Source: Candidatus Fermentithermobacillaceae bacterium
Lineage (GTDB): Bacteria; Bacillota; Sulfobacillia; Fermentithermobacillales; Fermentithermobacillaceae
Assembly (NCBI GenBank): GCA_012842425.1
Contig: DUSU01000095.1
Span: 1 to 46,305, forward strand
Length of the DNA: 46,305 nt
Direction of reading: 5' to 3'
Positions 1 through 46,305 of this stretch are shown one piece after another; the stretch's first letter is position 1; each line of letters opens with the position of its first letter. Below the pieces are notes generated by a model, which was not told where the DNA came from, did not search any database, and saw nothing but the letters and a program-made list of their open reading frames with translations. A program made the translations under genes and the position numbers.

Positions 1-1
1 C

Positions 2-1072
2 ACCTCAACGGTCACGGGGACATCTTTTGGGACCATAAGCACGCTGGGCATCGCCCTGATGGGTGTCTCTGAAGCCAGCGGCATACCTGCCCCTCTGATG
101 GCCGGGGCTATCGTCTCGGGCGCGTACTTCGGAGACAAGATGTCTCCCCTGTCGGATACGACCAACGTCGCGCCGGCAGTCTCGGGCACAGCGGTTTACG
201 AGCATATCAACTCCATGATGTTCACAACGGTCCCGTCACTGGCCATCTCGGTAGTCGCCTTCTACTTCCTGGGCCTAGGTGCGGGAGGCGAAGTCGACCC
301 GGCTTCCATCGAAGCGTTAAAGAGCAGCCTGGAAGCCAATTTCAACGTAGGACCGGTGACCCTGCTGCCCGCCCTGACGATACTCGTCATGTCGGTCAGG
401 AAGGCTCCTGCTCTTCCCTCACTGGCGGCAGGAGTCGTCGTATCCTGCCTTTCTGCCATTGCGACCCAGGGTACACGCATTCAGGCCCTTGCAAAGGCGG
501 CGACCAACGGGTTCACGGGCCAAACCGGAAACCAAGCGCTTGACACTCTCCTCACCCGCGGAGGGGTTATGTCCATGCTCCCAACGGTCTTGCTCATACT
601 GGCGGCTACAGCGCTGGGCGGTGTGCTTAGGGAAACCGGGACGGTTAGGCGACTGGTAGACGAGCTCCTCGTCAGAGTGAAATCCCGGGGAGGTCTGGTG
701 CTCGCGACCTTGTCTTCGTGCTACCTTACGCTCGTGGCATCCGGCAACCAGATGCTGGCCATCATCGTGCCGGGCCAGGCTTTCAAAGACGCTTTTGCCA
801 TGAGGGGCCTCCATCCAAAGGTTCTGTCGAGGACGCTGGAGGATGCGGGAACTCTCGGGGCGCCCCTCATCCCCTGGAGCACGGCCGCTCTTTTCATCCA
901 CGGCATGCTGAAAGTGCCGTCCACAGGCTACTGGAAGTACGCTCTCCTGAATTGGATAACCCCTCTGGTGGCGATCGCACTGGCTCTTACGGGCCGGTGC
1001 CTGTTCCATTTGGAAGTTGGCACCGGAAGAATCACTGAAAACCCTGAAGGAGGAATTCACGGTGATCATTGA
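2..1072 (+). CDS. nhaC: NhaC-family Na+/H+ antiporter, C-terminal part (5' end cut by window)
   Basis: The reading frame is open from base 2, so the ATG at 59 in the ORF track is internal and the gene begins outside the window. The first visible residues include TGTSFGT, a motif typical of NhaC-type antiporters, followed by GAYFGDKMSPLSDTTN, the conserved polar segment of this family. Several hydrophobic segments follow. NhaC proteins exchange cytoplasmic Na+ (or small organic ions, as in malate/lactate antiporters) for protons across the membrane; the substrate cannot be read from sequence. The end overlaps the start of the amidohydrolase gene by 11 bases, so the two are probably co-translated and may serve one substrate. 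Confidence 0.85.
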   Translation, partial: TSTVTGTSFGTISTLGIALMGVSEASGIPAPLMAGAIVSGAYFGDKMSPLSDTTNVAPAVSGTAVYEHINSMMFTTVPSLAISVVAFYFLGLGAGGEVDPASIEALKSSLEANFNVGPVTLLPALTILVMSVRKAPALPSLAAGVVVSCLSAIATQGTRIQALAKAATNGFTGQTGNQALDTLLTRGGVMSMLPTVLLILAATALGGVLRETGTVRRLVDELLVRVKSRGGLVLATLSSCYLTLVASGNQMLAIIVPGQAFKDAFAMRGLHPKVLSRTLEDAGTLGAPLIPWSTAALFIHGMLKVPSTGYWKYALLNWITPLVAIALALTGRCLFHLEVGTGRITENPEGGIHGDH

Positions 1073-2036
1073 CGTCCACAATCACTTCTACCCCATGGCC
1101 TACCTCGAGATGGTGAAAAAGGGAGGCTGCGTGGCACAAGCGGGTCGCGACGATGAGGGAAACCTCCTCATCATCTATGAGGGAGACTTCAACGTAGTGG
1201 ACCGGGGACACAGGGACCAAGATTTCCGACTGGCCGAGTTGGACAGATTCGGCATCGACGCCCAGGTAGTGACGATGACCACCCCGGGAGTCCACATTGA
1301 GGAAGCATCGAGAGGGATCGAGATGGCAAGGGCCTCAAATGAGGGGTTCGCAGAGATGGCAAAGAAGAGCGGAGGCAGGTACGCCCCTCTGGCCGCGCTC
1401 CCGCTCCAAGCACCGAAGGCGGCCGCCGATGAACTCATCCATGCAGTTACAAAGCTGGGCCTTAAGGGCGGGACACTCTTTACCAACGTGTGCGGCAAGC
1501 CGCTGGACCTGCCCGAGTTTCGTCCGGTGTTCGAAGCCGCAGCCTCGCTGGGAGTCCCCTTGTTCATCCATCCGACAACCCCTGTACCGGCCCAGATGTT
1601 CCTCGACTTCCGTCTTGCGGCCACCGTGGGCTTCACGACGGACACAACGGTCACCTTCGCCAGGCTGATTTTCTCAGGACTTCTGGACGAGATCCCCGGT
1701 CTTAAGCTGGTGGCGTCGCACCTCGGGGGTACCCTCCCCTTCCTTGCCGAGAGGCTAGACAGGGGTTTCGAAGCCTACCCCGAGTGCAAGAAGCCCAAGA
1801 AAAGGCCGTCGGATTACCTGAAAGGGATCTTCTACGACTGCGTCCTGTTCGACCCCCGGACGGTTGAGTTCGCCATCGATACGATGGGTGTTACTCAGTT
1901 CATGGTGGGAAGCGACTACCCGCATCAGATAGGCAGTCTGGAGAAGGCAGTAAAGGTCGTCGCCGGCCTCGACCTGAGAGACGCTGAGAAAGAACTCGTC
2001 TTTGGGAAGAACGCACAGAAGCTCTTTGGACTATAG
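1062..2036 (+). CDS. Amidohydrolase family 2 (ACMSD-like metal-dependent hydrolase/decarboxylase)
   Basis: The protein has the layout of PF04909 TIM-barrel amidohydrolases: an N-terminal metal motif DVHNHF, a mid-barrel His in LFIHPTTP, a further His in ASHLGG, and a late Asp in GSDYPH. Members include aminocarboxymuconate-semialdehyde decarboxylase and related decarboxylases and hydrolases acting on aromatic or keto acids; the actual substrate is unknown. I start it at GTG 1062 rather than the track's 1017 because AAGGAGG lies about 8 bases upstream and the HxH motif then falls at residues 6-8, as is usual. The overlap with the nhaC end suggests coupled translation and a shared pathway (inference). 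Confidence 0.82.
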   Translation: MIIDVHNHFYPMAYLEMVKKGGCVAQAGRDDEGNLLIIYEGDFNVVDRGHRDQDFRLAELDRFGIDAQVVTMTTPGVHIEEASRGIEMARASNEGFAEMAKKSGGRYAPLAALPLQAPKAAADELIHAVTKLGLKGGTLFTNVCGKPLDLPEFRPVFEAAASLGVPLFIHPTTPVPAQMFLDFRLAATVGFTTDTTVTFARLIFSGLLDEIPGLKLVASHLGGTLPFLAERLDRGFEAYPECKKPKKRPSDYLKGIFYDCVLFDPRTVEFAIDTMGVTQFMVGSDYPHQIGSLEKAVKVVAGLDLRDAEKELVFGKNAQKLFGL

Positions 2037-2087
2037 AGTTCACGGAGCTGTGGAATCGGCGCAGCCATAGACCCAAACAAATCGGCA

Positions 2088-2107
2088 GGGCGGGGAAATC
2101 CCCGCCC
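2088..2107. terminator. GC hairpin after the amidohydrolase gene
   Basis: Arms GGGCGGGG and CCCCGCCC pair perfectly around an AAAT loop. It lies about 50 bases after the amidohydrolase stop and between convergent genes. The T-tract on the plus strand is poor (TTCCATTCT), so termination efficiency is uncertain. Confidence 0.6.
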
Positions 2108-2183
2108 TTCCATTCTGACACTCATTCTTTGGTATCTTTGAGCAATCTCAAGAGATCCGACAAAACGACCGCCTCAGGCCGGT

Positions 2184-2366
2184 TTAATACCTCCGCCTCT
2201 TGCGGGCGCGCGCAGCTTCGGACTTCTTCTTGCGTCTTACGCTCGGACTTTCGTAGTGCTCGTGCTTGCGCACATCCCTGAGGATACCCGACCTCTGACA
2301 CTCTCTCTTAAAGCGGCGTAGGGCGCTGTCGAAGCTCTCTTCCTTGCCAACTCTAACCTCTGGCAA
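2184..2366 (-). CDS. rpsU: 30S ribosomal protein bS21
   Basis: A 60-residue, strongly basic protein with the bS21 signature: [19 protein letters not shown] at the start and [14 protein letters not shown] near the C-terminus. bS21 is a late-assembling small-subunit protein near the 3' end of 16S rRNA that helps initiation. The track's 84-residue version starts upstream of the SD sequence. I place the start at TTG 2366, which follows GGAGGGAGGGACAGAGT and gives the normal family length. It sits downstream of the hrcA/dnaJ/mtaB cluster, its usual neighbourhood in Firmicutes, but has its own promoter. Confidence 0.93.
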
Positions 2367-2421
2367 ACTCTGTCCCTCCCTCCGCCGCAGGAGTTCCTCC
2401 CGCTCCTGAATAACAACTAGG

Positions 2422-2451
2422 ATTGTACAATATGTCACTTCACTAGGTCAA
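2422..2451 (-). promoter_or_regulatory. sigma-A-type promoter for rpsU
   Basis: Read on the minus strand, TTGACC and TACAAT are separated by 18 bases, about 55 bases upstream of the rpsU start. The predicted leader contains a hairpin (CAGGAG/CTCCTG, 2388-2408). Confidence 0.6.
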
Positions 2452-2531
2452 TCAGGACTGAAGCGGCACCGGAGGACAGTTCTGCCTGCCGGATACCTTT
2501 TGTCACCTAGAGACGCGGGGCGGGTTCTCGC

Positions 2532-3641
2532 TTAGGACTTACGGTAGACTTCGCGCCACGATTGGGCCTGGCGCTCAAGGGCTAGGTCCACCAGTCTCCG
2601 CACCAGTTCGGGAAAGGCGAGGCCGCTCGCCTCCCACATCTTGGGGTACATGCTAATCCGGGTAAACCCGGGGATGGTATTAAGCTCATTTACGTAGACC
2701 TTTCTCGCCTTCGCGTCGACGAAAAAGTCCACCCTGGCCATGCCCTTGCATCCCGTGACGCGGAACGCCTCCACCGCGATCTCCTGCACCCGCGCCATCA
2801 TCTCGGGGTCCAGGTCAGCCGGAATAGCAAGCGCCGTCGTGTCTTCGATATACTTCGCTTCGTAATCGTAGAACTCTCTGCCGGGAAGGATCTGCCCGGC
2901 TATGGATGCGACCGGCTCTTCGTTCCCGAGGACGCTGCACTCAACCTCCAGACACCCCTCCATCGCGGGCTCCACAAGCGCTTTTGTGTCGTAAAGGAAT
3001 GCCCGGTCAAGAGCTGTCGCCAGAGCATCCGGGCTCTTGACCTTCGTTACCCCCAAGCTCGACCCTGAGCCTGAAGGCTTCGCGAAGAGTGGAAAGGTGA
3101 CCCTGTTAAGCAGGTTCTCCAAAACCTCCTGCCTGTTTGTCCTCCATGAATGCCGCCCCACGGGTATGGCAGGCACGTGTGGGACTCCCGCTGAAGCGAG
3201 GAGCCGCTTGGTCGTGTCTTTGTCCATGCACACCGCCGAAGCCAAGACCGGAGCGCCAACGTAGGGGATGCCCGAGAGCTCAAGAAGGCCTTGGAGCGTG
3301 CCGTCTTCGCCGTAAGGCCCGTGCAGGACCGGGAATACCACGTCGATCTCATGGAGCGCCATCTTGCCGTCGCCGTTAACCCAGACCCCCTTCTTGTCCG
3401 GGTTAGGCAAGAGGCAGCACGATGGCCCCATCTCGACCAGCACCTCTGTGCTCCCGCTCGCGAAAAAGGCTTCGCCGTCGCCTAGGTACACCCACTGCCC
3501 TTGCCTGGTCACTCCTATCGCCACGACCGCGAAGCCCGCTTGCCTGGCGGCACCGATCACCGAAAAGGCAGACATAACAGAGATCTCGTGTTCGCCCGAT
3601 CTCCCGCCGAAAACAACTCCCAGCCTAAGCACATGCATCAC
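2532..3641 (-). CDS. ddl: D-alanine--D-alanine ligase
   Basis: An ATP-grasp enzyme that joins two D-alanines for the peptidoglycan stem peptide, in the cytoplasm. Visible family motifs are FGGRSGEHEIS at the N-terminus, HGPYGEDGTLQG in the N-terminal/central region, the ATP-binding KPSGSGSSLGV loop and the Mg-binding NELNTIPGF near the C-terminus. The 369-residue length is normal. The gene lies 6 bases after mtaB and is probably translated by coupling. No clear SD is seen. GTG 3641 and ATG 3638 are adjacent, so the exact start is uncertain by one codon. Its presence at the end of the heat-shock cluster is not the usual arrangement. Confidence 0.93.
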   Translation of the reverse strand: MMHVLRLGVVFGGRSGEHEISVMSAFSVIGAARQAGFAVVAIGVTRQGQWVYLGDGEAFFASGSTEVLVEMGPSCCLLPNPDKKGVWVNGDGKMALHEIDVVFPVLHGPYGEDGTLQGLLELSGIPYVGAPVLASAVCMDKDTTKRLLASAGVPHVPAIPVGRHSWRTNRQEVLENLLNRVTFPLFAKPSGSGSSLGVTKVKSPDALATALDRAFLYDTKALVEPAMEGCLEVECSVLGNEEPVASIAGQILPGREFYDYEAKYIEDTTALAIPADLDPEMMARVQEIAVEAFRVTGCKGMARVDFFVDAKARKVYVNELNTIPGFTRISMYPKMWEASGLAFPELVRRLVDLALERQAQSWREVYRKS

Positions 3642-3647
3642 CCTAAG

Positions 3648-4925
3648 TTAGCGTCTCGCTGAACCGGTTACATCCAAGGGGCCCGCTTCTTGGACCGTCA
3701 CGCTAATTACCTTCCCCTTGAGGTCGTCTTCTCCGGAAAAGCGGCACCTAACGTAGTTCCTGGTGAACCCCGCCAAGAGCCCATCCTTTTCGCGGTCGTC
3801 TTCCACCAGGACTTCAAAATCTCTCCCAACAAGTCTACGGTGAAATGCCCCGGAGAGTTCCCGTCCCAGCGAGATCAGGGCCGAAACTCGTTCTTCCTTT
3901 ACCTTCTCAGGCACCTTGTCCTCAAACGCTGCGGCTCTCGTCCCCGGACGAACAGAGTACTTGAAAGCGTGGATCCTTGAGAACCCGGCCTCCCTTGCAA
4001 CCGTCAGACTCTCCCGAAAGTCCTCTTCTGTCTCGCCGGGGAACCCTGCGATTATGTCGGTGGTTAGCCCGAGGTCCGGTGCGACCCGCCTTGCCCTCCC
4101 CACGATGTCCATGAAGAGGGCCACATCATACCTGCGCCCCATCATCCGCAAGATCCGATCGCTCCCGCTCTGAAGGGGAAGGTGGAGGTGATGGCACACG
4201 TTGGGCAGCCTGAGGCAGTCAAGGAGTTCGGGGGTGACGTCGTGGGGCTCCAGAGAGCTTATCCTCAAGCGGATGAGCCCCTCAATCCGGCCGACCTCCT
4301 CGACGAGCCGGGGGAGATTGCCTTCTCCGTAGAGACCGATATGGGTACCCGTCAGCACAATCTCTTTGTACCCACGCTGAACCAGCCTCTCTGCTTCCCT
4401 GATGACGCTTTCGGGGCTTCTCGACCTGGAGGGGCCCCTGGCGTAGGGGACTATGCAGTAGGTGCAGTAGTCGCCGCACCCTTCCTGGATCTTTAGAAAT
4501 GCGCGGGTGAGGTCCGGCTGCTGGACCTCGGTCTCCTCAAACTCCTCACCCGCCACATGGGGTTTCACTTCGACTACCGGCGCCCCGGTCTCAAGGGCTT
4601 CCAGGACCAGATCGGCCAGACGGCTCCGTTCCCTGACGCCCGAGACCGCGATTACGCCGGGGATCTCCTTAACCTCGTCTGAGGCAATCTGGGGATAACA
4701 ACCCGTCACAACAACCTTAGCGCCCCTTCTCGCCGCAGCCCGTATGGCCTGGCGGCATTTCTGGGCGCTCCGCGCGGTGACGGCGCACGTGTTTATCACT
4801 ACTACGTCGGCATCGTCCTCAGCGACGACAAAACCCTTCCTCTCGAAGCTCTCCCTGAGAAAATCGGTATCGTAGCGGTTCTGCTTGCATCCAAAGGTGC
4901 GGAAAGACACCGTCTTCTTCGGCAA
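3648..4925 (-). CDS. mtaB: tRNA t6A37 methylthiotransferase MtaB (radical SAM)
   Basis: MtaB converts t6A to ms2t6A at position 37 of ANN-decoding tRNAs. The N-terminal UPF0004 domain shows its three cluster-binding cysteines (FGCKQNRYD, NTCAVT, TGCYPQ). The radical-SAM motif CGDYCTYCIVPYARG lies near residue 150, and a C-terminal TRAM region ends the 425-residue protein. The FGCK start is typical of the MtaB branch rather than MiaB or RimO. The start codon is TTG 4925 with a modest SD (AAAGGGCAGGG). In Firmicutes mtaB normally follows rsmE; here a polysaccharide deacetylase gene lies between them. Confidence 0.92.
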   Translation of the reverse strand: MPKKTVSFRTFGCKQNRYDTDFLRESFERKGFVVAEDDADVVVINTCAVTARSAQKCRQAIRAAARRGAKVVVTGCYPQIASDEVKEIPGVIAVSGVRERSRLADLVLEALETGAPVVEVKPHVAGEEFEETEVQQPDLTRAFLKIQEGCGDYCTYCIVPYARGPSRSRSPESVIREAERLVQRGYKEIVLTGTHIGLYGEGNLPRLVEEVGRIEGLIRLRISSLEPHDVTPELLDCLRLPNVCHHLHLPLQSGSDRILRMMGRRYDVALFMDIVGRARRVAPDLGLTTDIIAGFPGETEEDFRESLTVAREAGFSRIHAFKYSVRPGTRAAAFEDKVPEKVKEERVSALISLGRELSGAFHRRLVGRDFEVLVEDDREKDGLLAGFTRNYVRCRFSGEDDLKGKVISVTVQEAGPLDVTGSARR

Positions 4926-4987
4926 ATCAGTTGTACCCTGCCCTTTCTTATCGTCCTGAATCTTCGTCGTTTTCCATCATTATATCT

Positions 4988-5704
4988 TTACCGCAGGTGA
5001 TCCGATATGCTCTCGGACACAGTCACTATTGTATAGCCTTTTTCTCTCAGGCCGTCTATGAGTGTGGGCAGGGCCGACACAGTGGGTTCGGTGGGATGCA
5101 TGAGGATAAGCGCTCCGGGCACAACCCCGGCAAGAGCTCTCTTCCAGATGGCCTCCGGTTCAGGCAGTCTCCAGTCTACGGTATCGACGGTCCACAGCAC
5201 GGTCTGATAGCCCATCTCAAGCGCATATTCCACCGTATTGTTGGTCCATTCCCCGTAAGGCGGGGCGAAAAGTTTCGATGGATACACGCCACAAGCCTGG
5301 AATATCCGCTCCTCGCCGCTTTGGATGAGGCGCTGGAGGCTCTGCTTGCCCATTGACTGGACGTGGTTGTGGGCTCCGCCGTGGTTTCCTATCTCGTGGC
5401 CCTCGGACACGATCCGCGTGAGGAGAGCAGGGTTCTTCTCAGCCCAGGTACCGGTGGGAAAGAAGGTTGCACGGACGTTCTTTGACGAGAGGATGTCCAA
5501 AAGCGCCGGGATATGCTCTTCTCCCCAGTCAACGTTGAACATCAGCGTGACATTGGGTTTGCCCGAGTAACCCCGGGTGATGGGAGCGACGCCGGCCATG
5601 GCCTCCTCGGCATCATACATACCCAACAGGTTCAAGAGGCATGCCGCCCACAGGAGCGCCGATAGAGCGGCGCACAAGAGGTACTTGCGCTTGAGGACAA
5701 ACAT
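4988..5704 (-). CDS. Polysaccharide deacetylase (NodB domain), PdaB-like, membrane-anchored
   Basis: A 238-residue protein with an N-terminal membrane segment (about residues 7-27) and a NodB/CE4 fold facing outward. Motif 1 is FNVDWGEE, the divergent form seen in sporulation-type PdaB proteins. Motif 2 is HEIGNHGGAHNH with the metal-binding histidines, and later motifs FAPPYGEW and LMHPTEP follow. CE4 enzymes remove N-acetyl groups from peptidoglycan or chitin-like polymers; the PdaB branch acts in spore formation in Bacillus, so a role in cortex or wall modification is likely but inferred. It is inserted between rsmE and mtaB in the operon. Confidence 0.85.
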   Translation of the reverse strand: MFVLKRKYLLCAALSALLWAACLLNLLGMYDAEEAMAGVAPITRGYSGKPNVTLMFNVDWGEEHIPALLDILSSKNVRATFFPTGTWAEKNPALLTRIVSEGHEIGNHGGAHNHVQSMGKQSLQRLIQSGEERIFQACGVYPSKLFAPPYGEWTNNTVEYALEMGYQTVLWTVDTVDWRLPEPEAIWKRALAGVVPGALILMHPTEPTVSALPTLIDGLREKGYTIVTVSESISDHLR

Positions 5705-5736
5705 AAAGGTACCACCCGGTGAAGCTTATGTGGGAG

Positions 5737-6492
5737 CTATCGCTTCGTAGAACAGCCCGACATAAAGCTCATGAGGACCGCGACCGCCGCTATGCCGGCC
5801 GTTTCGGCTTTCAGGATGTATGGGCCCAAAGAGACGGGTATGAAGCCCTTTGCGAGCACACGCTCTACTTCCGAGGCGTCGAGGCCGCCTTCCGGCCCTA
5901 TGATTATGGAGGCTTCGGTTTGCCCTTTGGTGGCCGAAGCGAGGTCGGCGGTGAGCCCTTCGTGCTCGTGAGCAAGCAGAGGAACGCCCGCTACACCCCG
6001 GTCAAGGACCTCTCCCAAGGTGGTTATCTCATGGATCTCGGGCAGCGACCCTCTCCCCGACTGCTGAGCGGCGGCTTTGGCAACCCGCGCCCAGCGGTCT
6101 CTCCTGGCAAGGGCTTTGTCCTCGCTAAGCCGCGGGATCGTCCTGTTGGTCACGATGGGGGTGAAAGACGTGACGCCCAACTCCGTGGCCTTTTCCACCA
6201 CCAAGTCCAGGCTCTGGTGCTTGAGGAGAGCCGCGTAGAGATGGATGCGTATGGCGGGAGGAGTTACGCGCATCCTGGCGGTTATGGAAGCCAGCAGTTT
6301 TCCCGGCTGAAGCGCTTCTACCACCGCGCTGTACTCGGTTTCACCCAGGACGGCACGGAAAGCCTCACCCGGCGAGAGCCGTTGGGCAAGCGCGTGCCGG
6401 TAGGCCTCACCCGTGAGGGCGATCTGGTTACCTAGAACCATTTGAGGTTCAACGAAGTAAAGGGGCGGGGTATGGCCTTGCTCCTTGTTCAC
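5737..6492 (-). CDS. rsmE: 16S rRNA (uracil1498-N3)-methyltransferase RsmE
   Basis: A SPOUT-fold methyltransferase that methylates U1498 of 16S rRNA. The C-terminal knot region shows IIGPEGGLDASEVE and SLGPYILKAETAG. The family usually has GPRIL where this protein has GPYIL, a small deviation at the SAM site. Length (251 residues) is normal. The GTG start overlaps the dnaJ stop in GTGA, and GGAGGG lies five bases upstream, so it is translationally coupled to dnaJ. The ribosomal L11 methyltransferase gene prmA, usually found between dnaJ and rsmE, is absent here. Confidence 0.93.
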   Translation of the reverse strand: MNKEQGHTPPLYFVEPQMVLGNQIALTGEAYRHALAQRLSPGEAFRAVLGETEYSAVVEALQPGKLLASITARMRVTPPAIRIHLYAALLKHQSLDLVVEKATELGVTSFTPIVTNRTIPRLSEDKALARRDRWARVAKAAAQQSGRGSLPEIHEITTLGEVLDRGVAGVPLLAHEHEGLTADLASATKGQTEASIIIGPEGGLDASEVERVLAKGFIPVSLGPYILKAETAGIAAVAVLMSFMSGCSTKR

Positions 6493-7652
6493 TTGGACCC
6501 TCCGTCAGCCCCTCTCAGTCTGTCGAAGAAAGACCTGGTGTCCGCGAACGTCTCGCCGTCGAATTTGCCCAGTTCCTTCAGTATCTCTTTCTCGCGGCCC
6601 GATAGCTTGGTGGGGACCCTTACGCTCACCCTGACGAGCATATCGCCTCTTCCCTTGGAACGCAGGCGCGGCATGCCTTTGCCCCGGAGCCTGAGGACCG
6701 CCCCGGGTTGTGTGCCCGCGGGCACATCCATCTCGATCTGTCCGTCAATACTCGGGACAACTACCGTCCCGCCGATCGCTGCCAGCGGAAAACTCACAAC
6801 CTGATCGAGGATGAGGTCGTCACCCTGGCGCTGGAACCGCTCGTGCGGGCGGACAAAGACAACAACGTACAGGTCGCCCGCAGGGCCACCCCTCACCCCG
6901 GCATTCCCCTGACCTTGGAGCCTTAGGCGCAGGCCGGAGTCGGCTCCGGGCGGCACCTTGACGGTAACGGTCCTGGTCCTGGACACGCTTCCCCTGCCGT
7001 CGCATTCCTTGCACGGCTTCTCGATGACCTTTCCTGTACCGCCGCACCTCGAACACGTTGTAACCGTCACAAAAGAGCCCAGCATGGTAGACCTGGACGT
7101 CCTCACCTGGCCCGTTCCACGGCAGGTGGGGCATGTCTTTATTTCGCTCCCGGGCTCGGCGCCACTCCCCTGGCACCTAGTGCACCTTTCCGTCCGGGGT
7201 ATCCTTATGTCTCGCTCAACGCCGGTGAAAGCCTCCTCGAGCGTGATGTCGATCTCCAGTTCAAGGTCGTCGCCCCTACGAGGTCCGGTGTCTACCTGCC
7301 TCCGGCCGCCGAAGATCTCCTCGAAGCCGCCGAACAGGTCTCCAAAGGGGAAGCCGCCAAAATCGGTGAAGACGCGCCCGAAAGGATCTCCCGTCTGCCC
7401 CCCTGAGGCTCCCCCGCCCGCGCCTGCGAAAGGACCGTCCGGATGACCGTAGGCATCGTAGTTGGAGCGCTTGGTCGGGTCTGAAAGCACCTCGTAGGCC
7501 TCGTTTATCTCCTTGAATCGAGCCTCGGCGTCCTTATCTCCGGGATTGGCGTCAGGATGGTGCTTCTTGGCGAGCTGCCTGAAAGCCCTCTTTATCTCAT
7601 CTTGGGAGGCGTCCTTGCTGACGCCCAATACCTCGTAGTAGTCCTTTTTCAA
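6489..7652 (-). CDS. dnaJ: Chaperone DnaJ (Hsp40)
   Basis: A full-length type I J-protein of 387 residues. In order: a J-domain with the HPD tripeptide (KKHHPDANPG, about residue 33), a Gly/Phe-rich linker (about 75-110), four CxxCxGxG-type zinc repeats (CTRCQGSG, CPTCRGTG, CSRCGGTG, CKECDGRG), and the C-terminal substrate-binding domains. DnaJ loads substrates onto DnaK and stimulates its ATPase. The start is TTG, overlapping the chaperonin stop (TTGA), with GGAGG upstream. Its expected partners dnaK and grpE are not in this operon, so DnaK must be encoded elsewhere, or DnaJ works beside the chaperonin (speculative). Confidence 0.96.
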   Translation of the reverse strand: MKKDYYEVLGVSKDASQDEIKRAFRQLAKKHHPDANPGDKDAEARFKEINEAYEVLSDPTKRSNYDAYGHPDGPFAGAGGGASGGQTGDPFGRVFTDFGGFPFGDLFGGFEEIFGGRRQVDTGPRRGDDLELEIDITLEEAFTGVERDIRIPRTERCTRCQGSGAEPGSEIKTCPTCRGTGQVRTSRSTMLGSFVTVTTCSRCGGTGKVIEKPCKECDGRGSVSRTRTVTVKVPPGADSGLRLRLQGQGNAGVRGGPAGDLYVVVFVRPHERFQRQGDDLILDQVVSFPLAAIGGTVVVPSIDGQIEMDVPAGTQPGAVLRLRGKGMPRLRSKGRGDMLVRVSVRVPTKLSGREKEILKELGKFDGETFADTRSFFDRLRGADGGSK

Positions 7653-9229
7653 AAGTCCATATCCTCCGCCGGCTTACCTTCAGACGAGCCTTGTGCCTCG
7701 TCTTTCTTCTTGATGATCGTGTCAATTCTAAGTATGGCGCAGGCGATCTCCAGCGCAGCTTTGAGCGCGTGGGTCTTAACCGGCGCCGGGTCGATTACCC
7801 CCATGGCTACCATGTCGACTATCTCGCCCGTATCACAGTCCACCGCGAGGCGGTCGCTGTTTTCTTCGGTCTGCCTGGCCATCGCGTCCCCTACCTTCTC
7901 AAGGGGGTTGAACCCCGCGTTCGAGACGATCTGGGCCATCGGGCGCTTCAGGGCCTCGACGACGCAGAGTAGGCCGTACGCCTGCATACCCTTCTGGCTT
8001 AGCCTCATCTTCTCAACTTCCCGGGCGCACGCCAGCTCAATCGCCCCGCCGCCGGCCACGACTCCGCCCTTCACGGCAGCCTGGACCGAGGACGCTGCGT
8101 CGGTGCAGATCCGCTCCCGCTCACCCCTTACTTCCCCGGTGGTGGCGCCCACGAGGATAGTGGCCATGGGTTTGCCCTTTCCGCCCAGTATACGGATGTT
8201 CTCAAGTTTCTGGTCCTCGTAAACCTTCTCCGCCCCACCGAGGTACTTGGCAAGTTCCTCGGGAGGCTTCTTGAGGCCGGTCCTCTTAACCACGCGGGCT
8301 CCGGTGTGTTCGCAGACTTTCCTTAATTCGCTTGACGATACCCGCGTAACCACCATGACTCCCGCGTCGGTCAAGATCTCCTCGGCTATGTCTGAGATGC
8401 CCTTGTCGACGACTATAAACTTCACACCCAGTTTGACCACTTTATCGAGGTTGGCTTTGAACTCTTCCTGAAGCTCCAGATACCGCTGGAAGCCTACTTC
8501 AGTAGAAAGGGCTTCCTCCTCGACCTCTTCGGGCTCCAGGGCATCGTCGACTACAAGGATCTTGGGATCGTCCAGCGATTCGGGCATCTCCTCGTTGAGC
8601 CGTTCCTTATCGACGATGATGCCCGCGAAAACCTCGTTCTCGGCGCCTTCTTTGGCAACTATCGTCTCCGAAAGCTTAAACCGCGGGTCCAGGAGTTTCT
8701 CCTTGCCGACCATCTTGGCCGCGGCCACGACAAGCTCGGCGATATCCTTGTTGTCACGGCCGGCGACCAGCGCGACTTTAAGCAGCATAGGGTCGTCAAC
8801 ATCGTCTATCTTGATGGCCTTCTCGGCCACAATATCCATCGCGCGCTGCACGCCCGCGCGGACTCCGTCAATTATCCGGGTCACCGGGACGCCTCTGGCA
8901 GCCTGGTTTACTCCTTCCGAAAGGAGCGCCCCTGCCATTATGGTGGCCGTGGTCGTGCCGTCACCGACTTCGTCTTCCTGGGCTCTCGCGGTGTTGATCA
9001 CCATTTTGGCCGCAGGATGGTTCACATCCATCTTCGTGAGGATGGTCATACCGTCGTTGGTTATGACGACCTCGCCGAACCTGTCGACCAAGAGAGTATC
9101 CAGGCCTTTGGGACCGATCGTGCCCTCCACCGCGGAAGCGATGGCCCGCACCGCACTGGCATTCGTGAAGAGAGCTGCGAGTTTCTCGTTGATCTCGGAA
9201 GCATCTGCCGCTTGGCCCTTCAAAGTCAA
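7649..9229 (-). CDS. Archaeal-like (group II/III, thermosome-type) chaperonin
   Basis: A 526-residue chaperonin of the thermosome/CCT type, not GroEL. Visible features are the P-loop GDGTTT (residues 89-94), the block TNDGMTILTKMDVNHPAAKM, the helical-protrusion segment (about 231-262) that acts as a built-in lid in group II proteins, the likely catalytic Asp (about 377, in ERICTDAASS), and the GGG of VAGGGAIE (about 393-395). It ends in AEDMDF and lacks a GGM tail. Such bacterial 'group III' chaperonins are known from some thermophilic clostridia such as Carboxydothermus. It would fold proteins in a GroES-independent double ring. The start is TTG 9229 after AGGAGGG. It lies between hrcA and dnaJ, where grpE-dnaK normally lie. 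Confidence 0.93.
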   Translation of the reverse strand: MTLKGQAADASEINEKLAALFTNASAVRAIASAVEGTIGPKGLDTLLVDRFGEVVITNDGMTILTKMDVNHPAAKMVINTARAQEDEVGDGTTTATIMAGALLSEGVNQAARGVPVTRIIDGVRAGVQRAMDIVAEKAIKIDDVDDPMLLKVALVAGRDNKDIAELVVAAAKMVGKEKLLDPRFKLSETIVAKEGAENEVFAGIIVDKERLNEEMPESLDDPKILVVDDALEPEEVEEEALSTEVGFQRYLELQEEFKANLDKVVKLGVKFIVVDKGISDIAEEILTDAGVMVVTRVSSSELRKVCEHTGARVVKRTGLKKPPEELAKYLGGAEKVYEDQKLENIRILGGKGKPMATILVGATTGEVRGERERICTDAASSVQAAVKGGVVAGGGAIELACAREVEKMRLSQKGMQAYGLLCVVEALKRPMAQIVSNAGFNPLEKVGDAMARQTEENSDRLAVDCDTGEIVDMVAMGVIDPAPVKTHALKAALEIACAILRIDTIIKKKDEAQGSSEGKPAEDMDF

Positions 9230-9294
9230 TGTGGGTCCCTCCTGTGTCTTGCGAGAATCGGGTCCGGTTATCCGGCCACCCGGTGCCGTCCGGT

Positions 9295-10317
9295 CTACCT
9301 TCCTTTGGAGAAGTAGCCGGTCAGCTTATCTTCAAACATGCTGACAATCGCAACTGCCTTGGAGTAGTCCATCCGCTTGGGTCCCAATATGCCGATTTTC
9401 CCTTCGGTGCGGCCCGCGCTGAACGTACCGTAGACCATTGAAATATCCTTTATGGATTCGGATTCGTTCTCTGCTCCGATCCGAATTGTGGGGTTGGTCT
9501 CGTCGTCTGACTTGGATAGGAGTGTCTGGATCATCCCGTTGGTTTCGATCGCCGAGATGACCCCCTTGAGCCTCTCAACATCCCTGAACTCAGGCAGGTT
9601 CAAGAGGTTCACTGGGCTTCCAACATAGAGCCTCTCGCTATCCGATAGAGTGACGCTCTTTAGGAACTCGACCACCTGCTCGACTATCATGGCGTACCTC
9701 GACGTTTCTTCCTTGAGAAGGCTGTACGCCTTGTCGGCAATCCGGTCCATGGTCACTCCGGTGAGGTTTCTGGACAGCGTCTCCGAGATCGCCCGGAGCT
9801 CCTCGTTGGATACTTCGCTCATTTCTATGAGGCACGTCTCGACAAAGCCGATGTCGGTTATGAGGACCAACAGGGCTTTGTCCGAAGACGCGGGCAAGAG
9901 GTGGATGCTCCTAAAGGTCACGGACTCGCAATCGGGCCCCAATACGAATCCTAGGTAGTTCGATGTTTCGGAAACAAGTCTCACGGCCTCCCGGAGAAAC
10001 GAGACAACATCCCGCATCTTGGTGCGGAAAAGCGCCTCAATAGCCCGGGACTCACCGGCGGTAAGCTTCTTCTTCGGCATCAGCTCATCAACGTAGAACC
10101 TGTATCCACGGTCGGACGGTACGCGTCCGGACGAAGTGTGGGGCTTATCGAGATAGCCTGTGTCCTCAAGGTCGGCCATCTCGTTTCTGATGGTCGCGGG
10201 GCTCACTCCGAGCCGGTACCGCTTTGCGATGACGCGCGAGCCAACCGGCAGGCCCGTCTCAATGTATTCCTCGACAACCGCTCTCAGCACGCGAGCCTTT
10301 CTATCGTCGAGTGTCAC
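9295..10317 (-). CDS. hrcA: Heat-inducible transcription repressor HrcA
   Basis: HrcA binds CIRCE operators and represses chaperone operons; its folding depends on GroEL in Bacillus. The N-terminal winged helix is typical (VSPATIRNEMADLEDTGYL, then TSSGRVPSDRGYRFYVD), followed by the GAF-like and insertion regions to KLTGYFSKGR. I start it at GTG 10317 (340 residues). The track's start at 10341 lies inside the CIRCE palindrome, and its first codons encode the SD sequence AAAGGAGGAG. It heads the operon and controls its own promoter, and very probably groESL as well. Confidence 0.95.
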   Translation of the reverse strand: MTLDDRKARVLRAVVEEYIETGLPVGSRVIAKRYRLGVSPATIRNEMADLEDTGYLDKPHTSSGRVPSDRGYRFYVDELMPKKKLTAGESRAIEALFRTKMRDVVSFLREAVRLVSETSNYLGFVLGPDCESVTFRSIHLLPASSDKALLVLITDIGFVETCLIEMSEVSNEELRAISETLSRNLTGVTMDRIADKAYSLLKEETSRYAMIVEQVVEFLKSVTLSDSERLYVGSPVNLLNLPEFRDVERLKGVISAIETNGMIQTLLSKSDDETNPTIRIGAENESESIKDISMVYGTFSAGRTEGKIGILGPKRMDYSKAVAIVSMFEDKLTGYFSKGR

Positions 10318-10334
10318 GTCCCGCCTCTCCTCCT

Positions 10335-10361
10335 TTAGCACTCTCTCCGTGAGAGTGCTAA
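10335..10361 (-). promoter_or_regulatory. CIRCE operator for the hrcA-chaperonin-dnaJ operon
   Basis: A perfect CIRCE inverted repeat, TTAGCACTC - 9 bases - GAGTGCTAA. It lies just downstream of the -10 box, at or after the transcription start, and directly upstream of the hrcA SD sequence. Confidence 0.97.
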
Positions 10362-10370
10362 CCTAGATGA

Positions 10371-10400
10371 AACATAGCACCGGACAAGGAGAGGTGTCAA
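10371..10400 (-). promoter_or_regulatory. Promoter of the hrcA operon
   Basis: On the minus strand, TTGACA and TATGTT are separated by 18 bases, and the -10 ends nine bases before CIRCE. Spacing and geometry match those of the groES promoter in this window. Confidence 0.75.
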
Positions 10401-10418
10401 TCAGGCTGCGGAGTCGCC

Positions 10419-11540
10419 CTAGGGGACCGGAGGCGCGGAGGGCAGCATAAGTGAGGCAAGGGCCCAGGCCAGCGCCTGAACTGTATTCTCGCACTCTTCC
10501 ATCGTGTTCCCGACGCCCCCACACTCCACAAGGATGGCGTTGGGCGAGTACTTCTGGTTGTAGACCGCCGACTCGTAGAGGATACCTCTTGAGATGCCCG
10601 GATAGGCTTCTTCCAGCTTGTCGCTTAGTTTGCGGCTGACTTCGTAGTTCTTTACCCAATTAGGGTTGTTGGTGCCTACCACAAAGAGTATCCGGGCATA
10701 GGACTTCCCGCGGATCGTGACGGCGGTGATGTTCCTGGGCTGGCTGTCACGGTGGAGATCGATTAGATAGGTGCAAGTAGGGTACTTGTCAAGGATTGCC
10801 TTTACCGTCTGCTCCGAACGGTAGTATGCGCCCACCCGGGTCTCGGAGTCGTGGACAGTCCTGGAATGGAGCACGGGGATCCTGTAGCGGGTCTCCAGTT
10901 CGGCAGCCAGCATCTCGCCGATTTTCACAACGGTCTTTGACATATTAGATGAAAAGGCTTCGGCGGCCTGGGTCTTGCCCAGCTCTGGCAAGTACGATTC
11001 GGTCGCGTGGGTATGGTATATGCCCACCAGCGGGCCGGTGGAAAGGGCCGCGGCAGCGGGAGTCACACCATCGCCCGGCGGGAGCGAGAACATCACGGGG
11101 GTGTATCCCCAGTCATCTTCGAGGTTTTTCGGATCTGTGACGATACCTGAAGCCTCCAGCGCCCGGCTCTCCAGGAGAAAACCCGGAAATCCTGCGAAGA
11201 CCAGGTCTCTAACCGACGTAGGCGTGAAACCCATGAAATAACCGGCGATCCTCAAGGAGAGGGGTACCTCGGGCGTGTCATGCCTTCCTGCTTCGGCGTA
11301 CCTGAGCATGGGGAAACTGAGTCTCAAGACTTCCTTGGCCAGGTCGTCCTTGCTCCACAAGAAGTCGAAGACCGATGCCGTCCGGAGTTCCGGGTCCATC
11401 TCGCCTCCGGATCCGCTGAACGCAGGAAGCGCCGGGCTCACCTTGACCGATAAAGAAAAGACGAGCAGAAGGATGATGGAGAGCCCTTCGACGATAAGCA
11501 GCCGGACCTTTTGATTCCCTTTGGCGCCTACTCTCCTCAC
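10419..11540 (-). CDS. spoIIP: Stage II sporulation protein P
   Basis: SpoIIP is a peptidoglycan amidase/endopeptidase that acts with SpoIID and SpoIIM to thin septal peptidoglycan during engulfment of the forespore. The 373-residue protein has an N-terminal membrane segment (about 14-32). Its catalytic domain shows YHTHATESY (zinc His and Glu), LIDLHRDSQPR and LVECGGVGN, all family hallmarks. The start is assigned at GTG 11540, with only a weak SD seen. In Bacillus, spoIIP lies near hrcA with gpr, lepA and hemW; here gpr, lepA and hemW are absent. It is the strongest sign that the organism forms spores. Confidence 0.94.
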   Translation of the reverse strand: MRRVGAKGNQKVRLLIVEGLSIILLLVFSLSVKVSPALPAFSGSGGEMDPELRTASVFDFLWSKDDLAKEVLRLSFPMLRYAEAGRHDTPEVPLSLRIAGYFMGFTPTSVRDLVFAGFPGFLLESRALEASGIVTDPKNLEDDWGYTPVMFSLPPGDGVTPAAAALSTGPLVGIYHTHATESYLPELGKTQAAEAFSSNMSKTVVKIGEMLAAELETRYRIPVLHSRTVHDSETRVGAYYRSEQTVKAILDKYPTCTYLIDLHRDSQPRNITAVTIRGKSYARILFVVGTNNPNWVKNYEVSRKLSDKLEEAYPGISRGILYESAVYNQKYSPNAILVECGGVGNTMEECENTVQALAWALASLMLPSAPPVP

Positions 11541-11637
11541 CCCCTAATTCCTTGGATATGAAGCTCGGAGAGGGATAATGCGCGCTGGAGTCCGGGCCGG
11601 CTGCTTATCGTCACTCGTTCTGTCTACCTAAGCACGA

Positions 11638-11982
11638 CTACCGGATTACCGTGGGGACAAAGGCATCGATGATTCCTACGACAAGTGAGGCAAGGAGCGC
11701 GCCCAGGATGGTGACCGACATGCCGGGCACCAGGAACTGGGCTACATAGATTACGATAGCCGCAACGATGAAGCCGATGAGCCCCCTGGATTGGGGTGAG
11801 ACCCGTTCTCCCAGGATGGCCTCAATCGCCCACCCGAGGGCAGCGATCACTAGAGCAGCTATAAGCGCGTTTACAAAGCCGAATAGACGGAATCCCGGAA
11901 GAACAAGACCCATCACCATAAGCACTATTGCCGAGACTATAAACCTCACTATAGCGCCTATCCACGAGTTGCCACGCACCAT
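11638..11982 (-). CDS. YvlD/phage-holin-4 family small membrane protein
   Basis: A 114-residue, very hydrophobic protein with about four membrane segments separated by short loops (IGAIVRFIVSAIVLM, NALIAALVIAALGWAIE, GLIGFIVAAIVIYVAQF, ILGALLASLVVGIID). This pattern matches PF04020, which includes YvlD; the function is poorly known and despite the family name it is not evidence of phage. ATG start after TGGAGGTGAG. It lies between spoIIP and the tRNA genes and appears to be monocistronic. Confidence 0.8.
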   Translation of the reverse strand: MVRGNSWIGAIVRFIVSAIVLMVMGLVLPGFRLFGFVNALIAALVIAALGWAIEAILGERVSPQSRGLIGFIVAAIVIYVAQFLVPGMSVTILGALLASLVVGIIDAFVPTVIR

Positions 11983-12070
11983 TTCTCACCTCCAGACGAG
12001 CCCTATAGACTCAAACAGAGGTTATCCCCGGAAGTAGGAATGTATGCAGCGTATAAGGCTTTGCAGCTAC

Positions 12071-12100
12071 TTGACATCCACCAGGTATTGTGGGTATATT
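12071..12100 (+). promoter_or_regulatory. Promoter of the tRNA cluster
   Basis: TTGACA and TATATT are separated by 18 bases, ending 12 bases before the first tRNA, as expected for a strong stable-RNA promoter. Confidence 0.8.
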
Positions 12101-12112
12101 AGTTCGTGTCGC

Positions 12113-12187
12113 TCCTCGATAGCTCAATGGCAGAGCATCCGGCTGTTAACCGGAGGGTTGTAGGTTCGAGTCCTACTCGGGGAGCCA
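12113..12187 (+). tRNA. tRNA-Asn (GTT)
   Basis: The acceptor TCCTCGA pairs with TCGGGGA (one G-U), followed by G and an encoded CCA. D-arm AGCTC, anticodon loop CTGTTAA with anticodon GTT, and T-loop TTCGAGT are all present. Confidence 0.96.
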
Positions 12188-12193
12188 TAATGT

Positions 12194-12270
12194 GTGCGCC
12201 CGTAGCTCAGTGGCAGAGCGGTCGGCTCATAACCGATTGGTCGGGTGTTCGATGCACCCCGGGCGCACCA
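12194..12270 (+). tRNA. tRNA-Met (CAT)
   Basis: The acceptor GCGCCCG pairs fully with CGGGCGC, discriminator A, encoded CCA. The anticodon loop CTCATAA gives CAT. The anticodon stem lacks the three consecutive G-C pairs of initiator tRNA and position 1-72 is paired, so it is elongator Met or, less likely, the lysidine-modified Ile-CAU isoacceptor. Confidence 0.92.
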
Positions 12271-12287
12271 AATGTCGTTATGGCAGT

Positions 12288-12363
12288 GGCCCCATGGTCA
12301 AGAGGTTTAAGACGCCGCCCTTTCAAGGCGGTAACACGGGTTCGAGTCCCGTTGGGGCCACCA
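12288..12363 (+). tRNA. tRNA-Glu (TTC)
   Basis: The acceptor GGCCCCA pairs with TGGGGCC, discriminator A, encoded CCA. Anticodon loop CTTTCAA gives TTC. T-arm ACGGG TTCGAGT CCCGT. It is the last gene of the three-tRNA unit. Confidence 0.96.
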
Positions 12364-12526
12364 TCTGATTTAAGCCCTCTTTATATCCCCATAAACGTTT
12401 TCCGGCCTTTGACGATCTTTAACACTGGTAGAACGCTTATCTATTCCAGCGTGGAACCGATATATCCCTCAGCGGAACTGAGTTTACTGAGTTAGGTCCG
12501 AGCTACCGCGTGAGAGGTGCCTTGGT

Positions 12527-13744
12527 TTGAACAGATGGGTGCAAGTCTACGGCACAGGTAAGAATATCCGCACCATAGCAGCATACATGATTTCAGTTGG
12601 CTTAGTGGGGTTCGGGCCCGTCCTTTATGTTGCCACAAAGGGGGGTGCCCTCCCCGATCCTTTGACCACCGGCGTCTACCTGGTCCTGACCATTCTCGGA
12701 CAGCACTTCTCGGTCACATTCCCAGATATTAACAGCATCGTTCTGGCTGATCCCGTTATCTACGCCGCCTTGTGGGCGTTCGGACCCAGGCTTGCGATCA
12801 TATGCCAAGTCGCCGCGATAATAACCCATCTACTCACCCAAAAAAAGGCGATCTTGAACACGTTTTTCAACGCGTCTCAGTTCAGCTTGAGCATAATGGT
12901 GTCAAGCGTATGGGTGCACGTTGCCAAAAATACGCCTCTCGGACACAACCCTTACTTTCAAATAGTCCTTGTTAACCTCTTGATCTTGACCTTTGAACTC
13001 ATGAACAACACATTCGTATCAATAGCCGTGGCCCTAGACCAGGAGCAGAGGTGGAGAGAGGTCTTTCCACGCCTCTTTTTCATCTCAAGGCGGAAAACCT
13101 TTCTGCTCTCGTACCTCATCAACACGGCGGGAGTGCTCCTTGCGAGCTACATGGGTCTAGCGGGCATATCTTTCGTCTTCGCAGCGGTGTTCGTCCTCTG
13201 GCTCCAGCTCCGGTTTGAGCAAGAACTGGCGGTCAAATCGCTTGAAGCCAACACCGACGCCCTCACGGGGCTCCTAAACGCCCGCTATCTTGAGAGCTGG
13301 CTGGAAAACGATTTCGCCAAGCTTTCGGCCGGCGAGAACACGTGCTCCATCATCTTCATCGACGTGGACGGGTTAAAGGGCGTCAACGACCAGATGGGAC
13401 ACGATGTGGGAGACTTACTGCTGCAGCACCTTGCCAAGGTCCTTAAGTCTGTGGTGCGGTCTTGCGACAGTGTCATACGTTACGGCGGCGACGAGTTCAT
13501 AGTGATATGCGCAAAGACCGATCTCGAACAGGCTAAAGGTATTGCGGACAGGATCCTCACGGCACTCAGGGAGACGCCTCTTGTCAAAGACGGGACCACG
13601 GTGAGCTTCGGGATAAGCGTAGGCCTGGCTTCGTTCCCCAAGCACTCGACGCTCGGTCGCGACCTCGTCCGTTTGGCCGACAAAGCCATGTATCTTGCCA
13701 AGAAAGACGGGGGCAACCGCTACCGGACTGCGGACAACCTCTAG
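12527..13744 (+). CDS. Membrane-bound diguanylate cyclase (GGDEF)
   Basis: Synthesises c-di-GMP from two GTP. The first ~230 residues contain about six hydrophobic segments without a sensor domain I recognise. The C-terminal GGDEF domain begins at TDALTGLLNARYLE and has an intact active site YGGDEF (320-324). An RxxD inhibitory site (RSCD, 311-314) lies five residues before it, so the enzyme should be active and product-inhibited. The start is TTG 12527 behind GAGAGGTG. An HD-GYP phosphodiesterase gene lies 1.4 kb downstream on the opposite strand. Confidence 0.9.
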   Translation: MNRWVQVYGTGKNIRTIAAYMISVGLVGFGPVLYVATKGGALPDPLTTGVYLVLTILGQHFSVTFPDINSIVLADPVIYAALWAFGPRLAIICQVAAIITHLLTQKKAILNTFFNASQFSLSIMVSSVWVHVAKNTPLGHNPYFQIVLVNLLILTFELMNNTFVSIAVALDQEQRWREVFPRLFFISRRKTFLLSYLINTAGVLLASYMGLAGISFVFAAVFVLWLQLRFEQELAVKSLEANTDALTGLLNARYLESWLENDFAKLSAGENTCSIIFIDVDGLKGVNDQMGHDVGDLLLQHLAKVLKSVVRSCDSVIRYGGDEFIVICAKTDLEQAKGIADRILTALRETPLVKDGTTVSFGISVGLASFPKHSTLGRDLVRLADKAMYLAKKDGGNRYRTADNL

Positions 13745-13775
13745 ACCCCCGCTATGCGTAGGTATGTAAGATACG

Positions 13776-15047
13776 TCAGTATGTGATCTTGATGAGCCAG
13801 AACACGGTGTTGTCGTTCCACCCCACATCCCACGGAAAAAACAGCCGGTCCGAAGTGTGGCTTGCAATGGTGACATAGCCTGCAGGGTCTTTCCCGACAA
13901 CTACTGCCACATGGCAGATCTGGCCTTTTGTCTCGTAGCCGATGAGGTCGCCCGGCTCCAGCAAGGAAACCGCCCCGTGAGGATGCTCCGGAGTATGCTT
14001 CACGGCTCCGGCGTAGGTCCCCGAGTATAGTTTCTCGGCTCTGCCGGTCGATAAAAGGTGCCAGATGAGGTCCTCGCCCCTCACCCATGAGGCGCTTCCT
14101 TCGGAAGTATAATGCCAGCCGTAACCTTGCTTAAGTCCACCTGCCAAAAGCACCTGAGAGGCGAAATTGGCGCAGTCTCCGCCGGCGAAAGTGTACACCC
14201 TGTAATCCGGGCTGTACTTACCTGACCCCTCAATGACGGGCACCCCGGCATATCTTACTGCATACTCCATCGCGGCTTGCCTATCGTACTTGCCATTTTC
14301 TCGCGGGCGGCCATCCTCGATAACCTGTGCAGTGTCGGAACCGGGTGGGTCTTCCGGGATAGCCGGGTACTTGCAGGGCGGCAGGTGGTACTCCTCGCCG
14401 ATAGGGTCCGAGTACCAGTCGCGGCGGATCTTCCACTCCCCTCCGCAAAGCACCAGTTCCAGTACGTGCACGGCCCTCGACCCGAATGTGTGGGTCCAGG
14501 AAGGCGCCCCTTCGCCCTCACCGGCGGGACCCTCGGATGAACCGGGAGCATAGGTATACTGCGCGTGTTCGGTGAGTTCCACCCACACGCTGCCACTACT
14601 CTCGGGAGATACGCCGTCCACCTCTATCCTGGCCTTGGTCTCAATGATCTTGAGGCCCCGGTCTTTCGCCCAAGCATGCAGGTACTCTGTGCGGGCGGCC
14701 TCCCTTTCCCACGACCAAAGCCCCGGTTCTGACTCGATATCGTAGTTCCTCTTGAGGTCTTCGGCTTGCCCGTCCACCAAGACGCGAAACCGTTCCTGTA
14801 GCATTTTGCAGGCTGCTTCTCCTGGAGGCGGCAGAGGGACGGTGGGCAGCTCACTGGAAACGGCTGCGGAGTTCTCAAAGGACGCCGGGTGCCTCACCCG
14901 CGCTACGCCGAACGGCGCCAGTACCGCCGCGGCTCCCAAACCCGAACACAAGAGGAGAAAGCCGAGATGGTAACGGGCGTCACGGCGTAAGGCAGCACCT
15001 ATTGATTTCGATACCCGTCGAAAGCACGCCGCCAGACGGTACCTCAT
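13776..15047 (-). CDS. Secreted Amidase_6-domain protein (NlpC-like cysteine hydrolase)
   Basis: A 423-residue protein with an N-terminal membrane segment (about 27-50), a middle region of uncertain fold, and a C-terminal Amidase_6-type domain. That domain starts with YDRQAAMEYAVRYAG and carries the nucleophile motif GGDCANFASQVLLAGG and a later His in ICHVAVVVG. The Cys-His pair is that of papain-like wall hydrolases. Members are found mostly in spore-forming Firmicutes and are presumed peptidoglycan or peptide amidases; the substrate is unknown. It lies between two c-di-GMP enzyme genes, convergent with the GGDEF gene and in the same direction as the HD-GYP gene. Confidence 0.82.
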   Translation of the reverse strand: MRYRLAACFRRVSKSIGAALRRDARYHLGFLLLCSGLGAAAVLAPFGVARVRHPASFENSAAVSSELPTVPLPPPGEAACKMLQERFRVLVDGQAEDLKRNYDIESEPGLWSWEREAARTEYLHAWAKDRGLKIIETKARIEVDGVSPESSGSVWVELTEHAQYTYAPGSSEGPAGEGEGAPSWTHTFGSRAVHVLELVLCGGEWKIRRDWYSDPIGEEYHLPPCKYPAIPEDPPGSDTAQVIEDGRPRENGKYDRQAAMEYAVRYAGVPVIEGSGKYSPDYRVYTFAGGDCANFASQVLLAGGLKQGYGWHYTSEGSASWVRGEDLIWHLLSTGRAEKLYSGTYAGAVKHTPEHPHGAVSLLEPGDLIGYETKGQICHVAVVVGKDPAGYVTIASHTSDRLFFPWDVGWNDNTVFWLIKITY

Positions 15048-15120
15048 TGGACCACCCCTGGCGCAAAGGCAAGCGTCACATAAGGATACTTGGCGCCAGA
15101 GGGGGATATGACGGGTGGGG

Positions 15121-16335
15121 CTATTCGCCGGTAACGGCTCTGTCCATAGCGCCTCTCACAAGCCTGTTCATATTCAGTACTTCATCTAGGTTGGGCGCAG
15201 TGTACCATTCGGCGTAGCTCACGATCTGTATCTCCGGGTGCGCTGCGAGGTCAATCGTCCTGGGGTGGGGATAGTAGTGCCCATCAGGGTCTTTTGTCAC
15301 GGTCACAACCGGTCTCTCAAGGCTATCGGGATTGAGCCGCTTCACGACCGCGGTTTCGTTCGTTGAGAGTATCACGCCTGTCGCGACCGGGAACGGAGCG
15401 ACGACCCGTGAAAAAGCCGCAACGACCCTCGGGTCGAAGAGTACGCCAGAGTTCTCCACGATGAAAGACAGGGCCTCCAGAGGGTGCATCGCCGCCTTGT
15501 ACGGGCGGTCGGAGGTCATAGCGTCAAGTACGTCGCAGACGGCCGTTACTCTGGCGTACGAGCTTATCCTCTCGCCGGTGAGCCCGCGCGGGTACCCGCT
15601 TCCATCCCAGCGTTCGTGGTGCTGGTAAGCTACGTGAGCCGGCATCAGGCCGAGCGAGGTCTTCCTGAGTATCTCAAACCCGGCTTCGGGATGATCCCTT
15701 ACTGTGGCGAACTCTTCTCGCGTAAGCTCACCCGGCTTCATCCACAATGTGGTCGAGACTGCGGTCTTGCCTACGTCGTGAAGAAGCGCTCCTATTCCCA
15801 GCTCGCGTAGTTCTTTCGTGTTGTACCCCAAAATCCGGCCTATCACCAGGGCAATCAGGGCAACCTGGACGGAGTGGCCGAAACTGAAGTCGCGCAGGGA
15901 TTTTATATCAACCATGCCGATCAGCACTTCTTTTCGCGACATGATGTCGCCAACAAGCATCTCGGCGGCCCTCATCACGTTCATGCAGACCTCATACCTG
16001 GCCTTGCTTATCATGTTGATCCCCGGCGAAAGGCCGAAGTTCCCTGGAAGAAGTGAAAGGGTCTGTCTTCTGGCATGGAGGGCCTCAATCTCGACGAACT
16101 GCCTTATGCTCCTCATTACCTCGTGCTTTGTCTCGAGGCTTACAAGTTCGGGAAGGTCTACATCATCGAAGCCGTCGGCAATGTGAAGAGCCGTGTAGCC
16201 CTGTTCTTCCAGGAGACTTAGGAGTCTTCTGTTTAGAGTAATACCGGCAGCAATGATAAGTCGGCCCTCTTGGTCTTGTACGGACCGGCCCAGGCGCATC
16301 CCGGGTAGAACTTGATGGATGGGTAGGATTCTCAA
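15121..16335 (-). CDS. HD-GYP domain cyclic-di-GMP phosphodiesterase
   Basis: Degrades c-di-GMP. The HD-GYP domain spans about residues 140-300: SFGHSVQVAL, LLHDVGK (HD at 186-187), a metal-binding DHPEAGF, HHERWDGSGYPRG with a complete GYP, and DVLDAMTSDRPYK. The N-terminal ~130 residues resemble the PilZ-less leader seen in many clostridial HD-GYP proteins. About 90 further residues follow the domain. The start is TTG 16335, with GGGGAGG about 12 bases upstream. It is divergent from valS and probably has its own promoter in the shared upstream region. Confidence 0.9.
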   Translation of the reverse strand: MRILPIHQVLPGMRLGRSVQDQEGRLIIAAGITLNRRLLSLLEEQGYTALHIADGFDDVDLPELVSLETKHEVMRSIRQFVEIEALHARRQTLSLLPGNFGLSPGINMISKARYEVCMNVMRAAEMLVGDIMSRKEVLIGMVDIKSLRDFSFGHSVQVALIALVIGRILGYNTKELRELGIGALLHDVGKTAVSTTLWMKPGELTREEFATVRDHPEAGFEILRKTSLGLMPAHVAYQHHERWDGSGYPRGLTGERISSYARVTAVCDVLDAMTSDRPYKAAMHPLEALSFIVENSGVLFDPRVVAAFSRVVAPFPVATGVILSTNETAVVKRLNPDSLERPVVTVTKDPDGHYYPHPRTIDLAAHPEIQIVSYAEWYTAPNLDEVLNMNRLVRGAMDRAVTGE

Positions 16336-16393
16336 CGGCTGAAAAGCCTCCCCTTTTTCCTTCGTAAGCGCTTAGGTAGTAGTTGAGGGTCGC

Positions 16394-16422
16394 TTTACCC
16401 TGTGAGATCTGCTTGCTATAAT
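16394..16422 (+). promoter_or_regulatory. Promoter of the valS T-box transcript
   Basis: TTTACC and a perfect TATAAT are separated by 17 bases. Transcription would start near 16429, giving a leader of about 320 bases before valS. Confidence 0.8.
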
Positions 16423-16428
16423 ACAGCC

Positions 16429-16716
16429 AACTGATCAGGTAGATCCGATGACGGGGAGGAGTAGGCAGGAGTTCTCCCTCAGAGAGCGGGGCATGTGGTG
16501 AGAGCCTTGCGGGAAGAGACTGCCGAAGGTCGCCCCTGAGGACGCGGGCGGAAACGTCCGCGCGGATGGCCACGTTACGGCCGAGAGTGCCGGTAGGGCC
16601 GGGCCCAGGAACTCCGTTGTGGTTCTTCTACACGGGTAGCTCCGTAGGCGCTATTCCCTATCGGAAACAAGGTGGTACCGCGAACTAGGCCCCTTCGCCC
16701 TTGTGGTGAAGGGGCC
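16429..16716 (+). ncRNA. T-box leader (tRNA-Val sensing) upstream of valS
   Basis: The leader carries T-box hallmarks. The stem I region has GATGACGGGGAGGAGTAG, AGAGAGCGGGG and GGTGAGAGCC. The specifier region GAAGGTCGCCCCTGAG supplies a GUC valine codon (16529-16531). The T-box proper, AAGGTGGTACCGCGAAC (from 16669), pairs with the tRNA acceptor end. A final hairpin GGCCCCTTC/GAAGGGGCC (16688-16716) is the alternative terminator stem. Uncharged tRNA-Val should favour the antiterminator and valS expression. The hairpin is not followed by a U-run, which is unusual (see findings). Confidence 0.93.
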
Positions 16717-16747
16717 ATAACTATGATGAGACTGAGGTGATTTCGCG

Positions 16748-19390
16748 GTGTCTCACGAAATGCCAAAAGCGTACGAACCCAAGGCGTTCGAGGAAAAATG
16801 GTACCGCTACTGGATGGAAAACGACCTCTTTAGAGCCGAGGTGGGTTCCAAGAAGCCCAGGTTCTCACTGGTCATGCCCCCTCCCAACATCACGGGGTCG
16901 CTCCACATCGGGCACGCCTTGGACCTATCCCTCCAGGACATCATAATCCGACACATGAGGATGTCCGGGCGGGAGACCCTCTGGCTGCCCGGAACCGACC
17001 ACGCATCCATAGCGACCCATGCGAAGATCGAGGAAATGCTCGAGTCCGAAGGCACCTCCAGACATGAGCTGGGCCGTGAAGAGTTTTTGAGGAGAGCCTG
17101 GGAGTGGAAGGACAAATACGGACACATCATTACCGACCAGATAAAGTCCCTCGGCGCGTCCTGCGACTGGTCCAGGGAACGGTTCACCATGGACGAGGGT
17201 TGCTCCAAAGCGGTAACCGAAGTGTTCGTCCGCCTCTATGAGAAGGCGCTCATCTATAAAGGAAACTATATGGTGAACTTCTGCCCCGGGTGCCACACGG
17301 TTATCTCCGATATCGAAGTGCAGCATGAAGAAGTGGATTCTTTCCTCTGGTACATCCGCTACCCCCTGGAAGGCTCAGACGAGTACATCCAAGTGGCGAC
17401 GACCAGGCCTGAGACAATGCTGGGCGATACCGGGATCGCGGTGAACCCGAGCGACAAGCGGTACGCTCACCTGATCGGGAAGTATGCCATCCTCCCCATT
17501 ATCGGGAGACGCCTCCCCATTTTCGCCGATGAGCATGTTGACCCGGGCTTCGGCACCGGCGCGGTGAAAGTAACGCCTTCCCATGATCCCGACGATTTTG
17601 AAATGGGCATGACCCACGGCCTTGAGTTCGTGAGCGTAATCGACACTCACGGAAGGATGACCGCCGCCACCGGGAAGTACGAGGGTATGGACCGGTACGA
17701 GTGCAGGAAAGTGTTGCTCAAGGACCTAGAAGAAGACGGCTACCTGGTGAAAACCGAACCTTACAAGCTCTCCGTCGGACGGTGCCACAGGTGCGACACC
17801 AACGTGGAACCCCTTATATCCGAGCAGTGGTTTGTGAGAATGAAGCCCCTTGCCGAGCCGGCGCTCAAGGTGGTCCGCGAGGGCAAAGTGAAGTTCGTGC
17901 CCGAACGCTTCACCAAGATCTACGAGAACTGGATGGAGAACGTCCGCGACTGGTGCATCTCCAGGCAGCTCTGGTGGGGCCACAGGATCCCGGCCTGGTA
18001 CTGCGACGGATGTGGAAAGACGATAGTGGCGAGAGAAGAGCCCAAATCATGTCCCGATTGCGGCGGGCCATTGCGCCAGGACGAAGACGTGCTGGATACA
18101 TGGTTCTCCTCGGCACTCTGGCCGTTCTCGACGCTCGGGTGGCCTGAAAAGACGGCCGACCTCGACTACTTCTTCCCCACCGACGTTCTAGTAACCGGTT
18201 ACGACATCATCTTCTTCTGGGTAGCCAGAATGATCTTCTCCTCGCTCGAGCACATGGGTCGGGAGCCTTTCCGCACCGTCGTGATCCACGGCATGGTGAG
18301 GGACGCCCTGGGGCGGAAAATGTCCAAGAGCTTGGGGAACGGGATTGACCCGCTTGAGGTCATCGATAAGTACGGAGCCGACGCCCTGCGCATTTCCCTG
18401 ACGGCGGGAACGGCCATGGGAAACGACATGCGGCTCTTCGACGAAAAAGTGGCCGGAGCCAGGAACTTCGTGAACAAACTCTGGAACGCGGCGAGGTACT
18501 GCCTCTCCAACCTGGAAGGATTCACCCCGCCCGAGAAAGTCGCTCCCAAGAACTTCGCGGGCCGGTGGATCCTGTCGCGTCTTGAGCGCACCATACGTGG
18601 CGTCGCAAGCGCCATGGAGAGGTTCGAGCCCGGCGAAGCCATAGGACTCATAACGGACTTCATCTGGAACGAGTTCTGCGATTGGTATATTGAGATCTCC
18701 AAGGAAGACCTGGCAAGAGAAGATCTCCGGGAAGAGACTCAGGCAGTGCTGTGGACGGTGCTCCGGGATTCCGTGGCGCTCCTCCACCCCTTCACACCGT
18801 TTGTTACGGAAGAGCTGTGGTCATATCTCCCGGGTCGGAAGCCCGGTAGAGAAGGCAGCCTGATTGTCTATCCTTATCCTCAGCCGGAGCGCTATCCCCT
18901 CGACGAGGAGGCGGAAGAAGAGGCAGAAGCCCTTATAGAGGCAACAAAAGCCCTGAGGAACATGAGGGCCGAGGTGAACATCGGGACGGGGAAGAAAGCC
19001 CCGGCCATCATCGCTGCCGCCAAACCGTCACGGTGGGAGAAGATGCTCCCGTACATCCAAAGGCTGGCTTGGGCAGAGCCCGTCACGCTTGGAGACGCGA
19101 AGGAATTCTCGGATGTCCAGAAGGCCCTCGTGAGCGTGGCCAAAGGCGCCACCGTGTACCTACCGCTTGAGGGCGTAATCGACATCGAGAAGGAGACGGC
19201 AAGGCTCGAGAAGGCCATGGAAGACTTAGCAAGAGATATCGAAAGGACTCGTAGCAGGCTGTCTCAGGAGGATTTCCTGTCGAGAGCACCGCAGGAGATT
19301 GTCGAAGCGCAAAGAAAGAGGTTCGAAGAAAACAGCGCCAAGCTTGAGACACTGAAGACGAGAGTAGAGATGCTCAGGCGCATGAAGTAA
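16748..19390 (+). CDS. valS: Valyl-tRNA synthetase
   Basis: A class I synthetase that charges tRNA-Val and edits Thr-tRNA-Val. The 880-residue protein shows PPPNITGSLHIGHAL (HIGH at 53-56), a zinc-ribbon-like segment (CDGCGKT...CPDCGG), GRKMSKSLGNGIDP (near 524), an anticodon-binding domain, and a C-terminal coiled coil (EKETARLEKAMEDLARDIERT) typical of bacterial ValRS. The start is GTG 16748 behind GAGGTGAT; an in-frame ATG at 16760 is possible. It is controlled by the T-box leader and followed by folC 41 bases later, the usual Firmicutes order. Confidence 0.97.
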   Translation: MSHEMPKAYEPKAFEEKWYRYWMENDLFRAEVGSKKPRFSLVMPPPNITGSLHIGHALDLSLQDIIIRHMRMSGRETLWLPGTDHASIATHAKIEEMLESEGTSRHELGREEFLRRAWEWKDKYGHIITDQIKSLGASCDWSRERFTMDEGCSKAVTEVFVRLYEKALIYKGNYMVNFCPGCHTVISDIEVQHEEVDSFLWYIRYPLEGSDEYIQVATTRPETMLGDTGIAVNPSDKRYAHLIGKYAILPIIGRRLPIFADEHVDPGFGTGAVKVTPSHDPDDFEMGMTHGLEFVSVIDTHGRMTAATGKYEGMDRYECRKVLLKDLEEDGYLVKTEPYKLSVGRCHRCDTNVEPLISEQWFVRMKPLAEPALKVVREGKVKFVPERFTKIYENWMENVRDWCISRQLWWGHRIPAWYCDGCGKTIVAREEPKSCPDCGGPLRQDEDVLDTWFSSALWPFSTLGWPEKTADLDYFFPTDVLVTGYDIIFFWVARMIFSSLEHMGREPFRTVVIHGMVRDALGRKMSKSLGNGIDPLEVIDKYGADALRISLTAGTAMGNDMRLFDEKVAGARNFVNKLWNAARYCLSNLEGFTPPEKVAPKNFAGRWILSRLERTIRGVASAMERFEPGEAIGLITDFIWNEFCDWYIEISKEDLAREDLREETQAVLWTVLRDSVALLHPFTPFVTEELWSYLPGRKPGREGSLIVYPYPQPERYPLDEEAEEEAEALIEATKALRNMRAEVNIGTGKKAPAIIAAAKPSRWEKMLPYIQRLAWAEPVTLGDAKEFSDVQKALVSVAKGATVYLPLEGVIDIEKETARLEKAMEDLARDIERTRSRLSQEDFLSRAPQEIVEAQRKRFEENSAKLETLKTRVEMLRRMK

Positions 19391-19431
19391 GGAACCACTC
19401 ACCAAAGGGCCCCGCCCGGGAGGATGCGGCA

Positions 19432-20790
19432 ATGGTTGCGATAACCGGCGAAGAATACGAGCAGGCACTGGCATGGATACACAGTACGATGCGGTTCGGC
19501 TCCAAGATGGGACTTCAGAGGATCCGGAAGCTCACCGAGCTCCTCGGTAACCCCGAAAGGAATTTGGAGTACGTTCACGTAGCGGGGACCAACGGCAAAG
19601 GGTCGGTTACCGCCATGGTCGCATCAGCCCTATCGGCCAACGGTTACAGGACCGGGAGATACATCTCCCCCTACCTCGAGGACTTTAGAGAGAGGATCTC
19701 GATCGGGGACAGGATGATCTCCCGGGAGGACTTAGTAGGTCTCGTAGACGAGGTAAGACCGGCGGTAGAGCAGATGGTAAGAGAAGGCGAAGACTACCCC
19801 ACCGAGTTCGAAGTAGTGACCGCGCTGGCTTTTCTCTACTACGCACATGAGAGATGCGACTACGTCGCCTTAGAGGTGGGACTCGGCGGAAGGTTCGACG
19901 CTACCAACATCGTAACTCCGGCAGTCTCGGTGATCACGACCATCTCACTGGACCACACGGACCGCTTGGGAGACACCGTCGACAAGATCGCCTGGGAAAA
20001 GGCGGGCATCATAAAACCCGGTGTCCCGGTAGTGACCGGAGTCTCAGATGACGAGGCGCTTAGGGTGATAAAGGCCAGGGCCGAAGATCTCGGGTCGCCC
20101 CTTTTCACGGTGTCCAACAAGAGGCGCGCGGACGTAACGTGGGAAGAAGTCTCCTACTCCATGGAAGGCCAAATCATAAACATCCAGGGACCTGATTTCC
20201 GCTATGAAAACGTGCGCGTGCCCCTCTTGGGAAGGCACCAGCAGGCCAACGCGGCGGTCGCAGTAGCCGCGCTGGAGTTCGGGAAACCCAAGAACCGCGA
20301 AGGCAAGTTCCGGTTGGACAGAACCGCCGTGAGGCACGGCGTAGCCACCACTCACTGGCCCGGCCGCCTGGAAGTCCTATCGCGAAATCCTTTGATCCTC
20401 CTAGACGGCGCCCATAACCCGGAAGGGGCCAAAGCCCTTGGAGAAGCTCTGGTCAGTTTCCCCAAGAGGCGGACCGTATGCGTGCTCGGGATCTTGGGAG
20501 ACAAATCGTACAGAGAAGCAACAGCGTCTATCGCGCCCCTCTGCGACGAGGTCATCGTGACCAGGCCGGACACTCCCAGGTCGCTGGATCCTGAGGTGTT
20601 GGCAGCCGAGGTAAAGCGGTACGCGCCCTCAGTCACGGTGGAACCCGACCTCCGCAAGGCCCTAGACGAAGCAAGCAAGAGGACCGGACAGGACGACATG
20701 CTACTCGTCTCGGGTTCTCTCTATCTTGTGGGACCTGCCAGGACTTATATATCGTCCAAGCTTGGTATGACCCGGCAAAGCGGGACATAA
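19432..20790 (+). CDS. folC: Folylpolyglutamate synthase / dihydrofolate synthase
   Basis: A Mur-ligase-family enzyme adding glutamate to dihydropteroate or folates. Motifs are the P-loop HVAGTNGKGSVTAM, TEFEVVTALAF, SLDHTDRLGDT (magnesium/ATP region) and the C-terminal LLDGAHNPEGAKAL. Length (452 residues) is normal for the bifunctional enzyme. It lies in the valS operon, as in Bacillus, and is followed by the SPOR gene. The ATG start follows GGGAGGATGCGGCA. Confidence 0.94.
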   Translation: MVAITGEEYEQALAWIHSTMRFGSKMGLQRIRKLTELLGNPERNLEYVHVAGTNGKGSVTAMVASALSANGYRTGRYISPYLEDFRERISIGDRMISREDLVGLVDEVRPAVEQMVREGEDYPTEFEVVTALAFLYYAHERCDYVALEVGLGGRFDATNIVTPAVSVITTISLDHTDRLGDTVDKIAWEKAGIIKPGVPVVTGVSDDEALRVIKARAEDLGSPLFTVSNKRRADVTWEEVSYSMEGQIINIQGPDFRYENVRVPLLGRHQQANAAVAVAALEFGKPKNREGKFRLDRTAVRHGVATTHWPGRLEVLSRNPLILLDGAHNPEGAKALGEALVSFPKRRTVCVLGILGDKSYREATASIAPLCDEVIVTRPDTPRSLDPEVLAAEVKRYAPSVTVEPDLRKALDEASKRTGQDDMLLVSGSLYLVGPARTYISSKLGMTRQSGT

Positions 20791-20845
20791 ACATTGGATC
20801 GAACTATGTTGGCAATCTGCTTAAGTATTGAGGAGGTGCGCGTCA

Positions 20846-21688
20846 ATGCGGAGGTCCCGTCTGGGCCAAAGCAAGGGCCTTGGCAGCAAGCTAATATTCG
20901 TCCTCGTCGCCCTCGCCTTTGTCGGATCGGGTTACCTTATAGGAAGGTACTTCCTGTCGGCGCTTCTCGACAGGCCAGCGGGCGGGGAACCGGTCAGTGG
21001 TCAGCGTCCTGACCCGTCAGGCAGTACTACGACCACAACCGTCCAGATCCAAACCAAGCCTGTGACCCTTTACAGAGTCCAGATAGGTGCTTTCTCCACA
21101 AGCGAGAACGCCGAAAACGCCGCTCAGGCAGCCATCGCGAAAGGCGTGGGCGCAGCGGTCATGAGCCCCGACCCCCTCTATAAGGTATACTGCGGAATCA
21201 CCGGCTCGAAAGAAGCAGCGAATAAACTGGCTCAGACTGCCCAGCCAAAGCTGGCAGGTAGCGTAGTAGCCAAAGACGACAACCTCTACGTGGCAACGAC
21301 CGAAGTCGCGTCCAGGTCATTCACGATAACCGGGCCTACGGCACAAGTGGAGGCGATCCAGAACGCCTTCGTCAAAGCCGACACTGCCGTCCAGTCTCTC
21401 CTTGCTTTCTGGGATGCCCAGTACCTCGGCAAAGAAAACCAGGTCCAGATCTCTTCCATGGAATCCGAGCTTTCTGCTTTGAAGACGGAGCTCGAGGGTA
21501 TAACTCCTGACGCCGGCGTGAAAGCGGCCCACTCCGGGGCGCTTAGGATCATCTCGGATCTCGTGGCGGCAGCTCAGGCGGCCAAGGAAGCAGCCGGTGG
21601 CGACAGCAGCAAGGTCGCGCTTGGCACGAGCACATTCGTGAAGTCCATCGATTCCTATATTCAAGAGCTTAAGAACCTGAGCCCCTAG
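20846..21688 (+). CDS. SPOR-domain membrane protein (positional counterpart of SpoIIB)
   Basis: I start this at ATG 20846 (280 residues), seven bases after AGGAGGTG, not at the track's 20828. It has a short basic N-terminus, a membrane segment (about 17-39), a Thr-rich linker, and a SPOR repeat region beginning at LYRVQIGAFSTSENAENAA, which binds denuded septal peptidoglycan. The C-terminal 120 residues are mostly helical and unassigned. In Bacillus, the SPOR protein SpoIIB is encoded after folC and guides engulfment proteins to the septum. Shared position and domain suggest the same role here, by inference. Confidence 0.8.
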   Translation: MRRSRLGQSKGLGSKLIFVLVALAFVGSGYLIGRYFLSALLDRPAGGEPVSGQRPDPSGSTTTTTVQIQTKPVTLYRVQIGAFSTSENAENAAQAAIAKGVGAAVMSPDPLYKVYCGITGSKEAANKLAQTAQPKLAGSVVAKDDNLYVATTEVASRSFTITGPTAQVEAIQNAFVKADTAVQSLLAFWDAQYLGKENQVQISSMESELSALKTELEGITPDAGVKAAHSGALRIISDLVAAAQAAKEAAGGDSSKVALGTSTFVKSIDSYIQELKNLSP

Positions 21689-21690
21689 GA

Positions 21691-21764
21691 CAGAATCTTA
21701 GAGAGGCGGTCAAAGCGCCTCCACCGATTATTGCGCCGCAGAACGCATGCATGTTAAGATTCTG
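21691..21764 (+). promoter_or_regulatory. Structured leader upstream of rpsT (candidate)
   Basis: Perfect 10-base arms CAGAATCTTA (21691-21700) and TAAGATTCTG (21755-21764) enclose an inner hairpin GAGGCG/CGCCTC (21703-21721). The closed element ends 32 bases before the rpsT start. It may be an r-protein autoregulatory leader or a terminator of the SPOR gene; no U-run follows, which favours the leader reading. Confidence 0.45.
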
Positions 21765-21796
21765 TGGTGTCAGTAGTAATGGTGGAGGTGCCGTTT

Positions 21797-22048
21797 TTGG
21801 CTAACATAAAGTCCAGCGAGAAAGACATCAAGAGATCGGAGATCCGTCGCCGCCGCAATCAGGCGATTAAGTCCGAGGTTAGAACCCACATTCGCCGCTT
21901 CAGACAAGCTGCCGCTTCGGAGAACGAAGCCGAGAAGGTCCGGCTCTTCCGTATTGCCCAGAGGGCTATCGACAGGGCGGTAAGCAAGGGAGTACTTAAG
22001 GCCAACACCGGGTCAAGGTACAAGTCCAGGCTCGCCACGCTCATCTAG
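21797..22048 (+). CDS. rpsT: 30S ribosomal protein bS20
   Basis: A basic 83-residue primary-binding 16S rRNA protein. The start is typical (LANIKSSEKDIKRSEIRRRRNQ), as are FRIAQRAIDRAVSKGVLKANTGSRYKSRL and the end. I set the start at TTG 21797, after GGTGGAGGTG, since the track's upstream extension MVSVVMVEVPF covers the SD. It is convergent with holA, in the usual comEC-holA-rpsT neighbourhood. Confidence 0.95.
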   Translation: MANIKSSEKDIKRSEIRRRRNQAIKSEVRTHIRRFRQAAASENEAEKVRLFRIAQRAIDRAVSKGVLKANTGSRYKSRLATLI

Positions 22049-22088
22049 CGCGTCCCTAGCCTCTTTATCCGGGATAGTATTAGGAAGG

Positions 22089-22108
22089 TAGACCGCGCCT
22101 GCGGTCTA
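22089..22108. terminator. Bidirectional hairpin between rpsT and holA
   Basis: TAGACCGC and GCGGTCTA pair around a GCCT loop and are followed on the plus strand by TTGTCC. The hairpin overlaps the last bases of the convergent holA gene and likely ends both transcripts. Confidence 0.6.
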
Positions 22109-23122
22109 TTGTCCTTTGCAGATGCCCGTAAGCAGGTAGTCTACAGCGCGTTCGGCGTCCATTACGCCCGTTTTCATGCCTTCGTCAACTGTGAGGAGCA
22201 GCCTGAGGGCCTTCTCCAGATCGCGGAAGCTCCACGACCGGGACTGCTGCAGGGCTTTCTTCGCCACGTAAGGATGGACTCCCAACACCTGGGGCAGAGA
22301 TGCCTGGGACACACCCGATTGTGAAGCTTCCTTGACCCTCCACATGAGGGCGAAGTGAGAGGCAAGGATCGAGATGACCAGAACAGCGCTGGTTGAACGG
22401 CTCTGTAGGTCCTGGTACTCAGAAGCGGCCTTCGCCAAGTTTCTCTGAGCCACCGCGTCCACAAAACCAAATGCGGTCTTCTCCGGGTCTTGCGAGGCGC
22501 ACACGAGGACGACATGCGGGCTCACCGGCCTCGGTCTGTTTGAGGTCCCGCCGTCTCCGGGACCCATGTACAGGATGATCTTCGTCACTTCCTGCTCAAG
22601 CCTATCCATGCTCCGTCCGGCGATGTTCACGAGAAGTTCGGCCCCCTCGGGGGATATCTTGAGCTGCTCCTTGAGGAGCAAAGACTCTACCCACCGGACC
22701 GCTTCCTGGAAGGACGGCGTGGCGGCGTTCACCACGAGTCCCCCCAGCCTGTCCCAAGCTTCCAGGAAAGGCTTCCGCGCCGGGTTGTCTTTGACCGGAC
22801 ATGACAAGACCAGGCAGTTGCCGGGGGCAACGTAGTCTATGACCGGAGCTTCCTTGCCCCCCAGCAGCGCCTGGGCATCCCTCACCACCCATAGGGAAGG
22901 ACCGAAAAACGAGGGCTGAACAAGGTTATCTCTAAGGACATCCCAGGTAGTTTCCTCGCCGGAAAGGTTCTCGGCGCCGCTTGGGTAGAGCTTGGAAAGC
23001 AGCTCAATGACCTTCCGGTGCCAGTAGACCTCCTCGCCCACGATCAAGTACCCCGCAGCCGTCCTCTCCAAAGACCCGAGGTCACCCGAGGCTATTAGAG
23101 TGGATGCGTCAGTAGGCTTCAT
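22106..23122 (-). CDS. holA: DNA polymerase III subunit delta
   Basis: Clamp-loader subunit that opens the beta sliding clamp. The 338-residue protein has the AAA+-like layout without a Walker A motif. Typical stretches are GYLIVGEEVYWHRKVIELL, FFGPSLWVVRDAQALL, SPEGAELLVNIAGRSMDRLEQEVTKI and, in the C-terminal collar, QVLGVHPYVAKKALQQSRSW. ATG start behind GGGGGAAG. It lies after comEC and the vanW gene, and beside rpsT, as in other Firmicutes. Confidence 0.92.
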   Translation of the reverse strand: MKPTDASTLIASGDLGSLERTAAGYLIVGEEVYWHRKVIELLSKLYPSGAENLSGEETTWDVLRDNLVQPSFFGPSLWVVRDAQALLGGKEAPVIDYVAPGNCLVLSCPVKDNPARKPFLEAWDRLGGLVVNAATPSFQEAVRWVESLLLKEQLKISPEGAELLVNIAGRSMDRLEQEVTKIILYMGPGDGGTSNRPRPVSPHVVLVCASQDPEKTAFGFVDAVAQRNLAKAASEYQDLQSRSTSAVLVISILASHFALMWRVKEASQSGVSQASLPQVLGVHPYVAKKALQQSRSWSFRDLEKALRLLLTVDEGMKTGVMDAERAVDYLLTGICKGQ

Positions 23123-23131
23123 CGCTTCCCC

Positions 23132-24376
23132 CTACCTTGTGGGCGGCGGGTAGGACGGCTGGTAGGTGTTGCGCATGATGAACTGGCGCTCCACTTCCTC
23201 ACCGTTTAGCTTCTTCACTCTGTATGTCTCAACCAAGAGGCCCGGCCGCTTCCCCGGCGACGGGTACTCAGCCAACGTAACGGGCGCAATCTCGTACGTG
23301 TAACCGTCCGGTATGCCGAAAACCCTTATGGTCACCCTGCCGTCTTCGACCCACGCGCCAAAAACCACCTTTTCCTGAGTGTTGTTCTTGATTTTGAGGT
23401 CCAGGTAGTCCCACGCTACCGCTGCGTCCCATCCGGGAGGCACGTAGTCTACTGGGATTCCGTGAGCCGTAACGTACGGGAAGTCCAGACCGGCAAGACA
23501 AGCCGCGTCAAAGAGCGTGGTAGTCACCTGGCAGATCCCGCCTGCAAGGCCGGGCTCCAAGTGGTCTCCTACCACGACGTTGGCGTAGCGGTACCCCTTG
23601 GCCACAGTCCTCTCTCCCGCTTCGCGGTTGAAGCTGTAAACATCTCCCGGGTTCAACACTTTGCCGTGGACCGCTTGAGCAGCCAAAGCAAGGTTTACGT
23701 TCCTGTCCGTATCCTCAATGTCATACTCCGTGGAGAACTCACTGATGAGCGACAAGGCAGGCAGCTCTTGACCTTCAGGCGGCGCCACGGGGGTGTACGC
23801 AACCTCGACGCAGGTACCCTCGATCTCCTTGAGGGCCTGAGCCACGTCTTCCCTCTTCACAACCTGTCCTTCAGTCGGGGGAACTACGACAAGGTCCCGC
23901 TCCACGAACTCGTACCGTGAGCCCTGGGGCTCGGCGGAAAGCGCGGTCGCGATTTCACCGAGGATGTCTCTCGACTCCGGCAAATCCACCGTGACCGGAG
24001 AGGCCATCACCGTCTTCGCTCCACGTTTGGAGAGAAATGAGGGCCAGAGACGCGGGGCCGAAGATACGTATTCGTCGAGAGATCTGAGAACGCGGTACTC
24101 GTCGATAATAAGGCCGATCTCCTCCGGCTTTACCTCGTAGGTCCTGCTGCCCGCAGTGAAAACAATGGGACCTTCCCTAAGCTCCTGGATTCTCTCTAGG
24201 AGCGCCTCCTCGGCCGCGCTGCGTGAGAGCCCGCCCAAGGACACCCCCATGGCCCACACGTTTCCCGACACTACCTCGTGCCGGAAAAGCAGCGCCGATA
24301 TCACAAAAAGCCCCAGCAAAACCGCGGCTAGCACGGGTACGCTGAGCTTGTCCTTCTTTTTTCTATAAGCTGCCAT
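23132..24376 (-). CDS. VanW-family exported protein with peptidoglycan-binding-like domain
   Basis: After a short N-terminus and a membrane segment (about 13-33), a region of about 200 residues resembles the PG_binding_4 module common in these proteins. The VanW domain then shows NVNLALAAQAVHGKVLNPGDVYSFN, GYRYANVVVGD and GLAGGICQVTTTLFDAACLAGL. The function is not settled; homologues occur in vancomycin-resistance clusters and many spore formers and are thought to act in the cell wall. I prefer ATG 24376 with GAGGAACCA upstream over the track's GTG 24400. It is inserted between comEC and holA, nine bases before holA. Confidence 0.85.
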   Translation of the reverse strand: MAAYRKKKDKLSVPVLAAVLLGLFVISALLFRHEVVSGNVWAMGVSLGGLSRSAAEEALLERIQELREGPIVFTAGSRTYEVKPEEIGLIIDEYRVLRSLDEYVSSAPRLWPSFLSKRGAKTVMASPVTVDLPESRDILGEIATALSAEPQGSRYEFVERDLVVVPPTEGQVVKREDVAQALKEIEGTCVEVAYTPVAPPEGQELPALSLISEFSTEYDIEDTDRNVNLALAAQAVHGKVLNPGDVYSFNREAGERTVAKGYRYANVVVGDHLEPGLAGGICQVTTTLFDAACLAGLDFPYVTAHGIPVDYVPPGWDAAVAWDYLDLKIKNNTQEKVVFGAWVEDGRVTIRVFGIPDGYTYEIAPVTLAEYPSPGKRPGLLVETYRVKKLNGEEVERQFIMRNTYQPSYPPPTR

Positions 24377-24453
24377 TGGTTCCTCACTCCGGTCCGCCAC
24401 ATGCGGTTTCTAGGTGGCTTCATTCAGGTTTTCTCCCTGATAAGCCGCTTCTC

Positions 24454-27066
24454 CTACTCTATCCCTGCCTGTCCGCACAAGAATGTACTCGTCATTACCC
24501 GTCCGAAAGCCGCTCTCACCGTCACGGCACCTGTTTCGTCCAACCGTAGCATCTTTCCCCCTTTATTGGCCGCTTCCTCTACAAGTTTCGACGGATGACC
24601 GTAGGAATTTGGTCCAACCGATATTATGGAGATTACCTCCATCGCTTGTCCGCCCTCAAAGAGAGTTCCCTTGGTCCGCGAGTATAGCTCCTCAACGTAG
24701 GCATCCGGACTTCCGTGGTGCGGCACCTTCACGACCCTCTGAGGCAGGCCTGACCCGCCCAACAGCACCGTCCTGTAGGTCTCCATGGCCGCAGAGATAG
24801 AAGACGCAGGTGAATCTCCCCAGAACTCTACTTCCATATTGCCCAGATTTAGGATGAAAGCTACGCTGGAGTCGTTTTCTGGCTCTGCATCCCCGTAGCT
24901 CCCCTGCTCGGGGAGTAGGACATCGAGCGACACGCCGTTCCACAGGTACCGGCGACCGGCACGCAGCTCAACTACCTGCGGCATACGGCCTTCGGGCAGG
25001 TTATGGGACCCTGCGATCATGGCTTCTGCGTCTTCTCGAAAGCCGGGAGCCACGGCGACAAGTCCTACCGTAACCTCCGAGCAAAGCACCGGGAGCCCTC
25101 CGACGTGGTCTGCGTGGAGATGGGAGATGACACAGAGGTCGATGCGGTGCAGCCCTTTGGCCCTGAGGTAAGGCAACACATGCCGCTCGAAAGCCGAGGC
25201 CGTGCTCGTGTCGACCATCATCACGGCGGCGCCGCACCTGACTACGGCGCAGTCCCCCTGCCCCACGTATAAGAACGTGACTTCCGGAAGAACGGCATAG
25301 ACCCTTAAGAACGACAGTATGAGCAGGATCGCTGTCGAGCCCAGCACAACCACCCTTTGGACCACCCTCCTCAGGCGGGTTAGGCGGAAAAAAACCGCTG
25401 CTTCCTCGCCAACATGTACCCGCCGGTGGATTGCCTCTAACGTTAACGGCGCCGCCAAGAGCGCCCAGCACGCCGCGATTTCCAACACGCCCGGTGAAGG
25501 CAAGGTGACGCTTGCCATTGGCGCAGATGCAGCGACTCGCGAGATAGCCCTCACGCCCCGGAGGAATATGTGAGGGACCCAACCGAAGAGCGCTCCCAAC
25601 GGGGGGATGAAGGCCGTGACCGCCGCCACCGGAAGCATGAAAGCGGCAAGGCTCCCCCATATACCGCTCAGGAAGAACGACACAATAGAGACCTCATCAA
25701 AGCAAAAGGCCATCACCGGGAGAAGTACCAGGCACATAGTCAGAGGGCGGAGCAGCCGAGTTGCCGCTCGTCGCGCCATGGCTCCAAGGCGAAAGATGAG
25801 GTGGCCTATCTCTACACCGTCCGCGAACTTAAGCACGTGCCCGAACGCCTCGGTGTAGACCCAACCTAGCCACGCCCCCAGGGCACCGGCGAAGCTCAAC
25901 AGGAAACCCGTGTTCGTAAATGGGAACGGGACAGCCAAGGCGACAACCAGCGCAGACGCTCCCAGCCCGGCCAGAGGGTGATACCTGCGCCTGAGAGCCG
26001 GGGCAAAAGTCCTCAGGGAGCCGCTAACAAAAGCCCGGAGGACTCCCGCAGGCCATCCCGAAAGGCACCCGTAGCAAAACGCAACCAGAACGGCCGTCAT
26101 CCTTGAGAGAGTGTGGCGCTTGGTGAGGCGTCGCAAGTTCCTCTCAATCAGGCCGAAAAAGAGGTCCACGTGGAACCCGCATATCCCCACAAAGCGATAG
26201 AAGCCGGACCTCTTGAAATCGCGAGAATCCTCGGGGGTTAGCTCCCCCCTGTCGCCGAGGAAGACGGCTTTTAGCAGAGCGGCGTCCTCGCCGGGGAAGG
26301 TCGAGTCGATGGCGCCGGCCATGCGGGTCTTAAGCGCCGCCAGCACCTTTACCGCAAGGGGTAACCACCCTGCCGACCCTCCTGTCGGCGCCTCTGCCCA
26401 CCCCTCTGTCAACCTTGAGACCCGCTCAATCCCGGCAAGGGCAACAACTCGTTCTCCCAGGAGATAGCGCCGGTAGTCAAACCCCCCCGGGTTCATGGCT
26501 GGCGACGGGACCTCAATCGAAGCGCGGCACAGAACCGGGACGCCGGGGATGAGCTCCGAGACATCCCGAGAATGAGCCGAAGCCTGCACGCCAAACGAGC
26601 CGGCTCCGCCGAAGTCCGGCGAATACGCAAGCGCCCTGAAAGAATACCTGTGCCCGTACGGTTCAGGATGCGGCTCTTCCAGCGGGATGATGAAGTGGGC
26701 TGAGCTGCCGGACCGGGCCATCTCCCGGGCCGCACTGAGGCGCCCATCCCACATGAAACCCCGGGATATCCCGATGATGAGACAGGCAGCGCAGAGCACA
26801 AGAGGAGTTACCGCGCAAAGGTGTCTGCGAAGCGTTCGCCTGCCGGAACCGTAGGGCCGAACTCCGTCGATAAATCGCAGGAACCTCAAGATCAGGATCA
26901 CAACCAGGGTCGCAGAAGCCAAAGCCCCTGCCGCCGCCACGCACTTAAGCGCCGCGCGGGGGTAAGTAGCTCCGGCGAGGGCCAATAATCCGGGAAGGAG
27001 CAGGGGAACCTTGTGGCTTAGTCCTCTGGGGTAACGGTTCTTAGGATAAGCAGAAAGCGACGGCAT
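24454..27066 (-). CDS. comEC: Competence protein ComEC/Rec2 (DNA uptake channel)
   Basis: An 870-residue polytopic membrane protein. The N-terminal part has an extracellular OB-like domain (about 120-230). Many membrane helices of the Competence domain follow, including FYRFVGICGFHVDLFFGLIE. A C-terminal metallo-beta-lactamase domain with HLHADHVGG lies near residue 647. ComEC carries one DNA strand into the cytoplasm during transformation, and the MBL domain may degrade the other strand. No good SD precedes the ATG, so the exact start is uncertain. comEA lies 6 kb away rather than adjacent. Confidence 0.93.
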   Translation of the reverse strand: MPSLSAYPKNRYPRGLSHKVPLLLPGLLALAGATYPRAALKCVAAAGALASATLVVILILRFLRFIDGVRPYGSGRRTLRRHLCAVTPLVLCAACLIIGISRGFMWDGRLSAAREMARSGSSAHFIIPLEEPHPEPYGHRYSFRALAYSPDFGGAGSFGVQASAHSRDVSELIPGVPVLCRASIEVPSPAMNPGGFDYRRYLLGERVVALAGIERVSRLTEGWAEAPTGGSAGWLPLAVKVLAALKTRMAGAIDSTFPGEDAALLKAVFLGDRGELTPEDSRDFKRSGFYRFVGICGFHVDLFFGLIERNLRRLTKRHTLSRMTAVLVAFCYGCLSGWPAGVLRAFVSGSLRTFAPALRRRYHPLAGLGASALVVALAVPFPFTNTGFLLSFAGALGAWLGWVYTEAFGHVLKFADGVEIGHLIFRLGAMARRAATRLLRPLTMCLVLLPVMAFCFDEVSIVSFFLSGIWGSLAAFMLPVAAVTAFIPPLGALFGWVPHIFLRGVRAISRVAASAPMASVTLPSPGVLEIAACWALLAAPLTLEAIHRRVHVGEEAAVFFRLTRLRRVVQRVVVLGSTAILLILSFLRVYAVLPEVTFLYVGQGDCAVVRCGAAVMMVDTSTASAFERHVLPYLRAKGLHRIDLCVISHLHADHVGGLPVLCSEVTVGLVAVAPGFREDAEAMIAGSHNLPEGRMPQVVELRAGRRYLWNGVSLDVLLPEQGSYGDAEPENDSSVAFILNLGNMEVEFWGDSPASSISAAMETYRTVLLGGSGLPQRVVKVPHHGSPDAYVEELYSRTKGTLFEGGQAMEVISIISVGPNSYGHPSKLVEEAANKGGKMLRLDETGAVTVRAAFGRVMTSTFLCGQAGIE

Positions 27067-27135
27067 GGGTCATCATTCCACACCGTCGCTCCCAAATCCT
27101 TCCACTAGGGCTACCTCAAGTAGCCTCCTTACGCC

Positions 27136-28296
27136 TCATTCGCTCCTTAGCGCCTCCACAGGCGCCAATCTAGACGCGCGATACGCCGGATAGACTCCGA
27201 ACACAAACCCGACCAGCACCGCGAAGCCGAAAGCAACGCCGATGGACGTGGGGGACACGGAAGTCCGGGCCCCCATCTTCCCAACCATTCTAGAGGCAAA
27301 TATGCCGAGCAAGACTCCGGCAACTCCGCCCAAGGAACACAGCATGGCACTCTCGAACAAGAACTGAAGCATCACGTGGAACCGCTTCGCGCCTACTGCC
27401 ATCCGAAGCCCTATCTCCCTCGTGCGCTCCGCAACTGCGACCAGCATGATGTTCATGACACCGATACCGCCGACCAAGAGTGACACTCCGGCGATGGCTC
27501 CGAGCATCAAGGTCATCGTCCTGGTGGACTCCTGGAGCTGGTCGAGCATCTCTTGCTGGGTCCACACATAGACGGCATTCTCACCGTACTTCGACTCGAA
27601 GATACGCTCCACCGTGACCTTGACGACCGGGACGGTATTCTTGTTGGTCGCCTTCATGAAAACTTCGTCAACCCTGTTGGTGCCCCGTCCGCGCTGGGCT
27701 ACCGTGAGGGGGACGAGGATCATGTGGTCTACGCCTTCCCCCAGGTTCTGGCCCTTTTCCTCCATGACGCCGATTATCTGAAATGGCCTCTGGTCCATGT
27801 AGATGGTCTTCCCCACGGGGTTTCTGCCTGCAAAGAGGTCTTGCACCACCTGCCAGCCCAACACGCACACGGGACGGGCTATCTCCATTTCAACGTCTGT
27901 GAAGAACCTGCCTATGTACACCTCGTGTTCCCGGATCTTCGGGAATATGGGTGTGACACCCATGGTGGGTGCCCAGCGCTGTTTCCCCTCGTAAGTGATC
28001 TGAGCACCCCAGCTCACCGTAGGCATTACCATTTCCATATCGGGGACGCGTTCTTTGAGGTTGTTGACCTGCTCAATGGTGAGCCGCGCATCCCATCTCT
28101 GCATGTACATCCTGAGGATGTTGGTGCCTATGCTCTCGAAGTTCTCGATAACGTCGCGCCTTGCGCCTTCGCCGATGGAAACCAGGGCTATAACCGACGC
28201 GACGCCTATGATGACTCCCAGCATCGTGAGGGCCGACCGCATCTTATTGCCCGTAAGTCCCCTCACGGATACCTTCAAAACATCTGCCGTGCGCAC
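27136..28296 (-). CDS. MacB-type ABC transporter permease (FtsX family)
   Basis: A 386-residue permease with one N-terminal membrane helix preceded by GLTGNKMRSALTMLGVIIGVASVI, a periplasm-facing MacB core domain (about 45-240), and three C-terminal helices in the FtsX domain (GVMNIMLVAVAERTREIGLRMAVGAKR). MacB-like permeases act as mechanotransmitters exporting lipoproteins, peptides or antibiotics with an adaptor protein. The adaptor gene lies 30 bases upstream. No ATPase domain is in this protein or in adjacent genes, so the ATPase must be encoded elsewhere. GTG start behind AAGGAGGGATAGGG. Confidence 0.9.
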   Translation of the reverse strand: MRTADVLKVSVRGLTGNKMRSALTMLGVIIGVASVIALVSIGEGARRDVIENFESIGTNILRMYMQRWDARLTIEQVNNLKERVPDMEMVMPTVSWGAQITYEGKQRWAPTMGVTPIFPKIREHEVYIGRFFTDVEMEIARPVCVLGWQVVQDLFAGRNPVGKTIYMDQRPFQIIGVMEEKGQNLGEGVDHMILVPLTVAQRGRGTNRVDEVFMKATNKNTVPVVKVTVERIFESKYGENAVYVWTQQEMLDQLQESTRTMTLMLGAIAGVSLLVGGIGVMNIMLVAVAERTREIGLRMAVGAKRFHVMLQFLFESAMLCSLGGVAGVLLGIFASRMVGKMGARTSVSPTSIGVAFGFAVLVGFVFGVYPAYRASRLAPVEALRSE

Positions 28297-28326
28297 CCCT
28301 ATCCCTCCTTTCCGGACTGGCCCATC

Positions 28327-29901
28327 TTAGTACTTTCGTATGACCATCCCGGGCCGTCCTCCCATGGAGGGATCGTTGGGGTCCTTGGTCATCCCGACCA
28401 CGACTTCCTGGCCTTCGGTAAGTCCACTGATAATCTCGGCAAACATGTCGTTCATGGCTCCAACTTCTACAGGCACAGGAGTCCTCTCGTTTTCGCCTGT
28501 CTTCAGGTCAACAAACCAGTTGTTATCTTCTTTGTACAGAGCCTCCACCGGACACAGGAGAACTCCTTCCTTCTTGGACACGAAGATCCGCGCCTCGCCG
28601 CCCATTCCGGGCCGCAGGAAGCCGGGATTCTGGACCGACAAGGTGATGTTGAACGAGGAGTAACCGTCTCTCAGGTCGCCGCTGGCGCCGATCTTGCTGA
28701 CAACGGCGGGGACCGACTGCTGTCCTTCCCGACCCCAGACCATGACCTGGGCTTCCTGCCCTTCCTGGATCTTGGGGACATCTATCTCGTCGACCCTGAG
28801 CATAAGGTTCATCTCTTGGAAGTTGGCCACCCGAGTTACCCTGGTCCCTTTGCTGACGCTCTGACCCACGGTTATGTTCTGCTCATAGGCCACTCCGTCC
28901 ATGGGGCAGATAACGCTCAGGTTGGAAAGCATGGCCTTCTTATCTTCCAGTTCCGCCAATTTCTCCTTGAACTTAAGCTGGAGGGTCATCGCCTGGAACA
29001 GCGCCTCTCCGGGCTCGAGCTCCAGTATGGGCTCTCCCTCTTTGACCCACTGGCCGTCCCTCACGAAAACCGCCTTGACCTTTCCCGAGACGGACGTCGA
29101 AACCGTTTCTTGAGAGCCAAAAGCCGCGATCTTGGCCGCCGGCTGGTAGTCTATTCCCGGAGCGTCAAAGGCCACGGTGCCCTCATCGCCCACCTTGAGA
29201 AGCCCTGGGTTCCCTATCTCAACCCAGACGTTGTAGAGATAGGCCTGGTCGGCCTTGACGGGGATCGAGTCTATCTTGGTGACGGCTCCCGGCACCTGGC
29301 CCTCAAATCTCTTGGGCATGAAGGCAGCCGGAGTGCCGACCTGGAGGGCGTTATACACGAACTCAGGCACCTGCAGTTTGATGACCAAGCGCCTGTCGTC
29401 GACAACCTTGCACACGTCGCCCTGGGCGGTGGAACCGGCGTCCAGTGCTAGCCCCGAGATAGTGCCGGTCGCCGGGCTCCTTAGGATCAGGGCCGAAGCC
29501 GGGTCGACATTCTCAACCTGATCCGGCGAGACGCCGAACTGGCGCGCCAGCTTCAGCCTCTCACCCTCAACCTCGAGCTCAAGGGACCGGATGGATACCG
29601 ATAGCGTGCCCGGGTCTATGGTAGCAAGCACCTGTCCCTTGAATACGGGGTCGCCCGCCTGGAAGAACACTTCCTTCACGACGCCTTCGGCACTGGTAAC
29701 TACATCCCGCTCTTCTTTGGCCGTGAGCGTCCCCCAGCCCCACACAACAACTTCTATGTCGCCCATGGTCACCGGCTTGGTCGCCATTACGAGCTTGGCT
29801 TCGCCTTCGCTCACCATCGCTTTGACGCCCCAGTACCCGAGCCCGACTATGGCCAGGACTATGACAGTGATCACTGCCCATCTCACCGGAAATCGCTGCA
29901 T
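28327..29901 (-). CDS. MacA/HlyD-like membrane-fusion adaptor protein
   Basis: A 524-residue adaptor with an N-terminal membrane anchor (about 9-29), lipoyl-type half-motifs (EGVVKEVFFQAGDPVFKGQVLA and a second set around GKVKAVFVRDGQWVKEGEPILEL), a helical hairpin stretch (LQLKFKEKLAELEDKKAMLSNLSV) and C-terminal beta-barrel regions. Two lipoyl-like segments make it longer than usual MacA (about 370-400). It would link to the MacB-like permease encoded downstream. The ATG start follows GGGGAGGAGACAGC. Confidence 0.85.
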   Translation of the reverse strand: MQRFPVRWAVITVIVLAIVGLGYWGVKAMVSEGEAKLVMATKPVTMGDIEVVVWGWGTLTAKEERDVVTSAEGVVKEVFFQAGDPVFKGQVLATIDPGTLSVSIRSLELEVEGERLKLARQFGVSPDQVENVDPASALILRSPATGTISGLALDAGSTAQGDVCKVVDDRRLVIKLQVPEFVYNALQVGTPAAFMPKRFEGQVPGAVTKIDSIPVKADQAYLYNVWVEIGNPGLLKVGDEGTVAFDAPGIDYQPAAKIAAFGSQETVSTSVSGKVKAVFVRDGQWVKEGEPILELEPGEALFQAMTLQLKFKEKLAELEDKKAMLSNLSVICPMDGVAYEQNITVGQSVSKGTRVTRVANFQEMNLMLRVDEIDVPKIQEGQEAQVMVWGREGQQSVPAVVSKIGASGDLRDGYSSFNITLSVQNPGFLRPGMGGEARIFVSKKEGVLLCPVEALYKEDNNWFVDLKTGENERTPVPVEVGAMNDMFAEIISGLTEGQEVVVGMTKDPNDPSMGGRPGMVIRKY

Positions 29902-30059
29902 GCTGTCTCCTCCCCGAAATTAGGCCGAACTTCCTCAAGTTCCGTACTTGTATGTACTTACGAAAATGCCTCCGGATCCTCCCGTTCTAGACGTACAGGA
30001 TCCACAAATGTTCCAGTGTTAACATTCATACCGTTCGCTATAGGAAAGAGGCAAGATCC

Positions 30060-30088
30060 AAGGCCCGGGAGGGAGTCTCCCGGGCCTT
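30060..30088 (-). terminator. Terminator of groESL
   Basis: A 12-base-pair stem, AAGGCCCGGGAG / CTCCCGGGCCTT, with a five-base loop, 23 bases after the groEL stop. On the minus strand it is followed by a T-rich stretch (GGATCTTGCCTCTTTCC). Confidence 0.75.
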
Positions 30089-30111
30089 GCGTATGCGTCA
30101 AAGCGATGTTC

Positions 30112-31734
30112 TTAATAATCCATATCCGGGCTAGGCGGATACGGCGGGTTCTTCTCCTTCTCGGGCTTCTCGGCGATCAGGCAGTCGGTGGTGAGCACCA
30201 TGGACGCCACCGAAGCGGCGTTCTCCAGAGCGGAGCGGACGACCTTCAGGGGGTCGACAACGCCGTTCTTCGCGAGGTCAATGAACTCACCAGAGACGAC
30301 CTCAAGGCCCCAGCCCTTCTTGCCGGAAGCTTTCACCTTCTCGACAACAACGGAACCCTCAAGACCGGCGTTGTTCGCGATCTGCTTGAGCGGCTCCTCA
30401 AGGGCTCTCTTCACGATCTGAGCGCCCACCTTCTCGTCGCCGGTGAGGTCGAGCTCGTCGATAACGGGAGCGACGTTGATAAAGATGGTGCCGCCGCCAG
30501 GGATCATGCCTTCCTCAACACCGGCCCTTGTGGCCGAGAGGGCGTCCTCAAAGCGGTGCTTCTTCTCTTTGAGCTCGGTCTCGGAAGCGGCGCCGACCTT
30601 GATGACGGCGACTCCGCCGGCAAGCTTGGCGAGCCTTTCCTGGAGCTTCTCACGGTCGTAATCGGAATCGGTTTCTTCGAGCTCCTTGCGGATCTGGTTA
30701 ATGCGGGCCTCGATATCCTCCTTGGAGCCCTTACCTTCGACGATAGTGGTCTTCTCCTTGGCGACCTTGACCCTGGCGCACTGGCCAAGCATATCGAGCT
30801 CTACGTTCTCCAGCTTCACGCCGAGGTCTTCCGAGATGAACCGTCCGCCGGTCAGGACCGCGATGTCGCCCAGCATGGCCTTGCGCCTGTCTCCGAATCC
30901 GGGAGCCTTGACTGCGCAGACACTCAAAGTGCCGCGGATCTTGTTAAGGACGAGAGTTGCAAGCGCCTCACCCTCAAGGTCCTCGGCGATAATCAAGAGA
31001 GGCCTGCCGCTCCTCGCGACCTTCTCAAGAAGGGGCAGGATGTCGGCGACCGCAGAGATCTTCTTCTCGTAGATGAGGATGTAGGGGTCGTTGAGCTCGG
31101 CCACCATGGCCTCGGTATTGGTGACAAAATACCCCGAGAGGTAGCCGCGGTCGAACTCCATACCTTCAACAACTTCAACGGTGGTAGCGGTTCCCTTGGA
31201 CTCCTCGATGGTAATGACTCCGTCCTTACCCACCTTATCCATGGCATCGGCTATGAGGCTGCCGATTTCCTTGTCGTTTCCTGCGTTGGCGGCTATGTTC
31301 GCAATGTCTTCCTTGCTCTCGACCGGGATGGCCATCTTTTTCATCTCTTCGACGGCCCTCGCGACAGCTTTGTCAATTCCCCTCTTCAGGAAGATGGGGT
31401 TTGCGCCTGCTGCTACGTTCTTCATGCCTTCGCGGACGATAGCATGGGCGAGAACAGTCGCGGTGGTGGTCCCGTCTCCTGCCACATCGTTGGTCTTGCT
31501 GGCGACCTCGCGGCAGAGCTGGGCACCCATATTTTCATAAGGATCAGAAAGCTCGATTTCCTTGGCGACGGTCACGCCGTCTTTGGTGATTACCGGAGAC
31601 CCGAACTTGCGGTCCAGGACGACGTTGCGGCCCTTGGGACCCAGGGTTACTTTCACCGCGTTGGCCACGGCGGCGACTCCGGCCTCGAGGGCTTTACGCG
31701 CCTCTACATCGTACGCAATCATCTTTGCGGGCAC
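30112..31734 (-). CDS. groEL: Group I chaperonin GroEL
   Basis: A complete 540-residue GroEL. Visible motifs are [12 protein letters not shown], the ATP loop [24 protein letters not shown] and the apical substrate-binding region, and [12 protein letters not shown]. It forms the double-ring folding chamber with GroES. The C-terminal tail [11 protein letters not shown] lacks the GGM repeats common in GroEL. The GTG start follows AGGAGGG; GroES lies 55 bases upstream. It is in the same window as the archaeal-like chaperonin and is likewise expected to be HrcA-regulated. Confidence 0.98.
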
Positions 31735-31789
31735 TTCAGTTAGTCCCTCCTAGTGTGGATAGTCTTAACGGGAAACCCCTTAAGAACGG

Positions 31790-32083
31790 CTAGTCTTTCT
31801 GCCTGATGGCGAGAATCTCGCTTTCGCGGATGATAAGATACTCCTCGCCATCGATCTTTATCTCGCTGCCGCTGTACTTGGAGTAGACCACTCTGTCGCC
31901 AACCTTGACTTCGAGAGGAATCTTGGTCCCGTTGTCAAGGATCCGGCCGGTGCCGACGGCGATGACTTCGCCCTCTTGCGGCTTGTCTTTGGCGGTATCG
32001 GGAAGGACGATACCTCCCTTGGTCTTCTCTTCGGCCTGGATCGGCTTTACGACCACGCGGTCAGCTAGAGGCTTGAGCACCAC
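31790..32083 (-). CDS. groES: Co-chaperonin GroES
   Basis: The 97-residue lid protein of Gro[29 protein letters not shown] with the mobile loop, and [32 protein letters not shown]. The GTG start is preceded by AAAGGGGG. It is the first gene of the operon, downstream of CIRCE. Confidence 0.97.
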
Positions 32084-32131
32084 CTAGAAAGACCCCCTTT
32101 GAAGGTATTTGTGTGATCTTTTACCCTGTTA

Positions 32132-32158
32132 TTAGCACTCAAGAGGTGCGAGTGCTAA
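32132..32158 (-). promoter_or_regulatory. CIRCE operator for groESL
   Basis: A perfect inverted repeat, TTAGCACTC - 9 bases - GAGTGCTAA, between the promoter and the groES SD sequence. The arms are identical to those of the hrcA CIRCE. Confidence 0.97.
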
Positions 32159-32167
32159 CCGAGGGAT

Positions 32168-32197
32168 ATTATAGTGAGGCAAAAAGCGCCTTGTCAA
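32168..32197 (-). promoter_or_regulatory. Promoter of groESL
   Basis: On the minus strand, consensus TTGACA and TATAAT are separated by 18 bases. The -10 ends nine bases before CIRCE, the same geometry as at hrcA. Confidence 0.9.
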
Positions 32198-32309
32198 CAA
32201 GTGATTACCTGCGTGTTCAAGTGTTTATGTGGGGAAACATCCGGGGATACGCTTTCGGCTCCGGAGGCCTGCCTGGGCCGGCCCAGCCTGAGCGGGCAGC
32301 CCATCCCGG

Positions 32310-32963
32310 TCACTCCGCTACCAGGTAACCTGATATCCGGGCCAGGATCTTTTCGCCTATCCCCGAGACACTCAAGAGGTCCTCGATCTTCTTGAAAGGA
32401 CCGCACCTTTCCCTGTAATCGATGATGGCGCGCGCCAGGACCGGCCCAATCCCCGGAAGCGACTCGAGCTCCGCTTGCGACGCGGTGTTCACGTTTAGGG
32501 GATATGTCGGTGAAGGAGTGCCTGAAGAAAGATCGGTTCCGCTTCCCCCTCCTTGACCCGGTGAAGACCCGCTTCCGGGCGGTGGAGACTCGCCTTTTCG
32601 CGGCACGATAATCCGCTGAGAATCCTTAAGGACCGCCGCCAGGTTCAGGAGGTCAAGTTCGGCGTCTTCTTCCGGCCCGGCGAGGGCGATCGCTTCGTAG
32701 ACCCGCTGGCCCTCCTGCAGACGGTACACACCTGGCGACTTCACCGCCCCTCCCACGTGCACAACTAAAGTAGCGGGCTCCTCGGGAGGCTCGGGCTCTC
32801 CAGCGGGGAGTGTCTCAGGAGTCCCGGACCCTGGTACCGGACCTACGGCTTCCAGCCCGGCAGGGGCTTTGGAGGGCCTTACGCCTTGCCACCATATGGT
32901 CACGGCGCCGATGAGGAAAACGGCCGACACGATGTAGATGAGGGTATCCAGCCTACGGTGCAT
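32310..32963 (-). CDS. comEA: Competence protein ComEA (DNA receptor)
   Basis: A 217-residue membrane-anchored DNA-binding protein. In order: a membrane helix (about 8-26), a Pro-rich linker, an SLBB domain (VVHVGGAVKSPGVYRLQEGQRVYEAI), a Gly/Ser/Pro linker, and a C-terminal helix-hairpin-helix domain (LNVNTASQAELESLPGIGPVLARAIIDYR). ComEA binds external DNA and delivers it to ComEC. It lies upstream of groES, not in a comE operon, although comEC is in the same window. Confidence 0.94.
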   Translation of the reverse strand: MHRRLDTLIYIVSAVFLIGAVTIWWQGVRPSKAPAGLEAVGPVPGSGTPETLPAGEPEPPEEPATLVVHVGGAVKSPGVYRLQEGQRVYEAIALAGPEEDAELDLLNLAAVLKDSQRIIVPRKGESPPPGSGSSPGQGGGSGTDLSSGTPSPTYPLNVNTASQAELESLPGIGPVLARAIIDYRERCGPFKKIEDLLSVSGIGEKILARISGYLVAE

Positions 32964-33117
32964 GATCGGATCGTATCACGGCGCACCCGGTATGGCAATG
33001 TTTTCCATCGGACATGAGAAAAAAGCGCAATCCCTGTTGTACAGCATCCTGCTCTTGCCTTGCGTGCAGGAACTGCCCGATTTCTCGGAGAAGTCCCTCC
33101 AAAAGGAGCATAAAGAC

Positions 33118-33975
33118 ATGACAGACGAAAAAGCCGGTCCGCAGGTATCCATCGTATCCGACAGCGCGTCCAGCATACCGAAAGAGCTAAGGCGCCAGTA
33201 CGGCATCTCACTTGTACCGATATGGGTGCAGATAGGCAGCGAATCTCTGAAAGAAGGTGTCGACCTTACGGTCGACGAGTTCTACAAGAGGCTCGACGGA
33301 CCTCACATGCCCAGCACCTCCGCCCCTCCTCCGAGCGACTTCGTGGAAGTGTACAGGCAGCTGGCTAAGAAGGTCAAGGACATCATATCGATCCACATCG
33401 CATCCACGGCCAGCGCCACGTTCTCGGTAGCCTCGTTGGCGGCGAAATCGGTCCCCGAAGCAAACATAACGGTCTATGACTCGGGGTCGGTTTCGATGGG
33501 AGTTGGCTTCCTCGTACTTGAGGCAGCCAGGTGCGCCCTGAGGGGGCTTAAGAAGGACGAGATCCTGGCCAGGCTCGACTCACTGAAATCACGCATCTTC
33601 GCTTTTGCGGCGATACCTACCCTAAAGTACCTGCGGAGAAGCGGCCGCGTGAGCCGCGGAAGGGCTGCCCTTGCGTCCCTCTTGTCAATCAAGCCCATCC
33701 TCGAGATCAAGGACGGAGTAATCGGCGTGGTAGACCAGGTCCGCACGTTTCCGAGAGCCCTAGCGAGGGTCCTGGATCTGGCCAAAGGAGTTGCGGGAAA
33801 AAGGCCTGCCGTCGTCGCCGTCATCCATGCCAATGCGCCTGACGCGGCCAACGAGTTCGCAGACCGCGTGAAGAAGCACCTTAACGTAAGAGAACTCATC
33901 GTGGAAGAGGCGGGTCCGACGCTCGCCGTGCACGGTGGTCCGGGCCTCATAGGAATAGTCCTCTATACACTGTAA
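33118..33975 (+). CDS. DegV-family fatty-acid-binding protein (FakB-like)
   Basis: I start it at ATG 33118 (285 residues), about ten bases after AAAAGGAG. The track's upstream extension overlaps comEA. The protein shows VSDSASSIPKELRRQYGI at the N-terminus, HIASTASATFSVASLAA and VYDSGSVSMGVGFLVLEA, all conserved DegV/FakB positions. FakB proteins present fatty acids to the kinase FakA for phospholipid synthesis. No fakA gene is visible in the window, so the specific ligand is unknown. It is followed by the HEPN-like gene 43 bases later, probably in one transcript. Confidence 0.88.
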   Translation: MTDEKAGPQVSIVSDSASSIPKELRRQYGISLVPIWVQIGSESLKEGVDLTVDEFYKRLDGPHMPSTSAPPPSDFVEVYRQLAKKVKDIISIHIASTASATFSVASLAAKSVPEANITVYDSGSVSMGVGFLVLEAARCALRGLKKDEILARLDSLKSRIFAFAAIPTLKYLRRSGRVSRGRAALASLLSIKPILEIKDGVIGVVDQVRTFPRALARVLDLAKGVAGKRPAVVAVIHANAPDAANEFADRVKKHLNVRELIVEEAGPTLAVHGGPGLIGIVLYTL

Positions 33976-34018
33976 ACACTTCAAAGAAGACAAGGAGGCT
34001 GTCGGAGGGAATCATCCG

Positions 34019-34582
34019 TTGGCGGATGACAAAGGAAGCCTAAACTCGCTTTGCGAGATTATTGCCCTTTTCACCTTTTACAGAGATGAAGCGGAACGCT
34101 GTCGGGAATCCGGCGCGTATTTGGCAAGCTGCGTACTTCTGGCATCGGCGCTGGAAGCCGCCCTCCTAGCCATGGCAGAGTGTTTCGCCCGAGAAGTCTC
34201 CGAGTTCACGCGAAGGTCCCGGGCCAAAGAACTGTCGAGGCCCCGAAAGGAATGGGGACTATCCCAGCTGCTCCTTATCGCCCGCAACCTCGATTGGCTT
34301 CCCTCAAGCCACAGAGAAATAGAGAGCCTGGATCCCCACGATGCCAAGGTCGGCGACTACATCGAAGTGGTAAGGGTCATCCGGAATCTCATTCATCCGG
34401 GGATCTACCTCCGCGAATATCCCGGTGAGGCAATCACCGAAAAACACCTGGACATATCCTACAGAGTCCTGGAGATCGCCTGCGAGTGCCTCTCGGGCAA
34501 ACTTGATAGCGCCATCCAAGCCGGAAAGGCCGGCGCAAAGAAGCGCTCTCGAAAGGGAAACTCAAACCGACGTCCCCTATAA
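34019..34582 (+). CDS. HEPN-like helical hypothetical protein
   Basis: A 187-residue, mostly helical protein that I cannot assign with certainty. An alpha-helical pattern (GAYLASCVLLASALEAALLAMAECF) followed by VVRVIRNLIHPGIYLRE contains an R-x6-H motif like that of HEPN ribonucleases and nucleotide-binding HEPN proteins. The tail is very basic (KAGAKKRSRKGNSNRR). The TTG start follows GGAGGGAATCATCCG. It sits after the degV gene. A role in toxin-antitoxin or defence systems cannot be shown; there is no obvious nucleotidyltransferase partner beside it. Confidence 0.55.
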   Translation: MADDKGSLNSLCEIIALFTFYRDEAERCRESGAYLASCVLLASALEAALLAMAECFAREVSEFTRRSRAKELSRPRKEWGLSQLLLIARNLDWLPSSHREIESLDPHDAKVGDYIEVVRVIRNLIHPGIYLREYPGEAITEKHLDISYRVLEIACECLSGKLDSAIQAGKAGAKKRSRKGNSNRRPL

Positions 34583-34683
34583 TGGCATGACCCGGAGCCC
34601 AATTCTCAATACTAGACGTGAACGGGAAGCAGACTTGTGATCCATTGCCAGCATAAACTTCGCTCGAAAGAAGGGATCAAGGC

Positions 34684-35112
34684 GTGGGACAGACCTTGTA
34701 CGCCGGGCTCCTTGCCGGCCTTGTGGCGGGATTGGTATCAGGAATAATGCTGCAGCTTATGTGGGTTCTCACACCGCTCAGTCTCCTCCTTTCCCTACCG
34801 CCGAATCCGTCTACCGGGTGGATTCCCCACCTGATCATCTCCCTCATATTTGGCATAGTCTTTGCCTTCGTCGCCGAAGCGTTCCTCCCCGGGCGGAGCG
34901 GCGCGGTGGCGGGCGGCCTCATAACTGGCCTCCTCGCGTGGATTGTAGGACCCCTCACCCTGGTCCCTCTCTGGATCGGTCTTCCTCCGCAGTACACCCT
35001 CGCGTCGAGGTGGCTTAAGGTACTGGCCGCGTACTTGGCTTACGGACTTGTCCTCGGCGAGGTTTTTCACGCGTTCCGCGAGAGAATCCCTGAAAGGCGG
35101 CGAGCAGAATGA
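34684..35112 (+). CDS. Small four-helix membrane protein, unknown function
   Basis: A 142-residue protein with about four hydrophobic segments (LYAGLLAGLVAGLVSGIMLQ, HLIISLIFGIVFAFVAEAF, AVAGGLITGLLAWIVGPLT, LKVLAAYLAYGLVLGEVFH) and a basic C-terminus. I do not recognise a named family. The GTG start is preceded by AAGGGATCAAGG. The stop overlaps the start of the propeller/beta-lactamase gene in ATGA, so the two are likely co-translated and may function together. Confidence 0.7.
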   Translation: MGQTLYAGLLAGLVAGLVSGIMLQLMWVLTPLSLLLSLPPNPSTGWIPHLIISLIFGIVFAFVAEAFLPGRSGAVAGGLITGLLAWIVGPLTLVPLWIGLPPQYTLASRWLKVLAAYLAYGLVLGEVFHAFRERIPERRRAE

Positions 35113-37313
35113 CCAAGAGGCTGTTCTTGTTCCTACTTCTTGCGCTCTTTGTCGCGGTCTCCATCGTGACGCTGAAGGTCACTCCGCTGCAAGCAGAAGA
35201 GACGGTTGAGGTGATGCTCCCGGGAGGCTACAGGATCGAACCCGTAGTGACCGGGCTGACTTTCCCCACGTCAATCGCCTGGGATGACCAGGGAAGGATG
35301 CACGTCCTGGAAGCGGGATACGCATACGGCCCCAAGGAAGTCGGGCCGGGCAGGGTGCTAAGGATCGAGGGCGGGGTCCCGACTACCGTCGTGGACGGCC
35401 TCAATTCTCCCGCCACAGATATCAAGTTCAAGGAAGGTGAGATGTACATCGCCCACAGAGGCACTCTCTCAGTGATGAGAGACGGAGGTCGCGTCGACCT
35501 CATCACAGGACTGCCTTCCGGAGACCACTACACCGGCGAAATCGCCTTTGACGATGAAGGATGGGTCTACATAGGCAACGGGACCGTGACAAACTCCGGA
35601 GTCGTCGGCGACGACAACTTCCGGTTCGGCTGGGCGGCGGAAAACCCCAACCTACACGATGTGCCTGCCAAGGACATAAGACTCGCAGGCCACAACTACG
35701 AGTCGCTGGACCTCAGGACGCCCAACCCGGCCGACAAAACGGTCACAGGCGGGTTTTCACCGTTCGGGACCCCTACGGCGCCCGGACAGGTCATTCCAGG
35801 CAACCTGAAGGCAAGCGGCGTTATCCTCCGGGTGAGGACGGATGGAAGCAACCCCGAAGTTTACGCGTGGGGGCTCAGAAATCCGTTCGGCCTGCGTTTC
35901 GACCCATCGGGAAGGCTCATCGCCGTTGACCAAGGCTATGACGACCGGGGAGTAAGGCCGGTTGCCAACGCCCCCGACCCGGTGTACGAGATCGTCCAGG
36001 ACGGATGGTACGGATGGCCCGACTACGTTGCGGGCATCCCCATTACCGACATGGGGTTCAGGTCTTCAAACCAAGATGCGGCGCCGGCCTTCCTCATGGC
36101 GGAACATCCGCCGCTGCAGCAGCCGATTGCCACTCTGAGCCCTCACACTGCGGCAATGAAGTTCGACTTCGCCCCGAGAGGGTTTGACGGTGAAGGCAAG
36201 ATGTTCATCGCCGCTTTCGGCGCCGGAGATCCGGCCACCGGCGTAGTGGGCGAGATAACGGGCAGCAAGGTCGTGACGCTCGACCTGGCTACCGGCAAGG
36301 TGGAAGACTTCGCTTACAACCGCAGCCGTAAGCCCGCGGGCCGTAACCTCTCCGGGCTGAACCATCCCGTGGACGTGAAATTCGGACCCGACGGCAGCAT
36401 GTACATCGTAGACTTTGGAGTGTTCGAGATAAACGGGCAAGTACCGAACGCCGTGCCGGGAACGGGCGTCATCTGGAGGGTGTTCAGGCAGAGGTCCGAG
36501 TACGCCGAGTTCTTGAGCGAAACCATGAAGAAACTCGAGTCGGCCCCTCCCTGGAACCCTGACTACGAACCGCTCAGGGCACAGGTTGAGGAGTGGGTTA
36601 AGTCCCAGCCGACCCAATGGGGAGTGTATTTCAAGGACCTCACCTCGGGGAAAACCTTCGGCGTGAATGAAAAACTCCCAGTACCTGCTGCCAGCACGGT
36701 GAAGGTAGCAGTAGTCCTTTTCGCCAGTAACTTGGTAAGTCAGGGCAAACTGTCGTGGGATGAGAGGCTCACCTATTACGCCGACCGCGACTGGCGCAGC
36801 GGGGCCGGCACCATGCAGTACACGGCCAAAGACGGAGACTCTTTTACAATCCGGGAACTCTGCGAGAAGGCAATCCGGGACAGCGACAACGTGGCATGGA
36901 AGATGCTCGAACGGAGGCTCGGCAAGGAAAACCTCATCTCGTTCATGTGGGGTCTTGGCGGCAAGAATGTCTACCCCGGCGGGCAGAACATTTCCACCGC
37001 CAAGGATAACGCCGTATACATGGAGGCAGCCCTGAACTTCGCAAAGGAGAGCCCTGAAGGCGGCAAGCTCATATTCGACTTGGCCAATACGGTATGGAAC
37101 ACCGGGCTCAACCGGTACATCGATGAAGTCGTGGTTGCCCACAAAGAAGGCGACATAACCGGCGTAGCCGACGACGTGGGGATCATCTATGCCAAGCATC
37201 CGTACATCCTCTCCATCATGTCGCAAGGACATGACGACGTAGAAGCCGGGTTTGAACTCATCGGACAGCTTTCCAGGATGGTCTACGATTACCAGGTCGG
37301 ACTCGAGAAATGA
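35109..37313 (+). CDS. Exported fusion: sugar-dehydrogenase-like beta-propeller plus serine beta-lactamase-like domain
   Basis: A 734-residue protein with a signal peptide (hydrophobic residues 5-25, cleavage near LQAEE). Residues about 35-460 resemble the glucose/sorbosone dehydrogenase propeller: AWGLRNPFGLRFDPSGRLIAVDQG, GWYGWPDYVAG, GLNHPVDVKFGPDGSMYIVDFG. Residues about 490-734 resemble class A beta-lactamases: STVK (SxxK at 529-532), SDN at 592-594 and KEG near 679 in the KTG position. No clear Omega-loop Glu equivalent to E166 is seen, so it may be a penicillin-binding or peptidase-like enzyme rather than a drug hydrolase. The ATG overlaps the upstream membrane-protein stop. Confidence 0.82.
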   Translation: MTKRLFLFLLLALFVAVSIVTLKVTPLQAEETVEVMLPGGYRIEPVVTGLTFPTSIAWDDQGRMHVLEAGYAYGPKEVGPGRVLRIEGGVPTTVVDGLNSPATDIKFKEGEMYIAHRGTLSVMRDGGRVDLITGLPSGDHYTGEIAFDDEGWVYIGNGTVTNSGVVGDDNFRFGWAAENPNLHDVPAKDIRLAGHNYESLDLRTPNPADKTVTGGFSPFGTPTAPGQVIPGNLKASGVILRVRTDGSNPEVYAWGLRNPFGLRFDPSGRLIAVDQGYDDRGVRPVANAPDPVYEIVQDGWYGWPDYVAGIPITDMGFRSSNQDAAPAFLMAEHPPLQQPIATLSPHTAAMKFDFAPRGFDGEGKMFIAAFGAGDPATGVVGEITGSKVVTLDLATGKVEDFAYNRSRKPAGRNLSGLNHPVDVKFGPDGSMYIVDFGVFEINGQVPNAVPGTGVIWRVFRQRSEYAEFLSETMKKLESAPPWNPDYEPLRAQVEEWVKSQPTQWGVYFKDLTSGKTFGVNEKLPVPAASTVKVAVVLFASNLVSQGKLSWDERLTYYADRDWRSGAGTMQYTAKDGDSFTIRELCEKAIRDSDNVAWKMLERRLGKENLISFMWGLGGKNVYPGGQNISTAKDNAVYMEAALNFAKESPEGGKLIFDLANTVWNTGLNRYIDEVVVAHKEGDITGVADDVGIIYAKHPYILSIMSQGHDDVEAGFELIGQLSRMVYDYQVGLEK

Positions 37314-37458
37314 GCCAGCCGAAAAAGCGAGCCCGGGGCGATGCCTATCTGGACAAACGATTCCGCCTGGAGGAACAACCAGAGCCGGAGAGATGACTCT
37401 GCCTTCAGAAATAATCAGGGGGTGCGAGCTTAGCAGCGGACCACCCCGGCCTGTTTGG

Positions 37459-37487
37459 TTGACCCGCTCATAGCTTAAGGATAGCAT
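37459..37487 (+). promoter_or_regulatory. Candidate promoter for the permease gene
   Basis: TTGACC and TAGCAT are separated by 17 bases, about 80 bases before the start. The -10 matches consensus at four of six positions. Confidence 0.45.
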
Positions 37488-37511
37488 GATTATGATTGGG
37501 ATTGGGTGGAG

Positions 37512-37532
37512 GAGGGGCCGGGACCCCTCTTT
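37512..37532 (+). terminator. Hairpin in the permease leader
   Basis: GAGGGG and CCCCTC pair around CCGGGA, followed by TTT, between the promoter candidate and the permease start. It could be a weak attenuator or the terminator of the upstream operon. Confidence 0.35.
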
Positions 37533-37564
37533 GTGCCGTATGTACGATGTTGGGAGGGGTTTAG

Positions 37565-38830
37565 TTGCAGCCAAAAATAGTAGCGGCGGTTACTTTCCTC
37601 ATCGCATACGCGATGCTCATCCTCGGAAAGATTCATCCCCCTTATGTAGTCTGGAGCGGGTCGATACTACTCCTGGCCCTCAAGGTTATAACGCCCGCAC
37701 AAGCGATAAGCAGCATCAACCTCAATGTGATCGGGATATTCATTGGGATGATGATCCTCTCCGATTTCTTTATCCACTCTCAGGTACCTGCTTACCTGAG
37801 TTGTATGATTGTTAACCCCAAACGCTCGGTCGCGGGAGCCGTGCTGGGGGTCTGCATCCTTGCCGGCGCAGTCTCGGCGGTCGTTGACAACGTAGCCACG
37901 GTGCTCATGATCGCCCCCATTGCGCTGGAGATCTCGAGAAGGCTCAAGATCTCGCCCGTCCCCTTCATAGTAGGCATCGCTGTATCGGCGAACCTCCAGG
38001 GAGCCGCGACACTGGTTGGAGACTCGACCTCTATTCTTCTGGCCAGTGCGGCCAAGATGTCATTTGCCGACTTCTTCTGGATGAAGGGACGGCCGGGCAT
38101 CTGCTTCTCAGTACAGCTCGGGGCCATAGCTTCCTTCTACGTCCTATGCCTCGTTTTCAGGCAGTACAAGGGCAGGTGCGTGAACATCGGGACCGTCAGA
38201 GTTACATCATGGGTCCCAACGATACTGATGGTCCTTATGATGATCACCATGGCGGCATCCAGCTTCATACCAGACCGCCCTGACTGGACCATCGGAGCCA
38301 TCGCTCTGGCGTACGCGGCCATCGCGCTCACCTGGAACATGTTCACGGGATACAAGCCTCTGGACCTCGCGCGCGATCTGGACTGGGCCACCGTCTTCTT
38401 GCTGGGAGGTCTCTTCATCCTGATCGGAAGCCTCACAACCACCGGTCTGGTAGGCGACATCGCCTCCCTCATATCCGGCTGGACCAAAGGAAACGCTTTC
38501 GTCGCCTACAACGTGATCGTATGGATGTCCGTGCTTGTATCGGCGTTCGTCGACAACATCCCGTACACCATGGCCATGCTGCCGGTAGCCCAGCTGGTCT
38601 CGACCGGCATCGGCACGTCGCCTTATGTGATGATGTTCGGGCTGCTCCTCGGCACCACCCTCGGCGGCAACATAACTCCCATCGGCGCGTCGGCCAACGT
38701 GGTCGCCGTATCGCTCCTCAGGAAAAACGGCCACAAGGTTACCTTCGGCGACTTCGTCCGTATTGGACTCCCGTTCACGGTGGCAGCCGTGTTGGTCGGC
38801 TCCTTGTTCAACTGGGTGGTGTGGAGATAG
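37565..38830 (+). CDS. ArsB/NhaD/SLC13-type ion or carboxylate permease
   Basis: A 421-residue polytopic membrane protein of the ion-transporter superfamily. Two inverted halves each contain the hallmark Asp-Asn motif: VSAVVDNVATVLMIAP in the first half and VSAFVDNIPYTMAMLP in the second. The segments LQGAATLVGDSTSILLA and LGGNITPIGASANVVAVSLLR match the substrate/cation-site loops of these carriers. The substrate may be arsenite, Na+/H+, citrate or a dicarboxylate and cannot be decided. The TTG start follows TTGGGAGGGG. Nearby genes for a 2-hydroxyacid dehydrogenase and an M20 amidohydrolase would fit an organic-acid role. Confidence 0.85.
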   Translation: MQPKIVAAVTFLIAYAMLILGKIHPPYVVWSGSILLLALKVITPAQAISSINLNVIGIFIGMMILSDFFIHSQVPAYLSCMIVNPKRSVAGAVLGVCILAGAVSAVVDNVATVLMIAPIALEISRRLKISPVPFIVGIAVSANLQGAATLVGDSTSILLASAAKMSFADFFWMKGRPGICFSVQLGAIASFYVLCLVFRQYKGRCVNIGTVRVTSWVPTILMVLMMITMAASSFIPDRPDWTIGAIALAYAAIALTWNMFTGYKPLDLARDLDWATVFLLGGLFILIGSLTTTGLVGDIASLISGWTKGNAFVAYNVIVWMSVLVSAFVDNIPYTMAMLPVAQLVSTGIGTSPYVMMFGLLLGTTLGGNITPIGASANVVAVSLLRKNGHKVTFGDFVRIGLPFTVAAVLVGSLFNWVVWR

Positions 38831-38880
38831 CCGGCCGCTAATAGACCGGTATCTGGCCGAGAACCGGTCGATGTCCGGCT
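38829..38880. terminator. Nested hairpin between convergent genes
   Basis: Outer arms AGCCGG/CCGGCT enclose inner arms GACCGGT/ACCGGTC. It lies just after the permease stop and before the end of the convergent dehydrogenase gene; no U-run is present. Confidence 0.5.
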
Positions 38881-38897
38881 ACTAACGTTCCGCCAGC

Positions 38898-39863
38898 TCA
38901 CACCGTCACGGGGTTCAGGGGCTCTTGACCGGATAGCAACCGGACGAGGTTCTCTGCCGCCATGACGGCCATCTTGGTGCGAGTCGCTATGCTCGCGCTT
39001 CCTATATGAGGGAGCAGCACGACATTGTCGAGCTCAAGCAGCGGACTATCCTGAGGCAAGGGCTCGGTTTCGAAAACATCGAGACCTGCCGCAAAGATCC
39101 TCTTCTCGCGCAGGGTTTCAATGAGTTCTTGTTCGCGGACGACGGCTCCCCGCGACGTATTGACCAAGACCGCAGTGGGCTTCATGAGAGAAAGCTCTCG
39201 CCGACCTATCATCCCGCGGGTCCTATCGGTGAGGGGCACGTGGATGGAGACAAAGTCAGATTCCTTGAGGAGGCCGTCCAGATCGCACCTTTCGACCCCC
39301 AGGCCGGCCTCGAGGTCCGGATGAGGCCTGTCGGACGTGTATAGCACCCGCATTGAGAAACCGCGAGCCCGCCTGGCCACCGCTTGCCCAATCCTACCCA
39401 GGCCGATGATCCCCAAGGTCTTTCCGTAGAGATCGACTCCGGTGAGGAGCATCGGAGACCAAGTCTTCCACTTGCCTTCCCGCAAGAACCTCTCTGCCTC
39501 GGTCACTCGCCTCGCGGCGGCCATCATCAGGGAGAAGGCAAGATCTGCGGTGGTCTCGGTCAGGACTCCGGGTGTGTTGGTGACCGTAATGCCCCTTCGC
39601 ATGCACGCTGCCACATCGATGTTGTCATAGCCCACTGCCATATTGGCCACGACTTTGAGTCTGGGCGCGCGGTCCAGAAGTCTTTCGTCAATCCGTTCGG
39701 TCAGCAGGCTGAAGAGGCCATCTACATCCCCGACCTCGGCCTCAAGGACATCCCTGGGAACCGCTTCGTCCTCCCTATCCCAGATGCGGTACTCGCACCG
39801 CCCGGCAATTATGTCCATGGCCTCTTTGGGAATCCTTCGCGTTATGTAAACTTTAGGTTTCAT
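38898..39863 (-). CDS. D-2-hydroxyacid dehydrogenase (glyoxylate/hydroxypyruvate reductase type)
   Basis: A 321-residue NAD(P)-dependent enzyme interconverting 2-keto acids and D-2-hydroxyacids. The Rossmann motif IIGLGRIGQAVARRARGF lies near residue 153. The active-site residues are visible: Arg in VNTSRGAVV, Glu in DVFETEPLPQ and His in LLPHIGSAS. NMAVGYDNIDV is also typical of the glyoxylate reductase branch. The ATG start follows AGAGGTGAT. It is divergent from the M20 gene and convergent with the permease. Confidence 0.92.
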   Translation of the reverse strand: MKPKVYITRRIPKEAMDIIAGRCEYRIWDREDEAVPRDVLEAEVGDVDGLFSLLTERIDERLLDRAPRLKVVANMAVGYDNIDVAACMRRGITVTNTPGVLTETTADLAFSLMMAAARRVTEAERFLREGKWKTWSPMLLTGVDLYGKTLGIIGLGRIGQAVARRARGFSMRVLYTSDRPHPDLEAGLGVERCDLDGLLKESDFVSIHVPLTDRTRGMIGRRELSLMKPTAVLVNTSRGAVVREQELIETLREKRIFAAGLDVFETEPLPQDSPLLELDNVVLLPHIGSASIATRTKMAVMAAENLVRLLSGQEPLNPVTV

Positions 39864-39964
39864 TCAAATCACCTCTCGCTGCAAGCATTGTACCAATCTT
39901 TCGGAGGTTAAGCGGACTCTCATAACGAAGTGAGAACCTGATGACATGGACGGGAGGGGTTCAC

Positions 39965-41287
39965 TTGACAGACACTGCCCTACTGAAAAAGCGGGTATGT
40001 GAGGAGATCGATAAACGTAAGGATGAGATAATCCAGATAGGCAATGACATTTTCGCCCATCCTGAGCTCGGATACAAAGAGTTCAGGACCAGCGAGCTGG
40101 TCGGAAAGGTTTTCAAGAAGATGGGGCTCTCCTTCCAGGACGGGCTCGCGATAACCGGCAAGAAGGCCCGCATCCCCGGGAAAGACCACAAACTGAACGT
40201 CTGCATCATGGGCGAACTCGACTCAGTCTTGTGCCCCGATCACCCCCACGCCGACCCGGAGACCGGCGCTGCCCATTCCTGCGGGCACAACGGCCAGATC
40301 GCGGCCATGCTCGGGGCCGGATTTGGGCTGGTTTTCTCCGGAGTCATGTCCGAGCTAGACGGCGATGTGACCCTCTTGGCGGTACCGGCGGAAGAGTATG
40401 TTGAGATCGAATACCGTGACGCATTGCGGCGCGAAGGAAAGATCAAGTTCCTGGGCGGCAAGCAAGAAATGATAGCCATCGGAGCGATGGACGACATCGA
40501 CATCTCGATGCTCACCCACCTCTCCGCGTTTGATGATCCGACCACGAAGGCCAGGTGCGGCGGCACCAACAACGGGTTTATCGGAAAGAATATCTTCTTC
40601 AAAGGTAAAGAAGCCCATGCCGGCGGAGCGCCTGAGAAAGGCGTCAACGCCCTCAAGGCAGCCATGCTCAGTCTTACCGCTATCGACATGCAGCGTGAGA
40701 CTTTCCGTGAGGCAGACACCATCAGGATCCACCCCATAATCACCAAAGGCGGCGACCTTGTGAACATAGTGCCGGCCGACGTGCGCGTGGAGACCTACGT
40801 AAGGGGTAAGACCGTGCCTGCCATCCTGGAAGCCTGCAAGAAGGTCGACAGGTGCCTCCGGGCAGGAGCCCTCGCGTTCGGCGCCGAGGTAGAGATCCGC
40901 ACGTTGCCCGGATATCTGCCCAACATCAACAGTCCGGACCTTGTGGAAATCCATAGGAAGAACCTCGTGAGCCTTGTCGGCGAAGATTCCGTGAAGGTCT
41001 CGGAACACCATTCCACGGGCTCCACCGACATGGGCGACATCAGCGCCATAATGCCTTCCATCCACCCCTACGGTGGAGGCGTGGTCGGAAACGCACACAC
41101 GAAGGACTACGAGGTCGTCGACCCGTACGTTGCCTACGTCCTCCCGGCTAAAGCCATGGCGATGACGGCCGTTGACCTCCTGGCCAACGGCGCGGCCGAA
41201 GGGCTCAGGATCAAGAACGCCTACAAACCCCTCTACACCAAGGAGACCTACCTCAAGATGTGGGAAGAGGCAGTGAGCGGGGAGTAA
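39965..41287 (+). CDS. M20-family amidohydrolase (AbgB/peptidase M20D type)
   Basis: A zinc or manganese hydrolase cleaving an N-acyl or amide bond. I start at TTG 39965 (440 residues), five bases after GGGAGGGG. Metal-ligand motifs are HSCGHNGQIAAML (family HxCGHxxH-like; the usual CGHDGH is CGHNGQ here), VPAEEYVEIEYRD with the catalytic Glu pair, GKEAHAGGAPEKGVNAL with the dimerisation-domain His, and the late SIHPYGGG. This form recalls aminobenzoyl-glutamate hydrolase subunit B. The substrate is not known. Confidence 0.87.
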   Translation: MTDTALLKKRVCEEIDKRKDEIIQIGNDIFAHPELGYKEFRTSELVGKVFKKMGLSFQDGLAITGKKARIPGKDHKLNVCIMGELDSVLCPDHPHADPETGAAHSCGHNGQIAAMLGAGFGLVFSGVMSELDGDVTLLAVPAEEYVEIEYRDALRREGKIKFLGGKQEMIAIGAMDDIDISMLTHLSAFDDPTTKARCGGTNNGFIGKNIFFKGKEAHAGGAPEKGVNALKAAMLSLTAIDMQRETFREADTIRIHPIITKGGDLVNIVPADVRVETYVRGKTVPAILEACKKVDRCLRAGALAFGAEVEIRTLPGYLPNINSPDLVEIHRKNLVSLVGEDSVKVSEHHSTGSTDMGDISAIMPSIHPYGGGVVGNAHTKDYEVVDPYVAYVLPAKAMAMTAVDLLANGAAEGLRIKNAYKPLYTKETYLKMWEEAVSGE

Positions 41288-41374
41288 CTGTCCGGGTGTG
41301 CTTTCACGGACCGGCAGCTTTCAGGCGGCCGGGAGTAGGCCGAGGCAAGAAAGAAGAATAAGAAGAGGAAAAAG

Positions 41375-41405
41375 AACAGAGCCCGCCTCAGAGACGGGCT
41401 CTGTT
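41375..41405 (-). terminator. Terminator downstream of the rubrerythrin gene
   Basis: Stem AACAGAGCCCG / CGGGCTCTGTT (11 bp, nine-base loop). On the minus strand it is followed by CTTTTTCCTCTTCTT, so it serves mainly the perR-rubrerythrin operon, about 97 bases after the stop. It may also act on the M20 transcript. Confidence 0.75.
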
Positions 41406-41501
41406 CTGGCCTATGCGTCTTATCTCTTGCCTCGCTGTCTACTTTCCCGGCTTGGCTCCTAATATTGCAGGCCTCTTTCCACCGCTCCGTTCCCTATGTT
41501 G

Positions 41502-41933
41502 TTATTCCTTGGTGAAGTACCTCTTCAGGAGTCCGGCAAGCGCCCGGGCGTGCCTGGCCTCATCGCGCGAGGTCTCGTCGAAGTAATCGTGGGCGGCGTC
41601 TATGCCAAGTTCCTTCGCCTTCGTAGCGGCTTCCTTCTTGGCCTTGTTCGACATCTGCTCTCCGGCCAGCATCTTCTTCAGGTTCTCTTCGGTTGACTCA
41701 GAGATCTGTCCGGTGAGTTCGGCGTAACCTGCAGCGTGAGCCGCTTCCTCATTGGCGATCCTCACGAGCACCTCGCCTATCTCGGGATATCCCTCACGAT
41801 AGGCCTGCCTGGCCATTGCGAGGTAGAGACCGACTTCCATTGTCTCGCCGGCAAAGTTCTTCCCCGCCATCTCCTCAACTTCGGTGCCTTTGCATACTCC
41901 GAGTTTGACTTCATTGATAAGGTCCAGGTTCAC
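41502..41933 (-). CDS. Rubrerythrin-like ferritin-family protein (no rubredoxin domain)
   Basis: A 143-residue four-helix diiron protein. Ligand motifs are [32 protein letters not shown] and [17 protein letters not shown], with the ExxH pairs of rubrerythrin. The C-terminal rubredoxin domain found in classical rubrerythrins is missing. These proteins reduce hydrogen peroxide in anaerobes. The GTG start follows GGAGGAATAACAA, and the gene is three bases after the perR stop, so it is in one operon with its probable regulator. An anaerobic or microaerophilic lifestyle is suggested. Confidence 0.88.
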
Positions 41934-41936
41934 TTG

Positions 41937-42413
41937 TTATTCCTCCCGTTCTTCATTCTGGAGTGTTTGCGCCCGTTCCCGACAGTCATTGCAATATCCG
42001 TAGAAGCAGCAGTCCATCGCTAGGATATCCCAGCTCGTCGTCGCCGAACCTTTGCTTAGTAGCTCGTGGAGGAGGGGCTCCAGTGCGCCGTTGGTGTCGT
42101 CCACCCTGCCGCAAAGGCGGCACACCAAGTGGGCATGGGGTTCTACATTGGCGTCGTAGCGGTAGACATTGTCTTCCATGCTGATGCGCCGGAGAAGTCC
42201 CGCTTCCTCGAGAGAATGTAGAGTCTGGTATACGGTGTTTGGACTTAGACCGGGGAAGTCCGGCTTCAGATGGCCGTAGACCATCTCCGGGCTGGGATGA
42301 GCCTTGCTGCCCATCATGTACCTCATGATGGCAAGCCGCTGAGGGGTAACCCGCAGACCTGCGAGTCTTAGAGCTTGCTCTTCACCGGATACTACATGCT
42401 GTTTCCTCTGCAC
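41937..42413 (-). CDS. perR: PerR-type peroxide-sensing Fur-family repressor
   Basis: A 158-residue Fur-family regulator with a winged helix (RLAGLRVTPQRLAIMRYM, LSPNTVYQTLHSLEEAGLL). Regulatory-metal ligands fit PerR: YDANVEPHAH gives Asp, then His at +6 and +8, as D85/H91/H93 in Bacillus PerR. Two CxxC pairs (CRLC and CNDC) form the structural zinc site. With Fe bound, PerR is oxidised by peroxide and leaves its operator. The GTG start has AAGGAG about 11 bases upstream. Operon partnership with a rubrerythrin and a Per-box-like promoter support PerR over Fur or Zur. Confidence 0.9.
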   Translation of the reverse strand: MQRKQHVVSGEEQALRLAGLRVTPQRLAIMRYMMGSKAHPSPEMVYGHLKPDFPGLSPNTVYQTLHSLEEAGLLRRISMEDNVYRYDANVEPHAHLVCRLCGRVDDTNGALEPLLHELLSKGSATTSWDILAMDCCFYGYCNDCRERAQTLQNEEREE

Positions 42414-42438
42414 TCGGGTTCACTCCTTACTGTAATGA

Positions 42439-42467
42439 ATACTACTTAGTAATCATTACTATGTCAA
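42439..42467 (-). promoter_or_regulatory. perR promoter with a Per-box-like operator in its spacer
   Basis: On the minus strand, TTGACA and TAGTAT are separated by 17 bases. The spacer contains the perfect 7-1-7 palindrome TAGTAATNATTACTA (42447-42461), the length and AT-rich form of a PerR/Fur box. Binding there would block RNA polymerase, giving autoregulation. Confidence 0.75.
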
Positions 42468-42633
42468 TAGCTGAGAACGATTTTTCCGGCTTTTTTATAT
42501 GTAGCAGAATCCTTGTCCTCATATCATTCCTTGCCTTGCAGAACCCTCCCAGAAACTGGACCGGTACCAGATCGAGGCAACCATCCTCAGGTGGTAAATA
42601 TGCGTCTAGCAGGGCTGTTGGCAGCCATTGGCT

Positions 42634-42663
42634 TTGCGACGGGCCGGACAAGTCCTCTAGAAT
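42634..42663 (+). promoter_or_regulatory. Candidate promoter of the CAP-domain gene
   Basis: TTGCGA and TAGAAT are separated by 18 bases, 37 bases before the ATG. The remainder of the 42471-42633 interval shows no gene or known riboswitch to me. Confidence 0.45.
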
Positions 42664-42699
42664 TTATTGATAGAAAAATCACTAATAGGAGGTCACCAC

Positions 42700-43320
42700 A
42701 TGAAGCGAGTACGGATCCTGGCGGTACTCCTAGCCATAGCTTTCATACTCCTGAGCGGTGGACAAGCCTTCGCCGCGATGACTCCGGAACAGCAGGCTCT
42801 CTACGATGAGTGGTACCTGGCTCGTTTCGGGCGTCTCCCGGCGAGCTCACCGGCAGCACCAACACAGCCTGAAACGCCGCAGCAGCCGACCACCCCTCCG
42901 GCATCAAGCCCGTCGAAGGGGAAGATTGCTCCGGTCGAAGCATCGGCGTTTGAACAGGAGATTCTTAGGCTGATCAACCAAGAGCGGGTGAAGATAGGCC
43001 TTAAGCCTCTGAAGATGAACCCTTATGTGGCGGCAGTTGCACGCGTTAAGGCAGAAGACATGATCCAGAACAACTACTACGCTCACGGGTCCAGCTACGG
43101 TTACTCCGGTACCATGCTGAGCTATTTCGGTGTCTCTGTGAGCCTTTCACGAGAGAACATCTGCCAGGCCACGTCGGCCCTCGGGGCACACAACGCCTTC
43201 ATGGGGAGCAAGTCTCACAAGGAGAACATGCTGAAGGCGTACTGGGAAGAGGTCGGAATTGGCGTCGTGCGCAAGCCGGGCACACAGATCTACTACGTAG
43301 TGGAGATCTTCGTTAAGTAG
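42700..43320 (+). CDS. Secreted CAP-domain (SCP/PR-1, YkwD-like) protein
   Basis: I start at ATG 42700 (206 residues), seven bases after AGGAGGT; the track's 42667 lies upstream of the SD. A signal peptide (cleavage near QAFAAM) is followed by a Pro/Thr-rich linker (about 50-75) and a CAP domain. Its features are LRLINQERVKIGLKPLKMNP, AHGSSYGYSGTML and HKENMLKAYWEEVGIGVV. CAP proteins in Bacillota are extracellular, often spore- or wall-associated, and their biochemical role is not settled. It is followed by a strong terminator, so it is monocistronic. Confidence 0.9.
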   Translation: MKRVRILAVLLAIAFILLSGGQAFAAMTPEQQALYDEWYLARFGRLPASSPAAPTQPETPQQPTTPPASSPSKGKIAPVEASAFEQEILRLINQERVKIGLKPLKMNPYVAAVARVKAEDMIQNNYYAHGSSYGYSGTMLSYFGVSVSLSRENICQATSALGAHNAFMGSKSHKENMLKAYWEEVGIGVVRKPGTQIYYVVEIFVK

Positions 43321-43382
43321 CTATGCCGGGCAGTTCTGCCTAGCAGTTCGGCGAGGTAACTCGCTCAATAACAAGCCTGCAT

Positions 43383-43402
43383 GAGGGGACTTCGGTCCCC
43401 TC
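43383..43402 (+). terminator. Rho-independent terminator of the CAP gene
   Basis: GAGGGGAC and GTCCCCTC pair around a TTCG tetraloop, followed by TCTCCTTTCC. Confidence 0.85.
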
Positions 43403-43498
43403 TCTCCTTTCCTGAAGTAGCCATACAGCCCGCGTAGACATAAAGATGGATGAAGTCTTGAGTGGCATTACTATTGTTCAGGGCAAGGGGAGATAGGC

Positions 43499-46048
43499 AT
43501 GTATTTGCTTATGAACAACCACGAGGTGCGTTCCCAAAGAATAGCCTGCCCACCTGCTGAAGTACTGGAAAGCACCTGCCAGCTCTTCAGCCTGCCTTTC
43601 CGATATGAGAAACGGTCCGGGATCTTCGCCGTACACCCGCCTCTTCTTGGGAAGAACATACTCATCGAATCGATAAAGCCCATTCGCCTCCTTGAATCGC
43701 AACTCCATAGCCAGCTTATGGCCGAGCTCTGGCTCTTGGAGCAGCTCCTATGGGTATCCGGCGCAGAAGTGGTCCTGCGCGACTCGTCGCACCCTGAGGA
43801 AGCGTCGAGGAGAAAACTCGTTCTCGAATATGCTTCCCACTGGGATGTTGTCCTTCTCGTCTTCCCAGGTCAGAGCATGTCCGATTGCGTTGAGCCGCTG
43901 GCCATTTACCCCTGGTGGCAATGGGCCTGCGCTAGTTACCGTCTGGCGGGACACCTCGCTGCCGGTCTGGGTCCCTCCTCTCCGACTTTCACGAGAGCAT
44001 CGAGTTTCAAGATGACCAAGGAGATGAAGACTTGGTTTTCGGAGACGCTCCAGTGGACCAACGCTCCGACGGTGCTTCTTTCCGTGCCGCTGATAGATGG
44101 GTACGTGGACCAGTTCGTGGAGCTACTGTCTCTTACCGTAAGCCACGGGGTCCTTAAGTACTTCAAGAAGCAACCCTTGCCGGCTGCCGCGAGGGATTAC
44201 CTAAGGCGAGCGTCCGACATGGGGGCGAGAGTCCGTGTTCCCGTCCCTGTCCGGGAGGCGGCGGAATCCTCGCCCACGGTAGAAAGCCTGCTCGCCATAG
44301 CTCCCGGAGTTCCTGCCTACACCGCGCCGGCGACCGAGCCTCCGGTCACACCGGCCTACCCCATCACCGCACCTGAGCCTCCGGTCAAGACAATGGGTCC
44401 CCTTGGACCACGTGAGGTCGCGCCTGTTAAGCAAGATGCACTGAGACCCGAACCTCCGGCAGAACCTCAGACCCCGGAACAGCCGCTGAAGGAGCCATTA
44501 AGCGCACTTGAGCTGGCCCAAGCAGACTTAGCGAAGCATCGAGACCCGCAAACCCTGGCTCAGAAAACCGCCGCATGGCGTGACAGAATGCAGCGTGTAC
44601 AAATACCACCGATAACTCAAGTTATCCGTCCGAATCCGCTCATCCAGCCGCAGGTCGTCACCCCACCTGTCGCTCCATCCACCATCTCATCAGCCGTCAC
44701 ACCGGTGACTCCGTCCGCCTCACCGGCGGTCCCACCGGCTGTCCCCTCCGCCGTTCCGCCGGTCGTCCCTCCGGCGCCCTCGGCTGCAGGCTCATCCACC
44801 GGACAGCCGAACCAGCCGCCCACCCAGCGGCCTGAACAGGAGCATGCACCACGGGCGGCCCAAGAGTTGACCCGGCAGACTGAGCAGGAACCTAGGCAGC
44901 GGGTAGCCCAACAGACGATGCAGCGCTCTGAACAAGAATCGGGCCAGAGAACGGCTCAGCCTCCCGCGCAACAGACTGAACAGGCACCCGCTCAGCGCGT
45001 TTCTCAGCAGCCCGCAGAGCGGCCGGAGCAGACAGCCGGGCAGCCGGAAGAACAGCAACCTGCCCAGCGGCCGGACCTAAGAGCCGTGCAACAAACAGGG
45101 CGACAGCTGTCTCAGGCGCCGTCACTCGATTCCGCACAACAAGCATATCGGTGGCCGGCGCAGCGGTCAGAGCAGGAACCCGGACAACAGCTGGTCCGGC
45201 AACTAGTTCGTACGTCCGGGCAGGAGATCATCCAACAGGTAACCAGAGAGTCTCTTCAGCGTTCTGATCAGGGGCCGGGTCAACAGCCCATCAGACAGCC
45301 TGCCCGGCGTTCTGAACAGGAACCGGCTCAACAAGCGGCCGTACCAGAGACGCAGCGGCCCGAACAGGAAGCACGGCAAAAGGTGGACCTGAAGGCGGCA
45401 CAGCGGCCAGAACAACGACCTGCCCAGCAAGTAGAACAGCAACACGTGCAGCCGCCGCAGCAGCGAGCCGGGCAACAGGCAACCGGACAGCAGACAACCG
45501 GGCAGCAGACAACCGGACAGCAGGCTACCGGACAGCAGGCTACCGGACAGCAGGCAGTACGGCAACTGCCTCAGGCCTCAGAGCAAGAACCCGCACAGCA
45601 AACGTCTAGGCAGGAAACCCGGCCGGCGGAGCAGGAGTCCACGCAACGCGTCCCGCAGTTCCTCCAGCCCGCTGCCGTCTATCAAGGTCCGCAGTCGGGA
45701 AGGTCCCCCATCCGGCAGTACGTTCAGACACCCGCCGTTGTTCTCGGACCGAGCTCCCGACGTCTTGGACCCGGAGCCATCCAAGAAGAAACCAGGGCTA
45801 CCGGGCCTGTAACCGGTGTTACTCCGACCGTACCGCCTATAACCAACCTTCCGAGAAGCCAGCGGGACGATGAGAGGCTCATGCAGCTGCGCCAAATGCT
45901 CCTGGAGTCCCCCGAAACCGCTGTCAAACAGGCGGCGGAGATCCTCTCGAGCAGAGGCATCAGCCCCACGCCCGAGAAAGTTGAGGAGTATGTAGAATAT
46001 CTAAACCGTATGGTCCTCCGAAAAGAAGACTCAAACGTGCCTGACTAG
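43499..46048 (+). CDS. Large protein: amidase-like N-terminus without metal ligands, Pro/Gln-rich repeat region, helical C-terminus
   Basis: An 849-residue protein with three parts. Residues 1-230 form a compact domain. LWLLEQLLWVSGAEVVLRD, the following Arg-rich helix, DVVLLVFPG, then TNAPTVLLSVPLIDG and SHGVLKYFKK follow the order of a MurNAc-L-Ala amidase (Amidase_3) fold, but the expected zinc His/Glu residues are not apparent. Residues about 235-430 are Pro/Ala/Val-rich. Residues about 430-720 are degenerate units rich in Gln, Glu, Pro and Arg (EQEPAQQ-like), including tandem TGQQ repeats. The last 60 residues are helical (LRQMLLESPETAVKQAAEIL). No signal peptide is visible. ATG start after AAGGGGAG. 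Function unknown. Confidence 0.75.
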   Translation: MYLLMNNHEVRSQRIACPPAEVLESTCQLFSLPFRYEKRSGIFAVHPPLLGKNILIESIKPIRLLESQLHSQLMAELWLLEQLLWVSGAEVVLRDSSHPEEASRRKLVLEYASHWDVVLLVFPGQSMSDCVEPLAIYPWWQWACASYRLAGHLAAGLGPSSPTFTRASSFKMTKEMKTWFSETLQWTNAPTVLLSVPLIDGYVDQFVELLSLTVSHGVLKYFKKQPLPAAARDYLRRASDMGARVRVPVPVREAAESSPTVESLLAIAPGVPAYTAPATEPPVTPAYPITAPEPPVKTMGPLGPREVAPVKQDALRPEPPAEPQTPEQPLKEPLSALELAQADLAKHRDPQTLAQKTAAWRDRMQRVQIPPITQVIRPNPLIQPQVVTPPVAPSTISSAVTPVTPSASPAVPPAVPSAVPPVVPPAPSAAGSSTGQPNQPPTQRPEQEHAPRAAQELTRQTEQEPRQRVAQQTMQRSEQESGQRTAQPPAQQTEQAPAQRVSQQPAERPEQTAGQPEEQQPAQRPDLRAVQQTGRQLSQAPSLDSAQQAYRWPAQRSEQEPGQQLVRQLVRTSGQEIIQQVTRESLQRSDQGPGQQPIRQPARRSEQEPAQQAAVPETQRPEQEARQKVDLKAAQRPEQRPAQQVEQQHVQPPQQRAGQQATGQQTTGQQTTGQQATGQQATGQQAVRQLPQASEQEPAQQTSRQETRPAEQESTQRVPQFLQPAAVYQGPQSGRSPIRQYVQTPAVVLGPSSRRLGPGAIQEETRATGPVTGVTPTVPPITNLPRSQRDDERLMQLRQMLLESPETAVKQAAEILSSRGISPTPEKVEEYVEYLNRMVLRKEDSNVPD
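45473..45555 (+). repeat. 15-bp tandem repeat in the Gln-rich coding region
   Basis: Five full units of the type CAGCAG(A/G)C(A/T)ACCGG(A/G) plus a partial sixth, the first variant starting CAACAGG. Each unit encodes QQ-A/T-TG, so copy-number change would keep the frame. Confidence 0.9.
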
Positions 46049-46153
46049 CAGAACAGAAGACCCGACAGGCAATGTGCCGGTTGACCCGATGATGTACTAG
46101 AGAAACTGACGGGCCCCAAGGGAAACGAAGCGCCCCTCCGGCGCAACGAAAGA

Positions 46154-46185
46154 TCAAACCAGGAGAGCACGCTCTCCTGGTTTGA
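46154..46185. terminator. Bidirectional terminator at the right edge
   Basis: Arms TCAAACCAGGAGAGC and GCTCTCCTGGTTTGA form a 15-base-pair stem around a minimal loop. It lies between the repeat-protein gene and the convergent partial gene. The interval 46049-46153 has no gene that I can support. Confidence 0.75.
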
Positions 46186-46204
46186 CGTTTCTGCGCTGCA
46201 TCTA

Positions 46205-46305
46205 CTACGGGTTGACGATGGGGGGAACAAAGTAGTCTTGCAGCTGCGGCGGGTTGAACGGCGGGAACTGTCTGTTGAAGAACTCGATGCACGGGTTCTC
46301 CGCAA
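46205..46305 (-). CDS. Partial CDS, C-terminus only (cut by window)
   Basis: On the minus strand a frame open at the window edge encodes 33 residues, NPCIEFFNRQFPPFNPPQLQ and a short Pro-rich end IVNP, then TAG. This frame is not in the ORF track because no start is included; the track's overlapping frame 46045-46305 has no recognisable features. Good termination after the stop and a non-random Phe/Pro/Gln composition suggest a real gene end. The family cannot be identified. Confidence 0.45.
   Translation of the reverse strand, partial: AENPCIEFFNRQFPPFNPPQLQDYFVPPIVNP

Follow-up and report, generated by a model that had tools for sequence, protein, structure and literature searches.

What is the function of a protein that carries a beta-propeller and a beta-lactamase-like serine domain in a single polypeptide? 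The question is raised by a gene on a 46,305-nucleotide contig (DUSU01000095.1; hereafter the window) from a Candidatus Fermentithermobacillaceae bacterium, which a first-pass annotation had described as one frame with a signal peptide, a GSDH-like propeller, and a domain with SxxK, SDN, and KxG motifs. That description holds, with the qualifications that the GSDH match is weak and that cleavage of the signal peptide is a prediction. The frame is open over 734 codons without interruption (Table 1), and residues 505 to 704 match the Pfam family PF13354 ("Beta-lactamase2"; E = 1.3e-41; 142.7 bits against a curated cut-off of 22). Hydrophobicity at the N terminus peaks at residues 6 to 24, and this helix is followed by an alanine (A29) that is invariant in the alignment of all 12 fused proteins, which fits a signal peptidase I site. 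The helix could alternatively be a signal anchor, and its position matches that of the last transmembrane helix in propellers fused to transmembrane (TM) domains. The protein is, judging from these features, probably exported. An AlphaFold2 model of the full protein, built with four near-identical sequences, had a mean pLDDT of 43 and was discarded.

Table 1. Features of the propeller-serine locus, with window coordinates
Feature	Coordinates	Strand	Remarks
Upstream gene, DUF6789 (PF20587)	34684..35112	+	142 aa; four predicted TM helices; stop overlaps fusion ATG (ATGA)
Fusion gene	35109..37313	+	734 aa; unbroken orthologues in 11 further genomes
N-terminal hydrophobic helix and probable signal peptidase I site	35109..35195	+	aa 1-29; predicted cut after A29
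Beta-propeller (GSDH/ScyE/NHL-like)	35211..36494	+	aa 35-462; PF07995, NF033206
Best GSDH-like blade, R257-N258-P ... W300-YGWP	35877..36020	+	aligned with sGDH HRNPQGL...NYGWP
N418-H-P-V-D-V	36360..36377	+	aligned with Arg-Leu-Arg of a GSDH relative (2ism GRLREV); weak, 3.6 bits
PBP-A/class A-like serine domain (PF13354)	36561..37310	+	aa 485-734
S529-T-V-K532, nucleophile and general base motif	36693..36704	+	invariant in 12/12 fused proteins
S592-D593-N594	36882..36890	+	invariant in 12 fused proteins and in the 12-row wider alignment
Shortened Omega-loop region, no Glu166 equivalent	36918..37007	+	no conserved acid before D633
K679-E680-G681, replacing K[ST]G	37143..37151	+	E invariant in 12/12 fused proteins

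The reading favored here, to which we give an even chance, is that of a serine peptidase-like enzyme that is associated with the membrane and directed at the wall, its propeller being noncatalytic and used for binding. The exported protein would hold a PBP-A-like serine acyl-enzyme beside the propeller on the external side of the membrane, where S529, K532, S592, and N594 would attack a peptide bond in the stem peptides or cross-bridges of peptidoglycan using DD-peptidase-like chemistry. The propeller would bind or position a wall polymer or a membrane partner rather than oxidize sugar, and the four-helix DUF6789 protein encoded upstream would be that partner. The host genome encodes five PBP transpeptidase (PF00905) domains and therefore makes peptidoglycan and has a wall. 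A more specific proposal, speculative and on present evidence unlikely to hold in full, is that the DUF6789 protein, the propeller, and the serine domain form a three-part surface module in which recognition of wall glycan directs a serine peptidase of new specificity, the Lys-Glu-Gly (KEG) box marking wall hydrolases insensitive to penicillin that form a separate clade widespread in Bacillota.

A PBP-A-like serine domain with a glutamate in the KxG box

The closest solved structure to the serine domain is PBP-A (Tll2115) of Thermosynechococcus elongatus (PDB 2j7v, 2j8y, 2j9o, and 2jbf; E = 1.4e-23), a DD-carboxypeptidase/endopeptidase specific for amidated muropeptides (PMC11189452). The two share a class A-like fold by sequence, the SxxK, SDN, and KxG motifs, and the lack of Glu166 together with a short Omega loop, which in PBP-A is short by six residues (PMC7514474). 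The spacing between motifs measured here is 63 residues from SxxK to SDN and 87 from SDN to KxG, the same values that the first-pass annotation gave, in comparison with 61 and 97 in PBP-A; the SDN-to-KxG interval is thus 10 residues shorter in the fusion, which matches its shortened Omega loop. PBP-A is cyanobacterial and has no propeller, whereas the fusion belongs to Bacillota and has a propeller in front of the serine domain. The glutamate by which PBP-A selects amidated muropeptides (Glu96) aligns with Ser/Gly in the fusion, and the host genome, which is 84% complete, yielded no MurT_C gene.

The serine and lysine of SxxK are also invariant among standalone relatives of the domain, and K679 and G681 of the KxG box are invariant in both the fused set and the wider 12-row alignment. 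The residue between them is glutamate in 10 of the 12 rows of the wider alignment and isoleucine in the other two, and never serine or threonine. In class A enzymes and PBPs, the Ser/Thr of the KxG box contacts the carboxylate of the substrate or beta-lactam, so that a glutamate at this position makes both a classical DD-carboxypeptidase and strong binding of penicillins less likely. The KEG box suggests that the substrate is unlikely to be recognized through a free terminal carboxylate, which favors an endopeptidase, or an enzyme whose substrate is amidated or modified in another way, over a DD-carboxypeptidase of the classical type. Since the position is Ser/Thr in PBP-A (KTG) and in the lactamases compared with it (Table 1 of PMC7514474), substrate recognition by the fusion may differ from that of any known PBP.

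Class A beta-lactamases such as TEM and SME have the fold, SxxK, and SDN in common with the fusion but differ in possessing Glu166 and K[ST]G. The absence of an Omega-loop glutamate had been pointed out in the first-pass annotation, and across the 12 fused proteins there is indeed no conserved acidic column at residues 602 to 632; the serine domain is therefore not built for beta-lactam hydrolysis. The NCBIfam model for class A enzymes (bla_class_A) scored 64 bits against a cut-off of 200, and all NCBIfam beta-lactamase models were far below their cut-offs. With Glu166 and K[ST]G both missing and these models failing, the protein is probably not a beta-lactamase, in agreement with the nonlactamase role suggested earlier.

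The nearest relatives of the domain are Bacillota PF13354 "serine hydrolases" that are standalone or linked to LysM or PG_binding_1; the best are 43 to 70% identical to the fusion domain and have the same motifs, mostly with KEG, but no propeller. They point to an extensive clade of class A-like serine enzymes in Bacillota that have a glutamate in the KxG box, where Ser or Thr is present in known PBPs and lactamases, and that are easily misannotated as beta-lactamases. Within the clade, one serine domain is joined to LysM (locus L080, genome G335) and another to PG_binding_1 plus LysM (L092, G236), and these linkages are the strongest indication that the target is peptidoglycan. Because the closest solved relative is a DD-peptidase and sister domains carry these modules, the wall-acting role that the first-pass annotation put forward is still the best reading. 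The host genome (G000) contains five further PF13354 matches over the cut-off (C18:2396-3019, C49:1219-1857, and one each on C102, C71, and C38), which are 29 to 30% identical to the fusion where aligned.

It is possible, with a modest probability, that the domain instead hydrolyzes an ester, amide, or peptide outside peptidoglycan and that the KEG box reflects a change of substrate. The replacement of Ser/Thr by glutamate throughout the clade would be expected under such a change, and bifidobacteria that carry PF13354 genes show neither beta-lactam resistance nor activity on nitrocefin, and no beta-lactamase activity (PMC3855789). The LysM and PG_binding_1 modules of the sister proteins, however, indicate the wall.

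The upstream DUF6789 gene

The gene that precedes the fusion encodes a protein with four hydrophobic segments, for which the DUF6789 match is marginal (PF20587; 28.5 bits against a cut-off of 27.1). Its stop codon and the fusion start overlap by 4 bp, and an overlapping pair is also found in G001, G002, G003, and G007; the two genes are, from this arrangement, probably translationally coupled. DUF6789 adjoins the fusion only in the window genus (g1) and in genus g5. In g4 and in G042, a genome from another family of the class, it lies away from the fusion, with DUF6789 genes elsewhere in all of those genomes except G013. Neither the coupled membrane gene nor the KxG glutamate was mentioned in the first-pass annotation.

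At least six other genomes from diverse Bacillota (G040, G020, G443, G158, G528, and G065; loci L037, L017, L081, L083, L084, and L090) encode a TM domain and the propeller in one polypeptide. Aligned with the TM domains that precede the propeller in five of these polypeptides, the upstream protein is 31 to 34% identical to four and 23% identical to the fifth. It shares W, GP, and G-P motifs with all five, and with one of them BLAST gives a local match of 66% over 29 residues. The DUF6789-like part is often fused to the propeller elsewhere, whereas it is a separate, overlapping gene at the window. Since the same propeller is fused to such a TM domain in other genomes, the DUF6789 protein and the propeller can be regarded as one unit, a Rosetta-stone argument that falls short of proof of contact, and the DUF6789 protein is a likely membrane partner of the fusion protein. 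No paper on the function of DUF6789 was found in the literature.

A membrane partner could also belong to a receptor. In that case, the serine domain would bind muropeptide or beta-lactam, or be acylated by it, without turnover, and the propeller and DUF6789 would relay or scaffold the signal in a manner similar to BlaR1/MecR1. This improbable alternative is consistent with the missing deacylating glutamate, with the membrane gene upstream, and with the resemblance of the propeller to NHL sensor domains such as that of PknD. Against it, the DUF6789 protein, with four TM helices in 142 residues, has no space for a cytoplasmic output domain, the adjoining genes are not regulators, and PBP-A is still an enzyme although it also lacks Glu166 (PMC11189452).

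The propeller and the question of sugar oxidation

The propeller of the favored wall enzyme had been proposed in the first-pass annotation to be glycan sensing or glycan oxidizing. The GSDH family PF07995 matches a single blade (residues 244 to 313; E = 1.3e-07; 31.7 bits against a curated cut-off of 25), the best NCBIfam propeller model, ScyD/ScyE (NF033206), scores 64.7 bits and is below its cut-off of 80, and the PQQ dehydrogenase model TIGR03606 reaches 33.4 bits against 434.55. In comparisons with PDB structures, the N-terminal part of the propeller matched NHL, Pizza, and PknD sensor propellers best, and a middle blade matched soluble PQQ glucose dehydrogenase (sGDH; 1c9u/1cru). The fusion shares the RNP...YGWP blade with sGDH and PF07995, but only about residues 244 to 328 align with sGDH, at low scores.

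The propeller is 39 to 50% identical to standalone propellers across Bacillota. Considered together, the TM-propeller proteins and the relatives annotated as PQQ-dependent sugar dehydrogenases, which include proteins of Alicyclobacillus and of Deinococcus plasmids, are about 37 to 50% identical to it over its length and have no serine domain. The fusion links a widespread propeller, with PQQ-annotated relatives and in non-respiring Bacillota, to cell wall chemistry and a DUF6789 membrane partner, and gives the propeller, the serine domain, and DUF6789 one testable common function.

A PQQ-dependent, glycan-oxidizing propeller tethered to a wall enzyme is very unlikely. The above-cut-off PF07995 match, the RN...WYGWP residues in common with sGDH, and the annotation of the relatives speak for it, but they are set against the distance to TIGR03606 and several further observations. 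The arginines that contact PQQ are apparently missing, His-Pro-Val standing in place of Arg-Leu-Arg in what is a weak alignment, and H140, at the expected place of the catalytic base His of sGDH, is Tyr in G014. No pqqE gene over the curated cut-off was found in any of the 154 genomes of the class, in a search that had no confirmed PQQ maker as a positive control and with PQQ uptake still possible. The described class member "Ca. F. carboniphilus" is predicted to lack both aerobic and anaerobic respiration, and the lineage is fermentative (PMC10215811). The lack of a pqqE match over the cut-off, the apparent replacement of Arg-Leu-Arg, and the predicted lack of respiration together make glycan oxidation unlikely, and this part of the earlier proposal is not sustained. 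Binding or positioning is the preferred putative function of the propeller over oxidation, and the PQQ dehydrogenase annotation looks doubtful for the whole TM-propeller group.

Distribution and origin of the fusion

The fusion was searched for among 61 relatives, all 154 genomes of the class, and 399 genomes of the phylum. It is present in 12 of the class genomes, each time as one continuous frame and with 60 to 91% identity: four in the window genus (g1), five in g4, one in g5, one in an order mate (g6), and one in G042. Within this search, it was confined to relatives of "Ca. Fermentithermobacillia", a little-studied and heat-loving group of Bacillota, and the one other family of the class represented by G042; the named records for three of the carrier places are Candidatus Fermentithermobacillaceae. 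Elsewhere in Bacillota, both modules are common but in separate proteins, the propeller often joined to a 4-TM domain and the serine domain standalone or with LysM/PG_binding_1. The longest propeller frame outside the lineage, of 761 aa in G443, ends in a low-complexity Pro/Glu tail without a serine domain. The plasmid collection contained the propeller alone or the serine domain alone but never both together, and the viral contigs scanned for both domains contained no relatives.

In the tree of serine domains, the fused copies and three standalone domains (G004, G016, and G014) form one supported group (99/98), and in the propeller tree, a branch with weak support (62/88) sets the fused propellers apart from the others. 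Both trees are compatible with a single fusion event; the three standalone domains may have lost the propeller, or there may have been a second fusion event. The G042 copy (L027, positions 1390 to 3660) is 65% identical, yet neither of the family mates G060 and G063 has a match to the propeller, a pattern that hints at transfer or a binning error.

No paper on a propeller-serine fusion was found. For the genomes and literature covered here, the statement that no established family has this architecture stands, and the combination appears to be unreported in that literature, although each of its two parts belongs to a known family. The idea that a frameshift or lost stop in the assembly, at a junction near 36500 to 36580, merged two genes can be dismissed, as nothing was found in its favor and the same unbroken frame occurs in 11 other genomes, the carriers spanning three families.

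Apart from DUF6789, the neighbors of the fusion are not conserved: they are HydE/HydG/HydF-like in g4, UvrC-like in G042, and a CitMHS transporter in the window. The HydF/HydG/HydE-like hydrogenase maturation genes of the g4 genomes (L030 to L034) lie a few kilobases from the fusion, which is probably only synteny. Elsewhere in the window, three large frames at 27553-29448, 30016-31740, and 43499-46045 (632, 575, and 849 aa) had no Pfam match, and positions 23135-24400 encode a VanW-family protein.
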